Shown one piece after another: positions 1-64,000 of a stretch of 64,000 nt of DNA. The stretch is from assembly GCF_037975245.1 (NCBI RefSeq), contig NC_092572.1, forward strand, positions 12,278,269 to 12,342,268, written 5' to 3'. Position 1 is the first letter of the stretch. Each line of letters begins with the position of its first letter. The notes below the pieces were generated by a model. It saw only the letters and a list, made by a program, of their open reading frames with translations. It was not told the DNA's origin and did no database searches. Position numbers and translations under genes: made by a program. The stretch is from Apostichopus japonicus. Lineage: Eukaryota; Echinodermata; Holothuroidea; Aspidochirotida; Stichopodidae.

Positions 1-600
1 CAAGTCTCTTGAGAGTTTGTGGGTTCAGGAGGTGGAAATTCCTGCTGTCTAGGAACAGTTTAGGTGAAAAGGCCTATAATGTGTTGCAGCTGGCATGTGT
101 TGCCCTAGGCTGACCATTACGAAGGTGTTAAAATTCCTCGCCTGTTGGCAAACGTTTTATATTATTTATGCAGTTTATTTCATAATGTTCAATTTACATT
201 TTTCCTTATACACTTTATGCATTGTTGTACAGTATTGTAAGAGTACAAGATTGATTGCGGGTATTGATTCTTTAATTGTATTCATGTTGTATGAATATTA
301 CTTAGTTTGAGCACAGGTTCTGTGCATTTGTCATAGGTTGAGTATAGGTTTTTCCCCCAGAAAGGATAGTTTTAGTTAGGTTAAAGAGTTTATTAAGCCA
401 TTTTATATACTGTCATGTATCATGATTTGTTCATTGGTATATTTTCATTTTCATATTGTGTAGAGTTTGTAATAAAAGTCAGCCGTTGTTTCAACGCAAG
501 AACACTCTTGCCTCCTCGTTGATAACTTATGAGTTCGAAGCGAAGGACCCCAAACCCGGTAATTTCCCCCGCCATCCGCGGTTCGCTTCAATAATATGAA
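1..600 (+). repeat. possible LTR-type repeat end, unproven
   Basis: No gene is recognised. A polyadenylation-like AATAAA lies near 470, followed by about 110 bases of more GC-rich sequence (490-592). That pattern resembles the R-U5 end of an LTR. No second LTR copy, primer-binding site or target duplication is visible, so this is only a suggestion. It could equally be the 3' end of a transcription unit lying left of the window. Confidence 0.2.
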
Positions 601-1875
601 AAGATAATGGAAGCGGCTTGGTAGGTGTACACCATTAGTAATATGATGCTTTAAGAATATTTATTGCAAAAGGATCAACTCTTATATCACTTGTCAATGA
701 TGCAGTTAATGGAACATTTTAGATACCAAATTAAAAGGATATCTAGAAATTTGGCAGGAACAATGTTCACCGTTACTACATGAAAACCAGTTGAAATACG
801 ATACAACAAATAATTGCAACTGGAATTCGATGTGGTTTCTAACTAAAGTATTGTTATATATGTTGATGACGGGTACATGTTAATGTGTGGTAAATATACG
901 TTTGATAAATCTTTAAAGGGCGCACTAACACTATTATATTAACAGCAGTTTGTATGGTACATGATAACTGAATGGTGGATATTTTTCATGCTAACTAGGT
1001 AGATAGACCCTGTTGACTTTCCTGTTGATATTAAAATATTAAAGACCAAAATCTTTAAATAAGCGAGGAACCACAAACAAAATGATGTTCTGGTCTATAT
1101 ACTTTATTGACATATTTCTTTGGAATATTTGAACATACGTCAACAGTTGCAATTGTTTTGCATGCTCTTTGAAGTAGGTATATGTTAAAAGTTTGTTAAA
1201 TGATACAGTATAGACTTGGGTTGCTATGTCCCAAAAATTTGTCGACATCATGGAAATGTTCCTCATTGAATTAACACAGTGACTCAAATCAGTGACATGA
1301 CAAGTCAGAACATAGATCAGCTAATTTTAGTCAATAGTCGAGTTACTTGTTTAAAACTCTGATGGGAATAGTTTTTATTTTTTAATTGACAGAATGACCA
1401 CATTTTTTTTTCACCACTTCTTTTCTTCCATTTTTTTACATAAAAATCTTACTAATCTGGTGGCTTCATTTGGGTCTTTAACATTTCACACCCAAAAGGA
1501 TCAAAGGACTTCATACCCTTGATAGAAACTGTTTTCCTGAAGATACCTTCAGTGAAGACCACAAGAGCAGTGAGCAATATAGTAACTAATATAAAGAGTA
1601 TGTAAAAGGCTAGTTTGGCAGAATCTTATATATTGTGACTGACCATGATTTGATTTTATGAACCAGGAAACTGTAACCAACCAGTAAAATTCTTAAAATG
1701 GTTTGCATACAGTATAGCAGCACAGCCACTGTGCATATTTGCGTTCTGGTTTTAGTGGACGCTGGTCTACTTATATTGTGTGTCTAATATTTTTTTTAAA
1801 GTATAAAAATTCACAGGGAGTACCTGCATGGACAGTTATTTATTAGTTTGCATGTTTGATTTAACAATACTTTAT
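601..1875. other. AT-rich stretch with no recognised gene
   Basis: Short open frames only, with no recognisable domain, no convincing splice-site-bounded exon and no clear repeat structure. I see nothing to annotate here. Confidence 0.5.
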
Positions 1876-1879
1876 AAAC

Positions 1880-2283
1880 AAGGATAAGGAAGTACTTCAA
1901 AAGGTCCAGAGGAGGGCTACTAGGATGATTAGTTCCTTAAAGAGGGTTCCTTATTATAGACGGTTACAACTGTTGAATATCACCACACTGGAGCTTAGGA
2001 GGTTACGTGGGGACTTGATCCAGGTTTTCAAGATTGTGTATGGATTCGACAATTTATCCTTTACCGACTTTTTCATGTTTGCAAACAGTAGTTGTACTAG
2101 AGGTCATTGTCTTAAACTTCAAAAGTCGCATAGTAGGATTAATATTCGGCATAACTTTTTTTTTTAATAGGGTTGTGAATGAGTGGAATGGTTGGCCTGA
2201 GAAAGTTGTACTTGCAAGTACTGTAGTGTGAATGGGTTTAAGAATGCTTTGGACAAGCACTTTAAGCATTGTAATCGGGTCTG
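1880..2283 (+). pseudogene. 3' end of a CR1/L2-type LINE ORF2 (frameshifted remnant)
   Basis: Translation gives the C-terminal tail typical of CR1/L2-like non-LTR retrotransposon reverse transcriptases. In order: a VQRRATRMI motif, TTLELRRLRGDLIQVFKI, a TRGHCLKL motif, then NRVVNEWNGWPEKVV and a final HFKHCNRV before the stop. The frame changes at a run of T near 2160 and again near 2230, so the copy is dead. Only the tail is present, as expected for 5'-truncated insertions. The (CTAAA)n run that follows is its 3' tail. Family-level naming (CR1 or L2) is inference; the LINE identity is fairly firm. Confidence 0.8.
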
Positions 2284-2364
2284 AGTGTTTGTGTCTTCAG
2301 TTTTTTCCCTCTCTTTATCGGGTCCTTGATGGGGACTTAACTGTCCCTCCTGATCCTTTTTTAT

Positions 2365-2421
2365 ACTAAACTAAACTAAACTTAACTAAACTAAACTAAA
2401 CTAAACTAAACTAAACTAAAC
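2365..2421 (+). repeat. (CTAAA)n simple repeat, LINE 3' tail
   Basis: About eleven CTAAA units, with one TTAA variant, directly after the 3' untranslated part of the LINE remnant. CR1/L2-type LINEs end in short tandem repeats rather than poly(A), so this is read as the tail of that insertion. Confidence 0.8.
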
Positions 2422-4920
2422 AGTTTCAGACATTAGATAACCGTTTGGATATTTCCACCTCATTTACTGATATGCCATAACCATCTCGGGGTTTCTTTCA
2501 CATTTACAGCTGGTTTAGAACAATAATTTCTCTGCTATTCAAATTACTAACTAAATGAAACTTATATCAGCATACTGTATCTGCTATTCAAAATACTAAT
2601 TTGATACGCAGGGCAGATATAAAGCAAAACAGTGTTTTTATGGGGTAACACCATAAAAGGTGCAATTATCATGACAGAGGAGAAAGGAAAATGGGGCAAC
2701 CTATGGAAATTAGCATTTTACATTTTCTGTATTTCATGTTCAAAACAAATGTTGCCATTCCAGTTTTAAGTATGCAAATACTGGGATATGGGTGCCAAAG
2801 AACTACCGTTGTCAGTTTCTTGCAGGTAGAGAGGGGGGTGGGGGTGTTGGGGTGTGCAGGAAGGTTTGACCGAACAATACCCCGGACTTGCGAATGTATA
2901 AGTCATATACACTCTAAAAAATCTTTCTCTTAACTACTGTTATAGCTTGTTAAAACAACATATTAGCTTTCTGGTTTGGTCTTTATAATTCATGTCCCTA
3001 AATAGTTGAAGTGAAGCTAGGGATATCCCACGTTTTATCTTCACTCTCACATTTTAACTAAAATTCAAGATGGAGAGTGGAAAGAAGCCTCCAACTTCAA
3101 CTACAGATCAGTGGTGTATAACTGCGTGTTGGACACAATGGTTCACTGATAGTCACAGCACCTTGGGGCCGGTCGACCACTTGCGCTTCGAAACAACTCA
3201 GCTAATATTATCTCGAATAATATCGTTCTCGACCGAAATATCATTAAAATTCAAACACATACATGAACACGGTAACGATAAAGCTTGATATGCTGTATTT
3301 GTTATAAGCACACCAAAATAATAAGTTCCATGTTTGGAACATATGTGGGTCATTCCGCATCAAATCAACCAATTCTCTGAAAAGTTCCCATGTAACCCTC
3401 TCAGATTTAGATGAAATTTTATAAGAAATGATTGTGAGTATGGTCCAAATAAACACATACAAAAAAGTAAAATCATACTCCATGTTGTTTCCGAGATATG
3501 GCCCGTTGTAATTTAGTCAAAATGGCCATGTTGTACGTGAGCGATTCGCGAAAGTGACTTTTGTGATATTTTCCGATTTAAAGCTCAGAATTCACTCTTT
3601 GTACCATGTAGAGGGCTCAAATTTGGTATTCTGTCTGACCAATTGCCAAAATGCACGATGACCCAAAGTAGGCACTTTATTCAGCCGGAAAAAATTTGTG
3701 AATTTTTGGGTCACCCTGTACCAACATGAGGGGTCACATGAATTCGAAATTCCTTGGGTATAATCTATGGTTGCATGTCTACCAATATGCAATAATAAAT
3801 TCACCAATGCATTAATTAAGAAATGGCATGGGCCCAAAGTTGGATTCAGCCAGAAAAAGGTAAAAAGACCCGTCCCGTCTTGACCCTGGTTGACCCCGCG
3901 ATCAATTGAAAAGTTTCTTGAAATTTACACCAGATACACATACATTTTATATTTAAAACGAGTATTGTTATTCACACATTGATAGGTAGTATAGCGGATG
4001 GGATTACTCACTACCTATATTCATTTCAGTGTATACGTGCATAAGTTCTGGCCCTTTTACCTACCATTCAGTTTTTCTGTGAGGTGTGTGGTTGCTCTTT
4101 CTTCGTCATACGTCTCCCAGGCGTCGGTTGCCCTTGTCACCGACACACCCACCTGCAGATCCAGCAGTTCACATGTACATGTGTAATCAATCATTGATTT
4201 TGATCCAGTTCTATCAGTGTATTTGACTTCCATCTCTTCTTTGCGTAAAGTAGCCCGGAAGCCACAATGAAAGATTTCGTAACTATTTATAGATAAAATA
4301 TAGCATATTACGTAACTATTACGAGTTTATTATCGTATAGCATATATTACGGGTATCAACACTATCTTAGTATAATGACGTATAATTCATCATGATATTA
4401 CGTCACTCAAAGCATACAAATATACTGCACGATCATCCTATATGTGCATATAAGCGGGTGTGTTTGATGAGTGGGGGAAGGGTTGGGGAAGGGGTTGGGG
4501 AAGGAGTTGGGGAAGAAAAGGGGTATGGTGATGGGTGGTAATATGTCGGTATCTCTGCATATTGCAAATCAACATTACTGAATATGTTTCTTACAGTTTA
4601 CATGAACCATTAGCATATAGAGCAGTGCGATGTCGTAAGTTGTAATATGTAACAAGTGTCATTGCATTCAATTTCGTACCAAATATTAAGACCACATTTC
4701 TCATGCGATGCATGGTAAGCCTATCCGACCTCTCCCATCCTATATCGCTACGCCCACTGTTCACCTCTCCACCTATCCCTTTCCAAAACCAACCCTTCCC
4801 CACCCTTTCCTTCTCATACCAGCAAGTTCCCTCAGCGCCCGTACTTCATCCTTTTCTTCCATCACCAACCCACCCCACTTCCCATATCCCCTAACCGCTA
4901 TACTACAAATTTGGTGTAAA
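2422..4920. other. intergenic, no recognised gene
   Basis: No coding domain is recognised. A G-rich run with four GGTTGGGGAA-like units lies near 4475-4520, and 4720-4890 is pyrimidine-rich. Minus-strand frames at 3244-3483 and 3592-3837 have no recognisable similarity and no splice context. Confidence 0.45.
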
Positions 4921-7065
4921 TTATAATATAAACTTAGCAATTTTTTATTCCTATATTAGATTAAATTAAAAAATATGTATATATTCACTATTAGTGCAAA
5001 TAGAAATATCGCCAACTAGTTGGCATTTTATTCTCTCTATATCTAATTGTGAAATAAAATTGAGCCAACGAATTTTGAATTTAACAATATAATATCCTAA
5101 TATCACAAACTTCGCCAACTAGTTACGCGAATGTTTCATTCAACAATTAAAAATTCCAAATATATCTGGTAATTTTTTGAAACAATGCAGAATGTATGCT
5201 TAGGCTTAGTATGTTAGTGTGTGACACCCAAAACTTATGAACCTATGAGCGTCGCTCCCTTCAAGCAATCTTAGTTGACATTATCATAGGCGTAGGAGCC
5301 CAATTTAATTGGGGGGGGAGGGGGCTGTATACGACTTGCTCGAAAAATACAACCAAAATTTTTCGCGCGCTTCCGCGAGCGTTCAACGTATTAATGTGCA
5401 TATAATATAGGCATGCATCGGTTATTACATCGCATGCCAATAACATACAATCATTTGCCGTGTTATTAACCTACCATATTGGTTAGAATTATTGGGGAAG
5501 TCGTTACAATAATGATGATAATTATACCATCAGTTTAACCATTGAAAAACACATCGCAATTTTTTTTTTCAGTAGGTGCCCAAAAAATTCTCAGCATATT
5601 GCCCGAATTTCACCAAAAACTTTGGTTGGGGGGCTGCATCCCCCCCCCCAGCCCCCGCCTCCTACGCCTATGGACATTACTGCAAATGCAGTCTCTTATA
5701 TACATCAGTTAAATTAGTGTTTGCTGCTGTGAACGTGTGAAGATTATATTCCTGATAGTATAGGCAGTTGGGTGGCGTTCAACTGGATGATTCTCATTCA
5801 AATATTTCCCCCCAGTTGATGTTATAATTCACTGCCTTTCATATTAGTTTATAACAGGTATTAAATTGATGATCAAAATATTATACTATTGAGGTTTGAT
5901 CAGAGTTAGGTTTTCATTGAAATTACCTGCTGAAGGAAGACTAATATTATCATCTGGACAAGTTGAGACAACCCATGTTTACAAATTAGTACCTAATTCC
6001 CAACCACAACAGAGTACAGTATATTAAAGAGAAATTGATAATGGTTTACTAAGAGAAAAAACTCGCTGAGCTCCTTCAAAGTGGGTTGGAGTTGGACCGG
6101 TATCGTTACTGGTTCGAATTGTTAGATATCTGGATACTGGATTAGCAACATTTTTGAGTATTTATTGAAAATAATTGCCCATACACCTAGGGTAAGCCCC
6201 ACTATAAAACAAATATCTACAACACACTAACAGAAGCATTTTTTGTGCATGTAAAGCACCACACGTTTATAGGTCTACTAATATTCATCCTTTATGGCTT
6301 CTTAGGGAGGAAGATACCCCACAAGAAAAAATATCATAAAGTGCTAGTTGGCACAATTTTTATTCAATTCGCTTCGTACGCCTATGAATTTGTGATATTA
6401 GATTATTTCGAAATTGGTGATCATTTATTGAAATGTTGTTAAATAACAAAAGTCGCCAAATAGTAGTAAGCGAAATTTGTTGTTGTAGTAACACGTCTGG
6501 AAAGACTTTGTCGTATCGGAAGTATACGGCTTAAAACGAGTTTTTGGTTCGTTCTCAGCCCTAGCCTAACAAGACAAAGTAATTCTTCAAGCGTTTTAGT
6601 GTTAAATAAATTCAAAATTCGCCAACTAGTCGTCGATATTTTTAATTGTTGAATGAAAAATTCGCCAACAAGTTGGCGAAATTTTTATTTGTTGAATACA
6701 AAATTCGCGAACTGGTTGGCGTAGTTTGTGTTACTAGGTTATTATATTGTTAAAATCAAAATTCGCGAACTAATTTGCAAAATTTTCAATTTTTGAATGG
6801 AAAATTTGCCAACTAGTTGGCGATTTTATGTTATTATATTGTTAAAATCAAAATTCGTCAACTAGTTGGCGAACCTAAACACTTTAGTATAGAGAGGATA
6901 AACGCCAACTAGTTGGCTAAATTTTACTTCACACTATAGTATGAAGAGAGAAAAATTCGCCAATTACTTAGCGTTTTTTTCCTTCGCATTAATAGATAGA
7001 GGCCTACAATTCATTTGTTTTATTTCAATTTTATATAGGAGTAACAATATGCCAAATTTTAAAAC
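4921..7065. mobile_element. long inverted-repeat element with subterminal AACTAGTT palindromes
   Basis: The left arm (about 4921-5175) and right arm (about 6635-7065) are inverted copies of each other. The shared blocks include TTTTAATTGTTGAATGAAA, GTTTGTG.TA.TAGG.TATTATATTGTTAAA, a TTTCACA..AGTAT.(A)GAGAGA block and a TATAGGA.TAACAA-like outer end. Inside the arms the 14-bp palindrome GCCAACTAGTTGGC is exact at 5011-5024, 6808-6821 and 6904-6917. Decayed copies lie near 5113, 6621, 6664, 6705, 6754, 6858 and 6959. The right arm is longer because the unit has been multiplied there. The 1.4-kb centre has no recognised transposase and holds a younger hAT-like insertion. The outer boundaries are approximate, and I found no certain target duplication. 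A non-autonomous foldback-like DNA transposon is the likeliest reading. Confidence 0.65.
5285..5672. mobile_element. hAT-like MITE, 388 bp, with 8-bp target duplication
   Basis: The element opens with CATAGGCGTAGGAG and closes with the exact inverse CTCCTACGCCTATG. It is flanked by GACATTAT (5277-5284) and GACATTAC (5673-5680), a 7-of-8 match. Long G and C tracts lie just inside the two ends. Eight-base duplications and short inverted ends are the hallmark of hAT transposons. No transposase is encoded, so it would need an autonomous relative in trans. A related copy with an exact duplication is at 14372-14798. The element sits inside the older inverted-repeat element. Confidence 0.85.
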
Positions 7066-7084
7066 CTGAATAATTATTTCTTAC

Positions 7085-7311
7085 CTGAGGACTTCCGACT
7101 CAACCGAACTCCCACCAGCATTCGTTGTGTTTTTTATTTTATTTCCACATTTGGATAAGTTCATATCTATATACTTCTTTAATTGCTTGTAATAAACAGT
7201 TTCACAGGCAGGATTGCCCAGTAACAAGTCTATCTCAACCTGGTCAATGGCCTCTTGGGGCCCTATTGTAAAATTTTGGTATTTTGTATACTTTGTGGTA
7301 TCTTTTTTCAT
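7085..7311 (-). CDS. possible first coding exon of an unknown gene
   Basis: An ATG-led frame of 75 codons plus 2 nt on the minus strand ends at a perfect donor (CTCAG|GTAAGA). The peptide is rich in Lys, Asn and Thr, with a GPQEAIDQVEIDLLLGNPAC stretch. I recognise no domain. Upstream on the same strand are a TATATAAA box (7341-7348) and two CCAAT boxes (7377-7381 and 7389-7393), but the TATA box is only about 30 bp from the ATG, leaving almost no 5' UTR. Any second exon would lie inside or beyond the adjacent inverted-repeat element, and none was found. It could be chance, or part of a transposon-derived gene. Confidence 0.3.
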
Positions 7312-7340
7312 CTTATGGCCATAATCTTACACGTTAGCCA

Positions 7341-7393
7341 TTTATATATAACATAATGTACACGTCGCAATCTCTGATTGGTCAATGGATTGG
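7341..7393 (-). promoter_or_regulatory. candidate TATA and CCAAT boxes
   Basis: Read on the minus strand: two CCAAT pentamers 12 bp apart, then TATATAAA about 30 bp further on, then the ATG-led exon ending at a good donor. The order is right for a core promoter. The spacing to the ATG is tight and the region is AT-rich, so chance is possible. Confidence 0.25.
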
Positions 7394-7569
7394 TCCACAC
7401 AGTGTATGTACGGAAAGACGCGCCGCGAGATCAGTTCCCAAACAGTCAGTCCCCAACACGCGATTTAATTAATGAGCTCGGAGAGCAGTTTTCTTGTAGC
7501 CCGCCCCCAAATTTTGGCCAAACGTATGAAATTTCGCGAAACTGCTTGAGACTTACCCCTCTGGTTTAA

Positions 7570-8139
7570 AGGATTGGTTTAGGTGTCTGACATATCTTTC
7601 ATGTATGAAAGAGCTTAAAAAGACAAACAGAATAGTGAAGAAACTACCATGATAGCATTCTCTGTTAAGGAGATATCACACTTTGAAGATTTCAAAATTT
7701 CTTTGCAAATGACTGGTGTAGAAAGACTAGCTGTGAGGGTGTGATGTCACGTCCTCACTTCCTTAACATGTGTCAATATATTTCATTAAAAAATAATTGC
7801 ATTTTTTTTCACAAATCTAAAAAATATAATCAAACATTCTTTAGATGTTAAATCTCAAATACTTCCCTTGACACATATGAGATCTCTTGACGTATCTTTT
7901 GGTTGTAAGTCATAAAATCTTACAAAATATTTTAATAAAATAACAAAGACTTTTCAGGACTGTGATGATATGACGTCACAGCTAGTCTGATTTCAGCAGT
8001 TTCTACACAATCAGATAGAACTTTAAACTTGAATACCTCCTAAACGGAAAAAGATATTTGAATAATTTCTTCACTATAGGGTTTCTTTTACTGTCCTCTT
8101 TCATATAAGATAAACATTTGTGACACCTGAACTAGTCCT
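7570..8139. mobile_element. inverted-repeat MITE flanked by TTAA
   Basis: The first and last about 85 bp are imperfect inverted repeats of each other. They share AGGA.T.GTT.AGGTGTC at the tip and TATGAAAGAG further in, then a block around ATAGTGAAGAAA. Both ends abut TTAA (7566-7569 and 8140-8143), consistent with a TTAA target-site duplication as made by Kolobok and piggyBac transposons. The 570-bp body has no coding capacity. The ends do not start with the CCC/CCY usual for piggyBac, so a Kolobok-type source is slightly favoured. Confidence 0.65.
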
Positions 8140-8682
8140 TTAAGTGTTTGAATAATGCAAAGAGGCGTCACTAGCCACCATGACGCGGTAAGTTGAATCG
8201 CACAACTTTTATTTTTCGTTATAAAACAGTACACAATTCTATTTTTGTCGTACTTGCTGATAATTCTCCATTGAATTTGGCGCCTTTTTTCATGGCTTCA
8301 AAAAATGCCGTTAAATATGCCGTGAACTTGACTTCGTTACAGGAGAAAAATGCACATTTATGGCAAAAATGGCTAGATTAGACTACGGTTTTTCATTGAC
8401 ACCAAATTCGCGATTGGAAATGCCCTAGTCATCTTGTCAATAACCAACGTATAAACTTACGGCAAACACAGGGCTATGTCATTTTAGATGTTAGGACTTT
8501 GTATTGGCTCTGTGTGTACACGTAATGATGTACATTGCTTAAGTTCGTGACAAACGCTCATTTCATACTACAGTGTACATAATTCATACTTCATAGTCAT
8601 TATATTACTATAGCCCTGAAATATAGGAGCAGAAAATGCTCATCTTCTTTCAACACACTATGCAAACTCTGAAGATGAAATG

Positions 8683-9411
8683 CAGCCTAGGAAAAAAAAA
8701 TACCTCACACTAAACACGGCAAAATACCACCATTTTTCCATGGTAATCTGTGGTACAATACCAAAATTTGACGGGTATTTTGGTCCTATGGATTAGGTTT
8801 ACCACCATTTTTCCATAGTACCATACCACAATTTTACAATTGTTTTATCACTTTCTATTTCATCTTAACCATGGTTTTTATCTCAAACTAACTCTATGTG
8901 GACTATGGCGTTACCATAGTTCTACCTAATTAACCATAATTTTACACTTGCCCTTAAGCTGTACCAATTAGTTTTACCGTAATTGTACAATGGTTTTATC
9001 CTAAATTTACCAGAGTTGTATCCCAATTGCACGACAGTTTCCCTACTTGCCTTAATGATAATCAGAACACCACAATTACCTTACATTTTACCCATTGGTG
9101 GATTGTATCATAATTGGACTAGCTGAAACATACAACAAAGCAACTCATACTGTATGTCATGATGTCATATGTATATGATGGCATACTATTTTATATGCAC
9201 CAGATTTGGTCAATATGCTGCAGTCAAAATAAGCATGACAACAATATAAAGGTTAAACAGTTTGACAGAATATGGAATGTACAGTTTTGTTAAAGTAGAA
9301 TAAGTATGTACTATAATTTTATTCTATAGGGCAACTGTTGCAAATTTACCATGTTTTACCACAATTTAACCATAGTTTACTGCTGTAAGACTAGGGTACA
9401 TTTTCTTGCTG
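8683..9411. repeat. degenerate TACCATGGT-type repeat region
   Basis: About 700 bp built of loosely repeated words such as ACCATTTTTCCAT, ACCATGGTTTTA, TTACCATAGT and ACCATAATTTTAC on both strands. The outer ends are weakly inverse (CAGCC..GGAAAA on the left, TTTTCTTGCTG on the right). No target duplication is visible. It is probably an old non-autonomous DNA element with internal subrepeats. No gene is present. Confidence 0.4.
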
Positions 9412-9419
9412 GGAGCATA

Positions 9420-10915
9420 TATAAATCGTTTCTTACATCTTATATGGTGTGATATATTATTGTATTCATGTACTTTTTTACTGTTCGACCAAATTTTCCT
9501 GCCATTCCTGGACTTGCCATTCTACTGCTTTACCTCAAGTCTTTTCATAGTGATTAAACGCTAGGCTATGTTTTGTTGTCTGGTTACTATTTTCTTACAG
9601 TTTTACGTCTCAAAGTTTAATTTAATGTGAACGAGGAATAACGATACCAAAAAAAATGTGATGTCATTCTTAAAAAAAAAAAAGTTCTCTGACCAATAGT
9701 CTCACGAAGCTGACCTTATCGTGGTGCCAGAGTGGCAATCACTGTCTTTTCAGTGGGTGAACTAGAGCTTTGTCTGGTCACGTTTAAGCCAAATTGCCCT
9801 GTCAGGTGTCATAGTTATTTGCCTGTTGTATGACCTGCATGTTTCCACAAAGCTAGTTATGTTTGAAAATATACCCAGTAAAACGCCCCTGTCTGATACC
9901 ATCAAGGCTCCGTAGGCTGAATACTAGCAACCCTTTATGTACAATTTCAGGATGGTGAATTTGCAGGGGCACTGGCGGGGCTTGTACTCTTTACAGTGGC
10001 AGGGCTTGTACTTGGAAGAGCACCAGGATGGGTCCATCTTCATGAGAGTCACTAAATAAAATTATTGTTGTTGATAAATTCAAACCAGTGTTGAGTGCCT
10101 GATTTCAGCGAGCAGTGCTAAAAGTAGCGATTGTTACGATTATGGCATTGTTTTCATGCACTGTTATGTGTAGAGGTACCAAATCGATGTATTGGCAGTG
10201 AGAATTTCGTGATCTCCAGGCGTCCTTATGCCCCTATCGAGAGAAGAAGTCATTTCACGGCCATGAATAGTTCTTCTTATCATTCGATATATGCGGGAGT
10301 TCCATGATATAAGCAATTCAATTCCAATAGTTTTATCACGCTTAGTTAAAGCATTTCGCGTAGTACGTATCAACGTGAAACGGGACAGTCACCACTTTAC
10401 TCGTAACCTGTATTCGTGTGCGTATTTATTTGCCGTGAACTTGACTTCGTTTCAGAATGATTAGAAGAGAAATGGATACTTATTCGTGTTAAAGGAGTAT
10501 TTCAGCGAATATACTAGTTTTCAAAATTGGAAATGATGATATTCATGCCCAAAAAACAATTTTTCTAAACAGTTCGAAAAAAAAGTGGTTAAAAAGTTAC
10601 GTTCGGAAATTAAGGCCGAAATTCCATTTCCACTCCTTTTTTGTGTCTCTTGTTAATAAAGAATGGATTAAACATCTTACAATTATCAAATTCAGTTAGT
10701 ACCAGACATATAAATTGGTTAATGACTGAGAAATTGACCTTCGAAAGTTCAGTGTATTTTTTACTCACCTGCAGGATGGACCCATTTAGTACTTCGTGGA
10801 TCGTCCCATCAAAATATTAGGCTAATACGATTTTGTTCCGATCGAAATGGTAGAGGTATATAATACAGAAATTATTAAACATATTATAAATATATGATAA
10901 AATGATTAAACATAT
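9420..10915. other. intergenic, no recognised gene
   Basis: Only short frames without recognisable domains. The one oddity is a 21-bp word beginning TGCCGTGAACTTGAC at 10431-10451 that also occurs at 8318-8338. Confidence 0.45.
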
Positions 10916-10919
10916 TAAA

Positions 10920-11215
10920 GATTCTCTATCAGACATTAGTCCTGCCACATATTACGTATTGTTGTAACATATGGTCTGGTACTATTTACCAATCTGAATC
11001 CCATTTTTATTACACAGAAGAGAGCAGTCCACCATATAGCACATGCCAAACCACGGGTCCACACAAATCCTCTTTTTAAGCGTTCTAGGTTGTTAAAAAC
11101 TGATGACATTATTAGGGTTTATCTTGCTACATTTGCTGAAGGTTTTTTAGAAGACTTCCTATCACATTGCATATATTCACGTGATGAAAAAAAATCAATC
11201 AATCAATCAAATCAA
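10920..11215 (+). pseudogene. LINE reverse transcriptase C-terminal remnant
   Basis: Around 11015-11170 the translation reads like the region after the RT domain of non-LTR elements: TQKRAVHHIAHAKPRVHTNP, then LFKRSRLLKTDDIIRVYLAT. The flanking frames are broken. It ends in an (AATC)n-like run at about 11195-11215, which fits a LINE tail. A different LINE family from the copy at 1880 is suggested by the QKRAVHHIA...HTNPLF motif. Confidence 0.65.
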
Positions 11216-11947
11216 ATGTAGTTAGGTAGAGCACGATACGGAACACAGAAATATTACTAGCTTGCGTTATACTGCTTACACTTTATATTTATTGCTATTG
11301 CAGTTAGACCTACTGCTGGTACGTAGGAACAATTGCACCTCATCTAGCTTTGTAAATACCTACTTACAATTCCAGGTGACTTAAAACAATATCAGGGATC
11401 ATGTTGTGTCATTGTTTGGCTGTTAACTAGAGTTTAAGATCATCTTATTTACAGGAGGTTTTTTTCTGATAGGTACAGAAGTAATAGTTAGTTTATAAAA
11501 CATTTAAGAATTTAGACATCTAAAAAGTTACAAATTTTGTTAGCAGGATTCACCCACTGGCGGATCCAGGACCTTTGTTTGGGAGGGGCTAAAGTGGCAT
11601 TAGAGTGATATGGGGGAGGGGTCTAAGGGGAGGGGGTGCCCCCCTCCCTTTTGGAAAATTTTCTATTGCTGAATGCCCTCAGATGCAATTTGGTGCGACA
11701 AAAGTGTACAATGGTGATGTTAATTTACTTTTAAAAAAAAATGTTTCCCAGGTGTAATTTTCTAAAATATTTATAAAACAAAGTTGGGATCATCTTTCTC
11801 AAGAAATTTTATTTCTCATAGGTTATAAATTTCTTACAACCAGCCTGTAACTGCAAAATGGTGTTAAACTGTAAATCCTCATGCTCATACATTCATGGGC
11901 GGCGATCCGTACTTCCGAGTGGGGGGGGGGGGATATGACCTTGTTGA

Positions 11948-12049
11948 CTATCTAAGCGTAGCGCCACCATCGGTTGGCGCGAAGCGTACAAGAAAATTTG
12001 TGGATTTACAAACCCTCTAGATGGCCGGAAACGGCACTTCCCAAGGTTT
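11948..12049. repeat. CTATCTAAGCG module, copy 1
   Basis: A roughly 100-bp module running CTATCTAAGCG-AGCGCCACC-GGTTGGCGCGAAGCGTACAAG and on to GATGGCCGGAAACGGCACTT. Other copies are at 12134-12235, 26499-26589 and 43429-43530. All lie inside, or next to, hAT-like inverted ends. Confidence 0.75.
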
Positions 12050-12133
12050 CCAAGCGGCATATACCCAGAGATGCCAAGGTCAGATGTTTTTTAGGCGGGT
12101 GAAAATTGTCTGGTGCTGTTGGTTACGTACACC

Positions 12134-12235
12134 ATCTAAGCGGAGCGCCACCATGGGTTGGCGCGAAGCGTACAAGAAAATTTTGGGATCTTACGGCCCT
12201 CAGATGGCCGGAAACATCACTTCCCGGGTCATCTA
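12134..12235. repeat. CTATCTAAGCG module, copy 2
   Basis: A second copy about 185 bp after the first, in the same orientation. It has the AGCGCCACC and TTGGCGCGAAGCGTACAAG blocks and the GATGGCCGGAAA block. Tandem presence inside the large hAT-like element suggests internal duplication or nested insertion. Confidence 0.7.
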
Positions 12236-13122
12236 AGCTGAATCTATACTGTCTCCATATTTGTATTGTGTCTATTTTTTTTTTTCATTCCAGAGGAAAA
12301 AATATCTTGAAATAAAAAAAATCTCTGAAATTTTGCGGACGCTGTAGCGTTCACGTGTGTCGTAACGGTATTATTTTTCACGAATCGTATAGGTAACGTT
12401 GCTTTCAGCCGGGCATATTTAGCACGATCGGCTTTGAGTAATTTCCGATCCTGGCGGTTCTGAGATAATTCGCATTTTGGTGTGATGAAATGAATTTCAC
12501 GCTAGCAATGATACACTTTCACAGGAAAAACTCTGTTGGCCTACAATGCGGGAGATGCTTCAAAATGCGGGAGTTTTTTGGAAAATGCGGGAGATTCGGA
12601 CAGGTGGGCGGGTGAGCGGGAGACGACCCGAAAATGCGGGTGACACCCGCCCAAAGCGGGTGACTTGGCAGCACTGTTAATACCCAACTTTAAAATAGGG
12701 ATATCATGTCCGAAATATCTCATAATCAGGATCCAAAATACTTTCTTTTTTAATTTCGGGTGTTATTTTGGGAAAATTGCCCCTGTCAATCTTGTTTCAG
12801 ACGCTACGTTAGAATGTTCGAGAGCTCTTTTATATTATTCGATGAAGAAAACGGCCTCATGCAGGCTATTATAGGCCTATACACATGCAATACACAATTA
12901 CACATAGTTACATCCTAGGTACCGATTGCTAGGGCATCCAGATGAAACGTGTATTAAGCATTACCCTGGTAACTGAGATTCTCAGCTGTTCGAGGGAACA
13001 TGTACGCGTGTAGGCCTACTATAGGGCCTATATGAATACTATGAGGGTGCATATATGTACTATACCAATACCGTGATAAAGATAAAGACGGCTTATTTGA
13101 AAGATCGCACTGCATACATTTA

Positions 13123-13628
13123 CATAGCTCCCAACTCTTGACAAGGCAAATGCTGGTCCATGCCACGAATCGCCGTCCTGGGGGAGGGGTATAAGGGGAG
13201 GGGGTGTCCCCCTCCCCCTTTTGATTGTTTGGAATCCTGGTGATGCCTACATGTAAAATGGTGGCACTTAGAAATGCTTTTGTCACCCAAAATTTTCTGA
13301 GAAATATGCATTTTTTTTGTGTAACATCAATAAATTGAATAGTAGGTGATAATTCATTCTTTCCCGTGGCATGAAAATGTTCGCTGCTCGCCCCAATGAA
13401 TAGAAAGGCTAATTTGAGGTTCAAATGATGCTGTAAAGGAGGTTTTATACTCTATTATGCTAAATGCTAAAGAAATGATGGTTGCTAAGTCAAAAATTGA
13501 TGCAATTTTTTTTATGTATACTTGACAATTACAATGCGGTTTTTTTCGGACGCTTGTGCGGGTCAGCGGGTTTGGGTGTTAGAATGCGAGTCTAATTCCC
13601 GCGAATTGCGGGCCAGTTGGGAGCTCTG
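13123..13628. mobile_element. possible nested element inside the 2.25-kb hAT-like element
   Basis: The left end CATAGCTCCCAACTC and the right end CAGTTGGGAGCTCTG are inverse to each other at 13 of 15 positions. CATTTA borders both ends, immediately left of the first and right of the second, a possible shortened target duplication. G and C tracts lie inside, as in the other elements here. No coding capacity. The call is weaker than for the enclosing element. Confidence 0.4.
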
Positions 13629-13810
13629 CATTTAATTTTAAACTAGAAAACGAAAAGGTTTAGACTAGTCTACCACTGCTATTCCTCTCGATTTTTTTAA
13701 TTTCCAATCATATGATTTAGCGGATGTTCGGAAACACTTTTTGGCTCACCTTTGGGGGGGGGGGGCATGGCCCCCTTGGCACCCCCCTTGGATCCGCCAG
13801 TGGATTCACC

Positions 13811-14087
13811 AAGCAGTATCTAGCATGAAACTAGCTAAGTAATATAGTGTGTTTTTAATTCTTAAAGTATTGCTTACTTTTTCATGGATATGAAAATAAA
13901 TCTTTTCTTGCTAAAAAAAAAGGAAGCTTTTATTCACTTATGAAATTTACCAGAGTTTAGGGCGTTCCAGAGTTTACTACATCCTCATGTATATTATCCT
14001 CATATCTGAAGTCTTCATACAAGAGTTTATTTATAGAAATCTGTTGATAAGTGTAGTCTCACATTCTAGATTATTATATATATTGAC
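13811..14087. other. spacer with no recognised gene
   Basis: AT-rich sequence between the hAT-like element and the palindrome. I see nothing specific in it. Confidence 0.4.
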
Positions 14088-14188
14088 TTGTAACAAAACA
14101 CACGTAACTTATCCACAAGCTGCATTCCTTCTTACAACAAGAAAGAAGGAATGCAGCTTGTGGATAAGTTACGTGTGGTTTGTTACAA
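14088..14188. repeat. near-perfect palindrome, 46-bp arms
   Basis: Arms 14088-14133 and 14143-14188 are inverse complements at 45 of 46 positions, with a 9-bp centre. The core of the left arm is CGTAACTTATCCACAAGCTG. The last 8 bases of the right arm (TGTTACAA) coincide with the first bases of the Copia-type LTR. Arms this similar imply recent origin, continuing gene conversion, or an assembly or cloning artefact. Transcribed, it would fold as one long hairpin. Confidence 0.85.
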
Positions 14189-14371
14189 CTCTGCTCCAAA
14201 TTATTGTTAGGTTAATCAGGTTGTTATTGTTAGTGTGTTACCTTTAAGCAATCTTGTTTTCTATATATATATATATTTATATATGTACTGTGCAGTTTTT
14301 CCTCAGTCTCTGTTATACTCTTACAGAAAGAACAAGCTGTGTGCAGCAACAGGCTGTAATATACTCAGCAG

Positions 14372-14798
14372 CATAAGCGTAGGAGCCAATTTGATTGGGG
14401 GGGGGGGGGCTGTAACGTCTTTTATGTATCATTTTTATGTGTCCTATTTATAAATTTTATAATTTATACTGGAATAAAGAAATTGAAATTGATTGAACTT
14501 GAAATCTGTAACCAACATTTTTCACCATGGTAATGCGCATATCACATAGGCATGGGTCGGTTATTATATCGCATGCCAATAAAATGCAATCATTTGCTGT
14601 GTTATAACCCTTCCATATTGGTTACAATTATAATGATAAGAATAATAGTATATGTTTAACTATTGAAAAACACTTTTTAAATTATTTTTCTTTCAGTAGG
14701 TGCCGAAAAATTATCAGCATATTGCCCGAATTTTCACCAAAATGTTTGGATGGGGGTGCAGCCCCCACCCCCCCCCCCCCGCCTCCAATACGCCCATG
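14372..14798. mobile_element. hAT-like MITE with exact 8-bp duplication
   Basis: Starts CATAAGCGTAGGAG and ends CTCCAATACGCCCATG, with CTCAGCAG repeated exactly at 14364-14371 and 14799-14806. It belongs to the same family as 5285-5672: both share GCATGCCAATAA, CAATCATTTGC.GTGTTAT and CAGTAGGTGCC blocks and G-tract ends. It is longer because of an 89-bp insertion at 14417-14505. It lies inside the LTR, so the Copia insertion is older. Confidence 0.88.
14417..14505 (+). mobile_element. short LINE-type 3' fragment inside the MITE
   Basis: An 89-bp insert flanked by exact 7-bp copies of CTGTAAC (14410-14416 and 14506-14512). It ends in GGAATAAAGAAATTGAAATT followed by decayed ATTGAA units, like the tail of a 5'-truncated retroposon. 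The equivalent MITE at 5285 lacks it. Confidence 0.6.
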
Positions 14799-14954
14799 CT
14801 CAGCAGTCTCAAACTCTAACAGGTTATTGGCCCAGACACATACACTGGAAGATAACTGTGTAGAATATCTTCTTGTTTGGAATTTATATGTTGATATTTG
14901 GAACCATTTCTTGGGGACTGTTGGTGCTTAACTTGGTTAATAGTCGTGACCAAT

Positions 14955-15330
14955 ATGGCTGGAAAAACAGAAGATATGACGTGGAAACTTATCAAAATGG
15001 GTGGCTCGAACTGGCTGAAATGGAAATTCCGGATGAGACATTTGTTGCTTGCAAAAGGGCTATGTGGATGGCTCAGGAAAGTTGGGGGTTACAGTATGTG
15101 AGAAGTAGAAGAGTACAAACTTGAAAAAGACACAACTGGCATTTTCCACCATTGTACTTGCAATAGCATCTAGTCAGCTGGAATTAATTACGACAAGTGA
15201 CAAACCAAGTGATGCTTAGGATGCCTTCCGTTTGAAAAGGATTCTCTAGCCAACAAAATTCAGCTCCTATTTCTAAAGAAGACCAGGTTGTTTAAGTTAT
15301 ATGTCAAGTTTGGAGCCATTTATTTACTTT
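14955..15330 (+). pseudogene. Copia-like gag N-terminus, frameshifted remnant
   Basis: From the ATG at 14955 the frame reads TWKLIKMGGSNWLKWKFRMR, then HLLLAKGLCGWL, the typical start of Ty1/Copia Gag. After a stop near 15100, other frames continue the family pattern with STIVLAIASSQLELITTSDK, PSDA (stop in place of the expected Trp), then KDSLANKIQLLFLKK. At least one in-frame stop and two frame changes show that it is dead. No protease, integrase or RT follows. It sits directly downstream of the LTR and primer-binding-like site. Confidence 0.75.
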
Positions 15331-17173
15331 CTACTCTTACCATTTACTTTTCTATATTTGTCATTTAATTTAATATCTTATGCTATATGTCACAGTTATA
15401 TATTACCATTTCAAAGTTACAAAACTATCCATCCTGCCACCTGAACTGTTTTTGCTATGTCATGCCTTTCACTATGCCACATTGTGATACCCCTTCCAGC
15501 CATAATGCACTTGACATTGTGAGCAAAATTGTTTTCAGACAATATTATTGTATGAAGTCTTCACAGTATAAAGTGTGATTCATTTCAAGAAATATTCAAA
15601 TTTTATTAAGCTATTCCTTCCATTTTATCAAAGTAGTTTCACTTTGAAGTGATCGATTTCATGCCCATTTTTCACAAGACATCATGTTCTTTCATGGAGT
15701 GTGTCACACCAAATGTTTTTTCTTCTTTTTCTGTCGCTTAAAGTGCGGCCTTATTGTTACAGTTACAAGATCAATACAAGACCAGGCAACTCTATTTCCA
15801 CTGTTGACAAATGTTTGTCTCTATGCATGTGCAAAAGAAGAAGAAAACAGCCCTACTCAAAAATTTTGTTGAGAGTATCCACAGAACGAAATGTATCCAA
15901 ACATGTCACGTGTGCTGTAAGTCCGCTCTTGGTCATTGTCCCCATCCCAAAGCGGCAAAACCACCTCATCCCTCGAAAATACCCTAACCCTTCCCAAAGC
16001 TGGTACACACCCCACCCATCCCAAAGCTTGGAAACTCCACACCCTTCCGCTTAGCACCACATTCCCTCCCAAAATCCCTAAAAACACCACAGCCCTCCCA
16101 TAAACAACACACCCTTACCCAAGCCCCAGCACTTAACTCCAATATTGACAAGTGATTATGTAGTGTGATACATGAATAAAAAAAGGTTGGTATTGACTGG
16201 AAAACTGTTAACTGATATTTATTGATGGATATACCCAGCTTTGCAAAATCTCACTGAGTAAGGGCTACTGTGGAACTATGGTAAGTGGGTAAGTATAAAT
16301 CATTCGGTATTGTAGGTATAAATCATTCGGTATTGTGGGAGTTCCTTACAATAAAGCAACTAGAAAGAAGTTTTTTCCAATGCCATGTTACCTTTGTTTA
16401 TTCAACATGTGGTATGACCCCTTTCCTAAGGCGTTCAATTTTGACAACAAACTCGGGAAAGTTTGTGTTACCTTGACAGTTACCACCAATGATCTTGCCA
16501 GAAAAGGAAACATTTTAAATGGAACATTTTAAAATATTATCCTTGATAATTGTAAGAGCATTGTGATATTATATACTGTTTTGCTTGATCAGAGTGGAAA
16601 ATAACAAACATACTTTTAGAGATCAAGATGGCTGATATGAAGCACAATAATGTAAATAATTCAGAAGCCATATTACTGCTGCTTAAGACAACAACTAACA
16701 TATGCACATTTTACAGGCACGAATGTTTAAATATATGTCATATATTTCCGGGTGTAATCGAAAGAACAAGTTACTTTTAAAATTCTGAATTCTGGTTATT
16801 TCTCTACTGTGCATTTGAAACTATCAGTGCTTACGCACGGACCCTTGATGCTGAGATCTGGGAACTCACCTAAACAATAAAATACAACTAACGGTTTCAC
16901 AGTTATAATTAGTAATAATATGATAGTAAGAACAAGAATCCACAACCACTCTTAACGGTATGATGTGGATTACTCTCAAATAAGGCCTACCAGGATGTGC
17001 CATTGTTAAACTTATGTTAATTGTGAGAGAAACTCTGCGTATTTTACACAGTGACGCTAAGGTCCACTTTGTGAGCGACTGATGAGTTTTGCTCAGGTGC
17101 AATAGTTGACGTGCCGCACCGTATTTTAAGTGTTGATCATATATTAAATATGACCAATCAACATTCGGAACTA

Positions 17174-17212
<39 letters not shown>

Positions 17213-18470
17213 CATTTATATATACCATGTGGTAAATGACAGTCAGTTCATAATAAGTAACATTAGTGGTCCTAGTTCCGCTTTCAGAAAGGAAACTAGG
17301 GTAAATGGTTCACATTGCGGTTTCCTCTTTTAACAGCGTTGTTGAAACCGTGTAGGTGTCTCTGTAGCCTTGATTCTGTATTCATGTTTATTGTACACTG
17401 CGTTGGACGTTGCGTTGGCACTGCGAATTGCGCCCCAGTATGGTATTCCGTTAACAGTTCTGCGTTGTACCTGTATAACAGCTATTTGTTGTGAGCACAA
17501 TATTTTAAGAACCTTGTAAGATGAAGGAGGAGGTTTCAATAACCTGCACTACTGGAATATCGTCTCCATTGCCATATTTAGTCGAGACTCTCTTCCGCTA
17601 ATCCCAGCTTTAAATATTACCCCACCAGATAGAAAAAAAGAGGTTACAGTATGTCCAATGCCAATAGGAATTAGTATGGTTGGCCAAAAAAAATCAACAT
17701 TATTCTGATTTTCGTCTGAAATTTTAATCTTGGTAACACTTGAAGGATGTTATCGATTTAACTTCTGACGTTACGTTCTGGATGTTAGTTAGGATATTTG
17801 TGTTAACATTATTGATTACCAATGTTTAATAATTCAGTCATCAGCTTCTACATTCTCTAAAATAATATATTTAATTCAGCTGCATTTTCTTTTCTACCAC
17901 TGCATTTTGCTCGTAATTTCAGGAAGTAATGTTTATTTACTTCATAATTTGTGTTTAGTTGAAATGAATATGATCCTTAAATATTTCTTCCTGTTTCAAA
18001 TATACTTTGTCCGGAAATCAGTTCACCTTGTCGTGTAGTGTTACTGATACCGTAATCCATTCCTATACTGTAAGCCTACGTAGCACAGACGTTAGATACA
18101 CAATATCGTACATTTCAAATACACCGGAGGCTGCATGAAACCAACACACAAATGTCTTATAATATTCGTGCTGTACTTTGCTGTACATCAAGGTCACACT
18201 GTGCATGTAATGCAAATACTTTGTAGTGTTGATATGGTTTGTATAGGCTGATAATAAACTAGAAGTTCAACTAGAAGGGGTGCATTTCACAAAAGATATT
18301 CAATGAACGTTTCAAAGTCGTAAACAACTACGAAAAATTTAGCTCTGCTTGATCGCAAACAGTTCAATTCAAAATACAACTTTAGAGTGTCTTTGTATAG
18401 TATAAGTAGAATGGGAAAAATATGAAAAGCTCATAAAGGTTAACGGGAAAGCTACCTACGGTGAGCTAGT
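15331..18470. other. long stretch with no recognised gene
   Basis: No recognisable domain. 15945-16130 is C-rich with CATCCCAAAG-like words. A duplicated ATAAATCATTCGGTATTGT word lies at 16295-16338. A (TA)n run is at about 17177-17210. The minus-strand frame at 17330-17539 is less AT-rich than its surroundings but unrecognised. Confidence 0.45.
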
Positions 18471-18478
18471 TATGAGTC

Positions 18479-18479
<1 letters not shown>

Positions 18480-18562
<83 letters not shown>
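18480..18562. repeat. (TA)n microsatellite with CATA interruptions
   Basis: About 80 bp of TA dinucleotides, interrupted by ACATAC and ACATACATA. It lies immediately 5' of the LINE RT remnant. Confidence 0.9.
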
Positions 18563-18570
18563 CATGGCAT

Positions 18571-19236
18571 AACATCCGTTATGCCGATGACACCACTCTC
18601 ATAGAAATGGACCTTGACAGCCTACAGGAGGCCACCAACAAACTTCAAGAAGCATGCATGGGGAATGAAAATCAACCAAACAAATGTAAAATAATGTCTG
18701 AAGACACCAAAGATGTTCTCCTTAACCAAGTACCTGTTGAGAAAGTTGACAACTTTGTCTTCCTGGGCAGCAATGTCCCCTCAATGCAATAAGACGTCAA
18801 ATGCCGCTTAAGGTTGGCTTCCTGGGCTTTTGGAAGACTGAAAAATACCATTTGGTCAAACCATGACATCACCAGATCCCAGAAAGTAAGGATTTACCAG
18901 ACCCTCATCCTGCCAATAGCAACATACAGTTCTGAATCCTGGGCACTCCGTGAAAAAGATCGTCATCGACTTGATGTCTTTGAAATGAGATGTCTCAGAG
19001 CAATACTGGGTGTCTCCATCCTAGATAAAGTGAGGAACAGCACCATCAGACAAAGGCTGAATGTCATAACTACCATCAATGCTACAATCTGCAAGAGACG
19101 CCTGAAATGGGCCGGCCATGTCTTTAGGATGCCGGAGCATCGGCTTCCATACCAAGCATTCAAGAATGACTTCAGCAAGCCAAGACCTCCAGGACGACCA
19201 CCTTCAAGACGGAAGGACCTAATCCAGAAAGACTAG
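18571..19236 (+). pseudogene. LINE reverse transcriptase C-terminal half, one in-frame stop
   Basis: The frame starts in the RT catalytic block (IRYADDTTLIEMDLDSLQEA) and runs through VDNFVFLGSN, RLASWAFGRLKNTIW, LPIATYSSESWALREKDRHR, FEMRCLRAILGVS, KRRLKWAGHVFRMPEHRLP and PGRPPSRRKD. This is the standard tail of endonuclease-type non-LTR retrotransposons. A single TAA at 18790-18792 interrupts an otherwise continuous frame, so the copy decayed only recently. The N-terminal endonuclease and the first RT blocks are missing. The (TA)n run lies at the 5' break. It ends against the Penelope-like element. Confidence 0.85.
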
Positions 19237-19652
19237 AGATGACAACCGTCCCCAAGCTGATGAAAACTTCCTGAGGCGTATGTTCTCTGATACTCATCAT
19301 TGGTAATCTGGCCTTGTTTCAGGAGTCTGCGTAGTAGGTTGTTTAAGGATACTTCCTTCTTTACAGTGGGGTCATGATCAAGTTTACGAAACTTAGAATT
19401 ATCATTCAAAATATGTTCCATCTTTGTGTTGTAGTCCAACCTATCCATCAAGACGACAGCATTCCCCCTATCCGGTTTCAAGATAATAATGTCCGACTTT
19501 TGTTGAAGTCTCTGGAAAATGTTAATATGAAAATTATAATCTGGTTTATCCCTTCTAGCAGCCGCGAAACAGAAACGACGCAGTCTATGTTTAAGTCCAT
19601 CATTAAGGGGTTGTGTAATGACAATATACATATAAAAATAATTTTTCTGCAA
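19233..19652 (-). pseudogene. Penelope-like element RT, N-terminal part (inverted)
   Basis: The minus-strand frame carries the block found ahead of the RT core in Penelope-like elements: SDIIILKPDRGNAVVLMDRL, then DYNTKMEHILNDNSKF, then a GQITNDEYQRTY..GS motif. It stops where the RT core should follow. It faces away from the GIY-YIG part of the same kind of element, which is read on the plus strand from about 19640. Inverted, partial arrangements are common for Penelope insertions. It could be two insertions or one rearranged copy. Confidence 0.75.
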
Positions 19653-20009
19653 AAGAAAATCTCTGCTTTGTTCAATTTCAAGGATGCCTATAAGTTAGAT
19701 TATGCCAACAATGTTGTATATAGGATAAACTGTCCTGACTGTGATTCCTTTTATGTCGGAGAAACCAAAAGACGGCTTAAGGATAGATTCAAAGAACATC
19801 TGATGAGCTCCTTTGGTGGTCAGAAAGGCGCTATTAACCTTCATTGTAATGCGCACAATCATAATCTACCTACTTTTGTTGACCTTTGTGCCGCTATTGG
19901 TAATGAACCCCAGTGGTTCAGGAGGAAGATTAAAGAGAGTCTCCTAATAAAAGACTTAAATGCTGACTTAAATAGAAATGTAGTGAGCTACGGGTTGGAG
20001 CTATTCTAA
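19640..20009 (+). pseudogene. Penelope-like element C-terminus with GIY-YIG endonuclease domain
   Basis: The frame reads NNVVYRINCPDCDSFYVGET then KRRLKDRFKEHL, then a conserved His-rich stretch (LHCNAHNHNL), KIKESLLIKDLNADLN and a stop at 20007-20009. This is the GIY-YIG nuclease of Penelope-like retroelements: the VVYRI and FYVGETKRRL motifs stand for GIY and YIG, with Arg and Glu residues downstream. The frame is open to the left of 19640, but that part overlaps the opposite-strand RT segment and is not taken as real. The RT core is absent, so this copy cannot be autonomous. Confidence 0.82.
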
Positions 20010-20193
20010 TCCCTATTTACTTTTTATTGCTGGTTGTTCTATTCATTCCTAGTTTAAAAATTCACTCAAAAATGTGCTGGTTGTTCTAATCATTCCTACT
20101 TAAAAAAAAAAAAAAAAAAAAAAACATGCTTATCACTATTGTCGTCTTCGGATGTATATTAGCCCTTGTATTTAATTGATCTTGTACAATTGC

Positions 20194-20222
20194 CTGACGA
20201 TGGAGTGGTGACCACTCCGATA
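20194..20222 (+). ncRNA. decayed hammerhead-ribozyme-like motif of the Penelope element
   Basis: CTGACGA (20194-20200) matches the hammerhead CUGANGA core. A perfect 7-bp stem follows, GGAGTGG/CCACTCC with a TGA loop, and then GATA where GAAA is needed. It lies 185 bp after the Penelope stop codon. Hammerhead motifs are known in the terminal repeats of Penelope-like elements. The A-to-T change in GAAA should abolish cleavage, and stem III is not evident. Confidence 0.5.
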
Positions 20223-20265
20223 TATAGCAGTATGTCGTTGTTAAAAATATTCGCTTGTTTAACTT

Positions 20266-20335
20266 TTATATTATATATATATATATAGGCTATATATATA
20301 TATATATAGGCTATATGTGTATATGTGTTTAAAAT
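20266..20335. repeat. TA-rich microsatellite with GGC interruptions
   Basis: Two (TA)n blocks separated by TAGGCTATA words. It lies close to the 3' end of the Penelope-like element and may be part of its tail. Confidence 0.75.
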
Positions 20336-22053
20336 CATGTGCTTATGGACGATGCACCTGTTTCGTGTAATTAAGGGGGTTAACTTAACTGACCAGTATA
20401 GTGTTATTACTATATGAGTCTTTTAACTGCTCGTAAGAAATAAAAGCTTTGCCTCTTTGCTTGAGTTCTTTCTCAAGTTTAATAGCAAATTTTAACTTAC
20501 ATAAAAAATCTCTACATCTCATTTCCGTGTTTGTATTTTTTTTTTTTACTGAAGATGAAGTACATGAAATGATATGGGTGATTCACAGAAAAATGAGGGG
20601 GTTAACAGATTTACTAAGGAAACGGGAATGTTTTACATTTGTAGAACTATTTAACTGTTTCGTTTTATTTTGCTCGTTTATGTGGTTCTACAAACGGGAA
20701 TGTATTATGTTAACTGCATTATATAACAATCTGTGTATCTTTGGTATACTAAACAACATTTGAGACCTGGCGTCAATTAGCGAGCCCGCCGGAAAATATG
20801 AAATAAAAATAATTGAGTCTTCAGGTATGATGAAATGAAGATTTCATATAATCGTCTCCTGTGCCCGGCCTGGCTTCCCCCACCCAAACGTGTTACTTTA
20901 TCGTGAAAAGACAATGAAGACTCGCCCCAAACCGCATACCGCCCTCTGAAAATGTTTTTTCTTCTTGTCGTTACAAACTGCAGACAGTAATGAAACGTGA
21001 TACCTTATCTTTTATCTAGACCTGAGATGTCCATCGCTGCTATGTACACTGTGTAATGGGTATTGACAGTAGCTGTATATATTGACTGTACACTATTGTC
21101 TAATTACCGACGGTAGCAAGCTGTGTGTGTATTTACTGGGATCGATTGTAGTGTCTAACACTTCTGTTACAACTCATTCGAAACTAGGTCAGATTACCGG
21201 CATCAGACGTTTCTTTGTGCGCGAGTCTTCACTCCCTTTTAAAAGCATCGAACAAAAACCCCCTGCTTGCCATTGTTTACTCCATCGCGACCCGTGCCGC
21301 TCCAGGCACTACAAGGGCCTCTATAGATAATGCTTCAGGTTCGGCAACAACAATTATCCGCTTGTGAGTTTAGACGGTACACAGAATAGACAAGCTAATG
21401 AAGAATAAAACCTCTTCTACGAACAACTTATTGCATGTAACGATAATCTTCTGTTCATAGAAATGCATGGTCAGAATGACAACCTCTGTTCGAGCCGAGC
21501 CCGGTACGGCTCCTATAGCAGGTCAATTAGAAATATTCACAGGAATACCTTACTGCAGGAACCTCATGTAGAGTGCGTTTCGCATCATTTGGTGTAGAGA
21601 ACCCGTAAGTTATAGCCCGCTATACCATTAAACATATGGTTTCAATGTTGCGTATAGCCTACACATGTCACAATCTTGCAGTGGCCTTTATCTTGAACTG
21701 AAGAGTAAAGTCTACCAGATAAACCTCAGAAGGAAAGCAAAACAAACTGGTTCTGTAGTTCTGTATATATTGGCCTACTTAGACTCTTTAAGGTGAGTAC
21801 AGTTAAGTTTTATTGAGTATATTAATGCAAAAACTGTGTGTTGAATCACACTTATATGATCTATAGCGTCAGTCCATGTATATATAGACTATACGACGTT
21901 CCGAGTAAACATACCAATCAATAGACTTATATACGGTTGACAGCCCTCTTATGGGCAAACAAAAACTTGGCTGGTTTATTATCTTACAATAATAGGTACA
22001 TGTTATATGCATATATAGCGACAATCACGGTGTAATCTCGTGGGGCTGTAGAG
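20336..22053. other. intergenic, no recognised gene
   Basis: Frames of up to about 100 codons (for example 20449-20763) show no domain, and their composition follows the AT-rich background. I see nothing else to annotate. Confidence 0.45.
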
Positions 22054-22696
22054 CAGGGTTTCCCTAACTTTATCCGGCCCTCACGAACCCTCTGTGGATG
22101 TCAGAGTTGTCCACGAAACCCCAACTTTTCCAGACACGATCTGTCATTATTATACTATATTACGCATGACAGTGCTTCGTAAAAGATCAAGTTCATAATG
22201 TGATATTGAACTGGTATAGCCTATCATGTTAAAACTGGCTAGTGACTGCATGTTGTCACTCAACAACAATTTTCAAGCACGAATTTATGCTAACTTTGCT
22301 TTGTGTCGGGCAAAATGGAGGTCATCTGGAATTTCCAAAATAATAACATTACTTTGGCCAACCTTTCAGTTACTTTCTCAGCTATTTATCTTCACGACGT
22401 ACTGTCATGCGTAGGCTACACAAATTTCACCAAAGACATGCGGCCTGTGTCTGTTTCATAATTCAGTTATTTTTCACATGTACGGTACGGTACTACTATG
22501 GCAACATATGCGTATGGAACGCGAATAGAGTTTGTCGATAGGTACGACTTTTGTACATTACTAAATTATATGATATATCAGATTTTAGTTCAGCAAAAAG
22601 TACTCTAGATTTAACTTTCAGAAACGTCTCACGAAACCCCTGGGATGGACTCACGCACCCTCTGTGGGTTCATGCACCCCAGTTAGGGAACCCCTG
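22054..22696. mobile_element. hAT-like element, 643 bp, with exact 8-bp duplication
   Basis: Ends CAGGGTTTCCCTAACT and AGTTAGGGAACCCCTG are inverse at 15 of 16 positions, and the CAGGG tip is typical of hAT elements. The 8-bp word CTGTAGAG flanks it exactly at 22046-22053 and 22697-22704. CACGAAACCCC and CACCCTCTGTGG-like words repeat near both ends. There is no transposase frame. It lies 275 bp before the first TLC-domain coding exon. Confidence 0.9.
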
Positions 22697-22971
22697 CTGT
22701 AGAGGTTCTACATACATCGCCACCATATCCTTTAGTCCCACCCTCCCCCTGCCCACCCCTACACCCATCATCATGATGATGACAATGATATTATTGTTTG
22801 CTTTTCATCTTCCCTATTCTTTGTTTTTTTTAGGACGGTCCTTTAAACACAAAAAATAAAACTTTCGACAACCACTACTTATGATGATTATTATTTTTCT
22901 GTTGCTTTATAGGCCAATATGTTTGTTCAGATATCGCAACGGAAATCTAAGAAGAGAAGATATAAGTCACA

Positions 22972-24633
22972 ATGGAACAAGGACGTCTAGAACAGCAGCA
23001 GCTAAAAATGGGAGCTTTTGACGATTCTACGATATTTAGTCACATTATCATAGGCGTCACAATTTCTTTGTGTTTCTGGAGCATCTTCTACAAACTAATA
23101 AATTCGCTTAATCCTTCCAAGGGATGCGAATGGAACTTTAACATCGTAGCGATGTGTTTCTCCGTGTTAATTGTCATTATGAGTTTCATATGTATCGTGT
23201 GTTTCAACCCACCACTACTTACAAACTTGGGTTAGTCAAAACTTTCAACAATAATTCGGGTTTTTTTTTTTAAATGTTCATTACATAATATTTGGCTATT
23301 ATAGAAGATAGTCAGAAATAACTAGGCCATTTAAGGTCGACAAGTGTAGGGTGCAACCCCCATGCACACCCCTGCCCCGCTCACCCCCCCCCCCCCTCAA
23401 CAAACAAATTGAAAATATAAGATTTGTTTCAAAGATTTCTTCAATGTAACAAAATCAACGTATGATTTTTTTTTTGTGTAAAATTGTTTACTTAAATCGG
23501 GTCGTATCTGACCAGAGTTTTCCTTCTTAAAATGTCATTGCCCAAGAAGCCTGTCGATGGAACATATATACTATCCGTACTCAATTTATCAAACATTGAA
23601 CGAAATTACCCTGTAAATTATTTGCAAGTTTAAGCAAAACTCTGTACATAGAGGTACATACACTAACATAATTAAAAAAAGTAACCCAGTTAAGTCACAT
23701 GTTAGCTGCTTTGGTGACGCCACTGACTCAGCTATATATAGCCACAGACAAACAGTATTAAACTCGACAGCAACTCGTTTTCAAAACAATGCAACATATT
23801 TCCACAATGAAACAAGCAATCTTGATCTGGCATGCAGTTTCCACTTTTATATTACAAACTTGTTACAACTGGTTAGACAAATTAATTTCTGTTAATTATT
23901 CAAATCCAAGTACAACATAGTTCACTGTTGACAGTTTATTTTATAAATATTAAATTATATTTAATTCCATTTCTTTTCTTTTCTGCCTTTTCCTTCTTTC
24001 TTTTGTTCAGGTCAGCCTAGCAACCCTGCAGCATTTAGGACGCTTTGTTTTACTCTCGGTTATTTTTGCTACGACACCCTTTGGTGTGTCATCCATTGGG
24101 CGGAGAAGAAAGATGTTCCGAATATTATTCATCACATTATAACAATTCTCATCCATTGTCTTGCATTGTTCAGTGGAGTTTGCGCAGAAATAGGCACGAA
24201 TGTGCTTTTCGGTACGGAAATTAGTACCCCTTTACTCTTAGCTCGTTGGTTCATGCGGGAGAAAGAAATGAAAAACCATATATTATACCATATCAACGAT
24301 TTTGTATTCGTTTTTTTGTTTTTAACATTTCGGTTAGGAATTGGTACATGGTATATCTGGACATTACTCACGGATCCAAAATGTCCGCCTATGACCGTGA
24401 CGAAATTGTTTCTTTTAAGCATCTACTTGATCAGTTTGGGCTTTGCCGTTTCACTTTGTAGGATGGTCTATTTTAAAATAAAGAAGTTAAGCCGGCCGAC
24501 TGTCGAGTACCTCCATCACGGAGATGAAAAAGTTTCGACAGCAGTAGACATCAATTTCAACTCACCACAAACTCAACTAAAACTATTGGCTAATGTGAAT
24601 AGCTATAACTGTCAGGGCCGCGACTCAGTTTGA
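22972..24633 (+). CDS. TLC-domain multi-pass membrane protein, copy 1
   Basis: Two coding exons, 22972-23230 and 24011-24633, joined in phase (TTG G|GT CAG), give 293 residues. A non-coding 5' exon is implied by the acceptor TTGTTCAG|ATATCGCAA at 22930, which copy 2 shares. The protein has about seven hydrophobic segments. The TLC (TRAM-LAG1-CLN8) pattern is seen in CEWNFNIVAMCFSV, in the doublet His of NIIHHIITI after GYFCYDTLWCVIHW, and in LFGTEISTPLLLARWF, which matches the R..AE.S.PF...RW region of TLCD4-type proteins. TLC proteins sense, transport or modify lipids in membranes; TLCD members affect membrane phospholipid make-up. Assignment to the TLCD4/TMEM56 branch is inference. The C-terminus has a polar tail about 30 residues longer than copy 2. 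A poly(A) signal AATAAA lies at 24936-24941. The ATG at 22972 is the first in the exon. Confidence 0.85.
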
Positions 24634-26418
24634 TCAATTGCAAGTGTGTAATATAATAGCCATGGATGGATCCCCGACGACGTGCGCCGGTTTTTTGAAA
24701 TTTAGGAGAGACAAAAGGCGGTCATGGCCCCCAGAAGCCTCGCCCACCCCCCCCTCTTCTCCCCATGTCATGTCCCACTTGACGCTGTTGAACGCCGTGA
24801 CCAGTTTTTTTTTTCAATTGCCAGACTTTGCAATCAACTTATGTGAAAAGTTGTTTACAAGAGATGGTTATACGAGGACTGGTGTACCGATGTATATATA
24901 GAATAGAATCTACATCACGTGATAAAACAATCATGAATAAACATGGACCAATCATGTCACATTTTTATCATTATAATCAGCAAGGACGGACTTACAGATA
25001 AGGTACATTGTCTTGATATGGTTAGCAGAGTATGGTTCTGTAAAAATCTGAAATCCTAGTTTCATCGACTGGCGTCGCTTCTTTTCTTGTTGTAAGTTTT
25101 GTTTTGGTTTAGATAGAGAGAGAGGTTAGTGGGGGGGGGGGGGGTTGAGGGGGCTTTGGTAGAGATGAAATGTGCTTCATTTTGATATTTTGTTTCTGTG
25201 AGAACGTATAGTTGGTGTGAATGAAATATTTCAAGGGATATTGAAGTGAGGTTCGTTGGGTAGGGTGTGTTTGGGGGTGGGGGCGAGTAGTTCGAGGATG
25301 GAAACATTTCATGAACCCCAACCCAAATTTTCATCTCCTCATTAAATACAACTGGACTGCTGATTAGTAATATATATTTATAATAACATTACTGAGGGTT
25401 TATTCATAACATTATGATTATGTATCTCTTTATTTTTTAACATTCAGTCATTTCGTATTACTTTCTTAAATGCTTTCTTTTGTTCCTGGTTTTTGTATTA
25501 TTTCCTCCTTTGCTTATCTATCTCTTTTTTTTTCCAAAGAAAAAAGCAATTCCCAACATATAATTCCTTAGTAAATATGTTTTTTTGAATCTCTTTGATT
25601 ATTTGTGTACCTTCATGGTTATAATTTCTCAGGAATTATTGTAATATTCTTGATTTGTCTCTTCGTATTTTTTTATTTTTTTTTATATTTTATTTGTGTC
25701 TAATTTGTAAATAACGTATTTCCGTATACCTTGCAAAATATTGAAATATATAATAATGAAATATTATCCTCATTCAGGGACATTCCAAAGGTTTAATGTC
25801 GTTTTCTCATATCTTCATAATTTTAACATTACTTAAAACAAAATATACAAATCATAATTTAGTGTTTATTACGGCCCGGCAATATTCATATTCATATAAT
25901 TGCACTGTTCCATCACACATTTGTAACATTATTATTAACAATCATAAGCATGCCCAACCCGACAAAAATATTCAACACAACAGTACCGAATTAGAATATT
26001 CCAAAGCTGAAAACTGGAAGAAATCATGGCTACATAGCCTAAAGGTCAAACCCATGGCCGCTACATTGTTCTCGGAGGAACTGCAGGCTGGCAACCCCAG
26101 CAAGATAATGTATGGCAGAATACCAACCAAAGAAGAGTTGTCTATATATACCTACGGCCCCAACACAGGGACGGAGGCACCAGCCCCCCCCCCCATCCCG
26201 CCACCACCCTGATATATTTTCTCCGCAGTGGTTTGTACGTGGGCGTGGTTGTAATTTCAACACTACTGCCTGTTAATTTGGTTTTTACCCTTGTAGCTTT
26301 TTGCTTCGAAGTTAATTTCATGATTGAAATGTAAATTACATTAAATAAAGATACCACATAAACCATATAGATGTAGGTAAGCCTATACCAGTCATCACTA
26401 TGACGATATACCGGTCAC
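24634..26418. other. 3' flank of TLC copy 1 and intergenic spacer
   Basis: Holds the likely TLC copy 1 poly(A) signal (24936-24941), homopolymer runs (G at 25131-25144, C at 26187-26197), and a decayed hAT-like end around 26166 (GGGACGGAGGCACCAGCCCC). No gene is recognised. Confidence 0.45.
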
Positions 26419-26708
26419 CAGGCGGGTAGCGAGGAATTTGCCAAGGGAGGGGCGAACCTGTAGGCAAACTATCAGAGCAGTAGATTCGGCGTTGAAAACT
26501 ATCTAAGCGTAGCGCCAACTCACGCGTACAAGGGAATTTTGGCTGAAAATGCCTCCCAGATCGCTGGAAATGGCACTTTCCAGGCCTTGTAAGTTGCATC
26601 TAAGTTTGAAATTAATAACGATATCATAAAAACATACAACAAAAATATGCCCAAGGGGGGGGGGAATCGATCGCCCCCTTCGCCCCCACCTCCTTGGCTA
26701 CGCGCCTG
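26419..26708. mobile_element. hAT-like MITE, 290 bp, with exact 8-bp duplication
   Basis: Starts CAGGCGGGTAGCGAGGA and ends TCCTTGGCTACGCGCCTG; the two are inverse apart from two mismatches and one extra base. CCGGTCAC repeats exactly at 26411-26418 and 26709-26716. The centre carries the CTATCTAAGCG module (26499-26589) also seen in the 2.25-kb element, which ties the two families together. No coding capacity. Confidence 0.9.
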
Positions 26709-26716
26709 CCGGTCAC

Positions 26717-29530
26717 CGTGACGATTCAACAAGAATGAGGAACGCCGAAAGATGTTAATTAAATCAACTTATCTGACCTCCAACGATTTACCTTGATTGT
26801 TGGACTTTGTCCTCCAAATCAGATCAACTAATATCGTGATAGGAGTTCGTTAAATCTGGCACGAGATCTTCATGAACTGATGATACTGTTATATATCGTG
26901 GAGTACCTGTATATAGTCTATATGCTGACCTAACAATGGCTTTCGATCTTTATGGTATGACCCAGTTCTGTAGGATAACATGCATTAACCGCGTGTTCTT
27001 CTGTTTTATGGGCAGAACAGGGAAACTGATATACTCTGTCAGAGTATATAATTTCCCTGGCTGGCAAGGACTGGTCAAACACATGCAGACTCGAATCCAT
27101 TTCGATCTTATGACCGATTTGGACCTGAATTGAACCGACCAGCCGACTGCGTGTTCTAAAATAGAAGATAATCTTTTTTTGTCAGGAATAAAGAGGTCAT
27201 TACCTAATTTATCGAAAAATGGCATATTTGTTTTTATATCTGTAACAAACAAAAGTCATCTTTTTGTTTTCGTGTCGTGTTTAATAATACTTTTTGTCAG
27301 TTTTTTGGTTATTAAAAAACTGGCAAGAATTGGTGAAATGCTAGTCTACAGACCGCCGAATCCATATATTTGTCAAATATGACCAGCTCTTTTACCCGAA
27401 TTGGACCAACTGAGTGACATGAAATTGTTTACAATTCTCCAAAGGTCCTTGCATGCCTGATTAGCTCTAAATGGAATATGGATCAGTTGTGTATGATATG
27501 AACCGTTCTCATAGTGTTTGTCATCTGTTATAACGGTATGTTATTTACAACAGCTTTGAAAATAATTTCTAATTCCGATCGTTTGAAGCAAAAACCAAAA
27601 ATTCATAATTATAAGAGCAAATGCAAGTTTTGTTATTTACAAAGGGAAACTCGAGTTTTTGTTTTGAAAACATGGAAGTATAACACGGCAGATTCGAATT
27701 CATGTTCGTTCCGACACGATGGTGGACTGACCAAAAGCGATCCGCACCGCCACTGACCCGCCATATCTGATGGTTTTGTTTGATCCTGCCTAAGATATTA
27801 TAACGACATTCTCGTCAGCGAAAAGGTCGGGGGATCTCTCAGTGTATTACGACGGATCCAATCTCCCCTGGGATATATTTCACAGAGGTAACGAAAACAT
27901 TTAATTCAGTCTCATGGTGTATTCACTTTTAGTAAACAAGCCATTTAGTTGTTCAATTGATATGTGTTTTTACTCCTCGATTTCTTCTTTCTTATCTCAA
28001 ACTTCGTAACAACTTTCAGAGAGTATACGTGCCTACTTAAATCGCCTATACTGCTCTTTACTAGGTTTTCGTTATGTAAGCTCCAACACTAAAAGTGTAA
28101 AACCGGTCCCACTCTGGCCCTACCGTGCAAGGTCGCTGGAAGCCGATTATGGGCGGCACCCCCCCCCCCCCCAACCTCAACCCGAGGTTGACGAAAACTG
28201 GTCTGAAAAACATAGATATGTGTATATGTCTAGCGAAACGGTATATACACATTGGGATACGGTTATTTCTGGAGAAACAAATGAGAAATACTATCACTAA
28301 ATGTATCTCTCTTTTCATAGAATTTCCGGGAACCTTTATTACAGGGATTAAATGTAAACCGTCACGTACAGCCATGTCTCTGTAAGACCTCCATTCTCGG
28401 AAGAGTATAAACTTTATTGAATGAAATGAAACACATTCAAACTCGATAGAAGATTCTGCAAGCTATATAGCCTAAACTCCTAATATCACTCGTTTGGTGT
28501 AATCTTGAGCTGGAGAGTAAAGTCTACCAGAATCGATAAGATAAAATTTCAGGGGGTAAAAAAACGTTGTGTATGTCAATACTATAGGATCGGACGATAA
28601 CATGTGTTTTTTTGTTGTTGTTTTTTTTTTGGGGGGGGGGGGGGGGTTTGCTCTTTTTTTCAAGTAAGTTGAATACGTGCATATATACATAGTCTTAACG
28701 CAGTGATATTGTCGTAGTTTAACAAGTGTACAATTTGACTATTGACTTTAACAGTAAATCAACAAGATGACATTGTCCCTAATGTTTTGCTTATGTTTGG
28801 ACAGGTAATCTATATACTATTATAGCTACCATGTTCACAATTTCCCATATGTATAGGCATCATGACCTTCCAGATTTAGCGCTAATTTTAAACAGGGGTC
28901 GACCTCAGTGACAGCGTCTTTGTTTTAAACCAGTCGTGTGCCGTTGAGAAACTATAGAGCTCCGCCGGAGAGTGATAGTAGGCCTACCAGAAGTGATAAT
29001 CATTTTTATTTTAAATTTGCAACAAGCAGTGGCGGGTCCAGGATTTCTCGGAAGATGGGCCCGTTGTAAATTTTTCTAATATGGACCTTGTTTAGAGCAA
29101 ATTTGCTGCTATATTTAGCGCATACAAAATGTCAGTACCACACATTCCCTTAATTCCCTTAATCCGGTCCAGCCTAGTAATGGTCTTATTAGCCAGTAAC
29201 ATTCTTCTTTAGGTGTGGAGGATGTGGGGGGGGGGTTAAAAAATGTACATAATTATGAAGGGCGTGGATGTGGGTTGGCCTGTTGACCGATGAGTTAATG
29301 TTGATTCGTCGATTGATGAGTTCCGCACATTGGCATACAAATGGATCTAACAATATCCTTTTGTATTTGAATTGATTTTGTTAATTGTTGATGTTTTTGT
29401 TAAGTTTTTTTTTGGGGGGGGGAGGCTTCGATTTACTTAGAAATGATTCTTATATACAATAAGCTTACATTAAAGCGTTTCGATATCGCCTATAATAAAC
29501 TTGATTTTACCTTCTTGAACCCTGTTTCAG
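26717..29530. other. intergenic, no recognised gene
   Basis: No domain is recognised. A small hairpin lies at 27018-27059 and a G-run at about 28630-28647. A lone hAT-like left end starts at 29027 with CAGTGGCGGGTCCAGGATTT; its right end was not found. Confidence 0.45.
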
Positions 29531-29562
29531 ATATCGCAAATACGACTCCCCCAAAATATAAA

Positions 29563-31120
29563 ATGGTACAGGTGAAAACTGGCGATTTGGACAATTCACT
29601 GATATTAAGTTACGTCATCATTGGCGTCGTAGCTTCCTTTTGTTTCTGGAGCGCCTTCTACAAATTAATAAATTCACTTAATCCTTCGAAGAGATGCGAA
29701 TGGAACTTTAACATCGTAGCGATGTGCTTCTCCGTGTTGATATTAATTATGAGTTTTATATGCATCGTGTGTTTCAACCCACCGATACTAACACACTTAG
29801 GTAAGTCAAAGATTTTAAGAACTGAATATTCAAATTTTTGTTCCATGACGAAAAACCTTGCATTGGATGAGAACTTCAAAGAATTTTGTAACAATTGTTA
29901 GCCAATGATTTGATTTGATTTTTTTTCCCTTTTTCCTTTTTTCTTTTCTTTTGATCTTATTCTTCGTTTTTCTTTTCTCAAGCAATGTTAGTCTTTATTC
30001 GCTGGTAGAGCCAACTTTCAGTTCAATGAAATTAAGACGAAAATCTCGGAACTTTCATATTTCCTTTTTTTACATGTTGGGCATATTCTGTAGTCTTGAA
30101 AAGTCTGGGTGGCGAAATATTTGATTATTAACTCCAAATTCTAAAATTCATTAGTATACTAGCTCATTAATCTTTATTAATAAGGAGGGTGTCTTAAATT
30201 GATTAATTTACAACCTTATTTTGTGTAACAGGGGGAGGGGAGAGGAGGGGGAGGGGAGAGGAGTGGGAGTGGAGGGAAGGGGGAGTGGAGGGAAGGGGGA
30301 GGGGGAGGGAAGGGGGAGGGAAGGGGGAGGGAAGGGGAGGGAAGGGGGAGGGGAGGGAAGGGGGAGGTGGGGAGAAGAAGGGGATGCGCACGTCGCGTAA
30401 TATGATCGATACGGCAATGTAACATCAGTCTGTGAGTAGACAAGTTTCTATGTTCTCTCAAACAGAACAAAATGTTCGTAGTTTTTGTCATTTTATTTCA
30501 CAGTATTCATATTATTCACATTATTTATATTATTCATAACATATGTTTACTCAATTTATTTGTTTACATTTCCAGGTCAGCCTAGCAACCCTGCAGCTTT
30601 TGTGACAATCTGTTTTTCTCTCGGTTATTTTTGCTACGACACCCTTTGGTGTGTCATCCATTGGGCGGAGAAGAAAGATGTTCTGAATATTATTCATCAC
30701 ATTATAACAATTATAATCCATTGTCTCGCATTGCTCAGTGGAGTTTGCGCAGAAATAGGCACGAATGTGCTCTTCGGTACGGAGATCAGTACCCCTCTGT
30801 TATTAATACGTTGGTTCATGCGTGAAAAAGAAATGAAAAATCATATCTTATACCATATAAACGATTTTGTGTTGGTGGCAATATTTTTAACATTTCGTTT
30901 ATTAATTGGTACCTGGTACATCTGGACATTACTAACGGATCCAAGTTGTCCTTTGCTCGTGGCTAAAGTATTTCTGTTTGGGCTCTATTTAGTAAGCTTA
31001 GGTTTCTCAATAACAATGATTAGAATGCTTTACTTTAAAATTACGAAATTAACTCAACCTGCTGATGATCGCTACCAAGGTGGCGAAAGAGATCCGAAAA
31101 TCCGAAAAGCACCAATATGA
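29563..31120 (+). CDS. TLC-domain multi-pass membrane protein, copy 2
   Basis: Coding exons 29563-29800 and 30576-31120 join in phase (TTA G|GT CAG) to give 260 residues. The acceptor TTTCAG|ATATCGCAA at 29530 implies the same non-coding 5' exon structure as copy 1. The frame is open upstream of this acceptor, but the ATG at 29563 aligns with the copy 1 start. The hydrophobic segments and the TLC motifs (CEWNFNIVAMCFSV, NIIHHIITIIIHCLALLSGV, LFGTEISTPLLLIRWFMRE) match copy 1 almost residue for residue. The N-terminal 20 residues and the C-terminal tail differ. Same orientation, same intron position and a 6-kb offset show tandem gene duplication. Family and likely role are as for copy 1: an intramembrane lipid-handling protein, branch uncertain. 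Confidence 0.85.
30228..30384. repeat. G-rich minisatellite in TLC copy 2 intron
   Basis: About 155 bp of GGGAGGGAAGGGG-type units on the plus strand, almost without pyrimidines. Many runs of three or more G make it a strong candidate for G-quadruplex formation in the transcript's intron. It lies between the two coding exons, about 200 bp before the exon 2 acceptor. Copy 1 lacks it. Confidence 0.9.
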
Positions 31121-31326
31121 TTCGATGCTACGGACGTTAATACGAATCGAGGTGATAATCTCTGTAGTGTATCTGTTTTTACCTCCATGGTTATATCTAA
31201 TATGACAAGTTGTGTGAAGAAGCCGTCACAGCTTTATGACCGTTTCCTTTTGACATTTCTAGAAGAGCGCCATTTCCAGTGCCAGGATCAATGGAAGACT
31301 TCCGGACGAAAATGAATACGTTGATG

Positions 31327-31474
31327 CAGTGGCATCTCCAAGAGGTTAGATGGCAGGAGACCATACCCCCCCCCACTCCCCCCATCAATGAGTGACCCTT
31401 CTATCCATTAAAAAAGTTTACCCGCATCCTCCCCCCCCTTCCCACCCATTTGCAAATGTCTGGGACCGTCACTG
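31327..31474. mobile_element. short hAT-like MITE, 148 bp (weaker)
   Basis: Ends CAGTGGCATCTCCA and TGGGACCGTCACTG are partly inverse, with CGTTGATG and CATTGATA flanking (6 of 8 matching). C-runs inside recall the G-tract ends of the other elements. It lies 200 bp after the stop codon of TLC copy 2, so it is probably in its 3' UTR. Confidence 0.5.
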
Positions 31475-31482
31475 CATTGATA

Positions 31483-34400
31483 TGTTAAAGAGTAAAGACC
31501 AATTTCAATATATACAATAGTTCAAATTATATTTTTCTTCACTTTTTCGCTTTTAGCTTTGATGACTTATGTATTGTTACATCAGAGGCTCAGCAATCAA
31601 AGTGGCTGTTTCTGATGTAGGGTATTATCATCATACGACCGGGCTAAATCACACCTGTACTGTAGGTTTGTTGGGTTTTTGTTTTGTTGTTTAGTCTTGT
31701 CTGTCAGTATTTGGTAGAATACTCTAGGCAATGCAGTAGCAATGGCGTGTACTATACAAATACAGCTAATGTTGAGAATTAGTCATACTAAGTTAATTAA
31801 AGAGTTATGCATTATATATAGAAGTATACGCTAAGATAACTTTACGTGTATTTTTCATATCACCTGACCCTCTAACTATTAATTACTTTTAATGTCAAAC
31901 CGCACAACTTTTTTTTTTCTTTTTTTTTTTTGGTGGGGGGGGGGGGGTTCCTTATAACTGTTGTATTACAATTATTAAATTAAAGTTTTATTAAGGAGAG
32001 ACACAATATTTAAATATATGATTTGCAAATGATAATTTCAAATTCATTCACACGCTGAAATTGGCGAGTCGCATTGTCCGAGGTGACGGGGTGCGGATGG
32101 GCGCAACCGCGTGGACGTTGAAAAGGAAAGGAAACTGGTGCACCTCATATCATTTATTGACATTGCATATTGTTATCAAGAATTGTGCTTCTGAAGGATT
32201 CACCACCGCCTCCCCCCCCCCCCACCACCACCACACCCACCCTCTTCATGTACCTTTCTTCCTTACCATTCACGCCCCCCCCTTCCTCCTACCACTAATA
32301 CACCTCCACTCGTTTGAGGTCATACCCGCCTAATTAATTCGGCGCGCCATGGACTTGAAGAAAGGGTCGTTATTCTGTATACAAGCTTAGTAAATAAGAC
32401 TGTTTTACCACCACAGATATAAGCAATTAATATACATATTTAAACGAAACGTCAATCACACAGCTTCAACATTCTGTCATAGAAATGATAGTTATCGGGA
32501 ACTTATATACCATAGCGTTGCTGATCATTTCAACCGATAATTTCAGGATTTTTTCCTAAAATTGGCAGTCTGTAATTTGTTTAAAGGGAAATTGGACAAA
32601 GCTTACCAAGGTTACATATGGGTCCGTTGAGGGATGAACAGGGCAATATATCTTCCAGGAACATTGGGTATTTTGAACAGCAACTCCTTGAACATATACC
32701 GATATATGTATTATATAGAAGTGGCATTCACACGAAACACAGATTTCAAACATTATCATAATAGGGCTTACAGGGGGCACATACAGAGGGAGCGCTGTCA
32801 CAGCCCCATATCCCCTCCTCCCCCGCCCGGGCCCCCAAACAAAAATCACAAAAACGATTTCCATGCAAAAGGCGTCAATTTCAACGTGATTGAAAGTCAT
32901 AATACCATTAATACAAGAGTGTGGTCTTTTGATGAAAGCAAAACTTGGAAAGGTTGGTGGTAAATATGTCAATCCGCAAGCTAGATAAGAAGTTGATTTA
33001 CTTTTATTTTGCTCTTGTTTTTTTACTTTCTGGTATCACAACCTTACAGGGAGCAACCCAAAATAATCTTCACATCAGTGACGTCACTCACCATTGAACA
33101 TTTGTCGGACTACCCCGATCCCTCACCCCCACCCGATCTCACACCTGTGTCGGGGTATCCTGCTTTTACTGAACCGTACGTCGCGTTAAGAACACGTAGT
33201 TGTAGGTATTTACTATAACGGGAAATGACCTGCAAAAATAATATAGAACAAATATCACACCTTTACTAACTGAAACGTTCAAATACTACATTAAAGTAGT
33301 GGAACAGCCAATAAGTTGAAAGCACATAGAGCAAGGACCGACTCAAGATTCATACCAACAAAGAGGTGTGTTACTGGGTTCGTTGAACCCGGCTCCCATG
33401 TAGATGGTCTGAGGCTCACCAATCCCCTCCCCCCCCCCCTCCTCGGCAAAACTTTTGACTATAATTAGGTCTACACGCCAGGTTATGCTAATAAATACTT
33501 TTAATTGTTTGATATGGGATTGAAATTAAGGAAGAGTGCGCACAGCCGCCGTCCCAACCCTCAACCCCCCGTCACCCCTCCCCTGGATCCTCGCCTCTAC
33601 AGGAGCATATAATTGTTGTTCTGATGTTACATGAATTGGAAATGAGAATCACCCCTTTTTCCAGGTAAAGTTTTAATAACTCACGATGTAACTTTAATAG
33701 TATATTACGAGACGTATTCGCTACTGGTTTAGGTCGACCACCTTGCCTATAGAGGTCGTTTATACCTAATTTGCCTAGGATGGAAAAAAATATATATATT
33801 TATGAGCAGCTGGTACTCTCGTCGACATATATGTACCCGCCTGGCAAAGATTCCATTAAATTCTGATAAATTAAAGGAGCATTTCGTATTAATTTGATAA
33901 ATGTTCGATATTAGAGCGACACTAAACGTATACGTACGATATATGGTGAGTCAACTTCAATGGCAACTTTATCTATGGAAAATGAAAGGGAAAAAGTAAA
34001 AGAAGAAAAAGCCAACTTTTCTTTTCTTTTTAGGAATGCAATGTGAAGACTAGGAACATTAAATGTTTATGTATGAATAGTGATCAAATTCCGGATACTT
34101 GAAAAAAAATTATGAAAACTTTCGTTGACGTACGTTATAGAAAAAAAGGTTCATTCACGCAAAATTATTATGAAGTCCTGTAATTTGGTTGAACCATACG
34201 TATATCGGAATGCTGAATGTCTTTCCTTTTGGTATGTTATAGATTCTCGACTTCTGACCAGATCCTTCGAAAGCCTTGTCGACGCCGTACAATTATATAT
34301 TACTGGGCTCCCATTTGCATTTTCCTGAAGTTTAAACTTCGTAATAATTATTACGAAAGCGAGAATGAACTATTCTTTATTCCAGTTTCATCGTTCCCCA

Positions 34401-36705
34401 TTCCCCTTCATACTTCTCGAGCCCTTTAATACTTTCTAAGGTTCCTTAATTGACCCTGAGTCCGGAGGTTATACCCCCCTCCCCTATCTCGTTAGGCCTA
34501 TAATGAGGTATTTGTTGACGCTTGTAAAGAAAGCCTGCTCCGTTCTCCCTCCCCTCTCCCCCGCTCCTACTTTCCTTCCCATCATATCTCTCCCTTCCCT
34601 TCCCTTTCCCTCCCGTCTCCATCCATCCACCCGCCCCTCCCCTCCTCTCCCCGTGCAACGAAACCTTTGCCTCGCTATCACTGAATGCCTTCTGTTGGTT
34701 GATCACCATCATTGAACCTACTGATTTCTGCAGGTTTCTATGGTAACGCGAAACTGATTTTCAACATAGCCTAGCCTTATCTATATGTGAATTGGGAAAC
34801 TTTATAGCCTAAAGCAGATCCTTTAATAATTCGAATCTTACACATCAACTTGACAGGCTGCTCCAGCATGCGGCCTCTGCACAAAGTATTACAAACAATT
34901 CCCCAGTGAGCCTGATAACTTGACCTCACAGAAGAGTTCAAATTCGTTGTTATGGTAACGTTTACCGCAGTTCGGTTTCGGATGTTTGGGGATATAGGAT
35001 TCGTTGTTGAGCGCATGCATGAGGTGTTACCCTCTGTATATGCAGATAGTTCAGTGATGTGTTTACCTTATACCCGGCATGGTACTGTGACGTATGTAGC
35101 AGCAGTTGTATAAACGCACATCAGACACATAGAAGATTAGATTGCAGTTAAAATACAGAGGTCGATATCTTAAAATGAATGTATAGGAACAGAGATAGAT
35201 TGATAGAAAGAGCTACCATTGCGGTAATATTCTGCCTAGGGTTTACACGTGATATAATCGTGTGACTTTTCTTAGTCTTTTGGTCGTCTCTGATTTTCTG
35301 GTTTGGTTTTCTTCCTCGTGAAGTACTACCCACAACTGAAGCTGGTTATACCTATACCCTCTGTTCGGACATTGTGTGAGGAACTGTGGTAAGTCATCGT
35401 TTTATTCTGGCAGTTATTGTAATTACCTCTTCAGAATGGTTTTTCAGTTTCTATTGTTACGTCACTAGCCATGTATACTGATGGTCTCGCACCACAATTC
35501 ATTGTTCCATTGACTTACACACTAAACACGTCACTTTCAAGATCTGCCAAAGCATAGATAGAAATTTTCAACTGGCATATCCTACCCACCACATGATAGC
35601 TGAGATCTTGGCCTATCATGGCACATATCATGACCGTTTAGATTTTGAGCTAGATGAGGAGCAAGTTTAGCATACTGAACCCCCACCCTTCCATCTGCTC
35701 GCTCGGAGTAATATCAACATTTAACCAAAGATTTTCTAAAATGGTTTAAATCACCTGCGATCCTCCCTATTTTCACATCATCTGTACTTTGAATTATGCT
35801 CTTTCATAAAAGGCAGAACAAACAATGACAGTAACTGATAACATGCTTAAACAAGTATTCCTTAGGTACTTTTACCTCATTTCTCTTTTCGCTTTCGAGC
35901 GGATGAACACTACTCTAATTGTGGTGCGGTATCTGATCCGTAGCAACCATTGCTTTGTCGGGATAACGACCACGGTGTATAGGCTAATTGCGTTTGTCCT
36001 TTAACATTTTTGGGCACCCCCTCCAACCCTTCCCGGCCCATCCTCAACTTTGAAAGTTCGTATACCCTCGCTGTACATTCATTGACTTGTATATCAGGAT
36101 AGAACCTCGACTCGGGTGTTTCGCAATACTCGAACCTTTAACTAGGCATAGACAATAATTGTGCAGAAGGATTTAGGCAAAGAAAATCCTGCAGTTTATA
36201 AAATAATCTACTGTTCTTTGAACTTCTTTCGGATCTAAACAGGAGAACAGAAAAGTGGAAGCTTATTTTTAATATTAAGAATGGAATTAAGGGGCATATC
36301 TTGTAACACAACCTTTATATTGAGATAAATTGATGATTTCAAATTTCTTATTCACACCTTTATTTATTCTTCATCAATATTCAACAAAGTTCTTTTTTTT
36401 TTGGTAAGTTTTTTTTTCGTGCATAAATTATTTGTACATTTAAAAAAAAAAAGGCTTCGGAATTTTTTGTTTTGTCATGTTTTCCATGGTGACATAACTA
36501 ATATGCATGTTGCCAGATGCATTTTTCAACAAAAAAAATCCTCAAATCTTCAGGATATGAAATGCTATTCTTGTAGTTTGAGATGCAACATGTGTCCCGT
36601 AAAATTGGTTAAAATAATGAACTTCAGCCACCCAGGATTATATTCCTTGAAAATTGATTCTGATTTTTTGCTTTGTTGTACGTGTCATTCTGTTTTCGAT
36701 TCCTA
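31483..36705. other. long intergenic region, no recognised gene
   Basis: No coding domain is recognised. It holds homopolymer-rich spots (31911-31950, 32212-32225, 33430-33440), a pyrimidine-rich block at 34545-34655, and AT-rich unique-looking sequence. The promoter and 5' non-coding exon of the LRR gene should lie in its right part, but no core promoter is evident. Confidence 0.45.
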
Positions 36706-36736
36706 GGACGCACGGTTTGAAGTGTCAACTACAAGA

Positions 36737-38278
36737 ATGAATCAACTGACATCATATCTCCTGCCACTGGCGGTAACCATAGTTTTATTAACGTTACAAT
36801 GGACTATTGTTGCTCCAGCCATCGTCTGCTCTAAAGGATGTACCTGTCAGCTGAACAACGTCGATTGCAAATACCTGTCGTTGATAAGAGTGCCGGACGA
36901 TATTCCGAGAAATACCGAAACGTTGGATCTCTCAAATAACAAAATTTCTTCAATCGGTAATTCCTCCTTTGGTAATCTCACCAACCTCTTGACGCTTGAT
37001 CTCGGAGAAAACGCGATCAAAGTGATAGAACCAGCTGCGTTCTATCAGTTGTCCTCACTTGATACGTTGGTTCTGTCGGAAAACGATATCGACGAACTAA
37101 ACGCTCTGCATTTTTACCATTTGGGCAGCCTGACCAAATTATGGATTATGGAAAATCCGAATCTGAATATAGATATCAACGCTTTTCAGAATCTTCGATC
37201 GATCACAGAAATAATAGCCGATGGAAATCTGATCACCGACAATTACGATTTCTCGGATTTAGTGTACTTGGAGGTATTACAGTTATCAAAGTGTAAAGTT
37301 CGAAAATTTCATTCGGATAATTTTCGACGTTTGACGAATCTGAAGAAATTGAATTTATCCGGAAACGAACTGACCGAATTCCCAGTCGATATTTTAGATG
37401 ACAAGGAAGCACTGGAAGAGTTAAATTTGGCTGGTAACATGATCACAAACCTCCAAAGGTATGATTTCAGTAATAATCCAAATCTCATCCATCTTGATGT
37501 CTCGCAAAATGACATTGAATCGCTGGAAGGTGTTAAGTTTGAAAACCTGAGCGCCTTAAATCTTCTTGACCTTAGTTATAATAAGATACAAGTTTTGCCG
37601 GTAGATCTTTTGAAAAATTTCTCACCGTTGTTGTTTCTCAGAGTGAAAATGCCCGGAAATCCAATTGCTTGCGACTGTCATCTGAAATGGCTTAGTGAAC
37701 TTCCAGATCAAATCACGTTCGACGCTCGATGCGAAACTCCTTTCGTCTTGAAGAATTATGACGTCATGAATCTTTCGCCCGATAGTCTGCGCTGCGCGCC
37801 CTCCGAGAAGAAAGGAGCCGCTCTTTTTAGAGTGGTGACTTATGGAGAGTCTGTAACCTTATCATGCCCGGTAACCGGAGATCCGTTCCCTGATGTCACG
37901 TGGCTGTACCACAACCAATCAACGGCCTTGAATATACCAGTCGCGTCGTCGTCTGTTCGTCCGAGTATCGAAGGAAATAAATTGTTCTTTAATCTCGTGA
38001 CCTTTGACATGGCGGGTTTATACATATGTAATGCAACTAATGACCTGGGGTCAGTGAAGGTCGCTGTGGGGTTGAGTGTTGTCCCGGTAGTGGCGGCAGA
38101 TCGGATAACAATGTGTTCTTGTCAAAAGCCAATCTTTCTCTTCGTTATTCTATCTGTTGCAGTTATGGTTAGCGTCGGTGTTAGCTTTGCATTTTATCGG
38201 AAATTTATCAGAGCGGCACGAACGCAGAGAAACATGAATTATACAACACTTCGGGAAACGGAGGGCGAAGCTCTGTAA
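36737..38278 (+). CDS. LRR-Ig single-pass transmembrane receptor
   Basis: A single coding exon of 513 residues. The ATG at 36737 is chosen because it is the first ATG after a good acceptor (TTTTCGATTCCTAG at 36706) and begins a signal peptide (about residues 1-30). An LRRNT cap follows (CSKGCTC...C, from 31), then about ten leucine-rich repeats (about 58-310; for example LDLSNNKISSIGNSSFGNLT). The LRRCT cap is NPIACDCHLKWL with two further Cys. One Ig domain (about 380-460) has VTLSC...VTWLY...AGLYICNATN. A membrane span (about 465-487) and a 26-residue tail complete it. The layout matches the LINGO/LRRC4/AMIGO/LRRN class of surface proteins, which act in cell adhesion and neural wiring. The exact orthologue cannot be assigned. 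The tail holds MNYTTL, which resembles an ITIM-like Tyr motif. Single-exon coding is usual for this class. Confidence 0.9.
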   Translation: MNQLTSYLLPLAVTIVLLTLQWTIVAPAIVCSKGCTCQLNNVDCKYLSLIRVPDDIPRNTETLDLSNNKISSIGNSSFGNLTNLLTLDLGENAIKVIEPAAFYQLSSLDTLVLSENDIDELNALHFYHLGSLTKLWIMENPNLNIDINAFQNLRSITEIIADGNLITDNYDFSDLVYLEVLQLSKCKVRKFHSDNFRRLTNLKKLNLSGNELTEFPVDILDDKEALEELNLAGNMITNLQRYDFSNNPNLIHLDVSQNDIESLEGVKFENLSALNLLDLSYNKIQVLPVDLLKNFSPLLFLRVKMPGNPIACDCHLKWLSELPDQITFDARCETPFVLKNYDVMNLSPDSLRCAPSEKKGAALFRVVTYGESVTLSCPVTGDPFPDVTWLYHNQSTALNIPVASSSVRPSIEGNKLFFNLVTFDMAGLYICNATNDLGSVKVAVGLSVVPVVAADRITMCSCQKPIFLFVILSVAVMVSVGVSFAFYRKFIRAARTQRNMNYTTLRETEGEAL

Positions 38279-39615
38279 TGGATTCATCATTCATTAAAGA
38301 GCTGCAGTATCATGCTTGCAAAAAAAAAAGTTTCTTTGAAAGTTGCACGAAGACATTCAAGTTAGGTGAATTATTAAACTGCTGCATACGAGGATACAGA
38401 CGACACCAATGAGGCTGAGCGTGGTGCTGTGATTTCAATACCAGTGAACATTTGTCTGATACCTATATACCGCACCGCCCCCCCCCCCCCGCCATACCAT
38501 GCATCCATCTCATCCCTGCGTCAGGGTATTGACCTATAGGATACCGGTGATAAGCTTTTTTCGTCCCAAACAGTGGTTGGGTTTCAGAATGGTGCCCAAA
38601 TTTAACATACCGTAGTTTAGCAGGCTGAAGCAACTTGACTCAAGTTTTCATGTATTTCCAGTTTTCAATTTTCAGTATAGTTTCATGCTAACTCTGGTCC
38701 TGTATCTAATCACAATCACGGAGAAGTGTTAAACTAACCCATTTCATTTCAGTAATGCTATGCAGCTGTCACCCTTGTCAATATAATGTTCGTTGAATGT
38801 TTATGATGACATGACCGTTCTTTTACTATTTAGCACAATGACACAACCACGGGGGGGGGGGGGGGAGGGGGCTGAGAAGGCTCCCCCCGCATTGACAGAC
38901 GGAATTAATACAAAAAAATCAGTAAATCAGTAAATAAATAACATACATAATTAAAATACATAAATACCATGATCATGCAGTACAACCTAATTGGTCGAAA
39001 AAAATGAAGAATCTGTTTTGTCAAAAGTTGCAAAATATAGCACCAGTCTCTTTATGTTTATCTAAGCATCTTCAATTGCAGCAAAATTTCTTAAGGACTT
39101 TCCTTATAGACCACCCCCCCCCCCCAGACGTATTTCGTTACCAATTTGTCAGATTAGGCAGAAAGTCTAATTAATTATCAATGTCCAACGGCCGGTAACA
39201 TTTCCAAGTCAAATTTTTGCCGGCCGAATTCCGGGGTACGTTGAATGTTTTCCCAACAACCAAACTAACTCAGTAGGCTACACTAAGTGCCTCGAACATC
39301 CGTACTTTGCTTTCAGTTTTCAAACTTGCAAAAACAATTCTTCATTCTATTTATTTATTCTTCTCTCTTGTTACGACTTTGTGAACAAAAACAGTATTCC
39401 AACAGTCTCTCTTGCCTAGGTATGCTTAGCTTAAACAAATCAACAAAAATTGTTATTTTAATTTCTTGATATTTTGTCATATGTTCCAAGTGGTAAGGAA
39501 AGCTCTGCAATTGTCATAGCATAAACGTGTTATTGTGTGTGTGTGTGTCAACCACTTTCCCATATTATTCATTTGTCGTTTAGTCTAGGTATTGTTCCAA
39601 ATAATGTATTGTTCG
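38279..39615. other. 3' flank of LRR gene, no further gene
   Basis: Presumed 3' UTR and spacer. C- and G-runs occur at 38478-38490, 38850-38863 and 39113-39125. No clear AATAAA lies close to the stop codon. No other feature is supported. Confidence 0.4.
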
Positions 39616-39619
39616 CGTT

Positions 39620-40990
39620 GTGTGAATTTTTAAGCAGGTGGATCCTATAAGTTTAGAGAACGATGGACCTATTTCCATGATACCAAGTATCTCTAAACTT
39701 TACGACAGAGTATAGCCATTGATAGGCTTGATAATTTCTTAAACAATAACAATATATATTATATCATTATTAATGTAGTCTCTTACCGGGTCGTTCACCC
39801 CGATGGCACATGCACTCATACGTTTACTATAATCAGATCATTGCAGGTTTCTAAAAAGGGGGAGTTTGTTTCTGGTACATTTCTTGACCTGTTTAATGCA
39901 TTTATACCCGGCTTGATCATAGCATACTAATCCAATATTTATCTCGTTACGGTATGCGTGGCTCTCCATGGAAATGGTTCACAAGTTATCTGAACATGTA
40001 CTCAATTTGTCTTACTCAATAATGCAAACTCTGATCCCTCTCCCATATCTTGTGGGCCCCACAAGGTTCCATCTTTGGACCACAGTTATGCTAGCACTAA
40101 GTCGATGATACAACCTTTATGTTCTTTTCCTGATCAACATTCCGTCATTAGTACAGTTGAAGCAGATCTAAATAAGATTTATCTGTGGTTTTCTGTTAAC
40201 TTAGCTAGGCTAGCTCTAAATATATATTTTTTTTTTAAAAGCGAAGTTCGTTCTTTCCTATCTAATAAATAAATCCATCGATCCTTCCATTCAATACATT
40301 GCTGTTTGTAACACAAAAATCCCTCTCTCAAATAGGCCTAACTCAAAGTTTCAACATTAAATAATACAAAACTGTTAGCAACCTGCTTATCCAATAAAGA
40401 GCCTTGTCTATACTAGTCCTCTTACATCTTTCTCTTTTGTATTCACCCTGCTCATTAACCTGATTTATTCTGTGTGTGTGTGTGTGTGTTGGTCCCTTCT
40501 GGTTACTATAACTTGTCATTCAGCCTCTGCAGAAGATCCTGCTAGGACCGAAACGTCAGGCCCTCTTACTTTTACAAACTTTACGTTTCGATACAACTTG
40601 ATCGTCTTAACCTTTTTCACCACATTTTTACTTATACCGGATTAACAGTCTGTAATTCCATACCTGATAATTTTAAAACTCCCTTCTAGCAAATCCACCT
40701 TCAAGAATATGATATAACGTTACTTAATTAGTCAATATGCTCGCGATTAATGTTTTCATGTAATGTACACACATTTTGTGTATTTGTTCATCTATTCTTC
40801 TTGTTTTGTTTTGATAATGATACTTTACGTCATTCTTTTATCTAATGGAGGGCCTATACGTTTACAAGTTTTGTATAGCTTTCTGAGGGCTCCTCTTAAG
40901 CTCGTTCACTTTGTTATTTTGTATTTGATTACAATGTTGTTACAACAAAACGAGTTTAAATAAATGTTACGTATATCGAAATATATCTCA
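39620..40990 (+). pseudogene. heavily decayed LINE RT and 3' end
   Basis: Pieces of an RT are readable in shifting frames: GPISMIPSISKLYDRV, a GSPWKWFTSYL-like piece, CGPHKVPSLDH in place of the usual CG.PQGS.LGP, then STVEADLNKIYLWFSVN. Further on come VCNSIPDNFKTP and a Lys/Phe-rich end. Many stops and frameshifts are present and the catalytic YADD block is unreadable. The order of pieces matches a CR1/Jockey-type LINE. A hammerhead-like motif with a different origin interrupts the 3' half. Confidence 0.7.
40527..40557 (+). ncRNA. hammerhead-like GAAAC motif, weak
   Basis: CTGCAGA, a short TCCT/AGGA stem, then CGAAACGTC, and an inverse ACGTTTCG about 40 bp on. The order resembles the CUGANGA-stem-GAAA core of ribozymes linked to Penelope-like elements, but the first block is off consensus (CTGCAGA). 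It may be a Penelope terminal-repeat scrap. Confidence 0.3.
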
Positions 40991-41449
40991 TATGTTTATA
41001 GAATATATATGTGATCGACATTGATTAAAATTATATCAATGAATATGGAATCAACCAATCACGTAATTGAGATGCGGGTTGGAAGAGCTAAAGTAAACTC
41101 GACGCCTGTAGACTGTGATTTCTAAATGACTGTTATTTTAGAATTGTAATATTCCACCAAAAATGTGCCCAATGACGATCGTCATTATTTCAAATAACAC
41201 TTTCTCTCAATAAGTGACTTTTTTTTGTGATTCATAATGTTACAGAACTCTTGTGACAATGTATAGTTTGGTTACTTTACCTGCAATTGCAAGAATGTGA
41301 TGAACACAGTACGTAATGCCTCATACTGACGCAAAAGTTGAAAAGACTTCTCATCTATTTTTGGCTAAGATCATGTGTAGCATTATGTTCCCCTTCAAGG
41401 GGGGGGGGGATCATGATACACACCTAACGATGATCTCATGTGTCGGTGT

Positions 41450-41778
41450 ACCGGGACTGAGGTTGAGAGCGTGATGTCCAATTGTCTAAGTCGTCGGACT
41501 CGTGATCCAAGGATTGCTGGTTCGATTCATGCCTATAGTTCATTACGTTGTGTCATTGGGCAAGATGCTTTATCTCACTTGTCTCTCTCCACCCTGGGGA
41601 TAAATGTGTACCTGTGAGGTAACTTGTCATTGGGCGCAGTATATAACTGCTGCCGACTCCGGGAGAGATTGTCTCTGGGACAGAAGAACATTGACCAGGG
41701 GTAATACAACGTCTGTAAAGCGCTTTGAGACCTATCGCTGGTGTAAAGCGCTATGTAAAAATCCAATATCAATATCAG
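41450..41778 (+). mobile_element. tRNA-derived SINE with L2/CR1-type tail
   Basis: The head carries a tRNA-like pol III promoter: an A-box-like TTGTCTAAGTCG (41482-41493) and the B-box GGTTCGATTCA (41519-41529). After a body of about 180 bp the tail reads TGTAAAGCGCTTTGAGACC, then GTGTAAAGCGCTATGTAAAAA, and ends in CAATATCAATATC units. The doubled AAGCGCT words with a short tandem tail are typical of SINEs moved by L2/CR1-like LINEs. It appears full length. Minus- and plus-strand frames across it are not genes. Confidence 0.8.
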
Positions 41779-42415
41779 ATGGTTCGTATATACCCATGCA
41801 TGTTCTATCCTGTATGTACATTGCCATTCGCATGCATGGGGAATATGGAGTTTATGAGAATGCTGAGTGTATGTAAGATAACGGGAAATGGATCAAGAAA
41901 GCTTCAAAATAGTTACAAGAAATACATTTTTTGAAAGACTAAAGTTTTCTCGTATTATCTGTTATTACCATCTATTGGTTCCTGTATTGTTCTTTCACAG
42001 TGTATTCCAGTGTATCCATCGTCGCACATAAGTATAGAACAAACAATGTGGGTTATCTAATAAAAAATAAAATTCGATCAAAATTATGAAAATGAACTCC
42101 TCCCATTACTTATACTTCCTGTGAAATAGTTCCACGGCATCTCCGACTGATAAAGAGGTCGGAATTGAAGGAAACAGATGACATTTTGAGATCATTCGAA
42201 ACATTCAAAGTACCGTATAGGATAAAGACCGACAAAAATAGTTATTTCAAATGACCCCCTTTTGGCCACTGGAGCATCTACATAACTGCTACGTAAAATC
42301 AAACTGATGATATGTTTCCAAGCTTGATTCTACTGCCACGTATGGCTGACGAAAGTTCCAGAGGGACCGAAAAATCCAATATAATTTCTAAAACAATACT
42401 CTGGACATACAATCA

Positions 42416-42487
42416 GCGTCCATAGCCTAGTGGTTAGGGTGTCCGCATATAAAGCGGGAGGCCCGGGTTCGAATCCCGGTGGAGGCT
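42416..42487 (+). tRNA. tRNA-like gene or tRNA pseudogene, anticodon ATA
   Basis: A 72-nt cloverleaf can be drawn. The acceptor GCGTCCA/TGGAGGC has one G:G mismatch. A D-arm with a weak stem follows. The anticodon stem TCCGC/GCGGG encloses the loop ATATAAA. A perfect T-stem CCGGG/CCCGG encloses TTCGAAT. The A box TAGCCTAGTGG and B box GGTTCGAATCC match consensus, and a T4 stop for pol III follows near 42510. The anticodon would be ATA, unusual for a eukaryotic Tyr tRNA (normally GTA with an intron), and no CCA is encoded. A decayed partial copy with its 5' flank at 42841-42898 favours a tRNA-derived repeat or pseudogene. Confidence 0.5.
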
Positions 42488-42537
42488 GGAAGTTTGTTCA
42501 CTGTTCTTGATTTTCCAACTCATTACGATTTCAATTA

Positions 42538-42574
42538 TCTCTCTCTCCACCCACCTCTCTCTCCACCCCCCCCC

Positions 42575-42616
<42 letters not shown>

Positions 42617-42617
42617 T
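42538..42617. repeat. (CT)n and (TA)n microsatellite
   Basis: CT-rich tract with CCACC interruptions followed by about 12 TA units, just downstream of the tRNA-like sequence. Confidence 0.85.
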
Positions 42618-42840
42618 CATTTGCCATTGTCTTTTACCTCCATTTCATTAACATAAAGTCTGTTCAAGGTATCTCAGGCTTTCGAGATCCGGCTTTAGGA
42701 ATCACAAATGATTTCGAGTTATTTACCATCATGTTTGATCTCTAGAGTAAGGCAAATATGTCACCAAAACAGAACTAGCATTGTTCGATACAGGTGACTA
42801 GCGCCTACAGTGGAATTACGACCTTCCTTACCGGTTTCGA

Positions 42841-42898
42841 ACCTCTGGACATACAATCAGCGTCCATAGCCTATAGTGCATGGTTAGGGTGTTTCTTT
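42841..42898 (+). repeat. partial copy of the tRNA-like sequence and its 5' flank
   Basis: CTCTGGACATACAATCAGCG and the A-box part are repeated from 42400, with an insertion after AGCCTA, and the copy breaks off before the B box. Sharing of the 5' flank shows that a segment larger than the tRNA itself was duplicated. Confidence 0.8.
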
Positions 42899-42952
42899 GA
42901 ATAGGATACGTTATGTTCCTATGAAAGAGTAAAAAAATAATTAATTTAGATA

Positions 42953-43344
42953 GCATCCGTACGAATCAATACATAAAACAAAGCAAAAAAACACTTAAAC
43001 AATTGTTTATGCTGTAGGCCCTATGTTCTATTCGTGCGAAATAGAAAGAAGTGGTATATTTAGCGTGCGTTCGTACCACCTTAAACTAATACAACGATGA
43101 ACATGCTTAATTTATTGCTTAATTTCGTACAAAATAGTTTAAACTATTTCTGTTTCTCGCATTCGTACGAAGCCACCATTAACACGAAGAAAAACGTCAC
43201 CATGACCATGCTTTTTTGTATAGTGAACGTTATTTTCGTACGAAGGAGTTTAATTTAATTGAGCTAGCATCCGTATGAAGCTACAAAGAAAAGACCGGCC
43301 CATTTCAACATTTGTTTGTGCTGTATATCCAATATTCGTACGAA
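42953..43344. repeat. array of TTCGTACGAA palindromes
   Basis: The 10-bp palindrome is exact at 43162-43171, 43235-43244 and 43335-43344, with one- or two-base variants near 42956, 43031, 43070, 43123 and 43269. Copies pair up: a GCAT-preceded head and an AATAG- or GGAG-followed tail bound four units of roughly 70-90 bp, which recur with spacing of about 90-115 bp. No gene is present. Confidence 0.75.
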
Positions 43345-43385
43345 AATAGCAAAAAATGACATAGGCCCATATTAGTATCAATATA

Positions 43386-43540
43386 CAGGGGCGTATCCAG
43401 GATTTTCTAACCCGGGGGGCGCGAAATACTATCTAAGCGGAGCGCCACCATCGGTTGGCGCGGAGCGTACAAGAAAATTTCTGGTTTTGATAACCCCCAG
43501 ATCACCGGAAATGGCACTTCTCGGGCTTGAAAATGACGAA
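43386..43540 (+). mobile_element. hAT-like left end with CTATCTAAGCG module
   Basis: CAGGGGCGTATCCAGGATTT opens the element, followed by a G run and then a module copy at 43429-43530. No right end or target duplication was found, so it is a truncated copy. Confidence 0.6.
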
Positions 43541-44600
43541 CCAGATGTACACTTTTGCCTGAGAACCAAGTATTTCCCAATAGTTTTTTCCATCCATAAC
43601 CTTTTTGAAGACTGTCACCAGTCACACATCATGTTCGACCTCATTGCATGTTCTGTGGATCATTCATTGCTTTTGTAAGTGATTCTACGTCACGGCCCAC
43701 AATATCCGAAAGCCCCACTTTTCAAGGTTTTAAGCCCATTATTTGTTCAGAATTTGAAAATTCACATTTCTCGTGAATAAGCTTCTAAGCTTGGCCGACT
43801 AATTCGCCATTACTACTGTAAAAGAGAGTTTTGACATAATTGGACCTGTATGCTCTACTTTCTGGCGAGTATGAACTACCGTATTATTTCTCTGTCATTA
43901 GCGAGCCATAGCGAAGGAACGTTGGTTGTGAAAATCGCAAATTTCAATTCTGTCAATGGAGTCACTTAAACAGCTCACTAGACTGCTGTAGATTGAGCGT
44001 TTTGTGCCTTATCAGAGGGGGAAAGGTTGGTCTTTAACGTCAACAGTACTGTAAAAATAAAAAAGCTACCTTTTTGCATCACTTTAACTTTGAAAGTCAC
44101 ACACATACATGTATATGACTCGTTTATATTCATATTCTGATATGGTGTAAGTGTAACGTAGTAAAAATTTGCACAGAACGTAGTACGCACGTACTGAACT
44201 AATTTGTAGTAATAGTAACAATGACGTGCGACCACTAATGAACTTGGTTCCAGTAATGTACATTAGATAGCCCTTGAACCATTGATTTGCTCACAGTTAA
44301 ATGTAAGAATATGTAGCGTAGCAACAATAGAAAATCTTTCCCCTTACCCAACTTGGTCCCTAAGATATGCCTACACAAAGTTACTACTTTATTACTGGTT
44401 AGGCCTATAGTCTAGCCTAATGCCTAAGCTTGGCCTAGGCTAACTACAGTATGAGTAGGCCTAAATAGGACTGCCATTACGGGAACTTAGACTAAAGCCA
44501 CAGCCTAGCCAAATTGGAGCTTTAGTTTAGATACCCAAGGATCAGCAAGCCTTACAGTAGCCTATGTGAGACCCTATTCGTGTTAGATCGTGGATGAACT
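43541..44600. other. intergenic, no recognised gene
   Basis: AT-rich sequence without recognisable coding or repeat structure. Confidence 0.4.
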
Positions 44601-44639
44601 CCGGCTTATTTCAATCCTTAGCTTTTCAATAAGTTTTTA

Positions 44640-44770
44640 GAGTATAATGAAGCAGGGGTGTTGATTCGCTCACATTCCTGCTCCCGGGACCGCCATTTAA
44701 TGTCCCCATCCGATGGACGGGAGTGTATGCCCCAGCATCTGACCACTTTCTCAAATACTGAGGTAGGCAA
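44640..44770 (-). mobile_element. SINE core-domain fragment (Meta/Nin type, tentative)
   Basis: On the minus strand, CCCGTCCATCGGATGGGGAC then ATTAAATGGCGGTCCCGGG resembles the conserved central domain shared by many invertebrate SINEs (CGGATGGGACGTTAAA...GGTCCCGTG). There is no clear tRNA head next to it. The overlapping frame at 44618-44866 is not taken as a gene. Confidence 0.5.
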
Positions 44771-45480
44771 AGGCACCCCATTCGACATCACTGCAGTACA
44801 GACATGACGAACAAAGTTGTTTCGAAACCAAGTGAAGCACAAACAAACCCCCATTCCCAAGTTCACAAACCAGAAATAACAAATTCACAGAAGACTCAGA
44901 CATCACCACTGCACTATGCCATGTGTACAGCTTACGCAAAACCTAAGTTACAGGTTACAATAGAGTAAGTCTTGTCTATATGAAAGAGTTTTGCATAGCC
45001 TAGATGTCAGCAGAGGACGTGTGTAGTTTGGGGACAAATTCATAGATACTGTAGGCCTTACAGATATTGTTGTGCATGCCTACTGTCAGGAGTTTTATGG
45101 CAAGGAATTCTTCATTCCATGAGTAACCTACGGTATGTCTCAATAGGCCTAGTAATAAATCTGATTTGGGTCTTGTGGTTCCCATGTTGCTCACACTAGT
45201 AACTTTTTTTTCTTTAGATAATGTAAGTGAGTAAAATAACATAAATGTGTCGGAAACCATTCATGAAGACTGCTTTGAAAATAAATCAGCAGCCATTGAA
45301 ACTGAGAAAACATTATATTTTATGAAAATTCTAAAGATTTGCAAAGCATATGTTCAAAGCAAAGTTCGGCTCCAAGTTTGGCTACAACATACTGTCATGT
45401 GCATTGCAAATTATACTTTCAGTTTAATGTCACAATGTTTCATGTCACAGAGTATTCGTCAAGACGGAAGAGTTAGACAT

Positions 45481-48400
45481 ATGGAGGAAGACAAGGACAC
45501 CTCTGAGGACACAAGTCCAGAGAAAAAGGTTAGATTGACAGAAGAAGATGACTCTGATTCAATCAGGTAAGCATGTATGCAGATGTGACAAGAGGTGTGA
45601 TGGGGAGGGGGTGAGAGTGGGGGTGGAGCTACTGCTCCAGGGTCATGTAGGGGCCCTAGGATAATATGGGATGAAGAATTTTCTTATTATAGTTTATGAA
45701 ATATGAAGAGTGCAAAAAGGGGATCTGTGAGATAATTGATGATTTGGAGGGTGGATGAATGAGATTGACTTGACTCTTAAACATGTGTCATCTTGATGTG
45801 AAGGGCAATATTTAAGGGGGCAGCTGTTGCATTTCATGACGTAACATCCCTTGCCATGCAAAACTATGGGTAATGTTACAAGTATCATCACAACACATGT
45901 AAAGCTGTTAAATCTCTCAAGAAAAACCGCAGCACTTGACCACAGGTCTGTGAATCTTTCATAGCAAGCTTATCCCACCCTAGGCCTTTTTCTTCCTATA
46001 ACATGCAACAGATATTAGTTTTGTTACTATTAAATAGTTTATTTTAATGTTAGATTTTATGTAGGGTGGGGGGAGGGGAGGGGGCCATGAAGGGTACGTG
46101 GAAGCTTTAGTCCATCAGAGGTGCCTGACGTGCAGCTTGTTTCAAGGTCTCAGCACCACCGAGGGGGGGGGGGGGATTGCTGAACTGTTATTGTGGGAGT
46201 TTGTGACCCAGTCTGCCTGTGAAAGTACTGTACTACAGCTCCTACAAGGGCAATGCACTAATATAATACTACTTATTGAATCTGGTGAAAAGTGGAAATA
46301 TCAGAGTGCAGCCAACTCCTAAATTTATACAAACATTACAATGAGAAGATCAGATTATTTTTTAGAGAGTTTATTTCTCTGATTTAATCTATAGTGTGTG
46401 ATAATCTTTGCACCTCATTTTTTTAGTGTGGTAGTCGGCACTCCTCACTCCCAGAATGTAGTCACCCAGATGATGGACATTGCCGAACCCCTGAATACGT
46501 TACGGACGTTGCTGTCTCACCGGCTGGACTGTTACCTCAACGACCATGAAATTCATCTGCAGGACTCTACAGTGGTAAGAACTACTACTGCTAAAGACTC
46601 TTCCCGAAATGTTAGTTTTCGAAACAAAGAAACATTGATAGCTGCCCAGAAGATAAGATGCAGGATAACCCTTTTGAGTATGATTATAAAAAGGAGTGAT
46701 GTTGGCAATTCTATCGTAGCTATGAAGCCTGTAGTCAGTTTAGCCCAAAGTATATCAGAATAGCTAAGAAAGAGTTCAGCGAATACTTTATCCAACGTGG
46801 TGTAGCAAAAATAAGATGCAAGCATGACTACGTCGCTTTAAAATGTAAACCATTCTTTGTACAAGTGACATTGAGAGTGATAAAACCAAAAAGTGACTTA
46901 TTTCTTGACATTCCGACTTGTTATCTAGAAATTTGGATATTTAATCCCATTTTTTGATCTTTTTTTTTTTTTATCACAACGTTTCGATATATTCAATATT
47001 TGTTTTTAACTTCCATTCGATGTCCCTTCCTGGCCACCGTAAGATTGAGGTCAACTGTACTTATATTAAACACTAAACTCAAGTCATGCAGGTATATTAT
47101 TATGTATGTACTGAAATGTAATCAATCTGTGTCATACAGGTATGTCTTTTCAAGTAAAAAAATGTGCCAAAAAACGAGAGACACTTTGTGTCGTGTCGTA
47201 CTTGCAATTCCTAACAGACCGTTTGTGATTGCACATTTCACAGCTGGATCCAGAGAAGAGCCTTTTAGAACAAGGAGTCAAGACAGAAGGGATCGTTCAG
47301 TTTAGTGCTCAAGTCATATCCAGCCATGGTAAATATATAAAGACATTCTACTTTAGTAGGTTCTCTAGCAATTGTATGCAAACTATGGGTAGGGATGACT
47401 GATGACTTGATTCCTCTCATATGCACTACCTGCTTGTATTAAAATGATCATCAAACTCTTTATGGTATTAACGTCTTTCTTTTATCATTAAAATAAAATA
47501 TTGACTTGATTTTCTTAATTATAAGTTACTGCAAAAAAAACTCACAAACAACATATACAGCACAAGAACATTGATGCTAAAGTTAACATCCAGCAAGCCA
47601 AGCTGTAGAGTTCATGTATTCTGAGCATCCAGCTGATAGCAGTGGTCTGGTCCATCCCAGTGGCCCAGTTCAAATGATCGGTTGTGGATCCAAAATCTTG
47701 CCTTAAAGAAATCTTGTTTTCAAGAATCTTTTTGTTTTTCATTGCTATAGGGTACTGTTTTGATATTGTAGAACAATGAACCCTTTTTTTGTATCTTGAC
47801 TAGTCAAGTTTCATGTCAAATTATGTAGTAATTAGTAAAAAAAAAAATTCATAAGATAAAGGTCTCTGGCCAAAAACTTCTTTTTCTCAATTAAGAAAAG
47901 TTATTATTTACCAGCTAAATTGGGCCCAGATCTGATCGGTAGGGGTGCTAGAGGGCCACAACTCACAAAATATATTTCACGGCAGTTATTTTCACAGGCA
48001 GGCATGCTGCTTTCCAACACCTGTGAACATAATTCAAGACCAACAAAGTTTTGTAGCAGATGAAACAGATTATGAAATGTTAAACTGTTCTTGACACCAA
48101 AATCTGTCATAACATCTTCATTGTCATTTAAAGCAGCATGTCTGTAGGTCATACAAGAAATTATCCCCTAGTTTGTAAGAATTTATTTTTTCTGTCAAAA
48201 TAGAAATGAAATGTGCTTTATGGAGGTGTGACTGGAAACGTCTGCTTATTTTGGATTAAAATCTTGAGAGATGGGTCCTTGGAGACTTACGAACTCAGAT
48301 TTTATTATAAATATATATATATGACCTTTGAACCTGCAGGTGTGAAACCTGTCATCAACATCCTGGACATTGTCAAACCAATCATTGAGACAGTAGAAAT

Positions 48401-51400
48401 ACCAGTTTCTGAGAGTCAAGGTAAGAACATACCACCCTAATAACGCCCACTCACCCTAATGATGCCCACTCACCCTCATAACGCCCACTTGATTTCATTT
48501 CATGACTATATTTATATATCTGTATTAGTTATATATGTAATATATCTCACTTTGTAATAGCATCACTAAGATATGGGTTTGTTCCATGGGGCAAAAGTCA
48601 ATCAAGTCCAAAAAGGGTGTAACTTTTGCTTGCCAGCCACCCCTGTTATTTCCAAGATTTTCCCGGATTCCATGTTTCGTCCTTGGATGAAAAATGTTTC
48701 ACTTTTACATGTTTGGCCTCCCTTTTCTAGAGTGGACAAACTTGATCCTAAAGCAGTAATTTTTTACAACTACTCATCCTCACAAAATACAGATTCTCAA
48801 AGTGTCACCCTTCCCTTTAAACATCCTCACAAAATACAGATCCTCAAAGTGTCACCCTTCCCTTTAAACATCCTCACAAAATACAGATCCTCAAAGTGTC
48901 ACCCTTCCCTTTAAACATCCTCACAAAATACAGATCTTCAAAGTGTCACCCTTTCTTTTAAACTTCCTCACACAATACAGATCCTCAAAGTGTCACCCTT
49001 TCTTTTAAACTTCCTCACACAATACAGATCCTCAAAGTGTCACCCTTCCCTTTAAGCATCCTCTCTATATACAGATTCTCAAAGTTTCACCCTCCCATTT
49101 AAATGTACATGGTAGGTGCATTCCTTGATGTCAACATGGGGTGGTGGAGGAGACGGGGTGGGGTGTTATATTATATCCGTGGATTTCCTGGAAAAAAATT
49201 GCTTACCTAATTGTTTGGTAGTTGCTGTTTTGATGAAGTAATATAATCTGTCCTGATTCTTGTATGTAAAGTAGGCAAGACCATTTATGGTGGGGGTAAA
49301 AACTCTACCTGTTGCATATTATCAAAGTAAGGAATATATATGTACAACCTATAACAGTTTTGTGTGGGTTTTATGACTAAAGTGACATGATAAGTTTCAC
49401 TGCTGGTCAGATTCATACCTATCTCGTGGATCTCATATCTCATTCTACCAATGTAAACTTAATGCTCATTGAAAAATAAACTTCTTCTCAATTTAGGTCC
49501 TCTATCTACAAAATCTTGTAATGACAACAGAGCTTTTACATCCGTAGCGCCAAAGCTTTGTAATACTTTGCCCCACAATATTTTCAACATACCTTCATTG
49601 ACTACCTTCAAATCTGAACTCAAAACTTATTTATTTAATTAATTAAATTTACGGTCTTCTTTGTATTTGTGTTGATTTGTTCATATTTTCTTAGTACATC
49701 GCTTAGGAACATTGTATGTCACACTTTATTAAAGTCTTATTATTATTAGTAGTACTATTATTGTTATTATTATAATTATTATTGTTGTTATTGTAATGAT
49801 TGTTGTTATTATTATTATTATCATCTGGACTCCTCCACTGCCTCAGTAATAAATAGTACACCACACTGACGACTACATGTCCGCCTTCCTTCAATGTGAA
49901 AGGGATTGCTATACACACCATCTCCATCGCTTCTTTAAATCTAGGTAGTACAGTCTCCGAGGATAAGATGTCAGAGGGGAAGAAGCTGATGTTGAAAGAA
50001 GATGAAGAGGTGACCCAGCTGATCGTCTGCAACAATTACCGAGAGGAACAGGAAAAGAAAAATATTCCGCTCGGTGAGTTTTACAATTCCATTCTGCGCT
50101 TATCCTCCACTTTGGGCTTGGTTTGTTGGGAGTGAAACATAGGAGTTGGTTATTTTGCCGAGTTTGCTTCAGGGTTGATATAGTTGCATCAATAGTCCTG
50201 ATTGATTTATGCAAAGTAGCTTAGGCTAGGTACATCTGCTACTCTGAAAGTGGTAGGTTTCATACGTTAATTTCTAATGCACATTTTTGAGGATTTTTAA
50301 ATATTCCACACCTGTCCCTTTTCACACAGCAAAACTATTAAGATAATTTCTGTAAAATGAACAACAGAAACTTGATGTGGCAAATTTTACACAAATTTGA
50401 AATGAGAAAAGACTGTTTTTTTCCAGAACAGGATTGGAACCAAACCAATGATGTCAGGTGTACAATTTTTCTGTTCTACCAACACCTATCCAGTCATTAA
50501 GTAGTGACAATCCCTATGCATCCATGTCATTACTGGAGGGGATGGGAGGGGGGGGGGCAGGCAGCCAAATTGCCTTGCATATTGTGTTACCGTGAATCAC
50601 ACCCCTTATTTCATTAGATACACCCCACAAAGCAGCAGGTTTAAGATTCCTATAGCAATTCGGCATTTCTTTAGCCTTTTAGCCTGAGCTCACTAGATGA
50701 TATCCCATCCCTTCTCAGCGTCTTCTCGTAACGCAATATTAACACAATCTTGTTGACAAGCCTGTTAAGCAACCAGCCCACTGGGATACATTTCACAGTA
50801 CTAATATATTGGACATTGCAATATAATTTTCTTCGCACGTCTGCTCTTGTACCAGATCCCCTTGAGTGGACTGCCAACCATACCATCAACTGGTTAACTT
50901 GGGCGGCGACCGAGTTTGGCATTAGCGCCTCTAAGGATGTTATAAATTCCTTCCGTATCACCGGCAGGGAGCTCTGCCAATTCACCAAAGAGGACTTCAT
51001 GAAGAAGATGCCAAAACAGCAGGGAGATTTATTCTGGACCCATCTACAAGTCTTAAATAAAGGTGAGATCCTACTATTAAAAATGTATGAAAAGATCAAT
51101 TTGTGGTAGGGTTTTTGTACAAAGAATCTTCAAAATTTTCAATACTTTGTGTTTTGAAAATCATATATTTTAGGTGTTGCTATGCTAATGTCCAACACAT
51201 AATTATCCTCTCCTTATTTAAAGTAAGTGATTCTACATGTATGGTAATGAGAGTATGTTAATCTATCTAGGGTTTGAATATTCATGTATCAGAAAATATT
51301 AAAGAGCCAATATACTATCCTCCTATGTAGTGCTTCAAAGAACTCGTACTGACAGCAGGAACATTTCCTAGCCTTTATCATGATAGACACAAGATATTTC

Positions 51401-54400
51401 CTACAGCTCATACTGTCAATATTAGTGCTCTGAAGTAGTCCAACCACACAGGGTGATATGAAATCAAGCCCTGAGACAGAACATCTCGGAATAAAACAAG
51501 TGTTGATAACTAATTGCAATGAAAAGGTTAATTTGGCTTAAAAAAAATATTATCGGCTATAATGAGTATTCTTTAATCTATGTGCAGGCAAATCATTCAT
51601 ATTCATCTATAGCTATGTAGTATACATATTCATGTATAAATATATTTGTATAGCTATAGAAGTTACATATATTATTACAGCTACCTGGAATACAGATCTA
51701 TTAAAAGAAAACCCATAGTGATCAAGCTGTTTGTTACCCTTTGTTTCTTTATCTAAATCTTTCTCTACCTCTGCAGGTAGAGAACCAGATATCACCATCT
51801 CTGCCCCCTCAGCACCTGTTGGTAAGTTGAAGCTTCTCGCTGGAGTTAATTACTTCCAGTCCTTCGCCAGGAAAATACCCAAAATTGCGTTCAAAACAGA
51901 TCGACTTGATTTTCAATCCAGTAATTGGTATATTGCCATTTACGAACCCTACTTATGTTTTCATCTCAATTATGTGTAGTGGCCATGGTTACCCACATGA
52001 TCTGGAAAAGTAGGCAAGAGGATAAACCTCTTTTACTAGGTCTGTAAAATGAGAAAAGAAAACCTCATTTGAACACTTCTTGTGATATGATAAGACTTAT
52101 ACGAGCAAGCTTTTTAAGAAGGAATTGAAATTAAACAGCATAAATGGAATCGATCGTGAAAAGTTATGAATCTCACCATAAAATTGGTTTCACATGTTTA
52201 CCACAGATTCTGCCAGATTAAGGGTGAATCTGTATTGATAATGTCGTTAGCGTGGTAGTGTACACTAAGTACAACATGATACCTTACAGGGACGTCCAAA
52301 AACCCAGGTTTGTCTCAGGGGACAATTCTGACATCCAGCTACATGTTTGGAATTCTTCCCTTTTCATTAAGATGAGAGTATATTATTCTTCACCCCCATA
52401 CTGCCTGCAATGTTACCACAGGTACCAGGACTGTATCACTCAGAGACCCTCACCACACCCCCTCCTCTCCCCTCATCAGGGTCTGGAACAATGTAATTAA
52501 TATTTGTCGTCATTAATTTCTTCCACTCTTTAGCTCCTCTCGTATTGAATGCTGGCCCAGCGGCCTTCCAGAACAGGCCTCGACTACCCAAGTCTCCCCG
52601 GACCCCAAAGTTGAACTCTACATCTGAAGACAGAATCCTTCCAGGAAACCGCACCGGTGAGTTTACCTGGCCGGTGTTTTAATAAGTTCCAGGAAGGTAT
52701 CATAAAGAGATGTTGAACTAATGTGGCTCTACAGTGATATGTTGCCAGTTACATATATCACACATTTGTGCAAATTATATGGTGTTGAATTTTGTCCATG
52801 TGACGGTAATTTGGAAGAAAAGTAAAATGGATTAAAATGATAAATGAAACTAGAACCAAGTAAAATTCCCTCCCACCCTCGAGAGCCGATTCTATCGGGA
52901 TGATAATATTTCTTTTAGACCTTCACAGTTGAATAAACAGAGCTCTGCGGCTAAACAAATATTCAAAAGTGTCAGGTTTTCCAGGATGAATCGAGTAACA
53001 TTCCCACCCCCCTCCCACCCTTGAGGGCCGATGCTATTGGAATAACAATACTTCTATCAGACCTTCACAGTTGAATAAACAGAGCTTTGCGGCTAAACAA
53101 ACATTCAAAAGTGTCAGGTTCTCCAGGATGAATCAACAAGAAGATTGTAACAGGAAAGTAAAGGTTTAAAACGAACGATTGCCATTATGACATCACAGAC
53201 AACCCACTGTGATCCACTCCAAAGAAGGATCGAGGGGTTTGCCAGCCAGAATAGGTTTTGATTCGATCAACCACATCTCGAATTACGGAAAAGATATTGA
53301 GACGGGTGGTTTTCAGCTAACAAGTGTGGAATAATTTTCTTTCCCATATAAGTGTCCAATTGTCCCCCACCGGAATATTCCCCTTAACGACACAAACTTG
53401 TCTTTTTACAGGCAATAACGGTCAAATTCAGCTGTGGCAATTCCTCTTGGAGTTACTGACCGACTGGGAATGTCTGGAGGTCATACAGTGGGTCGGAGAG
53501 GAGGGCGAGTTCAAACTGATGAACGCAGAGTTGGTCGCACAGAAATGGGGAGCACGGAAGAACAAGCACTCCATGAACTACGAAAAGCTCAGCAGAGCGT
53601 TAAGGTGGGTTTTGAAGGAGAGAGTAACCCTGAACAGAGTAAATCTAAATACACACATTTGTATGTTTTTGTTGGGGGGTACTTAATTTATATTTTTTTA
53701 ATATTTATTTTTTTTTTTTCCATTTCATGGGGAATCATAAAGAAATTCTCATTTGCAGGTTAGATATTGGTTGGACTTTGATACTGCAAATTCAAAGGTG
53801 ATGCTTCTTATCAATTTGGTCTGATGACATAAAACTTTCACAAATTTTGTTGCTCCTTGTTCCGTATGACTGACAGTGCTGAATTAACGTCCTCATGGAT
53901 CCTAAGGAACCATTATGCATTCCCCTTCACCCCCCCCCCCCCCCTCTGTGAACTTTGGCAGGCACAACCCAAACAGTAGAACACAGATAGTCTTGTCTGG
54001 AAGTGTTCCCATTGCAACACAACCATATACATTAGCACAAATTATTTCCCCAACCAGTTGCACATCTAGAATAGTTGGCACCTGAGGCGGATCCTTCCTT
54101 TGTCACCCCTGCAGGGCATGCCATCCTGGTTAGGGGTCTAAGGGGACAGGATGACCACTTTTTGTTTATGTAAGGTGGCTTAGATGCAAAATAGTGTTAT
54201 CTTTGGCAAAGCTTTAAATGGTGTTTTAAATTAAATTAAAAAAAAATTAAATAAAATGGTGTTTTAAATTATATGTTTAGGAATTTTCATTCTTTAGTGA
54301 GTTTTCATTTTTCCTATTGTTTGTTCTAAGTATTCATTTGAGGTGGGGGGGGGGGGCTGTGGCATAGCACCCTCCCCTGACTGGGCCCCTCGCTTTGTAC

Positions 54401-54859
54401 ACCACTGTTGCCAACTTCAGTCGAGAAGAAGAAAGAAGTTCCCTCTTTATCGCTAACCACAGAACCCAGTTTCTGCATATAGTATTTCAAGTTGATGAAT
54501 ATGCATGACAGATTGTTTTCTATGATTCTCTAGTATTGGGACAAACTTTTCTCAGCTATTATATCACAAATGTTGTTACTTGTCTGGTGACATCACAAAT
54601 GTTGTTACTTTTCTGGTGATTGAAACAAGTTCTCTGTCACTGCAGATACTACTACGACGGCGATATGATCGCAAAAGTTCACGGAAAGAGATTCGTCTAC
54701 AAGTTTGTGTGCAACTTGAAGGAACTCATCGGCTACGATGCTTCGGAATTGAAGAAATTAGTGAATGAGGCTGCAAACGAGCACAATTGCAGAGAAATGG
54801 ACAAATCGGACAATTTTCAGATCTCTGGGAACATAATCCACGTGGCCGGGTTCACGTAG
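45481..54859 (+). CDS. GABPA: GA-binding protein alpha chain (ETS transcription factor)
   Basis: Ten coding exons: 45481-45566, 46427-46574, 47244-47328, 48340-48420, 49945-50073, 50856-51062, 51777-51821, 52534-52656, 53412-53604 and 54646-54859. All have GT...AG borders and compatible phases, giving 436 residues (human about 454). In order: an acidic N-terminus; an OST/GABP-alpha N-terminal domain (about 38-130, [14 protein letters not shown] to NILDIVKPI); a Pointed/SAM domain in exon 6 (about 177-245, with ISGREL-like [14 protein letters not shown]); and the ETS DNA-binding domain (about 303-390: [59 protein letters not shown]). The recognition helix Arg residues are intact. GABPA binds GGAA sites and pairs with GABP-beta to drive nuclear genes for mitochondrial and housekeeping functions. 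The start is the ATG at 45481; an acceptor-like CACAG at 45450 suggests an upstream 5' UTR exon, and the frame is open to 45247. Confidence 0.93.
48777..49103 (+). repeat. 47-bp minisatellite, about 7 copies, GABPA intron
   Basis: Units of exactly 47 bp carrying CACAAAATACAGATCCTCAA and GTGTCACCCTTCCCTTTAAA start at 48781, 48828, 48875, 48922, 48969, 49016 and a decayed one near 49063. They lie in the intron between the fourth and fifth coding exons. Confidence 0.9.
49440..49835 (+). pseudogene. LINE C-terminal end with (TTA)n tail, GABPA intron
   Basis: About 49496-49640 reads [20 protein letters not shown] then [15 protein letters not shown] and a stop, the classic tail of CR1/L2-type RTs. 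The 3' UTR has a CGCTTAGGAACATTGTATG word and ends in a TTATTATTA microsatellite (about 49738-49835). It is a 5'-truncated insertion in the intron ahead of coding exon 5, in the sense direction. Confidence 0.75.
52866..53140 (+). repeat. 142-bp tandem duplication, GABPA intron
   Basis: Two units spaced exactly 142 bp share GACCTTCACAGTTGAATAAA, GCGGCTAAACAAA and AAAAGTGTCAGGTT, with about one change in ten elsewhere. It lies between coding exons 8 and 9. Confidence 0.85.
53880..54420. repeat. decayed G/C-tract repeat in the last GABPA intron
   Basis: C-run at 53931-53945 and G-run at 54343-54356. Around 54130 the words GGGGTCTAAGGGGA and TTAGATGCAAAATAGTGTT recall the G-tract zones just inside the large hAT-like element (11620-11690). 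Probably a decayed relative; its ends were not found. Confidence 0.4.
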
Positions 54860-55687
54860 GATATGCAGGGTATCGCAAGGAGGGCATGGTTCACATAGGA
54901 TCTGTGGGTATCGCAAGGAGGTTTGCAAAGGTGATGGCAAGATGGGCCAAGAGAGAGAAAATACATGGAAGTAATCGGAGAAAATACTTAGATCAGAGCT
55001 TTCTCTGGTCTCCATGGAAGAGGGGCTCTGTGACCTGGCACAAAGTGCGTCAGAATGATCCCTGAAACGGGGCAGTGACAGACGAGGGCCGCCGTGACCT
55101 GTGACAGACGCCAGGTACTGGCTAGAATGATATGTGACTTACAAATGATTCCCATGACATGTTTACAGTTACACAGTACTGGAATGAATTTGGACTAACA
55201 GAGAGTAACAGCAGGACTTGTGACAGGCACAGACAGGGATGGAATGACCTGTAATTGACAAGATGTTCCTGACATGTTTACAGTTATACAGAGTACTGGA
55301 ATGAATTTGAACTGAAATATGATTAATAACAGATCATGATCGGTGTGGAACGTCTTGTGTGTGACTGATAGTTATAGCAAAGGAAGGACAGCTGGGGAAC
55401 TTCAACTGAAACTATGTACATATCTTGGTGCTAACTTCTGAAAGACAACAAAGTTTTCAATGTTTTTTTAGTTTTAATATTGTTTTAGTTGTGTGGTAAA
55501 TGTGCCTTTCTCTTCATGGCATGTATCAGTCTTTGCTGTGACTGGCTTACCTTAAGGACCTGGTTACCAGAGTAATGCTTAAGTTTATGGCTATGCCAGA
55601 AAGGAAAATGCCCTTGAACACACATGAACAAACTTTTAACTTCTTATGTATTATTCACAAAGAAAGACCATTTCCTATGGATATTTG
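54860..55687 (+). other. GABPA 3' UTR region with a tandem duplication
   Basis: Presumed 3' UTR. A segment with GACATGTTTACAGTTA and ACTGGAATGAATTTG occurs at about 55155 and again at about 55271. The only clear poly(A) signal downstream is AATAAA at 56920-56925, which would make the 3' UTR about 2 kb. Confidence 0.4.
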
Positions 55688-55992
55688 CAGTAGGGTCCAC
55701 AGGGTTTGTAGTTGGAGGGGCCAAATTCTAGAATTGCCCTCGACCAATTTAGGCATTTTGGTCAGGGCCCAATGAAGGTTTTTTTTCTTTCATAAAGGGG
55801 GTGGTGTGACCCTGGGGTGGTTGAAGGCAATGTTCAAGAAGGGGGGGTGTTCCCCCAGGGAAGAAATATACTTCAGACTGCATTCTGACGCATATTCAGA
55901 GCATTAGTGTACGTAAAACATGACCCATCTTCCCCGAATGAGGATGGAGGTGTGAGGGAGCCCATTCCCCCTCCCCAATGCACACCCTACTG
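55688..55992. mobile_element. possible hAT-like MITE, 305 bp
   Basis: Starts CAGTAGGGTCCACAGGG and ends ATGCACACCCTACTG, which are inverse over the outer 9-10 bp and partly beyond. G tracts lie inside. The flanking 8-mers match at only 5 of 8 positions, so the call is weaker than for the others. Confidence 0.45.
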
Positions 55993-57040
55993 GTTGTATG
56001 GAGGGACAGTGTGAGCAGATGGATGGCCTGCATGTTGTGATCATAAATATTAATATTTGCTAGGTCTATCTAACCGAAGTCTCCCCTAGTCTAGGGTTAA
56101 CCGAGGAGGCATAAGCATATCAATCCTTTGTTTTTCTTGGAGATTTCATCTATCCATTACAACCTGCCATGCATGTTTCGGATTTGTAATCTTTTTTCCT
56201 ACTGATTATGACCATGAAATTCTGATAGGAGGGAATAGTCATCTTTATTCCATATCAACAAATTCATTATTTCATTAATTCTGATGCAGGGGTATGGGAA
56301 GGGGGGGGGTCGGTTGACAGAAAGAATTTCCTTTTCACTATCTCCTTTGAAAGTGTACAATTGATAACAATGGTGTTTATACATTAAATGCATGTACAAT
56401 GTAAATATACTTTTAACACATCTGCACAAGTTTGTGTTCCTTGGATTTTGTTTTTCTCTGCAAATGTTTTACACAATCCCAGGGCTTGCTCCAAGTCCCA
56501 CTCATAATAAATGTTGGCTCTGATCAAGCCGAAGCATTGAATGTGGGAGGGGTGGGGAGGGGAGTGAATGGTTGGCAACTTGGCTGTAGGATGTGACTAA
56601 TCATCCTCTCCTTGCAAAGAACATAATAATGTACAACAGTAGACAATGTAAAACAGTAGACGATGTACAACAGCAGGCTCTCTTTCTAGCAGTAATAATT
56701 ATTAAAGGTACTGAAAGTGTACAAATATTGATGATGTCCATACATTATATAGATATATATGTGCAATATATAAATAGACTTTCTGTTTTCACACAGATCT
56801 GGACATTGTTACAAAGGTACACATCTGAAACAGAATAATAATGAAATCGCTGGGTATCACAAACAATGTGTTGCCACTGTGTCACCAAGAACATATGGAG
56901 CAAAATTACTCTACGTTCGAATAAAAACCCATTCTTACAAATTCCTAGTGACAGTTAAATAAAAAATTTGGTGGCCTTTTTAGAAGAGTGCAAAATGAGT
57001 ACTGTGATAAATTGACTACTGTGAAGAGGAGAAGTGTTAC
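55993..57040. other. convergent spacer, no recognised gene
   Basis: Between the 3' ends of GABPA and the coiled-coil gene. Holds a triplicated ACAATGTA/ACAGTAGAC-like word (56630-56670) and an AATAAA at 56920-56925. No gene is seen. Confidence 0.45.
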
Positions 57041-57051
57041 ATATGAAGTAT

Positions 57052-57482
57052 TATCAGTCATATGAAGTATCATCTCTCATGAGTATCATCACTAATATGA
57101 TGTATCATCACTCATGTGATGTATCATCTCTCATGAAGTATCATCACTCATATGAAGTATCATCAGTCATATGAAGTAACATCACTCATATGACGTATCA
57201 TCTCTCATGAAGTATCATCACTCATATGAAGTATCATCTCTCTTAGAGTATCATCACTAAAGTGATGTATCATCAGTCATGTGATGTATCATTACTCATA
57301 TGATGTATCATCTCTCATGAAGTATCATCACTCATATGAAGTATCATCAGTCATATGAAGTTACATCACTCATATGACGTATCATCTCTCATGAAGTATC
57401 ATCACTCATATGTAGTATCATCTCTCATGAAGTATCATCATTCATATGAAGTATCATTAATTCACTAATGTGATGTATCATA
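57052..57482 (+). repeat. TCATATGAAGTATCATCAC minisatellite
   Basis: About 430 bp of units of roughly 16-20 bp built from TATGAAGTATCATCACTCA and a variant with TCTCTCATGAAG. The two variants alternate in a higher-order pattern, and a stretch of about 150 bp (57112-57235) is largely repeated at 57300-57420. It lies in the convergent spacer. Confidence 0.9.
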
Positions 57483-59635
57483 AGGTAAAAATAAGTGGGA
57501 TACTTATTTACTTTTCAAGGTATTGTAGTGAAATGATCTGAATAACAAATGCAGTAAAATACCTATAAGGACATTCCATGTGTTTCTTTTTGCTAAAGTC
57601 AAAAACTTCCCTTCAACAATCTAGTACTTTCAGCAAGGCTAGCCCAGGACTCAAATACCTTTCACAAAGTAACTGATTTCTAGTTTGTTCTTACAGAAGT
57701 TGATGACCATGGATGGCATAAGACTAGTTTCACTGCATGATCATTTTGTATAATGTTGACAAATTGCCTCCTTTATGGATCTAACTAGGCCAAAGCTGTC
57801 CAATTCACCGAGTTTTGTTCATCGTGTGAACAGATCTTCAAAACTGGAAATTCTACATTAATCTAGCAAGAAAACGAACCGCCAGTCCATCGATTATCTC
57901 TCTTCCCTCCTCCCCACCCCCCTCCTCAAGAGTTTCATTTGCAATGCCACTAGGATATGGCTGCTAATGTGAGTCATTTGATCTTGGCTTGACGATGCAA
58001 CAATGCAATCCTGAGATTGGGGTACACAGGGCCACTGTGTCCAACTTATTACCATACCTCGATTTAAGATCAGTTAACAATTTCTATGCGCAACTTCCGA
58101 AACGATCTCTTGACCCATTGTAAATCCTTAGCTGACCCCTTAGGTTGTGGAACATGGTTGTAGACTTTCTTTACACGCTAAATACTTAAAATTTTTCTTA
58201 GCGGGGGGGGGGGGGGGGGGGAGAAGGAGTGCGCTTGATGGACCTCAGGGCTACACTCCCTCCGTTTTAAAATCCTGGATCTGCACCTTAACATTGTGAC
58301 TACAATCTAGTTGGACTAGATTATGTTTCAAACTTCTACCAGTCTATCTGGAGAGCTCTCTATCTTCATGTTGCATGAAATCCATTTCCTCCGGCTAGAT
58401 GACAGAACTTCAACTCATGCATAGGTTGTCGACCTTTAACCTCTGACACATGGTCAATCATCCAAGGTCACTGGAATTTAAGAGTGATGTGAGAGCCTTT
58501 GCATATGCTGTTGGAGAAGGAGGAAACATTCACAGTATTTATAGACATGATCCTAAGAAAACATTAAGAAACATTCACAGTGTTAATCGACGTGATCCTA
58601 AGGAAAAATGAAGAAACATTAACAGTGTTTATCGACATGATCCTAACAAACCAGAACACATGAAACATTTATGATTACATAACCATCATTATGATGTTTC
58701 TGGTAATTTTCACCATGCAACCCCTTGAAATTCTGTTTATGCTTGTGGCCAGATAGTTTTAATAAATATCACAATGGGCTCCATGTTTCTCTATTAAAAT
58801 TGATTTCGCAAAAATACTGAAGATAAAATATGGCTTCATTTTACAAACCCAACCATCAACTTATAGCTTAAATGACAAAGATCTTTATGACGAACGATTC
58901 CTCTACACAGCTAAGAAATATTGTGTTCCTTTTGAGAGATATCCACGTTTAAAAGTCATGTCTGAGAGCTGTCTTTTTGTAAATCTGTGATGTCATAGTG
59001 CCAGTAGGATCTAAAACCTTTAAATAGCTTTTGCTTTTGTTTTCTTTGTGTAAATTTTCAAGTAATATATTGTTAACCAGTGTCAACCCTGAAAAGTAAT
59101 GCCATTTTTACTGTATGTAAAAAGCTGCAAGATTTTATATACTTTTTTTCCAGCATCTCCATTAGTACAAAAAATAATAATAAATCAAAGAAAATTGAAA
59201 GCAAATGTGGCTCTATGATGTCATAATTAGGTTTGATGAAGCCTTTTAGCCTTGCTTGTGGAGGAATATTTAAATCTGTGATAATCTTCAAATATGACAT
59301 AAGATGTTTCTTAGCTGTTTGGAGAAAGTTTTGCATATCAGTTATCTTTACCACATAGAACAATAATGATGGTTTGCGATTGTGTCTCCTTTAATGTTAT
59401 TTACATTTATGATTATGTCACCACTGCAACTGACATTCCAAGCTTAGAAATTGTGCACCAGGGCTGCAATTCAGTTGCCCTACAAAATTTCTTATCTGGT
59501 CTGCAACATCTCTGCTTTAAATAGTCTGATTCCAAGTGTTAATTTTTTTGTGAATTTATTATTTTATAAACTTTACAACAGAGTATCAACACAAATGTAT
59601 CAAACAACTGCACGAGTTTTAGGGACAAACTCGAG
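57483..59635. other. spacer and 3' flank of the minus-strand coiled-coil gene
   Basis: No gene is recognised. A run of about 20 G lies at 58203-58221. A hAT-like right end occurs near 58270-58288 (AAATCCTGGATCTGCACC), and a 45-bp repeat at 58522-58650. On the minus strand AATAAA (59555-59560) is about 76 bp after the stop codon of the coiled-coil gene and is its likely poly(A) signal. Confidence 0.5.
58522..58650 (+). repeat. 45-bp repeat, three copies
   Basis: Units spaced exactly 45 bp share GAAACATT.ACAGT and GACATGATCCTAA. The three copies differ by a few bases each. Confidence 0.8.
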
Positions 59636-62600
59636 CTAACCTTTGGGGTTCTTGTAAAAGACACAGTTGTTAGCACAGGTGTCTGGATTACAATCCCAAG
59701 CGGTAACACCGCATGGACAGAGAGGGGGTAAGGCCACACCTTGCTGGTCCATCTTCTCCTTCATCTGTGCTCTGAGAGCTTGAATGTATCTGCGAAAAAA
59801 GACAGAAACAAGACAATACTGCTGTTACTGTCTTGTATAGTGGTCTTCTATAGGTCTTCTATATTGTCCACCAAAAGACGAATAATGGTCACTTATAGTC
59901 AAACATCGGCAGAGCGCTTTCCTTTCATCGTCAAAGAATTAAATAAAATGTTTTAAACATCAACTGTAGGCACATCACTGTGTGGATATTATCTGAGAGG
60001 CCAGAAGCTCTAGGAAGGACAAAACACTTCAAAGAAATTTAGTGATTTTATCAGAGATGTATTAAATAGGTCACTTCATGGTCCACTCAAGTCAGTATAC
60101 ATGGTTTTTCTGACTTGAGTCTGGTCATCAGATCCGTATCTTTCGGTTAAGCTTAAGTTGCATATCAAAACTAAAGGTGAAGTTAGTTGCTATTTTCAAG
60201 GTAATGCTACTAAATTTGCCAGTGTCGGAACCATTTCGAAATGGAATTAGTTACTGCTTTTGTAAAGGCCTGTAGCCATGGATGTTAATTCGAGGGGAAC
60301 CAACAATTTAAGAGAGGGCTCCGACAATGTCAGGAGTGGCACCAACAATTCAAGGAGAAGCACAATACTCATGTTCTGTAGTCTCCAAGGGGAGGGAGGG
60401 AGGGTGGTCCAGGCTAGCTATGGATCACCTCTGAAGTTTGTTTTACAGGGGGAAAAAAGGTACTATTTGCTTGTAACCGACAATGAGTATAGGCTATCTG
60501 AAGACCAAAGCAACTATACAGTTTTATTCCCCTTCATAATTTTTAAAAAAAAAATTACAAACAACGGTTGAACAAAAGTTTTACACTACAGTTAGATGGT
60601 ATTTATGTACAGCTCATTCTAAGAACCATCCGTGAATAAATAAACTCAAGTTACCTCTTTGTTTCTCTGTTTTTGGTTTCCTTCCTCTTCTGTCTCTCCA
60701 TCTGAGCTTCCACCTCTCTCTCGTCTTCTCTACGTATTCTCGTCAGCTCAGCTTCGGTGAGACCCGTCTCTGGATCTTTGGGCTCTGTGGCTTGCTCTGA
60801 TTGCCTCTCTATAGCTAACCTCTCCTCTTCTTTGACTTTCTTCAATCTGAACAGAAAATCATGGCGGAACCAAAACGTTAGGAGGATATCGATTACTTCA
60901 TTATTTTTATATTTTTTTTATTAATGATGTTAATGAGTATATGTGACTATTTATAATAACTATATGGCAGTATAACCCAGCCTATCAGATAACATCGATG
61001 TTCGATAAAAAAGAACTGTTTTCACGCTTTCTGTTTGTAAACCTCTTACTACATGGCATGACTTAATCGTCTCCAGTGATATTTCTCGTACGACAAGAGC
61101 AACAGCTCTTTGGTGCTTTTTTTAAGGGACGGAATATCTTCCTTTCTATCAGACGAGAAGGGGAACCACCAACCAGGTAAATTCACTACCGACTGTAGGT
61201 TTTCTATAGCTGCACATTGATGAATCAACTTGACAGACACACAGAGAGACACATCGACAGACACTGGTGACAGGAACTAATTATTTAAAACAGCATTGCT
61301 ATTTTATGCAGCCACAAAATTATCATTCACAAGTTACAGAATTGTTAATACTTCTCAACAAAACTGTATGATATCCAACTTGTTCTTTTTTTCGGGACCC
61401 TCTAGATAAATTGCGGGAATCCCGCAATCGCGCGTCCAAATGTGAACATTGGTTGTACAGAAACTGGTTTTTTTGTACCAAACACAGGCTTGAAAACTAT
61501 GGAAAAAAAAAAAGTCCATTGTTTTTAAAAACAAACATCAACTTTAGTGCCTGGCCAGCTCTTCTTAGTTTGGTGCAAAGTTCAGTTTCCATAGTTTCTG
61601 TAACAGTTCTTAGATATTGTGTGATTAAAGTTTGTCATAAATTAATATAACTCCGTGTACAAACACTGCTACACATCTTTGCATATGTTTTACAGCAATC
61701 AGCAACAACTCGCATAGCATTCTGCTAGATACAAAACCCGGACACACTACCCCTTTGCTTACCTCTGGATACGTTTGCTGTGCTGCTTCTTACGTCGGTT
61801 CTCCTGGACGTTTTCTCGCTCCATGTCCATAAACAATCTCCGGTACATCAACACCTCTTCCCTGACCTGCCTCTTCTTCTCCTCCACGATGACGCCCGGC
61901 TTCACGTCCACCGCCTCCCTCACTTTTTTCCTCCTTCCGTCTTTCTTTCTCGACCTCTCGTTCACTTTTCTGTCTCTGTCTTGCCTTAAATTATTCTCGT
62001 AGCCTGGATGAACGTCGTCGTCGGCTGTAACCACGGGATCGAAAGTGACCGTCTTTGACCTCTGACCTCGGGTCTGAGTCTGCGATGGAGCTGGTTCTGA
62101 CATTTGTCCTATGGTTGTAGTGTCAGAGGTCACAGGTTCACAGGGGACCTCATCGCAAAGAAGTTTGACACCATCGCTCACTTGGTATAGCGGTTGATCT
62201 CTTAATATGTCAGTGTATGGATTTTCCTTGCCATGCAAAAGCTCTCTTTCCATTTGAGGTATTGCTTCCTGCACGGGCATTCCTTCCTGTGAGAAGAGAG
62301 AAACAGAAATGTTTCTGCAGGAATACTTGATTATATAAAATGAAAATGAGAACATGAAACAAATATGTTGAAAAGTAAATGAAAATGTTTGGTCTTATCT
62401 GCAGATATGGACCCGGAATCCTAAAGGATATACAATATTTCTGCTGAATGTTGCTTTAAAGGAGCTTAGTATATGTTCTATTTTGATATTGTCAATGTTA
62501 TGTGTACCTCTTAGTATAACTAAGTAACCTGAGTGAAATTGAGAGTACTACTTTAAAGGAGCTTATCATAGGTTCTGTTTTGATACTGCCAATGTTTTCT

Positions 62601-64000
62601 TACCTCTTAGTAAAACTCACTGAACTGACTGAAACTTTGGAGTACTGCTTTAAAGGAGCTTATCATATGTAATGTTTTGATACTGTCAATGTTTTCTATA
62701 CCTCTTAGTATAACTCACTGAAGTGACTGAAACTTTGGAGTACTGCTTTAAAGGAGCTATCACAGGTTCTGTTTTTTCTGTATAAATACCTAATGCAAAA
62801 TCTGCTGCAAAAATAGTAGTTCACCTGAAATTGCTGCAAAGACAAATCATCCCTCGTAAAGGACTTGCCCCATCGTCCACCTGGAACGTTTTCCTAAAAT
62901 AAAATAAATGAAAATATATTAAAAAGGAAACAAGGGATACATACTATCATAGAAGTGGATGGGACTCCCACTTAGCAATTGGGTTTGAGGATTTGATTAT
63001 TGAATGTTAAGCTAAGAAGCCTAGAAAATACTGCCTACATCAATTTAAAGAGAAAACATGATTAAAAAGTTTAGGTTGATTTTGCAATGAAATGATTATT
63101 AGTCACTTCTTCTTTCCTCAAATTAATGTTGAGAATCACCATGGAACATGGTGAAATTGAATCACGTTCAATTTTACGGTTGTCACATGAAACCAACAAG
63201 ACTGGGATACAGTCCGTACCGTCTCATTCAAGTACTAAAGCAAATCTGTCCAAAGTCTCTGTGATTCAAAAACTCACCCTGGTGGTAACACGAGGGAGGT
63301 TATTATTGGATTTGGTCTCGAGTTCTTACTTAGTGGAATTAATCAAACCCTGAACAATATTACTACAGTATTAATAAACTGATTACTTCATAAAACAGAC
63401 CACATATGGAATGGAGAAATTTCCCAGTAAGCTTTGACGTGCCTGTCGAGATTGAAAGCCTGCCAATTGTAATACCAACACTCTCTATCGGGTTAAATTT
63501 TAAATTGTCTCAAACGCGATTTCTTAAACGGGTTCTTTATAAATGGAGTGTGAAGAAAAGACTAACTGAACACCTCCAAGGGTCGATAGATGACTTTTAA
63601 TTCAAGGGTAATATCTTTAGGGCAGCTATCAGGGACTAAACAGAAATCAAATGTAATACATTCTTCTCTGCTTTGTCGAAACGGATATTGGCTCTGTCAT
63701 TTGTAACTTGAGACTAATTTTGTAATAACACAGAGAGCTTTAGAGCAAAAGAGACAGGCTTCATTTACCTTTTCTGGTACGAGTTTGCGGCTAGCCAGTT
63801 CACTCTTCGCCATCTTGATCATGTTTCCTATTCGTTGAGACAGATGGTTCAACTGGTGAGGATCAAACACCTTCTCTACCCCTTCCCGATCTCCTCCTCC
63901 TTCATATTGACTCTCCCCGTCCGAGCTTATCTGGATGTTCCGTTCACGGTAGATTTCCTGTCCCTTGGGTCTGCTGGTCACTCCCATCTCCCCTCTGTGG
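59636..64000 (-). CDS. coiled-coil protein with Cys-rich C-terminus, CCDC15-like (partial)
   Basis: Five exons in the window, read right to left: 64000-63769 (open beyond the edge), 62894-62826, 62286-61763, 60846-60655 and 59789-59636. Phases are consistent and borders are GT...AG. From the first visible Met (63987) this gives 385 residues to the stop, but the true N-terminus lies outside. The protein is hydrophilic: a DPHQLNHLSQRIGNMIKMAK helix; a GGRWGKSFTRDDL motif; a Thr/Asp-rich linker; then about 150 residues of Arg/Lys/Glu-rich coiled coil (VREEVLMYRRLFMDMEREN). It ends YIQALRAQMKEKM then LPPLCPCGVTAWDCNPDTCA and NNCVFYKNPKG. That closing Cys motif recalls CCDC15 of vertebrates, a centriole/cilium-linked protein, but this is from memory and tentative. 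AATAAA on the minus strand lies about 76 bp past the stop. Confidence 0.75.
62454..62780 (+). repeat. 97-bp minisatellite, 3.3 copies, in coiled-coil gene intron
   Basis: Units beginning CTTTAAAGGAGCTTATCATA recur at 62454, 62551, 62648 and 62745 (97 bp each). They share TTTTGATACTGTCAATGTTTT and CCTCTTAGTATAACTCACTG-like blocks. They lie between the exons at 61763-62286 and 62826-62894. Confidence 0.88.

Follow-up and report, generated by a model that had tools for sequence, protein, structure and literature searches.

Palindrome arrays at the locus

The window, i.e., the whole 64-kb stretch analysed here (C12:12278269-12342268; C and L numbers denote contigs and extracted loci, respectively), contains an inverted-repeat element whose two arms are arrays of a short palindrome. 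The left boundary of the element lies at 4912/4913 (TGGTGTAAATTATAATATA), and the homology on the right stops at ~7058, where the end was aligned by eye to the right ends of copies on C9 and C10 and locally to the left end. The sequence-only reading, which had set the limits at 4921..7065, was thus close on the right and needs to be shifted on the left. The features of the locus are as follows:

4912..7058, no strand assigned: whole element between its outer ends, probably a non-autonomous foldback-type element; left end at the same base as in the C9 and C2 copies
4912..4929, plus strand: left terminal stretch of GGGTGTAAATTATAATAT type beyond the inverted repeat, with T as its first base in the window; also present at C9 and C2
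4930..4980, plus strand: left terminal inverted repeat, pairing with 7009-7059 in local alignment
5011..5127, plus strand: left-arm palindromes, 5011-5024 exact and 5114-5127 with three mismatches
5151..6345, no strand assigned: nested hAT remnant (putative passenger), left end missing; pieces match the hAT copies L060, L061 and L068 at 74-81%
5285..5672, no strand assigned: 388-bp MITE in the hAT remnant, with ends CATAGGCGTAGGAG... and a near-flush direct repeat GACATTA
6344..6478, plus strand: inner part of the right-arm array, reduced to decayed pieces at 6344-6367, 6389-6407 and 6433-6478, with short matches to the array units of C9, C10 and C2
6613..6972, plus strand: right-arm array of eight palindromes, starting at 6621, 6664, 6707, 6765, 6808, 6857, 6904 and 6959
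7009..7059, minus strand: right terminal inverted repeat, from local alignment

The 14-letter palindrome GCCAACTAGTTGGC matches the 64-kb window 11 times with up to three mismatches, and 10 of these 11 matches fall within 5011-6972; in 100 shuffles of the whole window, the number of matches averaged 1.80 and never exceeded 7. The ten comprise three exact copies, two with one mismatch, two with two and three with three, which bears out the earlier description of inverted arms carrying three exact and about seven decayed palindromes. The inversion of the arms is evident from 5069-5124, which is 89% complementary to 6710-6765, and from the extracted locus (L008), in which 2274-2424 pairs with 4096-3949 (76.6%, E 6.5e-25).

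The array palindrome CGCCAACTAGTTGGCG has opposite orientations in the two arms, and in the best-preserved stretches its copies are alternately 43 and ~58 bases apart. Counted between 16-base palindromes, the most frequent spacer length over all copies is 27 bases (20 of 56), followed by 42 bases (11 of 56); where the two alternate, they form a higher-order unit of ~101 bases with two palindromes per unit. The spacers in the right-arm array of the window are 27, 27, 42, 27, 33, 31 and 39 bases, while the outermost palindromes carry a third, GAGAGAAAA-type spacer. A stretch at 6489-6616 (ACACGTCTGGAAAGACTTTG...) separates the inner from the outer part of the right array; pieces of it recur twice to the left of the array in one C10 copy (L007, 3780-3867 and 4150-4235), and its first part only is found in C9.

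Elsewhere in the window, open frames resembling animal genes were noted by eye (Ets-type at 53321, LRR-Ig at 36707), together with unrelated tandem arrays at 57040-57457 (periods 19/74), 48775-49103 (period 47) and 62452-62775 (97 bases).

Related copies, outer ends and target duplication

Across the 671.6 Mb of genome searched (35 contigs), the exact palindrome occurs 15 times, all at four loci: C9 (5 copies), C10:13.266 Mb (4), C10:13.325 Mb (3) and the window (3). Probes made from the right arm of the window and from a C10 array each gave seven scored candidates and converged on one set of five loci, which adds C2:28.368 Mb to these four. Since the surroundings of the two C10 loci match in long pieces at 87-95%, these represent one insertion inside a segmental duplication, leaving four independent insertions among the five loci; both counts are lower bounds set by the array and palindrome searches. 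The duplicated C10 segments (L009/L006/L011 and L010/L007/L012) lie ~59 kb apart and carry one-armed copies of the element. Just to the right of one of these, at L006:5411-6462, there are open frames which by eye resemble a LINE-type reverse transcriptase.

The C9 copy (L005:3046-5469, C9:996045-998468; 2424 bp) possesses both arms and is the only one with two intact ends; the right end is lost at C2, and the left ends are lost in both C10 copies. An 8-bp duplication, GAAATCTG, abuts both ends of the C9 copy without a gap. The two ends were set independently of this duplication, the left one by homology with the window and C2, and the right one by a 50-base, 80% match between L005 and L006 that stops at L005:5468. 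By our own estimate, which allows a few offsets per end, the chance of such an 8-bp repeat is ~4e-4. The window, C9 and C2 copies all begin on the left at one identical base, with (G)GGTGTAAATTATA, and the right end, ...AATTATCC, is common to the C9 and C10 copies; the outer termini thus read GGGTGTAAATTATA.../...AATTATCCT, with the ends also given as AGGATAATTTAGC and AGGATAATTTAGCAATTTTTACTCC. As the inverted repeat proper begins 16 bases inside the left end and three bases inside the right end at C9, the termini are asymmetric. Six comparisons of 1-kb flanks (left of the window, C9 and C2; right of the window, C9 and one C10 copy) gave no match. A target duplication is seen at one of the five loci, with 8 bp at C9; in the window copy, the last bases differ and none is recognisable.

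Common ends, one flush duplication and unrelated flanks show that the unit was mobile by its outer ends. The sequence-only reading had made its proposal hinge on the arms being found together at another place; they are so found at C9, within an 8-bp target duplication and not as a duplicated satellite.

Further copies were sought through the terminal sequences. The terminal motif TTAGCAATTTTTNNTCCTATAT is present at 19 places with up to two mismatches, compared with nine for a reversed-pattern control; it is exact at two of them, the left end of C2 and the right end of C9, and the other 17, all with two mismatches, match the C9 element over at most 30 bases and were rejected as copies. For the left end GGGTGTAAATTATANTATA, the 123 places with up to two mismatches show no excess over the control (188). 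Nine of them have no or one mismatch, of which three are the known copies; four of the other six (two at C2 6.397/6.399 Mb, one at C12 1.49 Mb and one on C19), compared as three loci of 1.2-2.5 kb, were discarded as copies, with matches to the element of at most 28 bases and a sole inverted pair of 28 bases at 71%, and the remaining two (C4:24.2 Mb and C12:1.90 Mb) were left out of the comparison.

Array size differs between copies in both arms. Within the mismatch limit, the left arm holds two palindromes in the window, five in C9 and nine in C2, and the right arm eight in the window, ten in C9, and 13 and 16 in the two C10 copies. Interspersed with these are units decayed further, e.g., in C2, where several read AACTATAGTT. 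The earlier suggestion that the palindromes had multiplied in the right arm agrees with the window (8 right, 2 left) and C9 (10 and 5); in C2, the left arm is the largest left arm among the three copies (nine), and the right one is lost.

Selection on the palindrome was examined through conservation and compensatory change, and both tests were null. In the 27-base spacer class, conservation was 0.92 and 0.90 in the palindromes versus 0.88 in the spacer (p 0.18, n 20), and in the 42-base class 0.90 and 0.91 versus 0.90 (p 0.49, n 11); compensatory changes accounted for two of five double changes against a shuffled mean of 1.53 (p 0.46), i.e., no excess, and the paired fraction over 63 palindromes was 0.804 compared with 0.803 in shuffles, both tests being weak in that copies were chosen by a mismatch limit that misses strongly decayed ones and that two of the 63 rows, C2 units into which a TA is inserted, are out of register. 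When all units are oriented as in the right arm, the better conserved half-site is the right one, AGTTGGCG (0.86-1.00 per position versus 0.63-0.94 in the left half), a suggestive asymmetry that is descriptive only and that the two rows out of register inflate slightly. In dead copies, such null results neither prove nor exclude a past binding role. Since the palindromes are not significantly above the spacers and compensatory change is not in excess, transposase binding is a role that we infer, and the palindromes are plausible as putative transposase binding sites, as the sequence-only reading had proposed, by analogy with Galileo (PMC3688188, in the part available).

The same reading had seen no transposase, and this holds more widely: none that could serve the outer ends was found at the five loci reached by the palindrome, array and left-end searches. 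In the stretches to the left of the C10 arrays, frames reach at most 120 aa (L006) and 135 aa (L007), and these stretches, short pieces aside, are not collinear with the other interiors; a coding interior at these places was rejected on frame length and collinearity.

The hAT sequence between the arms

The interiors of the window and C9 copies match at 82% across an alignment of 1253 bases that takes in part of the right array, and at 88% over 5673-6527 of the window. Probing the genome with 5660-6590 of the window returned 26 matches, including the window and C9, the next longest being at C10:16.45 Mb and C1:12.2 Mb. These are two hAT copies, 96-97% alike and ~6.6 kb long: the C10 element of 6577 bp (C10:16453332-16459908; L060 with L062/L064) and the C1 element (L061 with L063). 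Read by eye, the C10 element has the left end CAGCGACGTAGCCAGG and the C1 element CAGTGACATAGCCAGG, both have CAAGGACGTAGCCAGG on the right, and each lies between 8-bp duplications, GCAATGTG and GCCCAATC, respectively. Two overlapping open frames of the C10 hAT encode PF14291 (E 7e-15) and PF05699 (E 9e-10); an opposite-strand frame of 103 aa at L060:2809-3120 matched no Pfam family at E values up to 1. The one locus fetched among the remaining probe matches, L068 (C9:15.4 Mb), is a shortened copy of the same hAT.

The hAT left end, CAGGGAC[A/G]TATCCAGGAATTTG, lies inside the C9 and C2 copies, after the left array and at the same junction, where ~40 similar bases precede it. This shared junction argues that a single hAT insertion preceded the spread of the composite, and most of the interior of the element can accordingly be read, from sequence comparison, as a passenger hAT. 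For the same reason, namely that the outer element encloses their own left end in C9 and C2, the hAT elements at C10:16.45 Mb and C1:12.2 Mb were ruled out as the autonomous partner of the outer element.

The 388-bp MITE is nested in the remnant, and C9 shows its site without the MITE. Its family is very abundant, with 3498 first-look candidates; among the 40 that were scored, the 39 others are 84-88% identical. At C9, a 133-base inverted copy of the hAT remnant (L005:3431-3563 versus 4582-4709, 81%) adjoins the left arm, as if copied back in a repair event.

Affinities and proposed history

The closest known systems are Tm1, Tetris and Galileo. Tm1, of the Phantom subclass of Mutator/Foldback elements in root-knot nematodes, has inverted repeats of one to nine units of a ~14-bp motif, unequal between the ends, and shares with other Mutator-like elements differing short motifs outside the inverted repeat and hence asymmetric termini; like the present element, it is low-copy, decaying and mostly non-autonomous (PMC3169594, in the part available). 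However, its target duplication is 9 bp, as opposed to 8 bp, seen once, here; its motif differs in sequence and is not called a palindrome in that part of the paper; and it has a transposase-bearing copy, whereas none was found for the present element (PMC3169594). Tetris, a foldback element of Drosophila virilis, is likewise non-autonomous with long inverted repeats and internal tandem repeats of varying number; three of its copies are structurally complete, its duplications measure 8-10 bp, and no transposase was found for it either (PMC4079207, portions available). In contrast to the present ~101-bp unit with two palindromes, the Tetris unit is ~220 bp and its arms are longer, and Tetris seeded satellites, whereas our array probes found no further array (PMC4079207).

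The TU elements of sea urchins are foldback elements that carry tandem repeats in their outer inverted repeat. Sea-urchin foldbacks are also mentioned in the available portions of PMC4079207. Tc1/mariner elements make target duplications of 2 bp, and this, compared with the 8 bp at C9, separates the present element from that group. Palindromes within long inverted repeats have been described for one of its members, Mcmar of Meloidogyne chitwoodi (as reported in the available part of PMC3169594).

The full explanation that we favour, and hold to be likely, is that the window contains a non-autonomous, foldback-type DNA transposon with a cut-and-paste mode of movement, in decayed form. Both arms within an 8-bp duplication at C9, together with the left end at a third unrelated site, identify it as a transposon, and inverted repeats with tandem repeats of variable number are the foldback feature. 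A hAT element inserted between the arms before the copies parted, and the composite subsequently reached at least three unrelated places, leaving its 8-bp duplication at the sole copy with two intact ends. A transposase supplied in trans, and since lost or diverged beyond detection, may have bound the repeated sites of both arms, brought the ends into synapsis and cleaved outside the arrays. Unit number would rise or fall by unequal exchange or replication slippage, which would account for the unequal arms. By analogy with Tm1 and Tetris, which make Mutator the leading guess, the lost transposase was most likely, on weak grounds, Mutator/Phantom-like, with a P-type enzyme next; target duplications of Mutator elements range over 8-10 bp and are commonly 9 bp.

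That the outer element belongs to the P-element/Galileo group, with long, internally repeated inverted repeats offering several THAP-domain sites, is a possible but distinctly less probable reading. P elements make 8-bp duplications; the terminal bases differ, no P-type transposase is linked to the ends of the element, and the sequence of Galileo is not known to be related to it. The repeated arms of Galileo, a member of the P superfamily, contain several transposase (THAP) sites demonstrated experimentally, by footprint and gel shift, which is the mechanism proposed for the present element, yet its P-type transposase is known and its sites are not described as palindromes in the available part of the paper (PMC3688188).

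An origin of the outer element as a hAT derivative, moved by the transposase of the C10/C1 hAT and with the interior hAT as its own body, appears unlikely. The 8-bp duplication, seen at one copy (C9), is a hAT feature, and the interior is largely hAT sequence with pieces collinear with L060/L061; however, in C9 and C2 the hAT-type left end (CAGCGACGTAGCCAGG / CAGTGACATAGCCAGG) is internal to the element, and the 12.5 kb (C10) and 8.0 kb (C1) around the hAT copies lack any palindrome even with four mismatches allowed. The outer ends GGGTGTAAATTATA / AGGATAATTTAGC are unlike CAGCGACGTAGCCAGG and its relatives and lack CA(G/A)-type termini, so that hAT membership of these ends is unsupported. Slightly less probable still is that the arrays, with perfect 14-16-bp palindromes at 43/58-base spacing, are the platform of an undescribed dimeric transposase from a lineage outside Mutator and P.

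A local inverted duplication of a satellite is very improbable: the arrays are tandem with a variable unit number and the C10 pair arose from one locus by segmental duplication, but the left end lies at the same base at three unrelated sites and a flush 8-bp duplication is present at C9. Equally remote is an origin as a Helitron or Helentron in which satellite-like repeats accompany subterminal palindromes. Oyster Helentron relatives are reported to carry satellite-like arrays (PMC7492417, in the part available); against this reading stand the 8-bp duplication at C9 and the inverted terminal repeats found here. Rolling-circle elements are not known to make such a target duplication.

The foldback-type transposon favoured above belongs to an old, very low-copy, gene-less family, and its copy in the window is ordinary debris. 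The sequence-only reading had regarded it as a candidate undescribed element; the 14-mer appears in no paper of the literature searched, while the architecture is already known, so that we regard it as a new low-copy family of a known kind, with novelty judged from published papers and a name possibly existing elsewhere. The general picture of DNA transposons is unchanged; nevertheless, a family is added to the foldback-type transposons in an animal genome. The differences in array size fit arrays that expand and contract after insertion or between moves, and the idea that the palindrome serves in binding is simple and open to test. The family also offers a clean composite history, in which one transposon, the hAT, was taken up as cargo by another and carried along.
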